A stretch of DNA of 64,000 nucleotides, from NCBI GenBank assembly GCA_951217055.1, contig OX578280.1, positions 1,178,001 to 1,242,000 of the forward strand, written 5' to 3'. Of this stretch, positions 1 to 64,000 are shown one piece after another; the first letter of the stretch is position 1, and each line of letters begins with the position of its first letter. The notes beneath the pieces are model-generated. The model saw nothing but the letters and a program-made list of their open reading frames with translations. It searched no databases and was not told the DNA's origin. The stretch is from Gerris lacustris (lineage: Eukaryota > Arthropoda > Insecta > Hemiptera > Gerridae). The position numbers were made by a program, and so were the translations under genes.

Positions 1-456
1 TAAAAGAAACTAAATCTGCTCTAAGATCGCACCTTATATAATGTCATTTTTACTGACGTTCATATTACATATAATTATTGATTAAATTAGCTTTCTTCGG
101 GTAGTAAAAACAGATGAAAGGAATTATGGCCGGTGAAACGATTTTTCTCACTATCACTAAAATTTTTCCTAACACTTTTCTTTATGAATATTTTAGAATT
201 AAAAAAAAAAAATCTAAAACAATTTGTTTCGAAAGGGGCACAGAAAAAAATTAATTCCTCGCCAATTTAAATCCTTTTCCTTCAATTATTTAATATTTAA
301 TGTTTTAATCATATTCATTTTCCCATTTCACACTGACCACATTTTTTTATTTTTTCTTTTTTAAAGCAGTCCATACTAAAACGGCCTGGCTAAATGGGTT
401 TTATGGGTTTTCCTATAAAACTAGAAGAAACCTCAAATTATAAAATAGGAGGAACG
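1..456. other. AT-rich DNA, no gene seen
   Basis: No reading frame of note and no repeat recognised; a 12-base A run lies near 201-212. Confidence 0.6.
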
Positions 457-484
457 ATATATATATATATATATATATATATGT

Positions 485-546
<62 letters not shown>
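457..546. repeat. (TA)n microsatellite
   Basis: Alternating TA tract of about 90 bases, broken once near 483-487 by GTCTT. The run of Tyr-Ile codons it gives in translation is not a protein. Confidence 0.97.
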
Positions 547-548
<2 letters not shown>

Positions 549-1225
549 ACTAAAGTCGGTGCTACAAATGCAGCAAAACTTGCTCATGTAGAGTAAATAA
601 TTAGTAGGTGCAGAGTTATCCATCGTTTATTACGTGTTGCGAGTTTCCATGTAGTTAAATTTCATTATTATTAAACATGTGATCAAACTTTACTATAAAA
701 ATAATTGCATCTCGACGGGGAATTAAACCAGGCGTCTCAACATCAGCAGCTATTTTATCGGAATTAGATGTTTATCGGGAAATGGATCTATATAATAAAA
801 AGGTTGTACCCTCATCATGAACTTTCATGATTCGCTCCAGTGTTGCCCTAGATAAAAGCACAAGAAAATAAGGTTGGGGCTAATACACATTTCATTTACT
901 AACATTTGTTTAATGTCTAAATCTATAATGTCATCTTCACACATGTCATGTAACCTCCACAATAATCCATATGTAAATACATCAGCTGTCAATACCATTC
1001 AATACATGACTCAGCTTCCAGCTGATTCTCCCATTTAATTATAGGATTGAAATTCAAATAATTACTATCTATAATTTAATTTTAACGTGATTAAACTTAT
1101 TTAGAGAATTGTTAATATTTTGTCTGACTATTTTTTTGTTTTAAACAATATAAAATAATTTATTAAAATATAAAAATATGTATTTTTTATTGAATAAAAT
1201 AATTTAAAATTAAAATCTATCCATA
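547..1225. other. Unannotated AT-rich stretch
   Basis: Low-complexity AT sequence without recognisable coding or repeat structure. Confidence 0.5.
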
Positions 1226-1393
1226 TTTTTTTCTCCCTTCTGAAGGTAAAATCTTGTACGTAACTCGGGAGTAAAAATCATTTACGTGGGAGTGAACGTT
1301 ATGGTTGCCTCGGCTTCGCCTCAGGAACCAACTTCATCGCTCAGGGTGCAATCACTTGGTTGCAATCACTCCCTTGGTGCGTATATAACTATT
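1226..1393 (-). mobile_element. Family H element, degraded fragment
   Basis: Short decayed copy of family H (full copies at 33177, 41689 and 59393). It keeps a CTCGGCTTCGCCTCAGGAAC module and an end reading CCTTGGTGCGTATATAACTAT, equivalent to CCTAGGTGCATAAATAACTAT of better copies. The central palindrome GGAACCATGGTTCC is missing. Confidence 0.7.
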
Positions 1394-2231
1394 GTGTATT
1401 GTTATTTCTGGCAATAAAAGTTTTTATATTAATTTATTTATAAAATACAATAGGATAATTTAAAAGATAGTAATTATTTTATTTATAAAAATGAAATTAA
1501 CCAGCAGTGAATAAAATTAAGAGCTAAAAATGTAATTTTATTCTCAAAATTAACATTCTTTTATTCATTATCTGTGATTCATGGAAAACTTGTTTCTTGT
1601 TTTTTAAGTTATTCATTTAAGTACCATTATTTTTTTTAATACCTAAAATATCATTAACAGGAAATAAAGTACATAATCTAAAAATTTATTATTATTATTT
1701 TGTATAAGAGGAGTATTTGATGGAAAAGACGCCTTTTAATCATCAAAAATTCTTTATGGTAACATTATATGCCTTAGTACTTTATCCTGGCATTGAACCC
1801 CATCACAGCAGTGCAAGTATTGCATAGAATTTTAGCACTTATACGATATTATTGAAACAGGTTATTTCAAAAGTTGCAGAATAGAGTTTTAATGATTATT
1901 TGTCGCCTATTATAAAAATAATATTTCTTTTAGGCATCACTCATCTAACCATAAATCATAGGTGTAACAATGGCACAATCAATCAAGTCATTGTTCTGCG
2001 ATGAGAGATGAAGCGCTGTATTGTAGTGTTGAATGCTGGACCCTTGGGCAGGTCAACGTCTCCGAGTCAACGCCTGGGAGTGCCTCACAGCTATTCTCTA
2101 CCAAATAACTTCCCATCCCAAGAGTCTGCGATATTTGTCTAAAACTATATCCTTTACTATTTACTGTCTCCTCAAAATGTTACATTTTTAGAAAATATGC
2201 AAAATCTACACTTGAAAGCTAAAAAAACTCT
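1394..2231. other. Unannotated stretch
   Basis: AT-rich, with one GC-richer patch at about 2040-2095; no homology recognised. Confidence 0.5.
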
Positions 2232-2462
2232 GGCACTTCTTTAGATTGTCACTCCCCTCATGAAAAAAAAAACAGAGGGGAGTAACAATCTAAAGAAGGT
2301 GTTCGAAATGATCATCTTTAGACTGTTACTCCCCTTATAAAAACAGAAGTGTGATATTCCTTTGTCCGAAAGTACATTGGACTAAACATACCTTAATAGT
2401 TATTTAGTCAGAGTCGTTTATATTCTAAAACATCATAGGGGAGTAACAATCTAAAGAAATAC
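2232..2462. mobile_element. Family M MITE, copy 1
   Basis: Compound miniature element. It starts with CTTCTTTAGATTG and ends with CAATCTAAAGAA. A short hairpin module of about 65 bp (2240-2300) is followed by a longer module of about 145 bp (2317-2457), each bounded by inverted copies of TTTAGATTGTTACTCCCC. The same two-module arrangement occurs in opposite order at 38824-39059. No coding capacity. The superfamily is not assignable from what I see. Confidence 0.8.
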
Positions 2463-2764
2463 CACAACACTGAAGTTGAGAGAATATCGAAACTCCATAA
2501 TATCCATTAATTGCTATTATGAGTGAAAACCCTAAATAATTAATGTGGAAACCTCTAAAACAATAACACATTTAAACACACCTCCTGTACCTTTCTAACT
2601 CCTTGATACACCGGGTAACGTTTTTTAGTAACGCTTTTCGAGTTATGTAGCACAGCCTAAACATGAAATTTAGCGCGGACAGTTCACTTCCTGTTTGACC
2701 GGGCCTTTATAGATAGTTAACTACACATTATATTATTTAGCTGTATGGTTTCATGACCAAATAC
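2463..2764. other. Unannotated stretch
   Basis: No repeat or coding signal recognised between the M element and the family A copy. Confidence 0.4.
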
Positions 2765-3323
2765 AGAAAAAATCGATCCGAGACAACTCAGACAAACTTT
2801 CTCATATACGAGTTCATAATTACTTAACCAAGTGTTTTCCATTTATCAGTTTTTGTATGTACATTTAATTATTACTGAACATTTCATCAATATTTACCAT
2901 AAAAATAACTTCTCCTTTAATCGAAGCGGGGAATCGAACCTGGGATCTCCCTGTCCGCGTTAAGGCTATTTTCTCAGGAACTAGATTTTTCCAGGGGAAA
3001 CAGCTTATATATCGTTACATTCGTATTTAAATGGACTATATTTTAAAATTTTTAATCAAAATCGCCGGAGCCATTTTCGAGAAATAATTTTTTCAGAGTT
3101 TTTGGGGGGTAGCGCCTCCAAATTTGGAGCTAAAATTCATTTCTCGATTTCGCCTCGGGGTATGATTTTCCTGAACATGTATGCCAAATTTCGTCAAAAT
3201 CGGCCCAGTAGTTTAGGCTCCAGACGTCTGCACAGACAACTGACGAAAAACTTGTAAATCCATCAAAATCTCAAAATCGAATTTTCGCGCCATCACAATA
3301 CTTTCTCTTCATATGAGAAAGTA
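2765..3323 (-). mobile_element. Family A element, copy 1 (composite with tRNA-like part)
   Basis: On the minus strand the copy begins with the palindromic hairpin TACTTTCTCATATGAAGAG...AAAGTA (3299-3323), then GTGATGGCGCGAAAATTCG, a core motif near 3180-3230 (CAAATTTCGTCAAAATCGG), and a tRNA-like 3' half with a B-box (GGTTCGATTCC, near 2930-2945). It closes with half of the starting palindrome, ATATGAGAAAG, near 2800. The copy at 26187-26745 has the same order. No coding capacity, so presumably non-autonomous. Confidence 0.8.
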
Positions 3324-3553
3324 AAAATAATCATATTATAAGTCTAACTCAGAAACTTTAACAGTAAATCTGCTACAAAATTGTTTTAAGTCGACTCTGA
3401 ATGCACATGCCCCCCTTGCTTTTCCTTTAAACCGCTAACAAGCCCAAGTAGATAAAAGATTACTTGTTAGAGTTAGAAGATTGATGATAACAAAGCGGTT
3501 TACAGAAAGAAAAGAAACAAAACAAGACCAGCATTGCTCTTCCTCTACATTAT

Positions 3554-3751
3554 CTACATCTTAGTATGTGATGTCACGAGGCAACAGATGGAGAAATCCC
3601 GCTCGACTAGAAGGATTGGGATACGCTCTGGCACAGACGCTCGGAGCACGTCTCCTGCAGAGAAACAAGCCGAGGCATGATAAGCATCGGACATGATGAA
3701 GGACCGCGCCGTCACTGCAACTAGCAGCAGGTAAGGTACAATCATTCCCAT
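3554..3751 (-). CDS. Short ORF with signal-peptide-like start, unrecognised
   Basis: About 65 codons from a methionine at 3751. The start MGMIVPYLLLVAVTARS resembles a secretory signal: a hydrophobic stretch of about 10 residues followed by small or polar residues. The local base composition is clearly more GC-rich than the flanks. The ORF also contains TTTCTCTGCAG, which would serve as a 3' splice acceptor near 3660 on the same strand, so the region could instead be an exon read in another frame. No family is recognised, and no polyadenylation or promoter signal was established. A chance ORF is quite possible. An in-frame methionine 7 codons upstream would give 72 residues. Confidence 0.2.
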   Translation of the reverse strand: MGMIVPYLLLVAVTARSFIMSDAYHASACFSAGDVLRASVPERIPILLVERDFSICCLVTSHTKM

Positions 3752-3984
3752 CTCAATACATCTGAGAGACACTATCTCTTCCTAGTCATGGACAACAGCC
3801 AAGCTGCTAGATATTCAGACGGACAAATCTTAGAAAATCACCCATAAGAATCCTGAAATATAATACATCCCCAAGAGTTGAGCATTCACCTCTTTTCTAC
3901 CGTGTTTCCACCACCCTATAATATTCTTATAGTGTTTAATACTAAAAAAAGCCATCGAACCATGATAAACCAAAAATCTAGAAA

Positions 3985-4288
3985 CAAAAGTAAATCAAAT
4001 TATAATTATTATTTACTACGGGAAACAGACAGTGAAAAATACACTCCCGCGCCGGGATTTGAACCACGGGTCTCCTGTATTTCTAGTACAGATGCTCTGG
4101 CCAACTAAGCTACGCAGGAGAATGATTTTTAACTGCCGTAATCGATAACTAGTCCCGAATCCAAGCTTTCAATATTCATATACATTTAGACAGTCAATAT
4201 TTATGACATTAGAACTAAACCAAGAATTAACGCTTATAATTATAAAGTACTCAATTAGTACCTGTACCTTGTACAATAAATTCGAAAT
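3985..4288 (-). mobile_element. Family T element, copy 1 (left arm with complete tRNA-like sequence)
   Basis: Starts near AAATCAAATTATAATTATT, then ACTACGGGAAACAGACAG, then a complete tRNA-like sequence on the minus strand (separate entry). A central part (about 4120-4265) matches the centre of the copy at 29384-29813, including ACGCTTATAATTATA. The expected inverted right arm is not found here; another T copy follows directly. Confidence 0.75.
4045..4119 (-). tRNA. tRNA-like sequence inside family T, probably a pseudogene
   Basis: 75 nt. The acceptor stem TCCTGCG/CGCGGGA pairs over 7 bp with one G-T. The D-arm GCTT/GAGC, the loop AGTTGGCCA (A-box-like) and the anticodon stem CTGTA/TACAG are present, with loop CTAGAAA (anticodon position AGA, a serine triplet). 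The B-box-like part is GGTTCAAATCC, but the T-stem is poorly paired. True serine tRNAs have a long variable arm, which is absent, so this is better seen as the tRNA-derived head of a mobile element than as a working serine tRNA. Confidence 0.6.
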
Positions 4289-4513
4289 TCAATTTTTAAG
4301 TTTTTGGTAGTTTTCATACTACGGAAAGTTTAAATTTTAATATAAATTAAATTATAATTATTATTTACTACGGGAAACAAACAATGTGGTTCAAATCCCG
4401 GCGCGGGAGTGTATTTTTCACTGTCTGTTTCCCGTATTAATAATAATTATAATTGGATTTAAATTAAAATTTAAACTTTCCGTAGTATGAAAACTACCAA
4501 AAACTTAAAAAAT
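4289..4513. mobile_element. Family T element, copy 2 (near-perfect palindrome)
   Basis: A nearly symmetric foldback. The left arm reads TTTTTGGTAGTTTTCATACT, then ACGG, then ACTACGGGAAACAAACA. The right arm is the inverse, ending AAAACTACCAAAAACTTAA. Only the 3' part of the tRNA-like sequence remains in the middle (GGTTCAAATCCCGGCGCGGG). It abuts a 30-bp minisatellite. Confidence 0.85.
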
Positions 4514-4530
4514 TGATTAAACAATTTAAA

Positions 4531-4830
4531 TCATACTTTTAATGATTAAATCAAACTAAATCATACTTTTAATGATTAAATCAAACTAAATCATACTTTT
4601 AATGATTAAATCAAACTAAATCATACTTTTAATGATTAAATCAAACTAAATCATACTTTTAATGATTAAATCAAACTAAATCATACTTTTAATGATTAAA
4701 TCAAACTAAATCATACTTTTAATGATTAAATTAAACTAAATCATACTTTTAATGATTAAATCAAACTAAATCATACTTTTAATGATTAAATCAAACTAAA
4801 TCATACGTTTAATGATTAATTCAAATTAAA
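4531..4830. repeat. 30-bp minisatellite, 10 units
   Basis: Ten head-to-tail units of 30 bp, each beginning TCATACTTTTAATGATTAAA and ending TCAAACTAAA. Units are almost identical, with a few substitutions in the 7th and in the last. High identity suggests recent expansion or homogenisation. Confidence 0.97.
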
Positions 4831-4861
4831 TTATATTCCCCATAAGACATTTAATATTTCT

Positions 4862-5444
4862 TACTACGTTTTTATTAGCTTGCTTTCTTGTTTGTTTGTT
4901 TGTCCGGTACAAATCTGGCAATCGATTTCTAACTAACTTTCCGAATAGCTAGACATTTGAAACTTTTAGTATAGCTCAGAACACGATGACAATGCATTAT
5001 TTTAATACTTTTAGCCATCTTTCAGCAGAATTTAATTAGTTTTCAGCAAATTTTGCTGTGCGGAAAGTTAGTTCGGAAAAAATCCGCAAGTTATTTTATT
5101 TGTTTTGCCATATCCAATATTTACGCAATCTTCATTTTGACGGGTCTCAAATTTGTGATAGATAAACATTGAATGACAGCAAAACAGGAAATATCGATTA
5201 TATTATTTATATTATTTCAAATATATCGATGGCATGCTTTAGATTTGGTGTTGGGGAGATCCGTTGTACAAAGATTTATCCTTTTATAGGTTTAAAATCA
5301 GCTCTCTGGATGGTTGTCATTTATGTGAAGTAAATAAATTCGGAACTATATTTTTTTCACTAACATTATATATTATATAACATATAATAAACAATTATAC
5401 TATCAACATTACATACGATTCAACAGAAAATTTAAAAACGTATA
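4862..5444 (+). mobile_element. Family C element, copy 1
   Basis: Bounded by TACTACGTTTTTA and the inverse TAAAAACGTA, a possible short terminal inverted repeat. The interior matches 18631-19186 closely over its whole length and 30860-31183 partly. It contains GTTTGTTTGTTTGTCC near the start. No ORF. Probably a non-autonomous DNA element. Confidence 0.8.
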
Positions 5445-6071
5445 TAAAAAGTTCTTTTTATCTTGAAATTATTAATGATAAAGTTTGATAATCACATAAT
5501 TAGTCTTAACTATACATTTTTAAAACTATAAAATACTCTCTACAATGGCAAGTAATACTTTAAATATAATTGTATGATGTAGCTAGCTATAATTTCATGT
5601 TGTAGCTAGCTAGTAATAATAATAATGTTGAGGCAAGTAGCGAGGAATCACTCGGTCCCCTGTAATAGTTTATTTAATCAAAAATTAGAGTAACAAATCG
5701 ACAATCATTTTTATAAGAAAATGAGACAAATTATGAATATAATATTTGTTGACACATGGAAGCCCCGATTCAAATGATCATAAAAATAAGTGAAATAAAT
5801 AAAATACTTTTTTCTTCAAAATTAAAAAATTGCTTCCGGTTTTATAAATTAGATATGTAAAGATAATATGTGGAACTACTGAGACTGCAATGAAAAGACA
5901 AGTATAAAAATATTTTATTTTATATTTTAATTATTATAACTCAAGTTAATACTTTTAATACATAATGCAGCACATTTTCGGACCTATGTCGCAACTCTAC
6001 TAAGAAAAAGGAGAATTACAACAACCCTTCATTTTAAATTGAAATATTTTGGCACCATTCCCAAAGCAAAA
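5445..6071. other. Unannotated stretch
   Basis: Two close copies of GTAGCTAGCTA lie near 5578-5612; otherwise AT-rich and featureless. Confidence 0.45.
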
Positions 6072-6306
6072 AGCACGTGTGGTGTCGCAGGACACCCTAT
6101 GCCCTAAAGCAGGGGTTCCCAAAGTTTTTTTTACCAAGCCCCCCACAGTCAAGAATTAATCTTCCCACGCCCCCCCCCCTTACACAATTTTATGGGATAA
6201 TGAAAAAAATATTAAATAAACCATTATTACCTTGAATAACCATTCATTTATTTGTATTTTACTATTTTTTTTATAACATTACAAGTTAATCTTACTACAG
6301 ATAATC

Positions 6307-6459
6307 TTATGGGATCTTATGAGGTGGATGAGCTTGTATTTTTTTTACAAGATTCCCTATTCTTGGATGAGTATTAGAAAGTGCACAACGAAAATCAAGC
6401 TCAATAACATCAGGTTTGCCACGATACTTTGTTTTTATTGCAAAAAGTGCTGAAAAATC
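6307..6459 (-). pseudogene. hAT transposase C-terminal remnant
   Basis: The minus strand reads DFSALFAIKTKYRGKPD, then a short acidic link and LDFRCALSNTHPRIGNLV, and stops at 6307. This resembles the extreme C-terminus of ZBED-like hAT transposases, where a KTKYRxxLD-type stretch precedes an LRLALSxxxPxI-type stretch. A stop codon just upstream of the DFS block (6460 region) and the absence of the catalytic and zinc-finger parts show it is dead. It sits in the orientation expected for the element around it. Confidence 0.75.
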
Positions 6460-6660
6460 TTATTTTGCACAAATAAGTGCTTGCTATGATATATACAGGG
6501 GTACACTTTGTAATACAGGGTCCGGCAGTGAAACCTGATGGTTTGTAAAATGAAATTATTCAATGAATTTACAAGGTATATTTTTTTATTTATTATCATT
6601 TACAAAATAAAGAATGGAAGTTTAAGATTAAAAAAAAAAAAAAAAAAAATCGAAAAATCA

Positions 6661-7045
6661 TTATGAAGCTAATAAAATAACATCACTTAAATGATGACCT
6701 CCATTTTCTCTGCACTGCTCAAGTCTGTTAGCTAAGTCAGTCTTCCTTCTTACCAAGGTTTGGCGTGGGATCACACTCATTCCCCGCTGAATGTTCACTT
6801 GCAGTTCTGCCAAATTTTTAGCTTATCAATAGCTTAAAATAGCTTATCAATGTACATTTTTCCCTTAAGGTAACTCCACAGACAGAAAGTACTCAGGGAT
6901 AAATCTGGAGAACATGCTGGCCATGGAATGTCACCTCTGAGTGAGATCAACCTTCCAGGAAATAATCTTCTTAGCTGGGCCATACAAGCACGTGAAGTGT
7001 GCGCAGTCGCTCCATCCTGCTGAAACCAAACCCTCTCGAGAGGGA
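6661..7045 (-). pseudogene. Tc1/mariner-type transposase C-terminal half
   Basis: The minus strand gives WFQQDGATAHTS, then RRLFPGRLIS, a WPACSPDL block, KGKMYIDK, and finally LVRRKTDLANRLEQC...HHLSDVILLAS with a stop at 6661. This is the DDE-domain end typical of insect mariner-like proteins: the QQDGAxxH and WPxxSPDLxxxDFFLW motifs carry the second and third catalytic acids. The third motif is changed (SLSTFCLW instead of the usual xxDFFLW), so the last acid is lost. An 18-bp tandem duplication (AGCTTATCAAT repeated near 6820-6850) disrupts the frame. Confidence 0.75.
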
Positions 7046-7114
7046 TCTGACAGTGGCGTTACTCAGGGAGGAGCAAGTCAGTGAGCATCGTCAGATAATG
7101 CTCATTTATCCCCG

Positions 7115-7279
7115 TGTGATTTTTATCTGTGGGGTTGCCTTAAGGAAAAAGTGTACATTAATAAGCCTAGAAATTTGGCAGAACTGCGAGTGAATATTCA
7201 GCGGGAAATGAATGCGATCCCACGCCAAACCTTGGTAAGAATGATGACTAACTTTGCTAACAGAATTGAGCACTGCTGA
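7115..7279 (+). pseudogene. Tc1/mariner-type transposase C-terminal fragment
   Basis: The plus strand reads CDFYLWGCLKEKVYINKP, then RNLAELRVNIQREMNAIPRQ and TNFANRIEHC, stop at 7279. It matches the C-terminus of the minus-strand fragment at 6661-7045 and here keeps the terminal Asp-Phe-x-Leu-Trp motif. The N-terminal two thirds are missing. It lies head-on to the other fragment. Confidence 0.75.
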
Positions 7280-8530
7280 GAAAAAGGAGGACATCATTTA
7301 GGTGATGTTATTTATCTTAATTTATTTTTTATCTTAAACTTCCATTCTTAATTTAGTGAATGATAATAAATAAAAAAATATATCTTGTATATTCATTGAA
7401 TTATTTCATTTTAAAAAAAGTATCTGTTGAATGCGTCAGTGAGGTTCTCCAACTGGTTTGATATTTGGATTTTTATATAATCGCATTAGACGTTCGGACG
7501 GCAAAGCTATCTCGATCTCGAGGTCCCACGCCCCCCTTGACTTGTCTTCACGCCTCCCTTGGGGGGCGCGCCCCCCACTTTGGGAACCAATGCCCTAAAG
7601 GAACATAGCTTCTTACGCTTTTATTAAATATTAATTGTAAAATCACAATACTAAGTGTACGACGCTGAACTACTTATATAACTACTTATAAACGCTAACT
7701 AATTATACATGGCGGAGTTAGAAAAGAGACAAAATTAAAAGATGTACTACTCTAACTACTTGTACATAGCGGAGTTGAGTAAAAAAAGAACATTTTTCTT
7801 TAAATTAATTAATTTAATTTATAATGATTCATTAGTATACACAATAATGATAAAAAGAAAAATATTTATTGAATATTGACAAAATAGAAAATCCTGAGTA
7901 GATAGTTGAACAGTATGATTGTAATAGAGAGTCTAGTTACTGTTGCAACCACTAACTAGACGCTCCGACTTCTCCTTTTTCACAATTATAAAATTTATCA
8001 CTTCACTACACAAAAACTTCTGCCTGTATCAAGTTGAAATTGTACATGCCTGTTTCAATTGTACTTTAGACGATTTATATGAAGTTTTATTAAAATCGTT
8101 TCGTTAGAACTTAAGATATCAGTAATAGCGTTATTTTCTCTATTTTAAACGTTTAGGTCCGCATTAATAGTTGTAGCGATCTTTAAAACTTCATAGCGGT
8201 GTCGCTATGGGTTTTACTAAAAAAAATATATTTAAAAAAAAATTGTTTGTCTCATCGAATAGACGATGTTAGAATATTTTCCCGTCCTAAAATTCTAATT
8301 TTACATTTGAACCTTATGTTTACCCAAACATTCCGCGTGGACGCTTGGGCGGTAACGTTGTCCAACGAACTTATCTTGGGCATTGGTAAAATGAACATGT
8401 GAACTAAATTTCAATTAAATCGGTCAACTTTTACACAAGATATATCGTCATCGGTCGATTTTGTGACGGTGATTTGTTTCGGATTTACTCGCGGGCTCCA
8501 GACGCTGTAACATATGCAACTCCGTTCTAA

Positions 8531-10782
8531 AAATAGAAATAAGCCTTTTCTTTTTTTTTTTAAAAAAAGTGTTTAGTATTTCAAATATACGAGCAATTAT
8601 ATATATAAAAAAATCCAAATAAAGAAAAACGTTTTAACTCAAATATAAAAGAATACTTTAAAGTGAAAAGGAGAAAATTTGCAAACTAACTCTATTAAAT
8701 AACTTAACGGTGATAAATAGATTTTAAATTCTGAATAGAAATTACTTTAGCAACCATTAATAGAAGAGTTAACTTCTATTTTAAAATTCTAAAATAAAAC
8801 AGCGTCAAATACTCAAATTATAAAGAGATTTTTAACTGAAATTTGATTAAAAATCTTTCTGAAATTCGACGGCAAAAATGTAAAATAGTTGACAAACAAA
8901 TTACGAAGAAAGACGAAAGAGTTTACCAGATAAGTTATAACAATGACGCAGGTAGAAAATAACAGAAGAAAAGAGAGGAGAAAAGAGAGGGGGTATGCTA
9001 AACAAAATCCAACTTTCTGTACATCGACAATATGAATTCTTGTTATCTCCTCCCCGGCTACAACGTCCCTTCCGACTAAATTAAATTCCTTTCCTTACTA
9101 AAGTAATACAATGGACGGATTGAACGAAATGAACCAACCATACGACATAATATGTTGTAAAAGCGATGGGAAAAAAAGAAGTACAATATAACAAGGGGAA
9201 AAATGTAAGCTTGTTGGGAAATTTCTTCTCTAAATATTTCCTCGTTCAAATATATTAATGTTTTTAGGATAATTGAAACAAGCAGAACGAAATGATTATT
9301 CAAACTTCACGTAAAGCTTTGACTGTTTGACTTTAATTTGGATAATAATTTACTCTTTTCTACGAATACTGAATAGCAATTAACAAGTGAATTTCGTTGT
9401 CTGGTATTTTTAACATTGTTTTCTGAGAATGTGGGAATAAAAAAAAAAAAATAATAAAAAATAAACACACATACATAGGAGAAAACATGCGTTAACATCC
9501 AGATATACCAATATTGTTATAACTATTATTAATAAAAAAAAAAAACATTATGGAGAAAATACAAATAAAAAAATTGGGAATATACATTACCTTTATTTTA
9601 TTTTTTAGCCAAGTAATATACAGGGCAAAGCTCTTTTTATAATAAAAAATAAAAAAAGAAGATTCCGAGTAATATTATACATTTAATAAATACAGTACCT
9701 ACAAATTATTTATACAATTTTTTCCTTGTAAAAAGGTACTAAAGGCCCTAGAGGGGAAAAAAGTAAAATTTAATAAGGAAACAAAGAGAAGGCAGAAGCT
9801 GGAGTCACGTATATTTGACGAGAGTGCTCGAGCCCGGGCTAGCAATTAGAAAGATACCTGGGTACTCGGTACCGGCTTCCAAAGCAAGGCACCTGATACC
9901 GGGCTCGCAGTACTCCACGTCCCTTTCAGCAAACATACTGGCGAGCGTAATCCTTCAGCAAAAATAATATCAAACCCTCTTCGTATTACACATACTGAAA
10001 AATATGTGACATTAAACTCTTTAATAATGGAATTACTCTCTCGACGCACAATTATGCTGTAAAGAGCTCCGTCTAAATAGCACGTGGCAGAGTAAACAGT
10101 TCTAATGTCATTCCGTATATATTGTCACACTTTTACCACGGTTTATAACTGGTTACATGAATATATTTTAATTTTAAACGAAGCAAACATTATAAATGTC
10201 AATGTGTCGCAACACCTCTCGGGGATACATTCGTTGTGTATCCCATTGTATCCCATACTATGGGATCATAGTAATCATTGTGACTTCCAAAAGCTACTAA
10301 ATGCATTTAGTAATTTTGTAATATAAAAAACTGAGCTTGAACTTGGTTTGTCAAAGATAAAGATGGATAAGTGAGAAAGCGTACTTATACTTGTATCAAA
10401 TACTTAGTAATAAAATATAAATTGAAGTTTTTTTCTACTTTGAAAGGACTTAAAGGAAGGTATTTCTAGTGTAGGAGGAAAGGAGTCGAGCAAAGTAGTA
10501 AATTTAAACGTGACTGTAGAACTAAAAGCCAACTTTGATAAAACTTTTAAGTAATAGAAGGTAAATAAGGAATATAGCTGAATTCAATTTTATGCTATTT
10601 ACTTATTTACCGACTTATTTTTATATAAAAGTTATAAAATTTAACGTTTTTTTTAGAAAGAGAATTTATTATTATATGAGTAATAAAAATAAAATAATTT
10701 TCATACATTCATACTCATGATGCGTGTCTACAGTTCTTTTGTTTTTTACTTGCAATACAATAATAATAATGATGATCAGGGT
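8531..10782. other. Long stretch without recognised feature
   Basis: Mostly AT-rich with several A runs. A GC-richer patch at about 9785-9950 includes GAGCCCGGGCT and overlaps a 67-codon minus-strand ORF (9846-10049) that shows no family motif. I see no splice or promoter evidence strong enough to call an exon. Confidence 0.4.
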
Positions 10783-11340
10783 GGAATAATACATTATGCG
10801 TCTAGTGCGGAAAGTGGTATTTAGCATGCGAGTGTGGAGTTTGCACCAGAGCGACAGCAAGGGTAGTAAAACCACACGAGCAAAGCAAAATGCAGTTTTC
10901 CCACGAGTTGCGTACCGTACTTAATCTACGATTGTTGGATTTTAATAATAAATGCATTAAAAAAAAAAAATAGTTAACTTCTTGTATGTAAGTTCGTATT
11001 TCTCTTTTGATAAAGATGACATTAAATCATCAGTTGTATTTTGTGCGGAATTAATTATTTCGGGAGGCGTATTATTCTCCTCATTTTCGTCATAATGACA
11101 TAAATCACTCATTGTTTTTCACTATAAACTTGGTATCAACAGTAACTTTAATTAAACAAACAGCAAATTAGATTTGTTAAATGTAAAAAAAAAACACGCT
11201 AATCGTGCGTTAAGGTGAAGAATTATGAACGCGCATGTGCAATGAATACAAGTACGAAAATAATCACTTTCTACGCACCTAAACAGAGATAATATGTTTA
11301 TATTCGTATCAATCGTAGATAAAAGTTATTTCCTACTAGA
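10783..11340 (-). mobile_element. Family E element, copy 1
   Basis: Matches 44465-45075 in inverse orientation over almost the whole length. The outer end carries AGTGTGGAGTTTGCACC and ACCACACGAGCAAAGCAAAA; the other end carries AACAGAGATAATATGTTTAT. It keeps the beginning of a protein frame. Internally deleted DNA transposon; superfamily not assigned. Confidence 0.75.
10975..11112 (-). pseudogene. N-terminal remnant of a family E protein
   Basis: 46 codons from ATG at 11112: MSDLCHYDENEENNTPPE followed by NSAQNTTDDLMSSLSKEK. The frame then runs into a T-rich tract and ends. The copy at 44749-44850 encodes the same start (MSDLSDYEENEENYTPSE) but stops after MSS. An acidic leader of this kind is common at the start of piggyBac and other transposases; the identity is inference. 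Both copies share an untranslated leader, consistent with the 5' part of a transposase gene. Confidence 0.55.
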
Positions 11341-12933
11341 GTAGGCGATAATAAATAAAAAAAATTCCATCCTTAAGTTTTTCTTTGTAATGTAAATCTG
11401 TAAGTAAACATGGGGTAGTCAATATCAATAATCAATATATATGTGACACATATTGACGGATCGCCATTCTTCACTCATAAAAATGCATAAAATAAGTTCT
11501 AAGGCTGGAAGCTGATCAAAAGGCGAAGGCGAAGTACAGATATAATTTTTTTTCTTCATCCCTAAAGACCTAATAAAATAATAAGAATATAATAAAATAA
11601 TAAATTATAACTCATAGAAAATAGGATTTTTTCAAATATTTATAGGGTAGGAGAAATAATTAAGTTAAAAATTAGTTTTCTCTTGGGGAATTCGGTATAA
11701 TATCGAGTAATTGAAATATAAAGCCCACCTGGATGCCACCGATTTTATTCACCACGGGGTTAAATACAACATTGTAAATATAACTTGAACATTTATTAAG
11801 TTCTTTAAAATAAATATTCCCAGTGAAGCAATAAACCACCGAATTAAATTCACGCTCCAGCCTCTGCAAACACTGTTGGAACAGCGTAATCGTCTGAAAA
11901 CTAGGCCATCAGCGAAATAGGTAGGACGGAGGTTCGGTTCGCAACTGCCGTGGCTAATTCGTCGGGCTTTGTATAATAAATTTCAATATTGTAGCAGCTG
12001 GCGAAATCCCTTGGGCCTTAAAGGGATTTAGAATCAGGGACCTCTTTCCCTTCCACTGCCTCGATAAACCTTGAATTCCTTAATCCTAAATTGTTACAGT
12101 TACTAGTGAACCTTGATAGCGGTATTTATGAGAAAGCCCTCCCTTGGATATTTCTGGTTCTCAGCGAGAATAAAAGCTTATTATTCTGTTTGTTTTCTTT
12201 CCCTTAATATTGTAATTTTACAAAATAGATATAACACGTGGCAGTCTTTAAAAAATAAATGATTTATTTCTTTTGTTTTGACGAGGCTTAAGATATAATT
12301 ATTTTGAAATCGTACATCTATACCGACTTGATGTTTCACGCTAGTTTCCTCTTGGCCGGAAAGGCTTTACACCTAATCCATTTACTAAACATTTCGGCAA
12401 ATGTAATTGAAATGTATGGATTTCGTTAATCCTGCCTCGCAAAGTGAATCCCACCATGCTGGGGCGCAACTCATGCGAGACATTATGTACACAAACATGG
12501 CATCAATTTCATTGTATCTAATATGCAAGAAATACTGGATTTTTTTTTTTAACAAGGAAAAAAAATACAACACGACGGAGCGCAATTTATCTGACTAATT
12601 AGATCACCAAAAAGGGTTTTAATTGAAAAATTAGAGACTGTAATTTAAGTAATAATTCTTATATAAGTAATTAAGTAGCAACATTTGTATTGTCATATAA
12701 ATAAAGATATATATGCCAAATATAATATATGTGGTCGGACGAAATTAATTTCTCAGATTAAAAACACTTGAGCGCAGTCCCAGAGAACACTGAAAATAAA
12801 ATGGTGGTAGCACACTCACCTGAATCACAGAACCTTGAAAAACGGAAACATATTCGCCTCAATCATTTTGATAATATCCCAAAAGCATTTTTATTGTGAA
12901 TGCTAATCCGGGTCCTATTATATTTCTAACGAT
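11341..12933. other. Stretch without recognised gene
   Basis: Contains GGAGGTTCGGTTCGC near 11930, a B-box-like string without a matching A-box, and a GC-richer block at 11880-12110. No coding call is justified. Confidence 0.4.
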
Positions 12934-13059
12934 AAAGACGGCATTACACAATACGATAAATGCTAGCAATGCATCGTGATAACGGAATCGTCACGATTTA
13001 TCGTTGCATGTAAACAGAACATCGTAGCGATTTATTGGAGTTGGAATTGGACTGGATGG

Positions 13060-14090
13060 GTGGTGCCAAAAGCTGGCCATACACGGACGGTCTTTCATTT
13101 CGAAAATAGCGGCGTCTTTCCGAATCATTTCTAAAAGCTCGTGTGTTAGTGGACTGTAGCACACGCCATGAAAATACGGGAAATGATTTGACGAACGATT
13201 CGCGAAAAATATCCTTCTGATTATCATCAGCGTTAGTGGGTGTTAATACAAGAGAGGGAAACTGGGGGGATTCGCTACACGCCACGTGTTGGATCGCTCC
13301 GCACCATGGTAGTGGGGTCTTGCTCGCGCCGGCGCCGCAAATGACACCATAAATTAAGGTTTTCTCACATACACCAACTTTTTTCCTTTCAAATGATAAC
13401 GCGCCGCGCAATCACTTGAGAAATACCTTCGTCGAAAAATCCAACCCTATTTTCCTTTGTCATTCTTTCCTCTCCCGTTTCCGCACTACACGATTTACCA
13501 AGGGAAACATTTGTGGGGTAAATTTATCTCCACACTTTCCTTTCCCGTTCTATCCTTTCCATTTTCCTCTCCCGTTTGCACATGACGCGATTTTTGAAAT
13601 GAAAGAGGGTCCGTGTATGGCCAGCTAATCATTTCTAAAAGCTCGTGTGTTAGAGGACTGTAGCACACGCTATGAAAATACAGGAAATGATTTGACGAAC
13701 GATTCGCGAAAAATATCCTTCTGAGTATTATCTGCGTTAGTGGGCGTTAACACACGAGAGGAAAACGGGAAGGGATTCGCTCCATGCCACGTAGGCGAAC
13801 CACGCGCGAGGCCAAATGACACGATAAATGAAGGTTTTCTCAGTTACACCAACGTTTTTTCCTTTCAAATTATAACGCGCCGCGCAATCCCTTGAGAAAT
13901 CCTTTCGTCGAAAAACACAACCCCATTTTCCCTTGCCACTCTTTCCTCTCCCGTATACTCTCCCGTTTCCACATAACACGATTCACACATTTTCCTTTCC
14001 CGTTCTTTCCTTTCCTTCTTTCCACTGCCGTTTGTACATGCCGCGATTTTCAGAATGAAAGAGTGTCCGTGTATGGTCAGCTAATATCTC
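13060..14090. repeat. About 500-bp tandem duplication with inverted borders
   Basis: CATTTCTAAAAGCTCGTGTG recurs at about 13126 and 13629, and the copies stay alignable through ATGATTTGACGAACGATTCG, the ACGCGCCGCGCAATC region and the pyrimidine-rich TTTCCTCTCCCG tract. Inverted copies of TGGCCATACACGGAC (13075) and GTCCGTGTATGGCCA (13609, 14068 with one change) bracket the units. ORFs on both strands here are by-products of low stop frequency, not genes. Confidence 0.8.
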
Positions 14091-14585
14091 CAAATCGTAA
14101 CGACAGGTTGGAACATGTAAACAGTTGCAGGCATCTGTCGCTACAATTCTTGGTAACTTTCTTCTTGGTCTTGTTGACTTTTTCACTTTCCTCGCTAAAC
14201 AAATGACATATATGAAGACCACAACAGGCCTTCCTCCATCGCAACAGTAGCTGACTGAGTTGAAAAAAGGTCGATAGTAAAAATATTTGACAAGAAATCG
14301 TTGCATGTAATCAGTTCTGACTCTTTTAAACTAGGCATCGCGTGGCTCTATCATTGAAGCGAGCGTATTGCAATGAAATACTGAATATTGAAATGTATTA
14401 ATCATGATGAATGTCATAGTTGAAGATAAGTGGAAGAGGGCAGTGTGAGGTAGAGTGGGGGTACTCGGTACAAAGCTTTACTTCCTAAGCAAACTTATAC
14501 ACTATACGACTATAACAATCTTCACCACCCGCGGTAGCTTTTTAACAATTATTATAAATGTATCTCGTCACCACGCAAAGAATTT

Positions 14586-15085
14586 TGCTTGTATCAAGTT
14601 GAAATTTTGCATACCTGTTTCAATTGTGCATTAGATGGTGTATATGAAGTTTTATTAAAATCGTTACGTTAGAACGTAAGATATCGGTAAAAAGGTTGTT
14701 TTCTCTATTATAAACGTTTAGGTCCGCTTTAATAGTTTTAGTGATCTTTATTAAGTCATAGCGGTGTCGCTGTTGGTTTTAGTAAAAAATGTTATTTGAA
14801 AAAAATGTTCGTCTCGTCAAATAGATGATGATAGAATCTTTTCCTGTCCTGAAATTCCAATTTAATTTTTGTACCTCTCGTTTACGCGAGCGTTGCGCGC
14901 GAACTCTTGGACGGATCACGCTGTCCAACAAACTTAGCCTGAGTATTAGTAAGAGGATCATGTATACCAAATTTCAACTAAATCGGTCAACTTTTACTCA
15001 AGTTATCGTATCACGCGTGAACGTTACTGACAGACAGACAGACAGACAGACAGACACGGAGCATATTTCGTTGAATGTAGGAAGC
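14586..15085 (+). mobile_element. Family D element, copy 2 (3' part)
   Basis: Matches the second half of D copies 1 and 3: TTGTATCAAGTTGAAATTTT, CATAGCGGTGTCGC, TTTACGCGAGCGTTGCGCG, CCAAATTTCAACTAAATCGG, then a (GACA)n run at about 15030-15056. The hairpin head is absent. Confidence 0.8.
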
Positions 15086-15175
15086 TCGCTACGCTCGCTT
15101 CAAATATTTATACAATAAATTGTTCTTCACAATCACATCTTCACGATTTATCGTAGCGTGTAATCCCGCCTTAAG

Positions 15176-15832
15176 GCAACATAACGTGAAGCAAACTTTA
15201 ATCCAGTTCAAATTTGTCTGATAAATGTAATTGAAATTTTGGGCTTTAAAGTCCAAAAAGACAGTAGATAAGGGTGTGGTGAGATAAAGTACGTTATGGG
15301 TAAGTTTATAATAAGTTGTAAGGGGAGTGGGAAGCTTGTGAGTACTTGTTATCAAGGGAAGTGACCGAACTTGGCTGCTCAACTTTACAGGGACTTTAAA
15401 GCTCCAGCAGGCCCCCAGCTAAGCACCTCTCAACTGCAGTTATTACAGCTTACAAACACAGACTCCAAACTCCGAGCCTTAACATTTCCACTGAGAAAAC
15501 GTTCAATTTTACCATTTATAAAGCGTAGGATTTAACCGACCTTGACTAAGCTAAAGCTTTATTATTATTCTGTAATATCGAATAGTTCAAGTGTAAAATT
15601 ACACTAACATTTCGCAAAATGCATTTAGTAAAAAAGATCTAAACTCTACTTCATAAAATACGTAGGTCGATTTATACGGATATTCAGGTGAAAGAAATTG
15701 AAAATTATATGAAATTTCATAACTCAATGTTAAAATGTGTAGGAGTTTACACTTTGTTTTCATTTACAGGTAAAAAACTCACTTTTCCTTTCTTTACTTT
15801 AAACATTCAATTATAAATTATTTAAAAATAGG
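15176..15832. other. Unannotated stretch
   Basis: No repeat shared with the rest of the window was noticed here, and no ORF of interest. Confidence 0.45.
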
Positions 15833-16632
15833 TACGTGTATGGTGTCGCGGGACACCCGGTAGGAACCAAGTTCCTTACATTTTTCATTAAATATAAATT
15901 ATAAAATCACACTGCTAAGTACGAATATATTGCTAACTACTTATACATGGCGGAGTTAGTAAAGAGACAAAATTAAAAGTACCGAACTGTTTGTACCTAG
16001 CAGAGTTAAGGCAAAATTAAAAGAAAATCATTATTTTTAATAATTATTAAAGCAATACTATAAATATATATTGAATATAAGAAAAAAGTTGATCATGATG
16101 AGTTTATAGTGAAAGAGTATGTTTGTTAAAGGAGTTTGGATTGAAATATGACTGTTTTCTACCTACCCGGCCAATTAATTTAAAATATTATAAAATATAT
16201 CTCTTCCCTACTCTATACAGCTTCTGCTTGTATCAGGTTGAAATTTTACATGATTATATTTTATTTATTTACAAAACGAAGTGACATTTTTGACATGTAT
16301 AACAAAAATAATCAAAACAAGTCAAGTAACAGGCTTCCTTAATAACACTTTTTCCCGTCTTTTGAAGCTTACGTTTACGCGAGCGTTGCGCGTGAACGCT
16401 TGGGCGGATAACGTTTTCCGACGAACTCAGCCTGGGCATTGGTACAATGAACATGTGTACCAAATTTCATTTAACTCGGTGATCTTTTACTCAAGTTATC
16501 GTCATCGGTAGATTTCGTGACGGATTTTGCGTGACGGTGATTTTGTGACGGTTATTTAGTGACGGTGATTTTGGTTTTTTTCGGATTCACTCCCGGGCTC
16601 CAGAACGTGCCATAAGGAACTTCGTTACAAAA
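15833..16632 (+). mobile_element. Family D element, copy 3 (uninterrupted head)
   Basis: Begins with the hairpin GGTGTC-GCGG-GACACC at 15842-15857 and ends near CTCCAGAACGTGCC and AACTTCGTTACA. It lacks the hAT insertion of copy 1, so 15858-15880 stands for the empty site. An internal deletion removes much of the middle seen in copy 2. Confidence 0.75.
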
Positions 16633-18133
16633 AATGAAATGATTTCCAGAAATCAAGGTTACAAATTAAAAAGTATAAAATTCCAATGAAATGAATCAAG
16701 AGTTGATTCTAACGACGGAATCATTACAAATTAAGTAGGGAAAAAACAATAAAATAAACAAAGTTTGTATCCCCCACAATACGTCTGTTGATAAAACAGA
16801 CAAACTTTAATGTAGAAACCAGGATGTTAAATAAACACATACGTAGTAGGGAAAGCTACTTCACAGAGCTATAGCTTCGAAACTATGTATTGACTTTAGC
16901 GTATAATGACATTGAACCTTTTTTGTTGACAATTTAAAGTCCTACAAATATGATAATATATTTTTTTGTCGTATCATCGATGAGAACGATGATATTGGCC
17001 AAGAACCGAATTTCGGTCCCTTTTTTTCAAAATGGCGGCCAAAGCAGACCTCCCTCGAGGGGGAAAAATTAATATGTTCATCAGGGGACTAAAATAAAGC
17101 CATAAACTAAAATTCAGCTTTATCGGAATTTTTTCCCGTAAATGGCCTTTTTTTGAGCTAACGCTCTTGGCCTATAATTATATTATATACAAGAAATGAG
17201 CCGCAGAATTGACCTTCCTACTGTATTGGAAGTATAAAAGGAGAAAAATTTCAAACAAATTTGTTTATTTTTACAAAAAGCAATAACAATTTTACAAAAA
17301 CCCGCACTCAGAAATTCCGTTTTAATTCTTTTGTCCACCATATAGAAGATTTTTATTCTCCATTTGTCAAAGGAAAATAATAAAAATAAACTTTTTCTTT
17401 TTTAACATTTGAACGTACAACACACCTATATATTTCTAACGACAGTTCGGCGGGTTAAAGTAAAATATATTTCAAAATAACAAGGTATTAGCTTTTGAAC
17501 AAAAAGTTAAATTATAAATTGTTATTTGTTTTAGAATGTCCACAAAAAAAACTAAATTTAAAACTATATGTACAACAGAATTATGTTCGCAATTGGGAAA
17601 ACTCTCTGAAATTTAAACTAAACGAATAAAAAACCCTGTAAGGACTTGGACCGGATTAACACCTGCTACAACAAACTTTATAAAGGCTTTACAGTGAAAT
17701 TATGTGTTTTAAAACCCAAGTTTATTTAATAGCTAAACGTTTTTTTTTTTTTAAGTATTGACTAAAAGAATAAAACTTTATTAATTAGTTTTGAATTTAA
17801 ATTTACACATACAGAGAAAGACTCAAGTAAATGCTTGTGTAAGCTTTCACTTCTAACATTTATAGTTTCATTTATAAAGAAAATTTGTTCTAAACTTACT
17901 AAAAAAAAAGACATTTAAGGAGGCCATTTAGAAATAATTTGCTTGGGAAAACTAGTTGTTAATCACTACTGCTAGTTTTAATATTAATATACAGGGTGTG
18001 TCCGCATTAGTACCTACACAGAAAAACCTATGAAACCAAACACCAGAACCTATGAATCTACGTCTAATTTCTGACAAATAATGTCAAGTAAACATACGTC
18101 CTATGAACCTTCGTTTTCGAGATATATCGTTTT
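16633..18133. other. Unannotated stretch with two weak element ends
   Basis: A 177-bp block at 16996-17172 is bounded by TTGGCCAAGA and TCTTGGCC in inverse orientation and could be a small MITE. At 17992 ACAGGGTGTGTCCGC begins a stretch ending TTTTCGAGATATATCG (18130), of the type found at mariner-like element ends. Neither is certain. Confidence 0.35.
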
Positions 18134-18476
18134 TACTTTCTCATATAAAGAGAGAGTATTGTGATGGCGCGAAAATTCGATTTTGAGATTTTGATGGATT
18201 TACACGTTTTGAGGTCCCCTGAGTCCAAAAAAGTGGTTTTTAAAAAATGTCTGTCTGTCTGTCGTCTGTCGTCTGTGCAGACGCCTGGAGCCTAAACTAC
18301 TGGGCAGATTTTGACGAAATTTGGCATACATGTTCAGAAAAATCATACCCCGAGGCGAAATCGAGAAATGAATTTTAGCTCCAAATTTAGGGGCGCTGCT
18401 CCCCAAAAACTCTAAAAAAAACGTGAAAAAAATTATTTCTAGAAAACGGTTCCGACGATTTTGATTACAGTACAAA
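18134..18476 (+). mobile_element. Family A element, copy 2 (5' part)
   Basis: Starts with the hairpin TACTTTCTCATATAAAGAG (18134 onward), followed by GTGATGGCGCGAAAATTCG, a (GTCT)n-type tract and GACGAAATTTGGCATACATG. It stops after GACGATTTTGATTA without the tRNA-like part. A family C copy follows at 18631. Confidence 0.85.
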
Positions 18477-18630
18477 GTGATTATCCCAATAACATCATCA
18501 AAAGATTATAATTAAAAATATAATTAAACATATTATTTAAACATTTTTAATTTCATATTAATCGATTTTTAATAATAATATTTACTATTTATAATAATTT
18601 TATTGATATTTATTCGTAAATATTATTAAT

Positions 18631-19186
18631 TACTACGTTTTTAGCTTGCTTTCTTGTTTGCTTGTTTGTTTGTCCGGTACAAATCTGGCAATCAATTTCT
18701 AACTAACTTCCCGAATAGCTAGACATTTGAAACTTTTAGCATAGCTCAGAACACGATGTTTTAATACTTTTAGCCATCTTTCAGCAGAATTTAATTGGTT
18801 TTTTAGCAAATTTTGCGGTATGAAAAGTTAGTTCGGAAAAATCCGCAAGTTATTTTATTTGTTTTGCCATGTCCCATAATTAAGCAATCTTCATTTTGAC
18901 GGGTCTCAAATTTGTGATAGATAAACATTGAATGACAGCAAAACAGGAAATATCGATTATATTATTTCAAATTTATCGATGGCATGCTTTAGATTTGGTG
19001 TTGGGGAGATCCGTTGTACAAAGATTTATCCTTTTATAGGTTTAAGATCAGCTCTCTAGATGGTTGTCAATTATGTGAAGTAAATAAATTCGGAACTATT
19101 TTTTTTTCACTAACATTATATATGATATAACAATAACAATTATATTATCAACATTACATACGATTCAACAGAAAATTTAAAAACTT
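18631..19186 (+). mobile_element. Family C element, copy 2
   Basis: Closely matches 4862-5444 from TACTACGTTTTTA to GAAAATTTAAAAAC, with small indels only. Good identity suggests relatively recent activity of the family. Confidence 0.85.
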
Positions 19187-19790
19187 AATAATTAAAAATT
19201 ATTAATAATACTTTATTATTTACTATTAATAATAATTTTATTGATATTTATTCGTAAATATTATTAATTTTATATTATTTTTGTTTTGTGTTGTCAGTGC
19301 TAAAATCCCCTGTTTGGTTGGTAAGATGGACGCGTCTTTTAGTAAAGAGATTTAGTTGTGCGAGACTTGAACGAATATTGTGATACTTCAGCAGCACCTT
19401 CAAGGATTTCTGGAGAATAGAACAAGAAACACAAGTCAAAGACCTTTTTCTACAGCAAGTGAGAATCTTCGACAAAAATAATTTGGAAGGAAGCCAAACA
19501 TTTGCTAAAAATGGAGAAATGATGATTTTTACCTAACAAAACCTCTGGAGTGAATGACTCCTCTTCATCCCGTATTTTTTCTTTTTTATTATTTTTTTAA
19601 TGCATACGAATATTTTTTCCTCTGTTTTATTTATACAGGATATAAAGTATAAACAAAACCAAAGCTGCCGATTTGTAGCAATTTTGACAATGAGTGCATC
19701 GCTGTTGATTAGAGCCACAATATTTGTAATTAAAAAAAAAAGATAAGTGTGCAATTTTAAAATCTAACCATAAATATACGATAAGTAATA
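19187..19790. other. Unannotated stretch
   Basis: A short non-AT block at 19290-19480 holds a 66-codon minus-strand ORF with no recognisable motif. Confidence 0.4.
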
Positions 19791-20423
19791 TTTATCTCCA
19801 GTAGAAAGAAAAATTTATGATTTTGAATTATTTCAGAGGGACTAAAACAGGTCTTTTCATCCCTGAAGTCAAAAAGTAGGGAGAAAGAGTAAAAGTAGGG
19901 CGAAAAAGTAAAGTAGGGTAAAAAAGTAAAGATTACAACTTAATTATTATATAAATAGTAGAAAATGAATGGCTAATGTAATGAAGTTGTTGAAATCAGG
20001 TTGGCGACACTGCGCTTTTTTGACCATGTTTATCTTTGTTTATAACCTGCATCTAAATAACCTTCTATTTGAGTTAAATTCCAATTCTTATTTGTTTTTA
20101 ATATTGAATCTCTTATATCTGCTATTAAAAGTGCTAATAATTATTGTTATTTATTAAAATAATAAATAAAAACTGTGCAATGGACGAAAATTTGTATTTT
20201 CTTTCTACTGGAGATAAAATATTGTATGTACCTCGTGAGTAAAGTGCCATTTTTCCCCTCGCGATAATTATCTAATAGCTAAATAGAGTTATTAAAGAGT
20301 CTAATTCCCTCGGCTTCGCGTCGGGATTTAGGAACCATGGTTCCTTCGGCTTCGCCTCAAGAACCAACTTTTCCGCTCAGGGAATAATGGCTTACTTTAC
20401 TCCCTAGGTGCATAAATAACTAT
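19791..20423 (-). mobile_element. Family H element, full-length copy
   Basis: Runs from TTTATCTCCAGTAGAAAG to CCTAGGTGCATAAATAACTAT. It has an internal inverted copy of the first end (CTACTGGAGATAAAA near 20200), two GC-rich modules (CCCTCGGCTTCGCGTCGGGA at about 20308, CCTTCGGCTTCGCCTCAAGA at about 20341), and GGAACCATGGTTCC between them. No ORF. Confidence 0.88.
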
Positions 20424-20574
20424 CGAACAGCTTTTTGAAGGAAAAAAGTGACGCAAGGGCACTGTAAAACAAAAGTTCTAACCCCTCTGAACACTCTCTA
20501 CTGGCCAGTACTAACTTTTGTACTAAACTTTCTTTTATAGGAGTACATAATTACTTGGTTTAGTGTTCATCATT

Positions 20575-20775
20575 TATTAGTTATTCGAGTTTTCGTGTTT
20601 ACATTTAATTATTATTGATCATTTTATTAAAATTTACCATAACAATAGTCCAGAGTCTCACCGTCCGCGTTTATATAGCTACTTTTTCAGGGACTAGGTT
20701 TCTCATAGCTAGGATAGTTAAGTTCGTATTTTTTAATCAAAATTGTCGGAACCGTCTTTGAAATGTACTTTTTTG
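20575..20775 (-). mobile_element. Family A element, degraded tail part
   Basis: Aligns with the tRNA-like tail half of A copies 1 and 3 (TACATTTAATTATTATTGATC, ACCGTCCGCGTTTATATAGC, TTTTTAATCAAAATTGTCGG). The B-box region is lost. Confidence 0.65.
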
Positions 20776-21531
20776 CGTCCCCAATTTCAATTCATTAATG
20801 AACGAGGTTAGTCAGTCTAGAGTAAATTTCAACTGGGTTTGTTTACAGGTTGATACGTGAAAGCATTTCCGGCAATGGAAAATCATTCGGAAGTTATTAG
20901 AAAGAAACATTTGTTGTGTTATATTTATAAAAAAAATTGCCATTGAATTTATCATTTAGTATTAAAGTTAATGATAAAGAAAATGCACAAGGTAATAAGG
21001 ATGAGTGTTCCGCATAGATTACTAACGTAATTAATTAATTAAATAATTTCTTTTATGGATATTAATTAATTGTAATAAAAGTCATGATTTGATTCTCCAT
21101 ATACTTAATTAAATAATGAAATGATTGGATACGTGGTGGTGTATAATCCTGGATTCTCTTTCCGGGTCAGAATATTGTTTCATGTTTCTTTGATTTTATC
21201 AAATCAGTAGCACGCATAGTCACCGAGTATTATTGCGTCAGAGCAAATCTGAACCAAGTCACAGTAGCTTCCATTTGAAATGTCATAAATTGGATTCTTT
21301 TTTAAGGTATCAACCTAAAATCTGTAAAATATATTTATTAATGAACTAAACTATAGAATAATCGAATTAATTAAACTTTATAATGCAATAGTAATTAGCA
21401 CTGAGTAAATTCACAACAGTGTCTGTAACTCAAAATCAAGTTTGATGGACTTGGTCCACTTTAATACCGAACCCCCCATATTAACTTATCCATTCGTTCC
21501 ATAATTCACCGCAATCACGTATTAAATGTTT
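20776..21531. other. Unannotated stretch
   Basis: AT-rich; no shared repeat or ORF noticed. Confidence 0.45.
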
Positions 21532-21541
21532 TATACCTTCA

Positions 21542-21799
21542 TATTTTACGATTTTGGTAGTATTCATACTACGGAAAGATTAAATTTTAATTTAAATCAA
21601 ATTATAATTATTATTAACAACGGGAAACAGACAGAAAAAAATAGACTCCAGTGCCGGGATTTGAACCACGGGCCTTTATATAGTTGGTTAGAGCGCTATA
21701 CTGGAAATATAGAGGCCCGTGGTTCAAATCTCGGCGCTGGAGTCTATTTTTCTCTGTCTGTTTCTTGTAGTTAATAACAATAATAATTTGATTTTGTTA
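21542..21799. mobile_element. Family T element, copy 3 (258 bp, 10-bp target duplication)
   Basis: TATACCTTCA at 21532-21541 and again at 21800-21809 bounds the element. The left arm reads GATTTTGGTAGTATTCATAC, then ACGGGAAACAGACAG; the right arm is its inverse, ending AATAATTTGATTTT. The tRNA-like sequence is on the plus strand from the D-loop on (AGTTGGTTAGAGCGC, anticodon loop CTGGAAA, GGTTCAAATC), and its 3' half is also present inverted to the left, so the centre is a tRNA-like palindrome. Confidence 0.88.
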
Positions 21800-21809
21800 T
21801 ATACCTTCA

Positions 21810-22830
21810 AGTCATCACTTATAGAGAATATATTTTATTTTGACATAATTGCAGGTGATCAAAAGACTGAACTTCTCTCAACGAAGGTGAAACTGGTCAG
21901 TTTTTGTATACAATTTATTGAACAGTCAATGTTGAATGGAGTCTAGTTTAGACCACTTTGCACGGTCATAATCAGCGAATGTTGACCTAAGTTTGTCACA
22001 TGTGCAATATAGACAAGAGTTTTTCTTGTGCAATTAAAATAATCATGCGATTTCTCTAAATATGTATTATTAGTTTTTTTACCCTTTGTATTTTATCTTC
22101 TGTATCATCTAAACCTAATGTTAAACAAACCAAGATTTTATAACGTTTTTCATAGAACCCGTTATAAATTTATCTGTATTACGATGCAAGGTATCGTCCT
22201 TATTTAAATATTACACGAGGTATAAACATGCACTTGAAGCTTCCATACATAATTTCTAATTACTTTCAACTTTTTTTTTCTTTTTACGGTACGTTAAAAA
22301 AAATTCAACAGTATAAATTAAAAGTTATGAAGAAGGAGGGAGGGGGTTTTAAGGTAGGGATATTATGTAAATATTTTGTCATACAGGGGGAGGTTTAGTT
22401 TTACATCGTATACCTCTAAACTAACATCCCCCAAATTTATTTCCATTTTCTTTTTAAAGTTCGTGTAAAAAAAGAGGGGAATTTTCATGTTTGGGTTGAA
22501 AACAAAAGAGAACCGAAAAACACAAACTCCTGAAAAAACCTTTATGATAACAAATCCCACGGTATATCACAAGTGTTATTTCTTTTTGTCAAAGCTTAAC
22601 CGAGGTAATTTTTTTTTCTTTTTTTAGGTCTCTTTTTAAAACAATTCCTAGGAGGTCACTGGCTGTTTTTTTTAAAGATAAATACAAAGTGTGTGCGAAC
22701 TCTAGAAGTCTAAAACTAAAGATTTTCGAATCGCTACAATTGGTGATAAAAGAAAAAAAATGTTTATAAAGACATTTTGTTCTCGTATCAGAATAACGTA
22801 ATAGTTATTTCCTCTATTGTTTTCTGTCTG
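21810..22830. other. Unannotated stretch
   Basis: AT-rich with T runs; no feature supported. Confidence 0.45.
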
Positions 22831-22984
22831 CCTTGGAGAGCCTAAAAAGGGTCTTTCAAAACACGGGAGAAAGAGAGAATGGTAATAGAGTCCTCTCTCA
22901 TAGTAACATGTATCATTTAATTAAATCTCTTTCACAAACCAGCGAAAGGTCTGCAACATTGTGTGCTACGGTCAGCCATTATCT

Positions 22985-23090
22985 AAATAGAACTTCACTA
23001 CGTTGCATCGAGTTCTTGGGCTTCATCAACTTATAAATGATACCTCACTTCGATGCAGCGAGAGCTTGGGCTTCATCAAGTTATAAAATT
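22985..23090 (+). repeat. Two near-tandem copies of a roughly 47-bp sequence
   Basis: CTTGGGCTTCATCAACTTATA (final base dropped in the match) recurs as CTTGGGCTTCATCAAGTTAT about 55 bp further on, with similar upstream TCACTACGTTGCATCGAG / TCACTTCGATGCAGCGAG. Function unknown. Confidence 0.75.
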
Positions 23091-23141
23091 CATTTCTGAC
23101 GATTTTGATTAAAAAATTTTTAAGATGCGTAGGCCATTTAA

Positions 23142-24097
23142 CCCTAGAATACTAACCATTCGTAAAAATTACGACTATCGTCCATAAAGATTGAACTATC
23201 AGTAAAACACAGAGTCCCCTCTCTTCTGCAGTGCTTTATTTACCTTCTTCTCGTGCCTACAAGCTTGCTTAAGTTCCACCAGATAAATCTTAGTGTTCGC
23301 TTTACGCCCTTTCTACTTGGAGCTGATCGTAATAATTACGAAGGTTAGTGTTAAACTTAACTCGTTTTAATGTGATTTATGAACAATACGTTTTAAAAAC
23401 TGCACTTTCATAGTTTTCTTCACGAGTAATTCGTAAGTAAATAATATTTTCTTAAGTCTGTATATTTTATTGTGTTTAATCAATTTGAATTGCTGTACTT
23501 CAATTAGTCAGCACTAAACTATTATATCTTTACTACCTCGTAATTATGTGAAAATTCATTTTTTTTTAAAATATCTTTCCGCATTATATTTTATCTAGAT
23601 AAAATATACATTCTATTTTCTATAGTGTCGTGGATAATACAATTTACACCAACTTTGACGAGATTTGGCGAGTTATGCAGGAAGACTCAGCCAGTGACTC
23701 GGAGAGCGACGAGGACCACGTATAGAAAAGTAGATGAGATCTCAGAGGATGATGAAAATTACCATCCTGATATTGATCCCGATTTCGATCCTGTTGAAAA
23801 GGAGTTACACGAGAATATTGTAGAATGTATCAGAAATGTATACTCGAATGTTGTTTTAAAATTCTTACTTTTCATTGACACTCAAAATATACTAGTTGAT
23901 TTTTATTCATATTATGTGGTACTATTTTATACCATAATGCTATTAATCAATAATAAATACATTATAATAAACAAATAAATTAAAATTAAACCATAAACAA
24001 ATTAAAACGTAATAAAAAAAAACGTTCTAATACAATACTCGTAAAAATTACGAAGGTTAGTGTTAAGCGCCTACAAAGTATGGTTAGTATTCTAGGG
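23142..24097 (+). mobile_element. piggyBac-like element, internally deleted (956 bp)
   Basis: The ends CCCTAGAATACTAACC and GGTTAGTATTCTAGGG are perfect inverted repeats, flanked on both sides by TTAA (23138-23141, 24098-24101). The CCCTAGAA end and TTAA target are hallmarks of piggyBac. Sub-terminal copies of ATTACGAAGGTTAGTGTTAA lie at about 23334 and 24047. It retains only the start of a transposase, so it is non-autonomous. Confidence 0.92.
23675..23880 (+). pseudogene. N-terminal remnant of piggyBac-like transposase
   Basis: ATG at 23675 begins MQEDSASDSESDEDHV and stops at once. In another frame the sequence continues as VDEISEDDENYHPDIDPDFD and PVEKELHENIVEC. Acidic Ser/Asp/Glu-rich leaders are typical of piggyBac transposases. 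The frameshift, the early stop and the missing catalytic core make it non-functional. A 117-codon frame starting at 23625 covers the second part only. Confidence 0.55.
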
Positions 24098-24101
24098 TTA
24101 A

Positions 24102-26186
24102 ATACAAATCTAACGATAGAAGCCATTTTCCCAGACAATATCTGAGAAAAAAGCTTTCGTCTTTTTGTGACCAATTTTCCTACAGCTTCATGTTATTAAT
24201 ATGTACGGTTGTCATGTTAATATTGTTATACACGTAAGACTCAGATTACACTGAGAACCGTTTTCATAATACATATTATATAATATAAAGGACGATGGCG
24301 AGGGAGATAACGAGAAGGGGTTGTAAAATGTTTTACCCTTAACTCTCAAGATAGAAACCCTTTTATTAAATTGATGAAATTAATAAAAAGTTGAGATTAG
24401 GGTAACATATTCTCTCAGTTTTGGGGAAAACTTAAGAACGAGAAACTCCAGTTTGGACTGAATGAAAAGAAAAGTGTCGAGTAAATGGAAAAGTTAATAA
24501 GGCAAACAGATTTTCCAATATTAACTGTCAACTCAATATGCTGTCTTCACTGTTTCCTCAACACTTTCCTCCCTAAACTTCAATTATAACTAACTTATAA
24601 CAAATTATACATTTAATCTTCCACTTCTAAAACTCTATTTGACAGAATTGCAGAAATATATTTCCTTTAAAACTCAATTGAACTTTCGTATTTTAAAACA
24701 ATTGTTAATGCCATTTCTTGGATATAAGTATTATTTCCTAGTTAGTCTTTCGCCAAATCGAGGATCTGGCAAAAGATACTTCCGATTAAGGTATTAATCC
24801 AAATAATACCTTAATTGGATTCACAAGAAGACATAAAAAAAATGCTTTTCAAAGTACAATATAATACATTGTTTCAACAAAAGAATAAATATAAACCAAA
24901 ACAAAACAAAAATATAAATATAAAAGTTAATACTAAAATAAAGTTTTTAAGTATAACGTTTATTCTCTTAATATCGAGAATAGAAAATAATACGATCAAT
25001 ACATTGTACTTAAGAACAAATATTCACATTCATCTTAATAGAATAAATATTTTCAAACAACTTATGTATTATTTAACAAGTTTATATAAAAAAATTAAAG
25101 AATTTTAGAAATTCGTCCTTAAAAATAACAGTTCTCTTTTATGTAATGCTATATAATAATTAAAGTTCATAACCCAATAAATTATTTATTTTTAAGAGGT
25201 TCTGTCCTCTATACTTGCTTACTTAACCGTAGAAATAATAAATAAATTTTACACAAAAATTTTATTATGGAAATTGATTTTGAGGTGCTATTGTCGTCTG
25301 AGTTTAAAAACTTTGTCGGACAGGAGTAAAAGTACACCACGAACTAATGCAACGAATCTCATAGATATTCAGTAAGGTCATAACACACAAAAAAATCTAT
25401 TTTATTTTGAGCAAAGGCCCTTTTCTCTTCTTATGATAAAACTAACTCTACCACTAATAAAGTAATTTGTAACTGGGCTCCACACTCGAGGCTATTTTGT
25501 TTTCTTCCGACGAAGAATCAAGTTTCTTGCTAAGTACCGTAGTCCGGACATTATTCAGCAGATGAAGTAGAAAACAGAAACCCAACTCAATAGTCCATTA
25601 GGTATTGTATAGTTTTTGAGTGTCTGACGATTTTCAATACAGTCACCCATTAACTTAACCGTAATAGTTAGTTATAAATCTTTTAATATCTCGTTTTAAA
25701 AGTCAAAATAATCACGGAATTATTCTCAAAAGGTTGCCGGAATTCATTGTAGTCATTTTTTTTTCTCTAAAGACGATGCCTGTCTAAGTTGCAAAGAAGA
25801 AAAAAATGAAAAAAGTTGATTGTTTTGAGATGACGGTACCATCTCTGCCAACAACCTTGAACTTAACAATGAACCGTTCTCTTGAATCAACCTTGGTCCA
25901 GCTGAGGAACCCGAGGGTCGCCGTCACAATGAAACTCGCCCCCCCCCCCCCCATGTCATCAGCTTCCACTTGATTCCAACTCTCCTCATCTCCTCATCAG
26001 AGTCGACGCTTCCATCCATGTTTGTAACACGAGATTCTGTACCTGGACGGGATTCTATTACTGGAACAATAGCAGGCACTCGAGATGACACACGCTCTAG
26101 TAACACCTCACCACAGTCAACCTATATTTCTCCTACAATACTTATACATTTAACTCTCGACCATTTTCTTTTATATTGGATTTTTT
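24102..26186. other. Long stretch without recognised gene
   Basis: A 14-base C run lies at 25939-25952, with a GC-richer block around it (25790-26110) whose overlapping ORFs on both strands show no family motif. The rest is AT-rich. Confidence 0.4.
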
Positions 26187-26745
26187 TACTTTCTCATATA
26201 AAGAGAAAGTATTGTGAAGGCACGAAAATTCGTTTTTGACATTTTGATAGATTTCCACGTTTTGATGTCACTGAGTCCAAAAAAGTATTTTTTTAAAAAA
26301 TGGCTGTGTCTGTCGTCTGTCCGCTTGACGTCAGTGCAGAGGCGTGGACCCTAAATTATTGGGCTGATTTTAATCAATTTGGCAGAGAGATGTTTCAGAA
26401 AAATCATGGCCTAAGGTGAAATCGAGAAATAAATTTTAGCTCCAAATTTGGGGGCGCTACCCCCAAAAAGTTTGAAAAGAAATTATTTATCGAAAACGGT
26501 TTCGACGATTTTGATTAAAACATCGAATAATTAAATACGAATTTAACAATATGAGCCGTTCTAATTCCGGAGAAAATAGTTTTAAACGCGGACGGAAAGT
26601 GTCCGGGTTCGATTCCTCGCCGAGGAGAAGTTATTTTTATGATACATTTTGATAAAATGTTCAATAATAATTAAATGTACACCTACGAAAACTATTAAAT
26701 TGAAAACACTGGGCTAAGTAATTTCGAACTCGTATATGAGAAAGT
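26187..26745 (+). mobile_element. Family A element, copy 3 (complete composite)
   Basis: Full order: hairpin TACTTTCTCATATAAAGAG at the start, CGAAAATTCG, core motif region at about 26360-26400, GACGATTTTGATTAAAAC, tRNA-like 3' half (AACGCGGACGG, then GGGTTCGATTCCTCGCCGAG, 26583-26625), AATAATTAAATGTAC, and the closing half palindrome ATATGAGAAAG at 26734-26744. Same order as copy 1. Confidence 0.85.
26580..26628 (+). other. tRNA-like 3' half with B-box in family A
   Basis: GTGTCCGGGTTCGATTCC followed by TCGCCGAGGAG resembles the T-arm and acceptor end of an aspartate-type tRNA. Only the 3' half is clear; the D-arm is not recognisable. The minus-strand equivalent in copy 1 is near 2925-2985. 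The resemblance to aspartate tRNA is by eye. Confidence 0.45.
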
Positions 26746-26819
26746 TTGTCTGAGTGGTCTCGGGCCGATTTTTTAAAACCTTTTTAGTGGTAAAGTCGTC
26801 TCTGATTATACTTGGAAAA

Positions 26820-27185
26820 CGGAAGCATTGTGATGATTCTGAAAAAATATTTTGATGTCTCCAAGTTAACAAAAATTCCAGCTCAGAAATCAGTTTCAGA
26901 CATCAGGCAACATTATTGGTCTCTTGTCTGTCTGTCGGTCTGTCCATCAAGTTATTTGTGAGCCCCCTTAGTTTAAAAACCTTCGGCTGATTTTAATAAA
27001 ATTTAAATGGTAAGTTATAATTAGCCAACAGATGCCAAATTAATTTTAAACACGTGCGCCAATTTAATGTTGATTAAAATATAAGAATGATGCCTCTGAG
27101 AATCGAAACAGATCCAAATCTCATTTGCAATTCGTCCAATAATATATCACGAGGAAGCTATGCGCCACACTAATTGGCAGGTTAT
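26820..27185 (-). mobile_element. Family F element, degraded copy
   Basis: The inverse orientation shares TGATGATTCTGAA, ATCAGTTTCAGACATCAGG, TGTCTGTCTGTCGGTCTG, and GCTATGCGCCACACTAATTG with better F copies at 34481 and 46163. Confidence 0.65.
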
Positions 27186-28330
27186 TTTTTTTTTGTTTTT
27201 ATTAATTCGTTTTTTATGAAACTTAACTACGATTAACTCATTATACAGCAAATGTGTCTACGCCTAAGCTACACCACGGATGCCATTACGCATTAGTAAG
27301 TGATTGTAGAAGAGAATTTCTTGTTCTTGCCAACCACTTGAAAATCAATTCCTATTTACTACAGTAAAATACCACACATAGCGCTACCAAAAAATACGTT
27401 TTTTTTTATAACTATGGTCTTTCCGATGTATTTACATGGTTCAGTCCGGTGCAGTGGCAAAAAAATACTTTATCAGAAGTTTGTTTAAGTGTTTTGAGAA
27501 TGTCAGACCCATAGGATAGTTCAAAGTAAACTTTTTAGCATTTTAAAAAACATCATCAATAGGGTACTACTTAAACTATACAGGGTTGCCTACGGACCCT
27601 CGCTGTTTGCTCACTAGCACGCACTTGATCAGTTTATTATTAGTTAAAGAATTAATTTTACTTTTAGAGCTACATTATTATGGTGAGGAGACCAAATATA
27701 AAGATATTATTTGTTATTACGTATATTGTCACAAGAAACATTATAGTGGTTTAGATTTTATTTGTTATGAAAGTTAATGTATTATTTTTGTGACGCGATC
27801 TTTGTAAGAGAACTAGACTGATATGTTGACAAAATTGGAATAAAAGAGAAATGTGTAAATAAGTTTAAAGACTAATATCTTAAACTTGGACTGACTTAAC
27901 TAAAGAGTAAAGGGTAGAGGTATTTAAAGCTTTCTTCTTTTAACTTACCGAAAGCAGTTTCGCTTTCAAATCCAAATCCATAACACTGGTCATGGTCACG
28001 TTTTGAAAGAGGAGAAACGAGCCCAGAAGAAGAGTGAGAGTTCCACTATGTGAAGGAGTGTGTGTGTGTAGATGTACGTTGGTTTGTCCTGCTGTATGCC
28101 GGTGTTAGTTTTCCTTGACAAGGTCACTCTGTATCCAGCTTCTGTTTGGAAGACATCTCACAAGGAATTCCAGCGAGATGTTGTTGTGTTTCAGCGACAT
28201 CTCGAAGCTTGCATTACGTGAAACTCTTTGGACCGTGCAGGCGCCGCAGTGAAACTTGAAACTCCTGTCATGGATGTTTCACATTACAACTCGTCTACCT
28301 CGTGTTAACAAACGTTTTTTATCATTTCAC
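27186..28330. other. Unannotated stretch with a GC-richer block
   Basis: 27960-28300 is less AT-rich than its surroundings, has a short (GT)n run near 28060-28070 and twice contains GCGA + GATG near TTTC... blocks (CAGCGAGATG, CAGCGACATC). It looks like unique sequence, possibly near or in a gene, but no ORF or splice site supports a call. Confidence 0.35.
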
Positions 28331-28343
28331 CATTTTATTCCAA

Positions 28344-28478
28344 TTCAATTTTTAAGTTTTTGGTAGTTTTCATACTACGGAAAGTTAAATTTTAATTTAA
28401 ATCAATCCCGGCACAGGAGTGTATTTTTCACTGTCTGTTTCCCGTAGTTAATAATAATTATAATTTGATTTAAATTAA
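28344..28478. mobile_element. Family T element, copy 4 (135 bp, 13-bp target duplication)
   Basis: Flanked by perfect direct repeats CATTTTATTCCAA at 28331-28343 and 28479-28491. The left arm TTTTTGGTAGTTTTCATACT + ACGG is followed directly by the tail of the tRNA-like sequence (ATCCCGGCACAGGAG) and the inverted arm CTGTCTGTTTCCCGTAGTTA + ATAATAATTATAATTTGATT. The middle is deleted. Confidence 0.9.
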
Positions 28479-28599
28479 CATTTTATTCCAAGAATTTAAC
28501 GATTAAGAGAGAGAACGAAATTACCCACGGTTTTGCATTTAGAAAGGATCAAAACGTAATTTGAATCGTGTTGTTTTTTTACTGGTCTTATAGTACTTT

Positions 28600-28872
28600 G
28601 CTTTGTAAGTTTCATCGCACATTTCCGTTTCCCCAATTTTGAACCACTTATCGTCATTTAATCTTCCCCAAATTTTGCACATTGATACAACTAAGGTAAA
28701 GAATACACAAACCAAAAAAAACAAAAAAAAAACACAAAAAATGGCATCAAATTTATTTGCTTTTTAAGTTTCATTGCACACCTATTACCCCAATTTTAAA
28801 CCACTTATCGTCATTCAATCTTCCCCAAATTTTGCACATAGATACAACTAAGGTGAAGAATATAGAAACAAA
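28600..28872. repeat. Direct duplication with about 160-bp period
   Basis: CCACTTATCGTCATTTAATC with CTTCCCCAAATTTTGCACAT in the first copy (28600-28712) recurs at 28759-28872 with few changes; both end GATACAACTAAGGT. An A-rich spacer lies between. Confidence 0.85.
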
Positions 28873-29371
28873 TAAAAACAAAAGGTTGAAAATAAGACCA
28901 GTTTTGAAAAATTGCATTTTTATATTAATCATTATTTATAGAAATACAAAAGAGACTTGCATTAAGAAAACTTCAGATTAGAAAACTTCTAATAACGCTT
29001 AATAAATAACGCTTGCTCATTACATCAGATTTAAAGTGAAGCAAATCATAGGGGATAAGACAATAATATGTATATGAAATTATATATTACATATAGATAG
29101 GATAGGTAGATGGTAAGCATAGCGGCCAAGCTTTTAAGAAAGCCTATATAGTATTATTTTAAGGCAAGACTTAAACGGTTTAAAAATTGAATAAATTGAG
29201 TCACACGAAACAAAATGTAAAATGAAAAGAGTCAATTTCATTAATTCAATTTTACTTGTGACTGAATGAACAATATTTCGTGAAGTTTCGAAGAATAAGT
29301 ATTTTGAAAATTTCTTTAAAATACGGTAATTTCAGGTAACTTTAATTTAGAAAGAAATAAATTCTTCTGAC
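28873..29371. other. Unannotated stretch
   Basis: No shared repeats or ORFs identified. Confidence 0.45.
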
Positions 29372-29496
29372 CATAATATTATGAATTCATATTTTACGAT
29401 TTTGGTAGTACTCATACTACAGAACGATTAAATTCTTTAATTTAAATCAAATTATAATTATTATTAACTAGGGGAAACACATAGAGAAAAATAGAC

Positions 29497-29569
29497 TCCA
29501 GCGCGGGGATTTGAACCACCGGCCTCTATATTTCCAGTATAGCGCTCTAACCAACTAAGCTACGCAGGA
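29497..29569 (-). tRNA. tRNA-like sequence in family T copy 5, left arm
   Basis: 73 nt: acceptor TCCTGCG/CGCTGGA with one mismatch, D-arm GCTT/GAGC with loop AGTTGGTTA, anticodon stem CTATA/TATAG with loop CTGGAAA (anticodon position GGA), short variable region, B-box GGTTCAAATCC. The serine-type triplet and the short variable region do not go together in normal tRNAs, so this is treated as an element part and not a functional tRNA gene. Confidence 0.6.
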
Positions 29570-29699
29570 GAATGAATTTCTCTGACGTTAATGATACTTT
29601 GACCCGAATTTAAAGCTTACAATTTTTCCACAAGTCTGAGAAGTCAACATTAATGACAAAGAACTAGACCGAGAAATAACGCTTATAATTATATAATCT

Positions 29700-29758
29700 A
29701 TGGTTAGAGCGCTATACTGGAAATATAGAGGCCGGTGGTTCAAATCCCCGCGCTGGAG
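29700..29758 (+). tRNA. Partial tRNA-like sequence, right arm of copy 5
   Basis: GGTTAGAGCGCTATACTGG onward repeats the left-arm tRNA-like sequence on the opposite strand, from the D-loop to the acceptor 3' end. The 5' acceptor strand is missing. Confidence 0.55.
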
Positions 29759-29825
29759 TCTATTTTTCTCTGTCTGTTTCCCCTAGTTAATAATAATTAT
29801 AATTTGATTTAAACATAATATTATG

Positions 29826-30859
29826 TTGAACAAAAACCCCCAATACATTACCCTTGAGAGAAGTGACCTTTACCAACTTTTTAATAAATACCGACGACTC
29901 AGATAACTAACAATACAAGACATTATTCCACACAACGCTAAAACCACTATTATGCCTAGAGAATTCTTATTTTAATTTCGGTAAATCTTTAGTGTTCGGT
30001 GTGATTAGGTAAGGTGTTTAGCTATCTAGAGGTTTTGTCATAACTATCCACTTCCAACAGCACCAGCCGCTAGCATATGATTAATCCTATTATATTTATT
30101 CAAACTTATTTAAAATATTTCAATAGATTTCTACATATTATACGGTTTAATGATTATCTTAAAATGAATAAAGGTGATTCATCCGTGACCTTCCAGATCC
30201 TTTTCAATGCTTACGACACTATTTTAATTCCATACCAAAATCCATCCTTTCGTTTAAGGATATACATATAAATGGAGGCATAATGCTTAAAAAAAATATG
30301 TTTTTAATAGCTAGTAAACTCTTAGCAGTTACTTTAGTGTAAGTTATATAAATATATATATTTTGGTAGTGTGTTGAAGCTCCAAAGTCTGATGATTTAA
30401 GAAAGGCAGTGGATGGATTATGTAAGCAGGTGATAATAAGAAGACGAGTAGAAGGTGCTGCGGTGTAAGACGTAACCATGCGCAGGCTGCAGGCTGCAGG
30501 CTGCAGCCTGCAGGCTTGTCTCTCACTGACATTTGATCTTACTTCAACTTTATATTCTTCAGATTTCTAATGCAATCCAAGTCTCCAAGTTTTATAAATC
30601 ATATTTTGTACATAAGAATATTGTTTAACAATTTGCTATTTAATCACTTGAAGGTTACCATAAAATATAAATAACACTAAAGGATAAAAGTGCGGAATCA
30701 GAAATGTAACCAATATAATGAAAACACCTATCACTTCGCCATAAATAATTGTCTTTAAATATAGCCTTCCTTTACTTTTATTTTAAAACATCTCAAAGAA
30801 AAATGTACTGTGCGATATGAGGAACTAATAATTATTACAAGATAAAAAGAACTTTTATA
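29826..30859. other. Unannotated stretch with a GCAGGCT repeat
   Basis: At about 30481-30518 GCAGGCT is repeated four times and then inverted (CTGCAGCCTGCAGG), a small foldable patch. The rest is AT-rich. Confidence 0.55.
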
Positions 30860-31183
30860 TACTACGTTTTTAAATTTTCTGTCATAAATCATAAATTTGA
30901 AACCAGTCAAAATGAAGATTTTAAATATGGGATATGTCAAAACAAATAAAATAATTTGCGGATATTTTCTGAACTAACTTTCTATATAACAAAATTTGCT
31001 AAAAACGAATTAAATTTTGCTGAAAGATGGCTAAAACTATTAAAATAGTGCATTGTCATCGTGTTCTGAGCTATTCTAAAAATTTTAAATGTCTAGCTAC
31101 TCGGGAAGTTATTTAAAAATCGATTGCAAGATTTGAACTGGACAAACAAACAAAAAAGAAAGCAAGCTAATAAAAACGTAGTA
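30860..31183 (-). mobile_element. Family C element, copy 3 (internally deleted)
   Basis: The inverse of C copies 1 and 2 keeps both ends, TACTACGTTTTTAAATTTTC and GCTAATAAAAACGTAGTA, but lacks about 250 bp of the middle. The retained ends support the element boundaries. Confidence 0.8.
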
Positions 31184-32025
31184 ATAGTAAAAATAAGACA
31201 CTAATGAAAACAAAGAGGTAACTGAATTTTCTCTGAAATCGGATAGAAAAAGATGACCGACAAGAGAATAAAATTCGACAATGTTTTAAACTCGAGCCGA
31301 AAAAACCCACGAGTAGGATAAGGTCGGATTCGTAATAAACAAATCATTCTAAAAACCCAAAATCGTCCAATTACAAGCTATGTAGTTTCAAGGGCACATT
31401 ATCTTAGTGTTTTATAATTATTAGTGTTTACAGTATTATTTAATTAAATAATCTATTAACGACTTAAATTATTAACATTAAAAAAAAACATTCTATTTTT
31501 ATCTAGAAAGAATTATGGATTGTAAGATATAATATCTAAATGAAAAACTTCTTGCCTGACGAGATAGTTGAGTGTTCCATCAGAGCAGCCAGAGTACTCA
31601 CGCGGCAGAGTTAAGAACTACCACGCTAGATACTACATGCTGGTTGGCTATTGGCTTATTATTTAATTATACTTTTATTTCACGTGATAACAGATCTAAA
31701 CAAGTAAGGCGTGCTTCACGTATCTTGAAACTTTTAAGTGTAAAATTTTAATAATTGCATATTCTTTTTCTACACTTCAAGACCTTTAAATTGATGTGTA
31801 ACATGTCATAGTTACTAAGAACTTTCTTTTAGTCGCCTGCCATATTGGCCGCCATCTTGAAAATATTAATTGTGAAAAATCCCAAATGTGTCCAGTTGTC
31901 TCAAATGCCGAGATGCACCTGTATGCCGAATTTCATGTTGCTAGCTATAGTAGTTTATGAATTGAAACAAGCAACGGACAGACAGACAGACAGAGCCGTT
32001 ATATAAGGTTTCTTTTTGTACTTTG
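31184..32025. other. Unannotated stretch with core motif and GACA run
   Basis: GCCGAATTTCATGTTGCTAG at about 31925 followed by GTAGTTTATGA and (GACA)n at 31977-31993 resembles the core motif block of families A, D and F, but no element boundary is seen. Confidence 0.4.
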
Positions 32026-32359
32026 TTGACTTGCATACAGAAATAGAGCATTACATATAATTATAATGATAAATTATATATAAAAAGATATACAGAAAAA
32101 GGAATTTTCATATTATCGAAAATAACAAAATCCAATTTCAAATGTGAAGCAAGCTATCACATTTGCTGCTTTTTAGGTTTCTGTACAAAGTACAAAAAGA
32201 TACCGAAACCTAAAAAGCAGCAAATGTGATAGCTTGCTTCACATTTGAAATTGGATTTTGTTATTTTCGATAATATGAAAATTCCTTTTGTGTATATCTT
32301 TTTATATATAATTTATCATTATAATTATATGTAATGCTCTATTTCTGTATGCAAGTCAA
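32026..32359. repeat. Near-perfect long inverted repeat (arms about 155 bp)
   Basis: Arms 32026-32181 and 32205-32359 are complementary except for one small difference (CAGAAAAAGG against CACAAAAGG). The 23-bp spacer contains TGTACAAAGTACAAAAAGAT. A partial copy of the spacer, TCTTTTTGTACTTTGT, lies just outside the left arm. A transcript would form a hairpin of about 155 bp. No target duplication recognised. Confidence 0.95.
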
Positions 32360-33176
32360 ACATGTAGGATACGGATATAACTTTGAGTACAAGACATCAA
32401 ATTTTGACGTATGGTAACTCTCACCGTGTAGACTGTACAACTCCGCGATAGTTCTATGACGTCGACTGACATTATAGTTCTATCGTGGATCGTGGGAGAA
32501 CTATCACCGTGTACACGGGGCTTTGCACTATTAGTTTGTTTCAGTAATTTATTTTTCGTAAGTATTTCTATTTACTCGTATCATCTGAGCTTTAACTTAA
32601 GAACAAGGTTCAGTAATGAGAATTAAAGTGGTGCTACGTGGAGTCATTAGCGGCCCATTAGCGGTTTTTTCAGGTTCACTTTCAAGTCTAAATGTGGGGT
32701 AAAACCATTAGATGCGTAGAAAAAAATGCGTCTGCTATCATAAACACTTTGTCCTTAGAATGCTTAATACTCACTTACAACTCCTAGAGTACTTTCAAAA
32801 TTTCACAAATGTACTTTCACTAGTGATGCAAAAAATGAACGAATAACCAATAGAAAAAGTTTATTAACTCCTTTATAAATTCAATAAGATAAAAGAAATA
32901 AATACCTTAAATAAAAATACCTTGAAGGTTAATGAGAAAACTGCTCATGTGTAAAAAACAGTGCATTACCTGGAACATAATAGAAAAAACAAGAATATTA
33001 AAATTAGCTTAAATGATAGTTCTAAATTTATACCGAGAAGTAAGTAATTTGAAATAGACTTAATCCCAGGGCTAGAAAACACAATTTGATTGAGTCATAT
33101 CAATCAAATTTGAGAAGGAAATTGACTGACAGATGGACATACAATCAATAAAAGTAGTATTAAAGAAGAGGAAACA
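32360..33176. other. Unannotated stretch
   Basis: A small perfect hairpin AATTTGATTGA-GTCATA-TCAATCAAATT lies at 33083-33111 or thereabouts; nothing else noted. Confidence 0.5.
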
Positions 33177-33762
33177 ATAGTTATTTATACACATAGGGAG
33201 TAAAGTAAGCCATTATTCTCTGAGTGAAAAAAGTTGGTTCTTGAGGCGAAGCCGAAGGAACCATGGTCTTTATATCCCGAGGGGAAGCCGAGGGAGATAA
33301 TTATCACGAGGGGAATAATGGCACTTTACTCACGAGGTAAAAACAATATTTTATCTCCAGTAGGAAGAAAATACACATTTTCGTCCATTGCAAACTTTTT
33401 ATTTATTATTTTAATAAATAACAATAATTATTAGCACTTTTAATAGTAGATATAAGAGATTCAATATTAAAAACAAATAAGAATTGGAATTAAACTCAAA
33501 TAGAAGTTTATTTAGATGCAGGTTATAAACAAAGATAAACATGGTCGATAAAGCAGTGTCGCCAACCTGATTTCAACAATTTCATTCATTTTCCACTATT
33601 TTTAGAATAAAAGTTGCAATATTTTCTTTTTTGACCTACTTCAATTTTTCGCCCCACTTTTACTTTTTCTCCCTACTTTTTGAATTCAGAGATGAAAAGA
33701 CTTACTTTAGTCCCTCTAAACTAATTCAAAATCATAACTTTTTCTCCCTACAGGAGATAAAC
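33177..33762 (+). mobile_element. Family H element
   Basis: From ATAGTTATTTATACACATAG to CTACAGGAGATAA. Two GC modules (GAGGCGAAGCCGAAGGAACC at about 33243, CCGAGGGGAAGCCGAGGGAG at about 33278), an internal TTTTATCTCCAGTAGGAAG at about 33350, and the shared middle part TTAGCACTTTTAATAGTAGA and GTGTCGCCAACCTGATTTC. Confidence 0.88.
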
Positions 33763-34480
33763 CAATTTGTATGCCTATAATCTTTCATCATTCTCTATAG
33801 ACATGATTGCTATTTTTTTAATTTTTTTTAAACGCCAATGGGTATTATTTATTAATTTTGGTTTCTGACTATTCCTCTTTAATTTCTTATTTAATTGTTA
33901 TACCTAGTTATAAGGATTAATCATTTTAGGGACTATTCTACTTAAAATATTATAATATTGTATTTACACCTACTTATTTTTTCAAAATTAAATTAAAATT
34001 TTAAGATGTCTTTTAACATTATCATGTTGAAGGAAAAAATAAAAATGAATTCGAGTAGATGTCAAGTTAAAATAAATAAAGTAATAAATATTTCAAGGTT
34101 AATTGTAATTTAGATGAAGTTTAATATTTCTGAGTGCTTGCGAATATCAGCATGTGTGAGAAAAAACACGTTACAAGCCGTGGAATCCGTGTATTATTTA
34201 GAGGCAGAGAAACCCATCTCCTTCCAAGCAAAGTACTTCTTGAAATTATTAAAACTACTTCATGATCATGGCCCGAGGCAACCCGTATATTCCAACACAG
34301 GGATATCTTCAAGAAAATATCCTAAATTACATACATATTGGAATATACATGGATTTAAATTTTATTAGTTACTTCAGATTTTCCGTATTCTGATATCTAG
34401 AAAAAAATACCATTTTAATAAGTTGGTACATCCTTCTATATTCATATAATAAATAATACGTATCAACAAACACAAAAATA
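33763..34480. other. Unannotated stretch
   Basis: Contains an 84-codon plus-strand ORF (34114-34368) and a 63-codon minus-strand ORF overlapping it; neither has a recognisable motif or codon pattern. Confidence 0.35.
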
Positions 34481-35010
34481 TACTGCCAATTGGTGTGGCA
34501 CATAGCTTCCTCGCATGCCATCACGTACTTGATTTGATGCTTTTACAAGCCATTATTGTCTAATTTGTTTAATGGTTTCCCCTATTTTTTTAATCCGTCA
34601 AAATTGTTTTGATTTTTTACTTGAATTAAAGTATCAATTGAGCAAAAGTTAAAGAGCGCAGACAGTTAAAAGTTATCTGGGGCTATCTGCGGGCTACTTT
34701 CAATAAACTATAAAAGTTTCACACGAATCAGATAAGTAATTTGAAACTCATATGGGACCAACAATGGGCTACTCATGACCTACTACCCAAATTTCATTAA
34801 AATTGAAAGTGTAGTTTTTAAGATACGTTGGTTCGCAAAAATTGAACGACAGACCCACAGACAGATTCGGAACCAAAAATTATCCCTGATGTCTGAAACA
34901 GATTTCTGTCTTGGAATTTTTGAAATCGGAGACATCAAATATTTTTGTTCTTCAGATCGGAACGATCACATGGCTTGCGTTACCTTCGGTAAGCTCGGAA
35001 ACAAAATTAT
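34481..35010 (+). mobile_element. Family F element, good copy
   Basis: Order: GCCAATTGGTGTGGCACATA, CAAAAGTTAAAGAGCGCAGA, ATATGGGACCAACAATGGGC, core CCAAATTTCATTAAAATTG, GTAGTTTTTAAGATACG, GGTTCGCAAAAATTGAA, ACAGACAGATTCGG, and a close ACCTTCGGTAAGCTCGGAA. The same order is found in the F copy at 46163. No coding capacity. Confidence 0.8.
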
Positions 35011-35879
35011 TAATTATCGTATACAGGGTGTGTGGTCGAAGATGTAACAAACGAAGAGGGCAGATTCTACCCATCATTTGCAACAAAAAACACTATGTAT
35101 ATCATTGATCAATTCTTATTAGTTTAACCACAATATTTTTTATTTTTTTAAGGAACAACCATTTTACTCTATAAAATCGCTGCTCCGATCGCTGCTTCTA
35201 AAATAATGATGATAGAGCTTAAATAGAGATACCGTTGAGAAGAGGAGAAAATTTCAGTTTAGAAAATGTCTGTTTTAAATGCCTTAAAGAGGATAAACAT
35301 ATTATGCCTAAATTTCATTTTATTGTTAATTTTATTTAAAAAAATAAAATTTATTTTTGTTTCAGCCTGTAATAATGCCAAAATGGCAAGTGCTCCAGTT
35401 TGCCACATTTCATTAAAACTTCTTCATTTATTCCCCTTCAGTTGAAGTACCGTAACACCATCAGTTAATATGTAATTTTTTTGAGTTTTTGTAAAAAATC
35501 GACCGTCAAATGGCGTACAAACCACCTTACGCGTTACCGCGTGGACTGTCTTAATAATTGTTATTATTACCCTAATTAATAAGATGTATGGGAGGTTTTT
35601 TTTATTTTACATTTAATTAAAGAGGAATACAGAACTTATTGTCAATAGGTTTGACCTATGAACCATCATATGTGTCATTACCCATATCAACATGTGTATG
35701 ATACTGCTAGTTTTCGGACTGTCTTCTCGTACGTATATTTCTGTCGTTCGCGTACGTATATTTCTACTAATTAGATCTGGACTTTCTAGAGGTTTTAAGC
35801 AGATCTTAACTCTTAATGACTCTTTCTCACCTCTCTAATTTGCTTTTAAACCCATTTTAACTTTTTGCTTTTTTCGATT
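35011..35879. other. Unannotated stretch
   Basis: TACAGGGTGTGTGG at about 35022 may be a transposon end of the CAGGGTGT type. CGTACGTATATTTCT occurs twice (35729, 35751). No gene seen. Confidence 0.4.
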
Positions 35880-36095
35880 TTAAGCAAGATCAAGTTAATT
35901 TTTCGATTTCCCCTCGAAGTATGTTTTTTTGTATGATGTATGTCATCATATTTCATCAAAATCCGCCTGGAAGTTTTACACTCGACGCATCTGCACATAC
36001 AACCGACACACATGTTCTCAGGGGGCCTCAAAACGTGTAAATCCATCGAAATCTCAAAATGAATTTTCTTGCCATGACAATACATTCAGTCATAA
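35880..36095 (-). mobile_element. Family A element, degraded 5' part
   Basis: The inverse orientation shows the core CATATTTCATCAAAATCCGC, CTGCACATACAACCGACAC, and CTCAAAATGAATTTTCTTGC. The starting hairpin has decayed to ACATTCAGTCAT. Confidence 0.6.
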
Positions 36096-37576
36096 AAAAT
36101 AACAGACTCTGTAGCGAGGCAAGGAAATGCAGGTAGTCATATAAAATATAATATCTATAATAATATGCATCATGATAAATTTATCTGTCTTAGGTCATGC
36201 GTATGTAGCATCGTAGTTTGATTTATTTTCACAAAAATAAGTTCAAATTCCGTCGGAGGAACGATTTCTATCTGAATTTTAGCTCTTGCCTCTTCAATAA
36301 TAACTCGAACATACTGTACTCAGGTAGGGAATCCACATAGAATACAATTAGGAAACGACACCATAGAAACGGCAGAGGTAACGTAAGTTTTAAAATGTGT
36401 ATCAAAATATATTTATCAGATATTTGACTCAAGCGATTGTTTCTATCGAACAAAATCAAATTTCGAAATGTGACGACTAAAATTATAAACATAAATTATG
36501 TATAATTTTGGAAACCCCTACAAAAATGAGTAATTCTATAAGTATTGGGACTTTGGAAGCAAATTACCTCGTGAGTATTAGGCACAGCAAAAACATCGAC
36601 CTTTTACACTCTTATTCGTTTTATAAAAAGATTTTGAACATTCAAATTAAACAATAACCATATTAACAATAAAAGTATGTCACATATCGCCAAATTTTAA
36701 GATTACAAAATTGCTATATAATGTGATGTATTGTTACCTTGTACAGTACTCGAGTTAAAACATTTCTATTAATTTATTTTTCGGACATGATACTCTTAAA
36801 AAAGAGAGACTTAAAATGAAGTTTTAGTTACAGTTTTTAAGAAAAGGACCATTATAAAAATAAAGTTGTACAAAAGAAGTTTGGTTAGTTTAGGAATGAA
36901 ATAAAGACCTTGATCTGTATTTGTTTAAAACTGGGTCGCCTTTTATTTACACAATATTTTCTTATTTTTAATCCATAACAGAATATTTATATTTCTTTTT
37001 ATTATAATATTATTATCTTATGATACAATAAAGGGGGTATATATGCGGCATTGCGGTTTTATCCTGTAATATAGAGGTTTTTGTTAATAAATAGGTCGAT
37101 ACGATCGTCTAATAATGAACAAACATTATACCGTTGAATTATATCAAACAACTAAAACTAAGGAAATTCTATAGCTACGGTGTTTTTCGCGGTTAGAGCA
37201 GTCTAAATAGAAACTAGATTTTCCTGGGAAGACGGCGTCAGATACTTAACGAATGACTTAGTTTCGAATCCATTGCAGAGATCATTTTCTAGGGAGTTGA
37301 TCATGATGAGAGTCGTGATCAGCAGAAGTTTGCAACTTTAGTTTATTTTTTCAACTTGGGTCAGAGTTTAGGAAACGAATTGATGAAACCATTTATTTGT
37401 CTTGTTTAGTAATTCTCCAAGTTTAATTTATTAATTTACTAATTGCAAGTGGAAGCGAATAAATAATTTCATAGTCTTAAAACAATTTTATTGGTAAATA
37501 AGAGATTTTCGGTCTTAAATGCTTTTATAATTACTGATTTGTGCCTCAGAGTGCTAGTTTGAAGCGGAAAAAAGCA
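36096..37576. other. Unannotated stretch
   Basis: No shared repeats noted and only short ORFs, none of which I can support as coding. Confidence 0.4.
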
Positions 37577-37782
37577 TCTAGTCGACAGAGCACCGACATG
37601 AGCCGAGCAGAGCACCGAGATGAGCCGAGCAGAGCACCGAGATGAGCCAAGCAGAGCACCGAGATGAGCCGAGCAGAGCACCGAGATGAGCCGAGCAGAG
37701 CACCGAGATGAGACGAGCAGAGCACCGAGATGAGCCGTGCAGAGAGCACCGAGATGAGCCGAGCAGAGCACCGAGATAGGTA
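37577..37782. repeat. 22-bp minisatellite, about 9 units
   Basis: The unit GAGCCGAGCAGAGCACCGAG + AT is repeated with few changes and one 4-bp insertion. GC-rich against AT-rich flanks. The open frames on the minus strand here (Leu-Gly-Ala-Leu repeats) come from the repeat, not from a gene. Confidence 0.93.
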
Positions 37783-38823
37783 TCTCGGTCGCAATCTACT
37801 TTGAGATCGAACCAACATAGCAGCTGCAACCAAACTACGACGGTTTGGCCACGTCTAAGTAGAAAGGGAAAGGGGAGCTTCTCTGAAGTCTGAAGCCCAA
37901 CAGAAGAGCGGACAAAGGAGGACAATATCAAGTCTTCACTTATCGCGAAGTGTCTTGTAGAACGGGCTCTGCCTCTGGCTGAAGACACGAGAACAGACAT
38001 GTCTGTGAAATCTCTATACTCTTCGCACGGAGCAGAAAAACTGAGGATAAAGTATGAAATAATAATCTTTACTAATTTTTAAGATAATTCAGTAAATTTG
38101 AATTAGTGTTTGTCCTTTGTAAGGTCAGGGAACATTACTCAACAATACATTTAATTATAACATATATTGAACAATAACAAAACAAGACAAAAGTTACTTG
38201 CCTTCACAGTAATACTGCGTCAGTACTACTGTACACACTTAAGAAATATATTGTGGATTTCTAACAAATTTTTATAATTTAAAACAAAATTATAAAAATA
38301 TTACTTGAAGGCATCACAAACGTGAATAATGTGCATAAGAAATATTTGTAATAAGGAATACGAGTAAAATTATATTTATTAAGTTATTGAATATCAGCAT
38401 TAATAAGTTATTAAGGTTATCAGAGTTATAAACTAATAGAAACTCATAAACCAAAAATATAAAGTAATAAAGCTCTGAAAATATACAACTCAAATCTTAC
38501 AGTATAATCTTTCCGTACACGACCTTAATTTGAAACTCCGTCTGTTGTAACATTACCAGAACAAGGATTTTGTAATGTAAACTTAAATCCTTTATAATAT
38601 TTGCTTCAAGATATAAATTAAATTCTCTAATAAGTAATGAGTGCTTGAGGCTAAAATGTGGTTTCTAGTGCTTTAACAGAGGTTTCACTTCCAGGCTGTG
38701 AAATAAACATACACGCACTTACATTAATACTATAATTACATTTTATACATAACAAAGTCAAAGGAACAAATAAGTACATTATATGTAAATTTTAAATTTA
38801 TTTTTTAAGTAAAGTCAGTTCGG
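37783..38823. other. Unannotated stretch
   Basis: 37800-38040 is moderately GC-rich and unique; it extends the repeat-generated minus-strand ORF to 38000 without adding any recognisable domain. Confidence 0.4.
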
Positions 38824-39059
38824 TACTACTTTAGATTGTTACTCCCCTATGTTGTTTTAGAATATAAATGACTTTGACTAAATAACTATTAACACTAAAG
38901 GATGTTTAGTCCATTTTACTTTGGGACAAAGGAATATCACATTCCTGTTTGTATAAGGGGAGTAACAATCTAAAGAAGAACATTACATACACCTTCTTTT
39001 GATAGTGACTCTCCTCTGTTTTCTTTATAAGGGGAGTAGCAATCTAAAGAAGTGGTGCC
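38824..39059. mobile_element. Family M MITE, copy 2
   Basis: Starts ACTTTAGATTGTTACTCCCC and ends CAATCTAAAGAAGTGG. The long module comes first and the small hairpin module second, the reverse of copy 1, so the two copies are in opposite orientation. Confidence 0.82.
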
Positions 39060-39397
39060 GTCGGTTCAACATACAATTATGATGACTGATGTAAAAGAAA
39101 AAAAAACATAAAATATGTATTTTGCTTGTATTCCATTATGAAATTTAAGTGTTAAAAAAGAAAATTGAAAATTGATGATACCAAACTTTGTTATAAATAT
39201 TAATAATATTAATTATATTAAATTATTGTAAAACAACTTACGTATACGAAATGTTGTCATACATTTTCCAAATTAAACACTGTTCACGTGGATATAACTA
39301 TTAATTATTACCTATTATTATTGACCAAAATAACCACCAGGTTAAACATCAATACAAATATTTTCATGCTAAGTCTGATGGTCTGGATCTTAAAGCC

Positions 39398-40526
39398 ATT
39401 AGGTTTGTTCCAACCACTCTTCAAACTGGTTTGGAACTGTACGACGCATGCGCATTTGGAAAAAAAGAGTTCCAACGAGCCCAAACTCAAACTCTGACTG
39501 ATTCCGACTGTTCCAACCACGCTCTGATTGAATCACGGATTAGTTTGGAACCAGTCAGAGCAGTCAGCGATCGGCGGCAGGGACTAGTAGTTTGGGATTG
39601 AGTTTGGGTGAACAGAAACGTAACCTTCCGCTCCGCTTCATTGTTTTTGTTTTGATTTCGCTCGCCTATTATAATTATTCTCCTTTCTTGCGAATCAACT
39701 GTTCTTTTTAAAATGTTTTTGTACGAATGCGACGATGCATTTTTGTGCATATAATTGGCATTTTCTAAATATTTCTGAAAAAAATAAATATTGGACCTAT
39801 TTTCCAAGATGGACTTTTGATACTTATTCCATTTTCAAACAAATACCGAAAGAATCCGATTTATTTCCGCAATATTTCTTTCGTTAACTGGACTAAGATT
39901 AATATTTGTTTTTTAAAACAAAAGAGCATTTAGGATTATATCAATAAAAATACGAATACGAGTGTGCCGTGAGTCTACTAAAACTGGCTCACCTCAGTAA
40001 GCCCGAAAAATTGTGAATTGCGTAAATCGAAATGAAATCGTGAATTCATGTATTAAATAAACATTTCTAAAATGTGTGCATGTATTTTCGTCATATCCTC
40101 TATGAGTATGTAGGTTTTACTTCCAACTTTCGAGCTTAATTAGCATTAGAAAATGAAACTTTTGTGGTGTGGCGCCCCCTTGTTGTGCGAGCCCCTAGGC
40201 GGCCTAAATCAGGCCATGATTTAAGCGACTGGCACTTATCTTCATCAACTATTGACTTATCCATCATCCATATCTTTAATATTAATAAGTTCAGGTATTT
40301 TCGATAGCACAGGAACGCAAAATCACATAAACGTTCAACTCAAAAAGTTGTTCTGATAACAGTGCTAAAACCTACCACGGCAAACAGTTTGGTTCGAGAA
40401 AGGAGCGTTCCAACAAAAACGAAATCACAAATCAATTCCCAACGGTCCGTGATCGCGCATGCGCAATACGTCAATCACTGACTAATACGAAACTGATTCG
40501 GAACTGGTGGTTGGAACAAACCTATT
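39398..40526. mobile_element. Family N TIR element with 3-bp ATT duplication
   Basis: The element is 39401-40523. The ends AGGTTTGTTCCAACCA and the inverse TGGTTGGAACAAACCT are perfect over 16 bp. Both sub-ends carry GCGCATGCGC-like palindromes (39448-39457 as GCATGCGCA, 40454-40466). ATT flanks both sides. No transposase frame was found in 1,123 bp, so it is non-autonomous. The 3-bp duplication excludes hAT, piggyBac and Tc1/mariner; PIF/Harbinger also makes 3 bp, but prefers TAA or TTA. Confidence 0.85.
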
Positions 40527-40610
40527 GTATATTGACCTAACGATTCATCCCTCAACATACAATGATTGTAAAGCCATTGTTTATTGACCTAACGATTCAT
40601 CCTTAAAATT
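40524..40610 (+). repeat. Tandem duplication next to element N, containing its empty site
   Basis: ATTGACCTAACGATTCATCC occurs at about 40530 and 40583. The second copy is preceded by GTAAAGCCATTGTTTATTG, which equals the left flank of N (TAAAGCCATT) joined to its right flank (ATTGTATATTG) with a single ATT. Confidence 0.85.
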
Positions 40611-41688
40611 AAATTATTTTAAACAGCATAACAGTATCTTCAAATATTTTATGATACTCTTCTCTAACTCATTTGTAGAAATCATTGAAAACTTTAACGC
40701 TATTAGAACATTAACCTATATTATTATAGTTCTTATAAACAATCAGCATAAAAAGAAAACTTTTTAGAAGGACTTTTATTATTATATTCATTAAATTGAC
40801 TGAAGAACAAAATAATGTTCATTCTAAGTAATTGTTAAAAGACAATAATCTATAATATTAAAACAGTTATTACAGAATAAAATAAGTATAAAATCCTTGA
40901 AAAAGACGATTGCATTATAAAATAGAATGCGTTTTTAAAGTAATCATCGAAATGCTGCTATGATCAAGAAATTGTTAGCTCATTTGACTTTCCTGACACG
41001 GTTGTGTAATCGTATATAAGGAGACGAGCGGAGGATACCTTGACTCATACACCAATATAATAACCATTAAATATAAATTCCACACTTAAGTATTCCTTAA
41101 TAGTTTCGAAATATTGTGTGTCTCGAGTTTTTTTAATCTTTTTTTTTCCTTAACAAAATATCTCATTTAAAATCCAAGCTAAGAGAACAGAGAACCCGTA
41201 ATAAATAACCACTATCTCTTAAGACTGTAATCCTGTCTTTGAAAAATTCGAGAAGCACAGCTCTAACGAAATAACTAAGAATTTTGAATGAATTAAGTAA
41301 TTATACTATTTTGTAATTTTTTAAGGTGGTTAGTTTCCGACAAGGAACTTTTAGAACTGTCTGTTTTGGTTTGTATCTTCTGTCACACCATAACTTTTGA
41401 ACGGTTAAACGTAAAACTAGAGACTTATTAGAATTTTGATAAGGGTATAATATTATTATAAACCTGAACTGGCCTACACTAAGGAATATCAACAAAACTA
41501 GAGATTACCCTTGACTTTGTTAGTTGTTACAGAAAGGTATTGCGTAGCATACAGATGTTATAAAGCCAACTATGGTTATATTATATCACTAAATTTAAAA
41601 TATACAACAGGATTTTAATTTAAATTCTTTTAAACAGACTAATGTATAACATACGACACACTTCATTGTAGTATTCTAATGTTACATA
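40611..41688. other. Unannotated stretch
   Basis: AT-rich; GTATATAAGGAGACGAGCGG at about 41012 looks like a TATA element but no gene follows that I can identify. Confidence 0.35.
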
Positions 41689-42353
41689 GTAGTTATTTAT
41701 GCACCTAGGGAGTAAAGTAAGCCATTATTCCCTGAGCGAAAAAAGTTGGTTCTTAAGGCGAAGCCGAAGGAACCATGGTCCCTAAATCCCGAGGCGAAGC
41801 CGAGGGAATTAGACTCTTTAATTCCCGAGGCGCAGCCGAGGGAATAACTCTAATTAGCTCCCGAGGCGCAGCCAAGGGAGATAATTATCGCGAGAGGAAT
41901 AATGGCACTTTACTCACGAGGTACATATATATACAATATTTTATCTCCAGTAGGAAGAAAATACACATTTTCGTCCATAGCACAGTTTTTATTTATTATT
42001 TTAATAAATAACAATAATTATTAGCACTTTTAATAGCATATAAAATAAGAGATTCAATATTAAAAAACAAATAAGAATTGGAATTAAACTCAAATAGAAG
42101 GTTATTTAGATGCAGGTTATAAACAAAGATAATCATGGTCGAAAAAGCAGTGTCGCCAACCTGATTTCAACAACTTCATGACATTAGCTATTCATTTTCT
42201 ACTATTTATAAAATAATTACGTTGCAATCTTTAAATTTTTACCCTACTTTACTTTTTGGCCCCACATTTACTTTTTCTCCCTACTTTTTGAGTACAGGGA
42301 TGAAAAGAAATACTTTAACTCTAACTAATAACTTCTTCCCTACTGGAGATAAA
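41689..42353 (+). mobile_element. Family H element with four GC modules
   Basis: From TAGTTATTTATGCACCTAGG to CCCTACTGGAGATAAA. Four modules in series: 41756, 41791, 41825 and 41860 (such as CCGAGGCGAAGCCGAGGGAA; two have GCGCAGCC in place of GCGAAGCC). The middle third and the internal TATCTCCAGTAGGAAG copy are as in other H elements. Confidence 0.9.
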
Positions 42354-42630
42354 ATAAATTAATTTGAGCCAACGCCCCTTACCTTGTGTATCCGCGATGA
42401 TAGGAACCATATGATTGATGTGTTCCACACATAAACTGCATTTCTTTCAGATTTTTTACATTAAATATATATGTTTTTAAATATATAAAATTAGATAGAA
42501 GGGTAGAAAAGTTTGAATTCCCCTGTTACAGTTTGTGAAGGGATTGCTACTGCGCTGAATCGTTTAACTATTTCCGGTATTATTAGCGGTTAGGAATTCC
42601 CAACTACTAGTATTATGTATTTATATATTT

Positions 42631-42983
42631 TAGCACTTTTAATAGCAGATAATATAAGATTCAATATTAAAAACAAATAAGAATTGGAATTAAACTCAAA
42701 TAGAAGGTTATTTAGATGCAGGTTATAATGTAAACAAAGATAAACATGGTCAAAAAAGCGCAGTGCTGCCAACCTGATTTCAACAACTTCATTACATTAG
42801 CCATACATTTTCTACTATTTATAAAATAATTAAGTTGCAATCTTTACTTGTTTGCCCTACTTTACTTTTTCGCCCTAATTTTACTTTTTCTCCCTACTTT
42901 TTGAGTTCAGGGATGAAAAGACCTGCTTTAGTCCCTCTAATCTAATTCAAAATCATAACATTTTTTCCCTACTGGAGATAAAA
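42631..42983 (+). mobile_element. Family H element, 5'-truncated copy
   Basis: Begins inside the family at TTAGCACTTTTAATAGCAGA and runs to CCCTACTGGAGATAAAAT. It lacks the GC modules and the left end. It lies 280 bp from the preceding H copy in the same orientation. Confidence 0.88.
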
Positions 42984-43807
42984 TATTAAGTATGTTGTTT
43001 TACTTTAATATTATGGACTTTTTAGATATTTCAAGCTAAACTTCGAGGTAAGATGAATTACCGTAAGCGCAGTTTGATTTGAAAATTCGACTGTTTGGAA
43101 GAGTCCGTTAGAATACTTTAAGTAATATATTTACGCTCAGAATGCGGTGACAATTAAGTATAGAAAGCACTATCGGCGCTCCTCCTCATACATAGATGAA
43201 ATGCAAACTTTAAATTACAACCTTAATAAATTTCATCGATAAAGGCAATTGCGGACTGGAGAGAAGCTAGCTGACGCCCAATATTTTGGGTGCCTCATAA
43301 ATATCCAGGTTAACACCTCATTACACCAATTTACAAGCAACGCCGCACAAAATCTTTACCCAATATTGTATTCAAATATTAAATTGCACTTTAAACGAAT
43401 GCCATGAATTCAATCATTCTAGCTTATTAATGAATTGTATTGTTCCAATGATCTCATAAAGGTTTAAAAGTAATGGCAAAACAAATTAGAACAAAAGAAG
43501 CTCAATTACAATGTTTTTCTTCTAGCCACAAAATGTTGTTAAAAAGAAGATTATCCATAATATACAAATAAAAGCCATGAGCGGTAGAAGTGTTTAGATC
43601 ACTTCAAAGTTTATCTTAGAAATTATTCTTATTATCTGATCACGGCGATGATTCGAAATAACAAATAATCCATATTTATAAATTTATTAATTTTATTTAT
43701 TGTTCAATTAGTTACTGCATCTCAATGTTCGCTATCATTGATGGTCTTGTTCGTTAAACCCAACAAGAAGGATCAGCTGAAGTTCAAACCCTACAGTAAG
43801 GGTAGTT
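42984..43807. other. Unannotated stretch
   Basis: AT-rich, no feature recognised. Confidence 0.45.
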
Positions 43808-44378
43808 TCTATACTGTTCTACTCCTAGAAGCTCAGTAGTTTCTGTAATGTTCTGCTCCTAGAAGATCAGTAGTTTCTGTAATGTTCTGCTCCTAGAAGA
43901 TCAGTAGTTTCTGTACTGTTCTGCTCCTAGAAGATCAGTAGTTTCTATACTGTTCCTGGCCTAGCAGCTCAGAAGTTTCTGTACTGTTCTGCTCCTAGAA
44001 GATCAGTAGTTTCTGTACTGCTCTGCTCCTAGCAGCTCAGTAGTTTCTGTACTGTTCTGCTCCTAGAAGATCAGTAGTTTCTGTACTGCTCTGCTCCTAG
44101 CAGCTCAGTAGTTTCTGTACTGTCCTGCTCCTAGAAGATCATTAGTTTCTGTACTGCTCTGCTCCTAGCAGCTCAGTAGTTTCTGTACTGTTCTGCTCCT
44201 AGAAGATCAGTAGTTTCTGTACTGCTCTGCTCCTAGCAGCTCAGTAGTTTCTATACTGTTCTGCTCCTAGCAGATTAGTAATTTCTATAATGTTCTGCTC
44301 CTAGCAGCTCAGTAGTTTCTAAACTGTTCTGCTCCTAGCAGCTCAGTAGTTTCTATACTGTTCTGCTCCGAGAAGGAA
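43808..44378. repeat. 34-bp minisatellite with 68-bp higher-order pattern
   Basis: About 17 units of AGTAGTTTCTGTACTGTTCT + GCTCCTAGAAGATC. In the middle, units ending GAAGATC alternate with units reading CTGCTCTGCTCCTAGCAGCTC, giving a dimeric 68-bp period. Edge units are more diverged, as expected for expansion by unequal exchange. Confidence 0.95.
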
Positions 44379-44464
44379 ATACAGTAGTAGCAATTTTTAA
44401 ACTATTGTATTAGAAAATAAGAATATGTCACATGTACCCTCTAGACTATAGACTATAGGAGCTT

Positions 44465-45075
44465 GACCTAATTGGAAAATAACAGTAAAATATTGTTTAT
44501 CTACAATTGATACGAAATATAAACATTATATCTCTGTTTAGATGCATAGAAAGTGATTCCTTTCGTAGCTGTATTCATTGCGCATGAACGTTCATAATGA
44601 GGTGAAGAATTCCTCTATTTTTCCTCCCTAGGTCGGGAAAAAAGAGGAATTCTTCACCTTAACGCACGATTAGCGAATTTGTTTACATTCAAATTTGCTG
44701 TTTGTTTAATTAAAGTAACTGTTAGTATCGAGTTTTTAGTGAAAAACAATGAGTGATTTAAGTGATTATGAAGAAAATGAGGAGAATTATACACCTTCCG
44801 AAATAATTAATTCGGCACAAAATACAACTAATGAATTAATGTCATCTTAATCTATAGAGAAATACGTACTTACAAACAGGAAGTTTATTAAATTTTTTTT
44901 ATTCTATATTTATTATTAAAATCCACAATAGTAGATAAAGTATGGTACGCAACTCGTGGGAAAACTGCATTTTGCTTTGCTCGTGTGGTTTTATTACCCT
45001 CGGTGTCGCTCGGGTGCAAACTCTACACTCGAATGCAAAATGCTACGTTCCGCACAAGACGTGTAATGCAATATT
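44465..45075 (+). mobile_element. Family E element, copy 2
   Basis: Inverse of E copy 1 at 10783-11340. It carries an extra hairpin at 44601-44660 with perfect arms AGGTGAAGAATTCCTCT; copy 1 has a single AGGTGAAGAATT here. It ends with CGGGTGCAAACTCTACACTC and TTCCGCACAAGACGTG. Confidence 0.78.
44749..44850 (+). pseudogene. N-terminal remnant of the family E protein, copy 2
   Basis: 33 codons, MSDLSDYEENEENYTPSE then IINSAQNTTNELMSS, ending in TAA where copy 1 has TTA (Leu). The leader is conserved between copies mostly at third positions and a few residues, which suggests the frame was once under selection. The catalytic part is absent. Confidence 0.5.
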
Positions 45076-46032
45076 ACAGCAGGAAAAATGAATGAGCTTT
45101 CATATCAACACATCAGTGACAACAGTTGAGCACGTCATTCACATCATTTTGCTGAAGACAGTAGCAGACAAGTAGTTAAAAAGTTCAACATTGCTGGCAA
45201 GCCCCAGACTTCAGGCCCCGTATAACTTTTAAAAATAAACCATTTTCAAAACCCACACCGAATGCTAAATTCAAACTTATAAAAGAAGAAATGGTAGAAA
45301 AGCGATTGTTAAAATGGGAAGTCGAATTTCAGCTAAATTTCAAAGTCAGGAGTTGGAAGTTGAAATACGGCGTTGGGAAGGAGATTCTAGCCTGGCTTTA
45401 CTGGTTTTATCACTCGCGTTCTTTAGCCAATAATATTCTGCATCTGAAGCGAAATCTAACTTTTTTGGCAAGGGTAACTTATGAGAGGAAAGGTCATTTA
45501 TAAGTACGCTCTAACAGTTAGAAGTATTTACATTAATATTATAAGGATGTAAAAATACATTTTTCACATTAAAATAAGTGTTTTCTTTTTTTTTTTTTTT
45601 TTATAAACGAATCTGTTCCTTGGTCATTAATATTATTATAGAGGATTCAACAAAGACAAATAAAAATGTAATTCACCGAAGGAAATTAATGTTTTTTCAG
45701 TGTACCTACCTGTGATTTTTTACTTACCTTATCTATAGACATAGGAGAATCTAAATATAATTCCAGATTCCTCTTTGAATATAATTAATAATCAATATTA
45801 TGTATAGTTAAGTTTTAGTATAGTGTAAAATATTCAGATTGTAACGTTTTGTCGCCCATGAAATTGTTTTCCCTTTATTCTCCTCTAGAGCCAGAACAGT
45901 CGCTAGTATTTGATAATTTAGACAAATTGTCAGAATATCGTTTGCATACTCTTTAGCAGATTTAAATATCACACAAAATAGTACTTTAAACTTACCAAAA
46001 AAATTAAATTTCAGAAGATATAAATTAGGCAA
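45076..46032. other. Unannotated stretch
   Basis: A 70-codon plus-strand ORF at 45291-45503 shows no recognised motif. A 17-base T run is near 45586-45602. Confidence 0.35.
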
Positions 46033-46036
46033 TTAA

Positions 46037-46827
46037 CCCTAGAATGACACACTGGAGTCCTACAGACCCCATGCAAACTATAAATGAGTTTTGTTTGTTT
46101 TATTTCTATTTCTCTAATCCTAGACTCCCTTCTAATTTACCTTTGACCCCTGTGTGGAGTTTTCGTAAAAAAATAGACTGCCAATTGGTGTGGCATATAG
46201 CTTCCTCGCATCCTATCCACCTACTTTATTGATTTTATAATTTTACAAGCCATTATTGTCTAATTGGTCAAATTGTTTCCCCCGTTTTTGCTTCCGAGCT
46301 TGCCGAAGGTAACGGAAGCTATGTGATCGTTCTGAAGAACCAAAATATTTTTTTAATCTGTCAAAATTGTTTTAATTTTTTACACGAATTATAGTATTAA
46401 TTTAGCAAAAGTTAAAGAGCGCAGATGGTTCAAATTAATCTGGGGCTATCTGCCGGTTACTTTCGTCACACGATAACAGTTTCATTCAAATCAGATAAGT
46501 ACTTTTGAAGCTATAGGTGTAAATAAATGTATGTTTGTGCGCATGTGGAAGAGAAACAAATATGCGCAGAAGGTTGAAACGTATATGGGACCAACAATGG
46601 GCTAATTATGGCCTACCACTCAAATTTCAATAAAATTGGACATGTTGTTTTTAAGATATGTTGGTTCACAAAAATTGAATGACAGACACGGGACCAAAAA
46701 TGTTACCAGATACGGATTTCTGATACGGATTTCTGTCTTGGAATTTTTGAAATCGGAGACATAAAATTTTTTTGTTCTTCAGAACGATCACATAGGTTCC
46801 GTTACCTTCGCTAAGCTCGTTCTAGGG
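46037..46827. mobile_element. TTAA-flanked element with piggyBac-type ends, carrying family F
   Basis: TTAA at 46033-46036 and 46828-46831; ends CCCTAGAA and TTCTAGGG. This equals the first 8 bases of the piggyBac-like element at 23142, but the following bases differ, so it is a different subfamily. Nearly all of the 791 bp from 46163 onward aligns with the family F copy at 34481. No transposase frame. Confidence 0.75.
46163..46820 (+). mobile_element. Family F element within the TTAA element
   Basis: Shares GCCAATTGGTGTGGCATATA, AGTTAAAGAGCGCAGATGG, TATGGGACCAACAATGGGCT and the core CAAATTTCAATAAAATTGG with the copy at 34481. GCTTGCCGAAGGTAACGGAA near 46295 and TTCCGTTACCTTCGCTAAGC at the right end are inverted relative to each other. 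Confidence 0.75.
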
Positions 46828-46831
46828 TTAA

Positions 46832-47519
46832 AAGTAGGTTAACTAACAATACCCAAATTACCCAGATGCAACAGATGTTTTCAAGTAGGAAATGTTATTA
46901 AAAAAATGCAATTTAAATGCTTTCCTTGATCATATAATATAACTTGTAACTATTAATTATTGTTAGTTTTACATTTATAGAAGTATTTTTATACAGATAG
47001 AAGTGAAAGTAAGATAACCTTGGGAAACTTGGAATCCGAGCTGAGTCCAGTCCGAGACCTTCAGATCTATTCTCACTTTTTTTTAATGCTGTTTCTTTAC
47101 TGGATTGTTCTAAGCTGTTAAGCACGCGGAACAAACAGCTATATAACTTTACCATCTATACGTCTATTATATTATACTTAGTTTAGAACAAAAAGCAACA
47201 CAATACTCGTTAGAAACATATCTAGGTAGTCACAACAGTATCAGTATCAAACCGATTTCAAAGTATCAGACGAATTAAAAAATAATTTAAGTAACATTTA
47301 TCTAAAGTTTACATCGAGAATAGTTCATCTCAAAATAAATAATGGAAGTTGTATAAACACCATAATGTAATCGCAATATCACGTGTGGTACACGTGATTT
47401 TAAAGTCCCCAGTCAACACCGACGCATTTGTCCGCCAGAACGCGAATATTTGTACAAAACATGTTTTAAACCTATTCACAAACATTTAAACAAATATTGG
47501 AGTCTTTTTTGTTCCCATA
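46832..47519. other. Unannotated stretch
   Basis: An 80-codon minus-strand ORF (46913-47155) has no recognised motif; otherwise AT-rich. Confidence 0.35.
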
Positions 47520-48098
47520 TAGTCCAGGAGATAGCGTGCAAAAAAGTGTCTGACTAACATCAAGCTAGAATTTTGTATACAAGTCAATCTTTTAGCGCCT
47601 TTTAAGAATATGTGGTCGACTAAGTTCGTCTGCAGGACATAGCTTGGCAATAGGCGTTATAAAAAAACAAACCGGTGGAGAGCGGCCATGTCTCACCAAT
47701 TATGGTGGACAATGTGATTTTCACGATCCTGAGTACAGGATTGGTTAGTAGACCGAAAATCAAGTTGATTTTAGTTTGTCCCTTGACAAGTGACCACGTT
47801 GATTTTTAGTAATATTTGAATAACTAACCTATCAAGTGTGAAAATAACATCGATTTGATTTTTGGTCTAATAACTAATTCTGTACTCAGGATCATGAAAA
47901 TCACATTGTCCACCGTAATTGGTGAGACATGGCCGCTCTCCGCCGGTTTGTTTTTTTCAAACGCCTATTACCAAGCTATGTCCCGCAGACGAACTTAGTC
48001 GACCACATATTCTTAAAAGTCGCTAAAAGATTGACTTGTATACAAAATTCTAGCTTGATGTTAGTCAGACACTTTTTTGCACGCTATCTCCTGGACTA
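47520..48098. mobile_element. Family P foldback element, copy 1 (579 bp)
   Basis: Ends TAGTCCAGGAGATAGCGTGC and the exact inverse. The two halves stay complementary almost to the centre (arms about 230-250 bp: AGACACTTTTTTGCACGC, TTCGTCTGCAGGACATAGC, AGAGCGGCCATGTCTCACC and their inverses). ATA flanks both sides, a possible 3-bp duplication. No ORF. A second copy at 55393 confirms the left boundary. Confidence 0.9.
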
Positions 48099-50668
48099 AT
48101 AGAGAATGTAAAACAGACGGACATTTAAAAAAAATCTAGTGTGGACTTGTTTTCGGACAAATGTTTGTACTTAGTTTCAGTTTGTGCGAACAATTGTTTT
48201 AAACATTTGAATTATAAATAAAAAAATCAACACATAACTAAAAATATGATAGAGTTTTTCATTTCAGAGACTTTGTCTTTGGAAAGTTTGTGTCTGTATA
48301 AGTCTAACGATAACTGACGTAAAAATTTACCTATTAGTACGAAATCCGGCGTGCACGTGCCATATACGAGTTGATCAACAAAATGAAAATTTTTTTACGC
48401 GAGTTGTTTATGCTACGATTCACTAGTTTGCACAACGAAAACTATTTATTTGGTTTCGATACCAAGAGAAGAAAGTAATTTCCAATTTTGGTAACAAACG
48501 AATGATGCTGAATTTACTGTTATTATTATAATTATGAGATATCTATCTAACATAATTCATCAACAAGTTAAAACAATAAAGAAAGTAAATAAAATAATTA
48601 GTTAAACCCTTATCTTTAATCAAAACTCGCTCCTTTTTATGTTATGGATGTATAGATTTGATAAAAAGATAAGGTAAATGAAAACGAAGGGCAAGAGGGG
48701 TTATTTGTATAAAGGCAAAGGTGAGGAGATTTGTTATTTAATGTCTTCTCTCCCTGCAGCTGAATGTTTTATATCTTGTGAAGGCTAGAGTGTGCGGATA
48801 TTCTATTATTTATTGTCACGCGGCTTAGTTTTGGTTCTGCTACACCACCTAATGGTATAAAGTAGAGATTTCACTGGAAACTTTATTATATATTTATTTG
48901 ACTACGTGGTTTTGACAAGGGAAAAACTTATTTTCTCATACCGAAAAAATACACAATTTCAAATACGTCCTTTTACCTAACAACCTTTCACACACTTCAT
49001 ACAAAACTATTATTTAAAAAATTGTTTACGTCAACTATATGTTACAAAAAAGAGTTAATTTGTTATTTAGTGTCGAGTAGGTGCATTAAAAATCTATTAA
49101 ATGCTAGTTAAAGCAAATGCTTAAAATGCTCGCCCAGTAAATAAATTATTAAATAAAATAAAGTATAAAAACAAAACTAATAATATTAAGATATAATAAT
49201 GCAGATAATGTTGCAACAAAAACTAAAACATCTAGATGATGAATTCTGATTACAAAACTCACAAAGAATTTAAACCGGCTTACAAAAAACTAACGTTGAA
49301 TTCAATGTCGAAATTCAGATGACAATATAATATAACATGGAAAAACTATCTTAATGACGTTTCCCTGTTTGGCAACCCAAGGCTAAAAGACTTTAGCTGC
49401 CAATCAAAGCTTACACAATATCTTCAATTAAGAATTAATCACTTAGCATTTCGATAATTAGTAAAGGTTTAGTAGAATTGAGATACAAGTCTTGTAAATT
49501 AGTAAGGAAAGAGAACAACCGAATACTCTCAAACTGCAGTTAAAAACTGCAGTTTCCTCATTATTTTGCAGTTGACTTACATCGACGTAACACTTACAAC
49601 TCATTGGACATCATTGAAGGTAAATTCACAACAGTCAATGTAAAAGAAACATTCATGAAGTAGAAACACCTTCTTTCCACAACAAATTAATAAGCTGAAT
49701 AATTAACAGCTGTTTTCCCACAAACAACGTCAAACAAACAGAAAAAAGATAGATTGAGAATTAACAAGATTTTAGGCTTCTCATCTGCTCTGTAAAGGTA
49801 CAGTATTGTAACAAAACAATAAACCGTATGCTTTACATAGCCTTTAACAAAATTTTGTATCATAAGCAGACAAGGAAAAACCGAAAGTGGAAGAACTCGG
49901 AGATCGAGGAATGGTATCAGGTCAATAACCCACTTTAAAATATACTGTAAAATAATGTCATCAGGTACTTTATTAATTTTGAAAACAACAAAAAAATATC
50001 TTTAACTGGTTTTGAAACAGTTTATGTATAAACTAAAACTGTATTCTACGAATAAATGTATTATAGATCTATTTCTTATCAAATCATACATTAATCAAGC
50101 ATTACATTAATTTAACTTGTGTTAAATCGGTCTAAGCCGGGTAGAAATGTATTTAGGTAAAGATACTTAGGTTTAGGTTTGTATTTAGGTTCACGTGTCC
50201 AAGTGATTTAAGTTGATTCTCTGAAACTAAAACTCAAACACAGCAGTAAGTATTAATAAATTGAATATAAAGTGTATTTCAATGGAACGGTAGTTTATTG
50301 ATTTATTTAATTTTGCAAAAGTATAAAGTTGGTTATTTATCTTGGCTTGTATATCTACTGAACCTGAAGATCTACACAAATATTTATGAGTAGCATTAAC
50401 ACGAGTACAATGTAAAACTTACTAACTCGGGGTAATAACCCCTTGACCTGATTATTATCAGAAATATCTATTGTTGGACATTCAGAGAGGTGAGAAATGG
50501 ATCACACTAATGACTCCAACTATATTGAATAAAACGTGTCTCTACGTCATATAATCAACAATGTAGAAAATAAAAAGCAATCTTTAATATTATTTATCAT
50601 CTATCATTTTAAATTCATGTAATTGTCGCTCAAGCAGCAAGACTCTCCACCGACTTCAAACGACAACG
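48099..50668. other. Long stretch without recognised gene
   Basis: Contains a block at 48759-48825 matching 53646-53715 in inverse orientation, and the short palindrome AAACTGCAGTT...AACTGCAGTTT at about 49531-49557. No coding call. Confidence 0.4.
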
Positions 50669-51205
50669 AAGGAGGAGAGTCGGGAGAAGAAGAGTGGAAG
50701 ATGGAGAGTCGGAAGAAGGAGAGTGGAAGATGGAGAGTCGGAAGATGGAGAGTCGGAAGAAGGAGAGTGGAAGATGGAGAGTCGGAAGAAAGAGAGTCGG
50801 AAGATAGAGAGTCGGAAAAAGGAGAGTGGAAGATGGAAAATCGGGAGAAGGAGAGTGGAAGATGAAAAGTCGGGAGAAGGAGAGTGGAATATGGAGAGTC
50901 GGAAGAAGGATAGTCGGAAGATGGAGAGTCGGAAGAAGGAGAGTGGAAGATGGAGAGTCGGAAGAAGGAGAGTCGGAAGAAGGAGAGTCGGAAGATGGAA
51001 AGTCGGAAGAAGGAGAGTCGGAAGAAGGAGAGTCGGAAGATGGAAAGTCGGAAGATGGAAAGTCGGAAGAAGGAGAGTCGGAAGAAGGAGAGTCGGAAGA
51101 TGGAAAGTCGGAAGAAGGAGAGTCGGAAGAAGGAGAGTCGGAAGATGGAAAGTCGGAAGAAGGAGAGTCGGAAGAAGGAGAGTCGGAAGATGGAAAGTCG
51201 GAAGC
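50669..51205 (+). repeat. 15-bp minisatellite, about 36 units
   Basis: Unit GAGAGTCGGAAGAAG with variants (GATGGAAAGTCGGAA). From about 51000 to 51205 three variants alternate to give an exact 45-bp higher-order unit repeated several times. The period is a multiple of 3 and the unit lacks stops, so all plus frames (up to 166 codons) and a minus frame (235 codons) stay open. One plus frame reads Glu-Ser-Glu-Asp/Glu-Gly repeats. I treat it as a minisatellite; a translated low-complexity exon cannot be excluded. Confidence 0.93.
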
Positions 51206-52444
51206 CCCCGGGAAAACCGATAAGCTAGGAGAGCAGGGGAAAGTTAGGGACAGATCGCAAAGACTTGTCGAAGATCCAAACCGGTGGAGAGAATCTGAGT
51301 CAACGTCGTGTTCCACCTGAGGAAATACAGGACCCAAGTCAAGTCAGAGGACGACAATTACAGATCATTACAAGTACAGGACCCATGTCAAGTCAAAAGC
51401 CAACAGTAACAGTTAACAAATACACATGGATACAGCGCCTATATTGCATGTTATCATTAGTGAGGAATATGCCTGGCCTTGCAGCTAGATACCCTTCAAC
51501 AATATTACACCTAAAAGATAATAGCATTTACCTTTTCGTACAACCTTGTAATTTTAATACATCAAATTGTAATTTTTAAAAAACAAATTTAAAATTACAG
51601 TTAAAGTTACAAGTTAAAAAATAAGAGAAATTTCCTCTTATAAAAAAACTTAATGGGTATTGTTACATTTAAAACGAATACTGTAAAAACAATTTGAAAA
51701 AGGTTCAATGTTTAATTCAACTTGTTCGTACTTTGAAACGAGTATTTTAACTGTTTTGCAATCGACAAAAATCAATCTATTTACTTTACTTTGTTTCCAA
51801 CTCAATAAAAGGTACCAACAAGAGAAAAAACCGGCAAAACAAAATTATGCAAAAGAGATCTCTCACACACACAAGGAAATGCGACGAGAAAAAGAAAAAA
51901 AAATTCAATTCCATTTTACAAATGTTTTTTACAAACATACTTGAACTTGTTTTCTCTTTCAGAAGACGAATCAGGAGGACAAAAGCAGTTCTCTTATTCT
52001 CTCCTTACAGTGTTCTTTTCCTTCTCTGTCGATTCTTAAGACAATTTAAAACCCATTGAGATAGAAATGTGGAAAAGAGACAACTAAAGAGAAAAGAGAA
52101 GACTTTTCTTTAACTTTATCAATTTAGATGACTACAAAAAGAAAAGGAAAAACATCCGGGTTTTCCTTCTCAGCATTGAGCAACTAAACTTTATAAAACA
52201 TGACTATGTTCCAACTCACATCGACTTAGTTTAGAGCAAAAACAACATTGATCAAAATAGAAAACTAAACTTTCCACTTGTCAAAGGGGTTTTTTTTTTA
52301 TGACAAAAAAGGATTATTGGAATAAAATATTACTCAACTTACTTTTTTTTAATCATACTAGATAATATAAAGGATTTTAGCACAAAAACACTATTTTTAT
52401 TTTTTTTTTTATAAAAAGCAAATTTCGTATATCAATTGAGGTAT
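51206..52444. other. Unannotated stretch
   Basis: ACAGGACCCAAGTCAAGTCA recurs with one change about 50 bp on (51327, 51377), just after the minisatellite. The remainder is AT-rich with no supported gene. Confidence 0.4.
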
Positions 52445-52446
52445 AC

Positions 52447-52745
52447 GATTTTTTTTCCCCCGAGCTTACTGTTGGTAAAGAAAGTTATGTGATCGTTTTA
52501 AAGAACTTTTTTTATGTTTCCGATTTCAAAAATTTCAAGTCTGAAATCCGTTTCAGACATCAGGGAAAATTTTTGGACCCAAGTCTGTCTGTCTACCCTT
52601 CAATTTTTACGAGCTAGCATACCTCAAAAACTACTCTTTATAATTGATTTTAATGAAATTTGGATGGTAGGTCATAAATAGCCCATTGTTGGTTCCATAT
52701 TTCATGCCCATTTGTTTGTGTCACAGAGGTGCCAAACATACCTAA
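52447..52745 (-). mobile_element. Family F element, partial copy
   Basis: The inverse reads ATGGAACCAACAATGGGCTA, AAATTTCATTAAAATCAATT, AGTAGTTTTTGAGGTATGC and ACAGACAGACTTGGGTCC, matching the right two thirds of the copy at 34481. Confidence 0.75.
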
Positions 52746-52929
52746 TTCCTAAAATAACATACCTAATTCTTTGAAAGTACACATCTAAATATTTAAAGAT
52801 TTGGAGGGTTTGTCCAAAGTAGCCCACACATAGGTTCCATGACAGTTTCTAATGTCTGCACTCTTTATGCTAAATTTATTCTTTTATTCATGAAAAATCA
52901 TTATAAAAATTGTTCAAAGATACGATTGC

Positions 52930-53320
52930 GAATTTTTCGAAATTGCTGCGGACGTAATTGCTAATTGCGGACGTAAACTGCTAGAATAATTCGAGGCAGT
53001 AACTCTTCTTTTGTATTTACAGGTGTCTCATAAACAAGTTATTTAATATGACCCCGAATACAAAAATCAACTGTAGTCATATATGGTGAACGTGTAGGCC
53101 AAGAAATCGGCCTCCGATCCATCCATTCGGAAATTGTGAATTTAGGTGATTTCGGTAATTAAATACTAAGAGTGCTGGTGCACAAAACCAATATTTCTTC
53201 GAATATTAAGAGGCATATTTTCAAGCAATTCTGGTAAAATATGTTCCTGAAAAAAGTACCGCCGAGGAAGTCCTTGAGTGACGGCACATTTCCTTCATTA
53301 TATCTCGACACAACAATTTC
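52930..53320 (-). pseudogene. Mariner-like transposase remnant
   Basis: In order along the minus strand: QEHILPELLENMPLNIRRNI, then after a frameshift NHLNSQFPNGWIGGR, a degraded HHIWLQLIFVFGVI stretch, and a decayed C-terminal block (LFMRHL, then KKSYCLELF). These match the usual order in insect mariner-like transposases: the EHILPxLLExxPLxxR stretch, YLNxxFPxRWIGRGGP, then WPxRSPDLTPxDFFLWG. Several stops and frameshifts; the catalytic Asp motif QHDGAPAH-like part is disrupted (FVHQH). No ends recognised. Confidence 0.7.
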
Positions 53321-53385
53321 CGGACACTATATTTTATTATTAAAAAAGGTTTATTTCAGTGTCCTCTAAATTTTTTGAAAATTAG

Positions 53386-53426
53386 GAATAGTTATTCTGT
53401 GACACTTTCACAGAATAACTATTCCC
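53386..53426. repeat. Perfect 18-bp stem hairpin
   Basis: GGAATAGTTATTCTGTGA and its exact inverse TCACAGAATAACTATTCC are separated by CACTT. It directly follows the mariner remnant but has no obvious link to it; too short for a precursor microRNA. Confidence 0.9.
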
Positions 53427-54102
53427 GTATATCGTATATTTTATTCCATACTTTCCTCGTTCTTTCAGTGCATACATGAGAATATTGAAAATACCACTTT
53501 AACGAACTTAAAAGTCACAATTTGTTCGCTCATTTTTACAAAACCCAAAACCACATTTATAAATAAATACAAATATGTATTACATTTCTTCCGAGCGAAT
53601 CATATATATTTTATTGTATTTGAAGAAAGCAGAAGGTCCCAAAGTAAGCCACGTGACAATAAATAATAGAATAAACGCAAACTCCAGCCCCTGGAAGATA
53701 TAAAACATTCACTTCAAAAAGGGATTAAGTAAGAACATGTTCGGACGCTCGGCTTCATATGAATAAATATCCTCAGCTTTGATTTATCTTATCCCTCTGT
53801 CAAAAATACCCCCTAAAAAAATGTTAACATTAAATATATTTGGCTCAAAGTATTTTTTTTTTTTTTTTATACTTGTTTGTAATGTGATTCATAAACCTTG
53901 CCTTTTCTCAAGAGAATGCGAATATTTCAATAAATAGTTTTAGGTGTGCATAAAAGTTGCCCAAGCAAAGCCCCCAAATTTACCAAATTAATCTGGTCCA
54001 CGAAATTTTCTGTTTTAGTAAAGATGATGCTTAACGCATCTGCGCACACTACAGATTAAAGAGACACCGTTTTTAATAATAATAAATAATCAATAAATGA
54101 GT

Positions 54103-54106
<4 letters not shown>
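53427..54106. other. Unannotated stretch
   Basis: 53646-53715 is the inverse partner of 48759-48825 (shared ACAATAAATAATAGAATA and GATATAAAACATTCA). Nothing else noted. Confidence 0.5.

Positions 54107-54189
<83 letters not shown>
54107..54189. repeat. (TA)n microsatellite, left border of ribozyme array
   Basis: Pure alternating tract of about 83 bases ending where an inverted piece of the 302-bp repeat begins. Confidence 0.97.
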
Positions 54190-54190
<1 letters not shown>

Positions 54191-54487
54191 CACAATTTGC
54201 GAGAGACACCAAGGAATGTGCCACGCAAGCGTGACACATAGGAACTGTTCCAACATCAGACATAACGTCAATAAGATGTTGGAACAGTTCCTATGTGTCA
54301 CGCTTGCGTGGCACATTCCTTGGTGTCTCTCGCAAATTGTGTAGCCTATTGCAGTGTGCCAAAACACGGTATTACTCTGCTGATGTGTTTTGCCAGCCAA
54401 GCAAGAATGGCGGAATGAGAGCACCCTCGTCTCTGATAAGTCCTATATCTGATCTTCTTGATGTAATATAGGTCCAGAGTTGGGTGG

Positions 54488-54530
54488 GCATCGTCGGGCC
54501 CCTGATGAGTCGGACGCGACGAAACGATGC
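54488..54530 (+). ncRNA. Hammerhead ribozyme motif, unit 1
   Basis: Read 5' to 3': stem III strand GCATCG (54488-54493), TC completing a GTC cleavage triplet with the cut after 54495, GGGCCC (stem I, 54496-54501), CTGATGA core (54502-54508), stem II GTC-GGACGC-GAC (54509-54520), GAAA core (54521-54524), stem III strand CGATGC (54525-54530), exactly complementary to GCATCG. All invariant core bases of the hammerhead are in place and in order, with entry and exit through stem III. Stem I is oddly short: six self-complementary bases cannot close an ordinary loop. Activity may therefore need pairing between two ribozymes or a tertiary arrangement I cannot see. Confidence 0.85.
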
Positions 54531-54789
54531 AGGACATGGCATAATGCCGAGCCAACATCTTATTGACGTTATGTCTGATGTTGGAACAGTTCCTATGTGT
54601 CACGCTTGCGTGGCACATTCCTTGGTGTCTCTCGCAAATTGTGTAGCCTATTGCAGTGTGCCAAAACACGGTATTACTCTGCTGATGTGTTTTGCCAGCC
54701 AAGCAAGAATGGCGGTATGAGAGCACCCTCGTCTCTGATAAGTCCTATATCTGATCTTCTTGATGTAATATAGGTCCAGAGTTGGGTGG

Positions 54790-54832
54790 GCATCGTCGGG
54801 CCCCTGATGAGTCGGACGCAACGAAACGATGC
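54790..54832 (+). ncRNA. Hammerhead ribozyme motif, unit 2
   Basis: Same layout 302 bp downstream: GCATCG, TC (cut after 54797), GGGCCC, CTGATGA (54804-54810), GTC-GGACGC-AAC, GAAA (54823-54826), CGATGC. It differs from unit 1 by one base in stem II (GAC to AAC), which turns the loop-closing C-G pair into C-A. The core stays intact. The change looks like CG to CA, as from cytosine deamination on the other strand. Confidence 0.82.
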
Positions 54833-54983
54833 AGGACATGGCATAATGCCGAGCCAACATCTTATTGACATTATGTCTGATGTTGGAACAGTTCCTATGT
54901 GTCACGCTTGCGTGGCACATTCCTTGGTGTCTCTCGCAAATTGTGTAGCCTATTGCAGTGTGCCAAAACACGGTATTACTCTG

Positions 54984-54986
<3 letters not shown>

Positions 54987-55069
<83 letters not shown>
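54987..55069. repeat. (TA)n microsatellite, right border of ribozyme array
   Basis: About 83 bases of alternating TA joined directly to the truncated third unit. Confidence 0.97.
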
Positions 55070-55070
<1 letters not shown>

Positions 55071-55392
55071 CAAGTACATATCGCATAAACTTTTTAAAAA
55101 ATGCCTCCAAAAAAGTATAATACTAAACTTCTTTTAAAAGGGAAAAAGTTTTAAAATATTCTTTATGTAGTTTTTTAATTATAATTAATCTTTGTTAGCT
55201 TTTAAGATTAGCTTCCCGAGTACTCCCTAACAACTGCACTTCATACTTATATAACTTTATATTTTCAAAAGTTTAACATTTTCTATGGTTCCCTTGTGTC
55301 TTATAATATTTCCTTGGTAAACCACATTATAAGAGAATACTGTTCTCTAAAGTTGTTCATCTTAAGAAATAAAAAAAACCGCACAACTCAAA
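55070..55392. other. Unannotated stretch
   Basis: AT-rich sequence between the ribozyme array and the second P element; nothing recognised. Confidence 0.5.
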
Positions 55393-55873
55393 TAGTCCAG
55401 GAGATAACGTGCAAAAAAGTGTCTGACTAACATCAAGCTAGAATTTTGTATACAAGTCAATCTTTTAGCGCCTTTTAAGAATATGTGGTCGGCTAAGTTC
55501 GTCTGCGGGACATAGCTTGGCAATAGGCGTTTGAAAAAAACAAACTGGTGGATAGTGACCATGTCTCACCAATTATGGTGGACAATGTGATTTTCATGAT
55601 CCTGAGTACAGAATAAGTTAGTAGACCGAAAATCAAGTTGATGTTAGTTTGTCCCTTGACAGGTGACCACGTTGATTTTTAGTATTATTTGAATAACTAA
55701 CCTATCAAGTGTGAAAATAACATCGACTTGATTTTTGGTTTACTAACTAATTCTGTACTCAGGATCATGAAAATCACATTTTCCACCATAATTGGTGAGA
55801 CATGGCCGCTCTCCACGCACTGGTGTGTTTTTATCAAACGCCTATTGCCAAGCTATGTCCCGCAGACGAACTT
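55393..55873. mobile_element. Family P foldback element, copy 2 (right end missing)
   Basis: Starts TAGTCCAGGAGATAACGTGC and follows copy 1 closely through the centre to CCCGCAGACGAACTT, where copy 1 continues TAGTCGACC but this copy switches to other sequence. The last 100 bp or so of the right arm are lost. Confidence 0.88.
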
Positions 55874-55878
55874 TGCTC

Positions 55879-56447
55879 AGATATTTGAAATATACGTGGG
55901 CTGCTTTCGAAAAAGCAGCCAAATCTCAATCTCTTGAAAATACGGTAGAATGATTTTTTATAAAAATATCGGTGTCGATAAAAACAAGTATGTGCGCGTG
56001 CGCATGTAGAAGGAAACAATGCCCGCAGACGGTTCAAATTTACGAGTGCAACAATAGACTAATTATGATCTTCTTTCAAAATTTCATAAAAAATCAAATA
56101 GTTTATAGGATACGGTGGTTCGCAAGTAAACGCCAGAAAGACACGACCAAAATAGTTCCCTAATATCTAAAGAAGATTTTCGGTTGAAGAAATGTTTAAT
56201 TTAGAAACATTTATGCCAAATAAATGCCTTAGCATATAAAATGTATATCCATACACACTCCATCTGAATTTCATCAAAATCGGACAAGTAGTATTTAAAA
56301 TATGTGGGCTCGCAAGGATTTCCACGGACATACCGACAGAGAGACGCTGGACCAAACATTTTCCCCCAAGGAATTTTTTGAAATTGGATTTGTCTTCAAA
56401 ATTGTTGTTCGGAATGCTTGCGTTACCTTGAGCAAGCTCGGAAGAAT
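55879..56447 (+). mobile_element. Family F sequences, two partial copies in series
   Basis: The first (about 55980-56190) has AAAATTTCATAAAAAATCAA, ACGGTGGTTCGCAAGTAAA; the second (about 56200-56447) has TGAATTTCATCAAAATCGG, ATGTGGGCTCGCAAGGATT, GAAATTGGATTTGTC and CTTGCGTTACCTTGAGCAAG. Both end in the equivalents of the F copy at 34481. Confidence 0.65.
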
Positions 56448-56450
56448 TAA

Positions 56451-57352
56451 AGTTGATTGTAAAATCCATACAGTTATTAAACTATGTCACTGTCTAAAAT
56501 ATAAACGAGGGTAATGGACATTTCTTATAATCTTTTTTATAATCTATATTTAACAAAACTATATTTTATATCCGCTCACAAGAAGTAATTTCTATTTATT
56601 TATTTATTTGTTAGAACCAATTAATGAATAGCAAGGGAAACCTATCATTTTTTTCCATGACGAGAAACGACAAATATTGACAAGTAAAAAATTTAAACTA
56701 AACGAATAACGTTCGAGGATCTAACGGCAAATTAAAAATACATATAAATCGTGACTTTACATTCACCAAAAGATTCAGCAGGTTTGGAATCAATCATGTC
56801 CATAATAATTTGATTGGGTTTTCTACTCGTGTACATGTTTTATTAGTTCAAATTGTAAAAATAAAATATACAGAGAAGAGAAAACAGCGATTTTGAGATT
56901 AATCATTCATTAATAATGTTCCATTGAAATCGACAATGTATTATTGTGAGTGTGTGTATAATAAATCCTATTTTACAAGAAAAAAAAACTTTCAAATTAA
57001 ATTCCTGATAATTGTTGAAGAGAGAAAATTATAACGGAGTTTTTCCGTGTAATTTTGTATTTAATACAATATTTCATTGCGTTTCAAACCGACTTGATAG
57101 ACAGAATTCCATTGCTTTTACATTTTAATTTGATGAAAAATGTTGTTTTGTATAGAATTACGATGCTGATATCTGCCATATTCAATATTCAACAATGATT
57201 TATACCACTTGTAACTGCAAAATATAATTCATAAATTATGAACTTTATAAAGTAAACAGAATTAACTGGAGAAAGTCCATTTGATTTAATGTTTCTCTCT
57301 CTAATTCAATTAATTCTAATAATAAATTGATTGCATAATCTGACAGTTCAAA
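56451..57352. other. Unannotated stretch
   Basis: AT-rich; (TTTA)n-like patch near 56590-56610. No gene seen. Confidence 0.45.
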
Positions 57353-57660
57353 TAGTCTGCCGATTTATGTGGCACATAGGTACCTTCCATGCGTAATAGT
57401 ATCGGCGAATGCGGACACATTTTTTCGATTCCCAGTGGGATTAAATATTAAATAGGTGCAAATGGTTTGAATTTATATGGCATTGACTTGGACTATTTAT
57501 GACACGCCCTTCAAATTCCATCAAAATAGGATGAGTAGTTTTTAAGATATGGTGGTTCGCAAAAGTGTGACATGTTAATGTCAGTTATAGGCAGAAAAAA
57601 TAAATAGTACGACAGACAGACGAGGCAAAAAATGTTCCCATTTTAATGTTCAGAATGACC
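57353..57660 (+). mobile_element. Family F element, diverged copy
   Basis: CTGCCGATTTATGTGGCACA at the start corresponds to CTGCCAATTGGTGTGGCACA of the better copy; then CAAATTCCATCAAAATAGG, GTAGTTTTTAAGATATGGTG, GACAGACAGACGAGG. Confidence 0.7.
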
Positions 57661-57844
57661 GCAATGTTTCCGTTTCTTAGGTAAAACTAAATACAAATCA
57701 AATGGTTCACCTATCATGTAACAAAACGATTTTAATATTCAGTTAGTAAACTTAATTAAAAAATAAGTAATTTACTAAGAAATAATATGTTTTAAGGTGA
57801 TAAAGATAAAGTAGATAAATATGTTTAATAATAATATAATAGTA

Positions 57845-58835
57845 GGGGAGACCGGGGCACGTATTCCATAGGGGTAGGTTTTCCACCCGATCGTATTTCA
57901 GCAGTGCGCCAGAAAAAGGCTCCGCGGACTAACTCGGAAGGGCCGCCATGCTTTACTGCGTCTATCACGCGACTTCCAGTCGTCTCAGTGCACTAGTTAT
58001 GCCAGGGCCAACTTTTTTTTGTTTTCGAATAGGAAAGTAAACTTTAAACTACTTTTGGTTAAGTAAACAAAAAAATAAGTGTTATGTTTTCGCTTTATTT
58101 GCGACATGGTATCATAAGAAGAATATCTCCTTAATCTAGTGATGTGATTGATATTGTAAATTACTTTTGTTTTGACATGTTTAGATTAAATTAAGTTCCA
58201 ATATGGCGACGGGGCACGTTTGCCACCTGTACGTGGGGCACGTTTTCCATAGGGAAAACTTGAAGAACGTGTATGCATTTATTGCTTTGAACTTTTTACC
58301 AAATCTAAGGATAAAGAAAAGTGGGTTAGGTGCACAGAATGCAAGAAATGGGCGCACAAAGATTGCACAGATGGCGAAGTTTTATTATTTGTGTGTATTC
58401 ATTGTGATTCAGACAATGAAGACTATTTCTAATCTTTTATCACCTTGTATCATCCTTTATATCTGACTTTGTTCAATTAGCGAGTAAGATTTTTGTTATA
58501 TTACTTTTAATAAACCACCAATCCTTTATTTTCATAAATAAAATTTATTTATTTCCTTTATTTCACAATTTTTGGCAGTTGGAAAACTTGCCCCTATTTA
58601 GATTAATGGCACTGGAAAACTTGCCCCGTACATGGGGCACGTTTTCCTCTGTGTTATAACTGAAAATCACTGAATTTTATTAGAAACCCTTTATTACCTA
58701 ATAATTAAAAGTTGCACGAGGTTGTAGAGTAGATTTCAAAGATTATTTTGATATAAAGCTCATTTTTTAAATCATAAATGGAAAAAACAGAAAAATCAAG
58801 GAAAGAAAATGTGGATAACTTGCCCCGGTCTCCCC
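57845..58835 (+). mobile_element. Pogo-like (Tc1/mariner superfamily) element, internally deleted (991 bp)
   Basis: The ends GGGGAGACCGGGGCA and TGCCCCGGTCTCCCC are perfect inverted repeats flanked by TA (57843-57844, 58836-58837), as in the Tc1/mariner group. The motif GGGGCACGTTTTCC or its inverse recurs seven times (57854, 58211, 58235, 58581, 58614, 58634, 58813), likely transposase-binding sites. Only the last exon-like piece of a protein is left. The assignment to pogo/jerky-like elements rests on the TA duplication plus the PHD-type C-terminus. Confidence 0.82.
58256..58432 (+). pseudogene. C-terminal PHD-finger remnant of a pogo/jerky-like transposase
   Basis: Open for 58 codons to a stop at 58432: KLEERVCIYCFELFTKSK, then KWVRCTECKKWAHKDC, then LLFVCIHCDSDNEDYF. 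Cysteine and histidine spacing (CxxC ... CxxC ... HxxC ... CxxC) is that of a PHD zinc finger. PHD fingers of this form close many insect pogo-type DDE transposases. The DDE catalytic domain and the CENP-B-like DNA-binding part are absent, and no start codon belongs to it, so it is a leftover of a deleted gene and not a protein on its own. Confidence 0.75.
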
Positions 58836-59032
58836 TACCAACACAAAAGACACGACGCGAAAGCTGTGGAAGTTGACACGTAAAATGACAATGTTGACAG
58901 TCTCAGTCAATCCAAACTGTTCAACTAAGTAGGAGACTCAACATAGATATGCAAAGGAGAAGCTCATCTTGAAGGAAAAACATTAATTTTCTCTCCAAGT
59001 AAATTCTGGGGGAAACCAAGACGATTTATATA

Positions 59033-60272
59033 TTATCTCCAGTAGGGAGAAAAAGTTATGATTTTGAATTAGTTTAGAGGGAGACTAAAGTAAGTCTTTT
59101 CATCCCTGAACTCAAAAAGTAAGGAGAAAAAGTAAAGATTGCAACTTAATTATTTTATAAATAGTATAAAATTAATGGCTAATGTAATAAAGTTGTTGAA
59201 ATCAGGTTGGCGACATTGCTTTTTCGACCATGTTTATCATTGTTTATAACCTGCATCTAATTAACCTTCTATTTGAGTTTAATTCCAATTCATATTTGTT
59301 TTTATTATTGAATCACTTATATCTGCTATTAAAAGTGCTAATAATTATTGTTATTTATTAAAATAATAAATAAAAACTGTGCAATGGACGAAATAGTTAT
59401 TTATGCACCTAGGGAATAATGTAAGATATTATTTCCCGCGTGACTGAGTTGATCAAGGCAACTAAATCACGAGGCGAAGCCGAGGGTATTGGGTATTTTA
59501 ATTCCCGAGGCGAAGCCGAGGGAGATAGTTATAACAAGGGAATAATAATACATTATTCTCGAGATATATACAAAATTTTATCTCCAGAAAAAGCGCTGTA
59601 TAAGATTTAATCAATAAAGAAAAATTTGTATTTCTTTATTCAACGAATTAAATACAAAAATAAAACAATATTAATTATTTAAAACAATTAATAATCACTT
59701 TTAAAGTAATACAAAAAAGTTCAACGAAAGCTAAACAAAAGTAAACAAAGCGTCGTAGAATGACTCGCAATACAGCTGGGAGTTTTAAAGCAGTGTTGCC
59801 AACCTGATTTCAATCAATTCACTATATTTGCCATTCATTCTCTACTATTTACAAAATAATTAGGTTGGCGAACGTGGATTATAATCACGTTTTTACATTA
59901 TTTCCCTGTTTTCACATTATTTCCCCGTTTTTAAGAACGGGGATGAAAAGACCAACATTATTACCTATAAACTAGCCCTAAAAAGTTACTTTTCGTCCCT
60001 ATTGGAGATAAATGTATATTTTCTAATATATATATATTTAATATGTAATTTAATATATATATTTGCTAATTACAGTTATTCCTATGCTAATTATTATTAT
60101 TGCTAATTATTATTATTATTCCTTATGCTAATTATTATTATTAAAGATTCTAATTGCCTCGGCTTCGCCTCAGGATTTAGGAACCATGGTTCCTCCGGCT
60201 TTGCCTCAAGAACCAACATTTTCGCTCAGGGAATAATGGCTTACTTTACTCCCTAGGTGCATAAATAACTAT
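59033..60272 (-). mobile_element. Family H element, outer copy (interrupted)
   Basis: Minus orientation; 59033-59392 (TTATCTCCAGTAGGGAG to GCAATGGACGAAA) and about 60013-60272 (to CCTAGGTGCATAAATAACTA). The break lies where other copies read GGACGAAAATTTGTATTTTC. Modules CCTCGGCTTCGCCTCAGGA (60151) and CCTCCGGCTTTGCCTCAAGA (60190) with GGAACCATGGTTCC between them. Confidence 0.82.
59393..60012 (+). mobile_element. Family H element, inner copy nested in another H
   Basis: Complete from ATAGTTATTTATGCACCTAG to CCCTATTGGAGATAAA, in the opposite orientation to the surrounding copy. Two GC modules (59468, 59503). Its middle (59640-59900) is more diverged from the other H copies than the outer copy is, so it belongs to another subfamily. 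Confidence 0.82.
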
Positions 60273-62480
<2,208 letters not shown>

Positions 62481-62563
62481 CCACCTCTAACCACCTCTAA
62501 CCACCTCTAACCACCTCCAACCACCTCCAACCACCTCTAACCACCTCTAACCACCTCTAACCG
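62481..62563. repeat. 10-bp minisatellite, 8 units
   Basis: ACCACCTCTA repeated eight times with two C-for-T variants (ACCACCTCCA). Confidence 0.95.
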
Positions 62564-62778
62564 AGTGTGTAAAGTCCAACCCTCAATCTCGAGTACAAGC
62601 AACATCAAATAAATAAATACCCATTTATTGCAAATGTAAAACAAATAAAAAAACAATACTTTTAAATAAATTCATAATAGGATTAGAATATAACCTAAAA
62701 ATCTTGGTTATTGCAAATGGGCAATATGCCATGGTAATATGCCGTGGCACTGATGACGGTATTTCGAGTTGCTTTTTA

Positions 62779-63265
62779 CTTCCATGAAAATGGAAGTATG
62801 GTGATACCTCCAAAACTTGTGTCCGAGATCTCTGTGAAGGAGGGGTCTTACGAACCCTGGGACATCATTAAAATCCGTTTCATATACATATTATGTCTGT
62901 GCGTACGTATGTATGTACGTACGTACATACATACACCGTACTTTCGTTCGGAACTATAAACCTTTATAACATCGCTTCAAAACATCGTATTGAGATGCAG
63001 TTTGCGGCAATTTTTAGAACTTTTGTTGAAAAACTTGATGGCGCAAACCCAAACATAGTAGCTCAGGAGGTTTTGGAGCCAGTGTCACTTAAGCACGAAA
63101 TTGGTCTGTTGACGATAACTTCAGTTGGCTTCTTTTGATTTCAATTTCCTTTGAGGTATATGTGTCCTTTATGGTAGATTGCACCTAAAATTTTTAAGCA
63201 CAACCGGACTAGCGGTTTGAGAGATATTGGCATTTTAGTGTTTTTACTTCCATGAAAATGGGTGT
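62779..63265 (+). mobile_element. Family J element, hairpin-headed
   Basis: Begins with the palindrome TACTTCCATGAAAATGGAAG + TA and ends with a half copy TACTTCCATGAAAATGGG (63244-63261). Inside, CACCTAAAATTTTTAAGC and CCGGACTAGCGGTTTGAG (63183-63225) resemble the core motif block of the other families. A (GTAC/GTAT)n patch lies at 62901-62936. The layout parallels family A. No coding capacity. Confidence 0.65.
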
Positions 63266-64000
63266 AAATACTGAGTTCTCTGTTGCTCTCGTATTGACAC
63301 CACAACATTTCATGGAAGTCATGTGTGGGATTTCCACACCGATACTTTTGTAGTATGCTTAGTTTTTAATTAGTATTACATAACCTTACTTTCTCTTTTC
63401 TTTTTCAATGGAAATGTTATTTTCTTTTAGTTTTTGTACGGCCATACCTCAGAGTATGTTTTTCTCATTCTGCAGCAATCCATGCTATCCTCAGCTACCC
63501 TCCTCAAGATAGCACAACCAACATTCTGTTTTTAATAAATTTTGACATTCTCATATTCAGAGGTTTTAATATAATCTAAATTTTTATCTAGACAGATAAA
63601 AACCTAGATAATAATGCTAGCAACTAATATTGAAGGAATTTATTCTTATAAAAATATCCCAAGCCAGCGGCTGATTCGGTAGATAAGACGCATTTAATTT
63701 AAAATTGGCAAAAATTTCAATAAACAAATTTGTTAAGTGAGTTATAAAGTGAACTGCACAATATAAATATGATTGTACAGTGGACGGACTATTATTATTG
63801 CCGAGGAAAGTAAGACACTTCGTTTTACTTTTGTACGAATATAATTATTAAAAATACAAACATACTGCACCTCTAGTGCAGGCTGTGTGGAACAGAGATA
63901 AGGCCTAATGATAATAATTTAAGGTGGACCACTATAAAAATAGAACTAGTAAATAAGGCCACACTTAGAGAGCAGCACAAATAATTTTAAAAAATCATTA
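63266..64000. other. Unannotated stretch
   Basis: No shared repeat or plausible ORF found up to the window end. Confidence 0.45.

What the first reader, a model, noticed from the sequence alone, without database searches (positions are those of the whole stretch)
54190..54988. Tandem 302-bp repeat encoding hammerhead ribozymes
Seen: two units each carry GTC, CTGATGA and GAAA in the right order, with 6-bp complementary stem III strands and a stem II. Known: hammerheads in tandem repeats occur in retrozymes, Penelope-like terminal repeats and a few satellites, where they cut multimeric transcripts into unit-length RNA. Inference: this locus could yield 302-nt circular or linear RNAs. It is the most unusual item in the window.
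Basis: partly seen in the sequence, partly recalled or inferred. Interest (0 to 1): 0.9.

Follow-up and report, generated by a model that had tools for sequence, protein, structure and literature searches.

The report
Hammerhead retroelement copied from RNA circles
The repeat belongs to a family whose hammerhead core occurs 3,020 times in this genome; at 22 of 40 sites examined at least one mutation is carried by every unit that covers it, so each insertion was likely copied round and round from one small RNA circle, probably by a borrowed Penelope-like reverse transcriptase that started from both cut DNA ends.

Summary
In detail: 2.36 direct copies of a 302-bp unit (54275-54988) carry two hammerhead motifs, preceded by a 94-bp inverted segment. 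Rfam's type III model scores them 42.6 and 34.8 bits, below its 48.5 cut-off. Part of the core matches 3,020 places in the genome exactly. Of 40 sites examined, 35 are two-armed, head to head; in 27 of these 35 the outer ends lie within 1 nt of unit positions 150 and 191. Targets are mostly (TA)n; the 5 other sites share 12-15 bp across the insertion, a few element bases included. This resembles Penelope-like insertions (inverted arms, short target duplications, 30-40 bp 'tail' between two start sites). Variants are nearly all-or-one: 36 array-wide, 89 in one unit, 9 between, so each insertion passed through one unit, most simply an RNA circle. Helix I is a loopless palindrome, GGGCCC; the lowest-energy fold of two isolated motifs is exactly a double hammerhead joined through it, so cleavage is predicted to need two units, though longer-transcript folds support this weakly or not at all. 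Cleavage, circles and the partner enzyme are inferred. Verdict: retrozyme-like element, new variant of a known kind.

The parts
54107..54188 (.). (TA)41, left target flank
   Evidence: same kind of flank at 35 of 40 sites, read by eye
54189..54282 (-). inverted (left) arm, unit positions 150 down to 57; outer end at u150
   Evidence: 100% reverse complement of 54552-54645
54275..54988 (+). direct arm, 2.36 units of 302 bp, unit positions 82 to 191; outer end at u191
54275..54282 (.). 8-bp overlap at the head-to-head junction of the two arms (GATGTTGG)
   Evidence: gap -8 for WIN
54488..54530 (+). hammerhead motif, unit 1 (intact stems II and III)
   Evidence: RF00008 42.6 bits, E 9.8e-8, gathering score 48.5
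54790..54832 (+). hammerhead motif, unit 2 (stem II has a C-A mismatch at 54820)
   Evidence: RF00008 34.8 bits, E 1.6e-5
54496..54501 (+). helix I of unit 1: GGGCCC, palindrome without loop; predicted cleavage before 54496
   Evidence: sequence; cofold
54798..54803 (+). helix I of unit 2: GGGCCC; predicted cleavage before 54798
   Evidence: sequence; cofold of two unit-1 motifs
54646..54686 (+). 41-nt segment u151-u191 between the two inferred reverse-transcription start sites ('tail'-like)
   Evidence: ends tally; compared with the Penelope tail, PMC11167929 and PMC3846280
54948..54988 (+). terminal tail-like segment, present at the right outer end only
54987..55069 (.). (TA)41, right target flank (2 bp shared with the element end)

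Best explanation
This locus is one insertion of a high-copy, non-coding 302-nt hammerhead-bearing repeat family, likely a retrozyme: its multimeric transcript is predicted to cut itself into monomers, one circularised monomer would then serve as template, and a Penelope-like reverse transcriptase probably copies that circle several times from both cut target strands. Shown by the sequence: two arms meeting head to head; outer ends fixed at unit positions 150 and 191; (TA)n targets, or short shared target sequence elsewhere; and variants carried mostly either by all units of an insertion, in both arms, or by a single unit. Inferred: self-cleavage at 54495/54496, circularisation by a host ligase, and a Penelope-like (GIY-YIG) enzyme acting in trans. 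Further predicted: because helix I is a loopless palindrome, a lone unit cannot form it, so cleavage needs two units side by side, and a finished monomer circle would be protected from cutting itself again.
For: Family: 3,020 exact core matches, reversed control 0; hammerhead E-values. Insertion anatomy: 35 of 40 sites two-armed; outer ends 150 and 191 within 1 nt in 27 of 35 and within 8 nt in 32 of 35; 0 of 40 with the opposite (tail-to-tail) order. The five sites outside (TA)n share 12-15 bp across the insertion, a few element bases included. Inner ends are spread over the unit (75 ends, KS p 0.54) and junctions carry overlaps or short inserts. One-unit bottleneck: of 134 variants, 36 array-wide, 89 single-unit, 9 intermediate; 22 of 40 loci have an array-wide variant, in 20 of them covered in both arms, up to 26 of 26 unit fragments. 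After drops, mean distance is 0.0014 within arms, 0.0016 between the two arms of a locus, 0.0096 between loci. Penelope link: a Penelope-like protein cuts and extends both strands of AT-rich DNA and starts reverse transcription at internal sites whose interval is the 30-40 bp tail (PMC11167929); published Penelope inserts are head-to-head with 8-10 bp duplications and a 31-bp tail (PMC3846280); the genome has GIY-YIG matches at all 150 scored candidates (of 1,680), frames up to 900 aa, many in minus/plus pairs. Dimer: cofold MFE of two 43-nt unit-1 motifs is exactly the double hammerhead, -39.1 kcal/mol, against -13.7 for one copy; 1 of 1,000 random hexamers does the same. Array-wide variants avoid the hammerhead outside loop II (0 of 29) while single-unit ones do not (14 of 89; Fisher p 0.02).
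Against: No RNA or cleavage data. Hammerhead scores stay under Rfam's cut-off, and at E<=1 the same model also rings, under the cut-off, in 3 of 14 control genomes. The best single-copy fold is not the hammerhead, and unit 1 with the mutated unit 2 does not cofold as the double hammerhead. In longer transcripts the double-hammerhead helices get pair probabilities of only 0.06-0.25 in one stretch and 0.0 in the two others tried. Helix I is no better conserved than a body hexamer once flanks are intact (GGGCCC in 86 of the 100 places listed; control 88 of 100), and none of the 14 variants is a compensating palindrome. The avoidance test weakens to p 0.11 for the whole 43-nt motif and p 0.06 with one clustered unit counted once. 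That the GIY-YIG frames are Penelope elements is inferred: no reverse-transcriptase search was made. No partner was identified; the one 601-bp 3' end of such a frame that I compared had no similarity. In the purified Penelope system hammerhead cleavage was not needed for insertion. Three of 35 two-armed sites (L037, L042, L045) break the end rule. Homogenisation after insertion is not formally excluded.
Confidence: 0.75

Rival explanations
1. The template is an uncleaved multimeric transcript of a parent array, not a circle; the hammerhead plays no part in transposition.
For: The purified Penelope protein inserts unprocessed RNA, and hammerhead mutants insert equally well (PMC11167929). Arrays are tandem in the genome and could give such transcripts.
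Against: A single-unit mutation in a parent array would reappear in single units of daughter arrays. Instead 29 distinct variants are array-wide, 23 of them private to one locus, and only 3 of 86 distinct single-unit variants recur as single-unit variants in a second locus, about the chance number (4.3 pairs expected); five variants are single-unit in one locus and array-wide in another, as a circle would make them.
Confidence: 0.12
2. A short two-armed insertion was later expanded by unequal exchange or slippage, which also homogenised the units (ordinary satellite behaviour).
For: Gives array-wide variants too; a few intermediate variants exist (9 of 134).
Against: Both opposed arms share the variants in 20 loci. 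The longest insertion, 24.7 units, shows 1 private change in the 7,266 bases of its long arm, so expansion would have to be very fast and complete.
Confidence: 0.1
3. The inverted arm arose by self-priming of cDNA (the mechanism once proposed for Penelope), not by priming from the second target strand.
For: Proposed for head-to-head Penelope copies (PMC3846280). The window junction lies in an 8-bp inverted repeat.
Against: The second arm ends at a second fixed place, 41 nt from the first (27 of 35 sites within 1 nt), and can be far longer or shorter than the first. A self-copied arm would not be expected to gain its own start site.
Confidence: 0.1
4. The hammerhead-like motif is a passenger without activity; the repeat is an ordinary short retroelement or satellite.
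For: Scores under the curated cut-off; helix I has no loop; single-copy fold is not a hammerhead.
Against: 0 of 115 differences in the hammerhead against 81 of 666 elsewhere in the four fragments of one divergent copy at L044 (not independent counts); array-wide variants avoid it outside loop II; GGGCCC intact in 25 of 30 loci with bodies 81-96% alike (by eye; these loci were found through the hammerhead itself).
Confidence: 0.08

Closest known systems
Metazoan non-LTR retrozymes (Cervera and de la Pena 2020, PMC7229834)
   Same: Small tandem repeats of about 170-400 bp with a hammerhead, dimers to large multimers, non-coding; proposed circle intermediate and Penelope-type helper.
   Different: Their hammerheads are type I; here the local motif matches type III with a loopless palindromic helix I. 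Fixed ends at two places, head-to-head arms and array-wide variants are not described in the four of six parts of that paper read here.
Penelope-like elements with GIY-YIG endonuclease (PMC11167929, PMC3846280)
   Same: Head-to-head arms, short target duplications, AT-rich targets, 30-40 bp tail between two start sites, hammerhead upstream of the start sites.
   Different: No reverse transcriptase or endonuclease frame seen here; unit is 302 bp; published hammerheads there are minimal type I that may act as dimers (PMC7761336 passage).
Plant LTR retrozymes (passages in PMC7761336, and PMC11722881; PMC4918200 seen only in a listing)
   Same: Type III hammerhead, non-coding, circle intermediate.
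   Different: Those have LTRs, primer-binding site, polypurine tract, 4-bp duplications and 600-1000 bp spacing; here 302-bp units in head-to-head arms.
Dimeric hammerheads of newt satellite and avocado sunblotch viroid (passage in PMC6155905)
   Same: Two tandem motifs needed for an efficient fold.
   Different: There helix III is elongated in the dimer; here the palindrome is in helix I. That source says type III hammerheads cut well as monomers.

Membership tests
Metazoan non-LTR retrozyme | unit of about 170-400 nt in tandem copies, dimer to multimer | tested here: met
   302 bp; 2.65 to 24.68 units per site, both arms together, in 40 sites
Metazoan non-LTR retrozyme | type I hammerhead | tested here: not met
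   the hammerhead match of each unit is to type III, RF00008, and no type I match is listed at E<=10 (overlapping matches of one clan are reduced to the best); a genome search with the type I model got no answer
Metazoan non-LTR retrozyme | low GC content (under 45-50%) | tested here: inconclusive
   unit 49% GC, window 32%
Metazoan non-LTR retrozyme | target duplications longer than 4 bp, when present | tested here: met
   12-15 bp shared across the insertion at 5 of 5 non-(TA)n sites, including a few element bases
Metazoan non-LTR retrozyme | expressed as linear and circular RNA | not testable with these tools
   no RNA data held
Metazoan non-LTR retrozyme | host is an animal | not tested
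   the clade search (PF00379) did not complete
Plant LTR retrozyme | LTRs with 4-bp duplications, 600-1000 bp spacing | tested here: not met
   302-bp head-to-tail units, head-to-head arms; primer-binding site and polypurine tract not searched
Penelope-like element | reverse transcriptase and GIY-YIG reading frame in the element | tested here: not met
   longest stop-to-stop frames over the array are 132 and 161 aa, the latter running into the TA repeat; no Pfam scan of the array was made
Penelope-type insertion mechanism (works like) | head-to-head arms, short target duplication, tail between two start sites | tested here: met
   35 of 40 two-armed, 27 of 35 with ends 150/191, 41-nt interval; duplications
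Hammerhead ribozyme (Rfam RF00008) | score at or above the gathering cut-off | tested here: not met
   42.6 and 34.8 against 48.5 bits; 0 of 54 genome matches over it
Hammerhead ribozyme | conserved core CUGANGA, GAAA, UH cleavage site, helices II and III | tested here: met
   (unit 1; unit 2 has one mismatch in helix II)
Hammerhead ribozyme | helix I able to form within one unit | tested here: not met
   GGGCCC has no loop; a 1-bp version costs energy (-9.2 against -11.4); six pairs form between two copies in cofold

The most novel reading that the evidence does not exclude
A dimer-locked hammerhead: the loopless GGGCCC palindrome makes helix I only between two tandem units, so multimers cut themselves but the finished monomer circle cannot. 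The stable circle is then copied many times by a Penelope-like enzyme starting from both target strands at two fixed sites, leaving head-to-head arrays that are copies of one circle. This would be a double hammerhead through helix I, and a natural answer to how a retrozyme circle escapes re-cutting.
Probability: 0.4. Interest if true: 0.85.

Novelty: new variant of a known kind. Interest (0 to 1): 0.77.

Why it matters
The helper enzyme and the template of animal-type retrozymes have been proposed but, in the literature read here, not shown: the 2020 paper names Penelope-like elements as a strong candidate and the circle as the likely template. The fixed two-site ends and the all-or-one variant pattern give a genomic record that bears on both points and can be looked for in other genomes with retrozymes. 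The two start sites also speak to how Penelope elements come to be head to head. If the helix I dimer is real, it is a simple switch that lets an RNA circle form once and stay closed.

Tried and rejected
Viroid-like integration with hammerheads on both strands: no minus-strand hammerhead match at E<=10 in 54100-55100, so dropped. A MIR5274 microRNA match (57.7 bits, cut-off 100) is the fold-back of the two arms. CpG decay as the cause of unit differences: two of three changes are CG to CA, but window CpG observed/expected is 0.99, so not claimed. Relatives elsewhere: five viral-contig scans and one genome-contig scan. Three scans with unit pieces found none, as did one loose hammerhead pattern. 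Another loose pattern gave five contigs, by my reading ordinary closed-helix-I hammerheads. The 17-base pattern gave six prokaryotic places, none followed by the rest of the motif. Plasmid and phage collections gave no match. The tools say that records of the window's own genome or near kin may be left out of these scans. Pfam on 10 window frames gave only weak hits, none over a curated cut-off. Host clade not established (PF00379 did not complete). Helix I conservation as a test of the palindrome: negative; a second body control did not complete. Inner ends piling up at u1 as a mark of linear templates: 8 of 75 within 5 nt against 2.7 expected (thresholds chosen after looking), too weak to use. 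The 39 fetched sites were picked by me from the listing (464 matches, 40 of 1,470 candidates scored, listing cut), which favours young copies most like the window. Dropped before the counts and the second line: L044 arms 0 and 1, L032 arm 0 and L022 arm 0 (older or separate pieces); searches also drop variants covered by fewer than 3 units. Without the drops the mean distance between arms of one locus is 0.0100, median 0. Dropped before the end tally: the older pieces of L044 and L032; L022 was counted by its outermost pieces although its interior is complex. The unit totals count overlapping pieces twice; one search corrects them.

Full report
What is there. The window holds (TA)41 at 54107-54188, a 94-bp inverted segment at 54189-54282, 2.36 direct copies of a 302-bp unit at 54275-54988, and (TA)41 at 54987-55069. 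I number the unit from the predicted cleavage point, u1 = 54496. The inverted segment is u150 down to u57; the direct arm runs from u82 to u191. Copies differ at 3 of 412 positions.

The hammerhead. Rfam's type III model (RF00008) matches both units end to end, 42.6 and 34.8 bits, E 9.8e-8 and 1.6e-5 in a 1,001-base search, under the cut-off of 48.5; at the cut-offs the whole window gives only two tRNA-like hits. Helix III has 7 bp, stem II 4 bp in unit 1; unit 2 has a C-A mismatch. Between the cleavage base and CTGATGA stand only six bases, GGGCCC, too few for a hairpin. The lowest-energy fold of one 43-nt copy is not a hammerhead (-13.7 kcal/mol; hammerhead without helix I -11.4). The lowest-energy fold of two unit-1 copies is exactly the symmetric double hammerhead whose two cores share a 6-bp helix I (-39.1); unit 1 with the mutated unit 2 folds otherwise. 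Of 1,000 random hexamers one does the same as GGGCCC. In longer transcripts the prediction is much weaker: pair probabilities 0.06-0.25 in 54275-54988 and 0.0 in two other stretches. So the dimer is a prediction from the motif, not from the whole RNA.

The family. The window lies in a 937-Mb genome of 69 contigs, host not named. The helix III strand plus core with a free hexamer matches 3,020 places exactly, reversed control 0. Of the 100 places listed, 86 carry GGGCCC; a body pattern of the same design has 1,649 matches and keeps its hexamer in 88 of 100 listed (both counted by eye). So the hammerhead flanks are intact more often than those body flanks, but the hexamer itself is not specially conserved once its flanks are intact. 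Spacings of 301, 302, 307, 308 and 314 in the listing show subfamilies. A divergent copy in L044 has 0 of 115 differences in the hammerhead against 81 of 666 elsewhere, over four fragments that are not independent. The genome search with RF00008 scored 68 of 102,652 candidates; 54 match at E<=1, none over the cut-off, and 3 of 14 control genomes also ring under the cut-off.

Insertion anatomy. I fetched 39 sites, picked from the listing, and added the window. Of 40, 35 are two-armed with the arms head to head; none has the opposite order. In 27 of the 35, one outer end is within 1 nt of u150 and the other within 1 nt of u191; in 32 of 35 within 8 nt; three break the rule; the five one-armed sites end at one of the two places. 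By my reading, 35 of 40 sites have (TA)n at one edge or both. The five others share 12-15 bp across the insertion, a few bases of which belong to the element ends; at two of these (L017, L046) the ends are u151 and u190 with no TA at the junction, so the start places seem to belong to the RNA, not to the target. Inner ends are spread (75 ends, KS p 0.54) and junctions have overlaps up to 11 bp or inserts up to 35 bp.

This matches what is known of Penelope-like elements. A purified Poseidon protein cuts and extends both strands, prefers AT-rich DNA, and starts at internal places whose interval is the 'tail' of 30-40 bp (PMC11167929, section 3 read). Rotifer Penelope copies are often head to head, with 8-10 bp duplications and an optional 31-bp tail at one end (PMC3846280, passages). 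Here the interval is 41 nt. The genome has GIY-YIG matches at all 150 scored candidates (of 1,680 in the first look), frames up to 900 aa, and many minus/plus neighbours; that these are Penelope elements is inferred, since no reverse-transcriptase search was made. I found no partner by sequence; only one 601-bp 3' end of such a frame was compared.

One unit per insertion. From the 40 sites I cut 360 unit fragments, 212 of them full. After leaving out older or separate pieces and variants covered by fewer than three units, 134 variants remain: 36 in every covering unit, 89 in one unit, 9 between. Twenty-two of 40 loci have an array-wide variant, and in 20 loci one is covered in both arms; the extreme is L039, 26 of 26 unit fragments. 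Mean distances after the same drops are 0.0014 within arms, 0.0016 between arms of a locus and 0.0096 between loci. Of 29 distinct array-wide variants 23 are private to a locus; 3 of 86 distinct single-unit variants recur as such in a second locus, against 4.3 chance pairs. A long linear transcript would hand single-unit mutations on as single-unit mutations; a circle turns them into array-wide ones. So a circle of one unit, read round and round from both target strands, is the simplest reading. Array-wide variants avoid the hammerhead outside loop II (0 of 29; single-unit 14 of 89; p 0.02); for the whole motif it is 1 of 29 against 15 of 89, p 0.11, and p 0.06 outside loop II with a clustered unit counted once. 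This is in the direction expected if only RNAs with a working hammerhead are handed on, but it is weak.

How it would work. Read-through transcription of an array; cleavage by paired hammerheads in neighbouring units (predicted); ligation to a circle by a host ligase (inferred; RtcB does this for animal retrozymes in vitro, PMC7229834); two-sided target-primed copying by a Penelope-like enzyme (inferred from anatomy); joining of the two cDNAs head to head. The 2020 paper notes that something other than self-pairing must block the hammerhead in animal circles; a helix I that needs a second unit would do so here.

Comparison. Papers: PMC7229834 parts 1-4 of 6 read; PMC11167929 section 3 read; PMC3846280, PMC6155905, PMC7761336, PMC3088659 and PMC11722881 passages only; PMC4918200 listing only. 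What I saw gives type I for animal repeats, type III mostly for plants and their circular RNAs, and dimers through an elongated helix III for newt and viroid. Searches for a double hammerhead with helix I (no paper), for a palindromic stem I dimer (11 listed) and for head-to-head or twin-primed retrozymes (4 listed) showed none that I recognised as describing this; beyond the papers named I saw only listings. Many subscription papers are not held, among them the paper on dimeric Penelope hammerheads (PMC5785218). Whether the host is an animal is not shown; abundant GIY-YIG frames of Penelope type would suggest it.

Noticed in passing
L065 1129-1355: A different head-to-head palindrome (113-nt arms, 96% complementary) with a hammerhead-like motif CTGATGATGGCGTTTAGCCGAAACCGGTC, by eye a minimal type I with a palindromic ACCGGT helix III, next to (TA)n.
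   Followed up: partly
L059 741-999: Another head-to-head palindrome (127-nt arms) with a possible minimal type I motif CTGACGATGACTGAATAAGTCGAAACCGGTA; its helix I is doubtful.
   Followed up: partly
genome G000, e.g. C1:64738304 and C1:64743193: Many GIY-YIG matches in minus/plus pairs a few kb apart, frames up to 900 aa.
   Followed up: partly
genome G000, C1:8956401, C1:9445208, C1:10099658, C1:39775501: Subfamilies of the element with spacings of 307, 301, 314 and 308 bp.
   Followed up: no
40 sites, inner arm ends: Mild excess of inner ends within 5 nt of the predicted ligation point (8 of 75 against 2.7 expected); might mark stops at the joint or linear templates.
   Followed up: partly
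window 47520-48098 and 55389-55873: Related palindromic dispersed repeats, 93.6% alike over 485 bp; the second lies 0.3 kb right of the element's TA flank.
   Followed up: no
window 4044-4119 and 29496-29569: Two tRNA-like hits on the minus strand (46.9 and 58.4 bits) within repeated sequence; possibly SINE heads.
   Followed up: no
window 43802-44375, 50668-51204: Tandem arrays of 34 bp x 17 and 15 bp x 36.
   Followed up: no
L054-L058 (viral contigs): Five viral contigs with hammerhead motifs that by eye have an ordinary closed helix I upstream of CTGATGAG.
   Followed up: no
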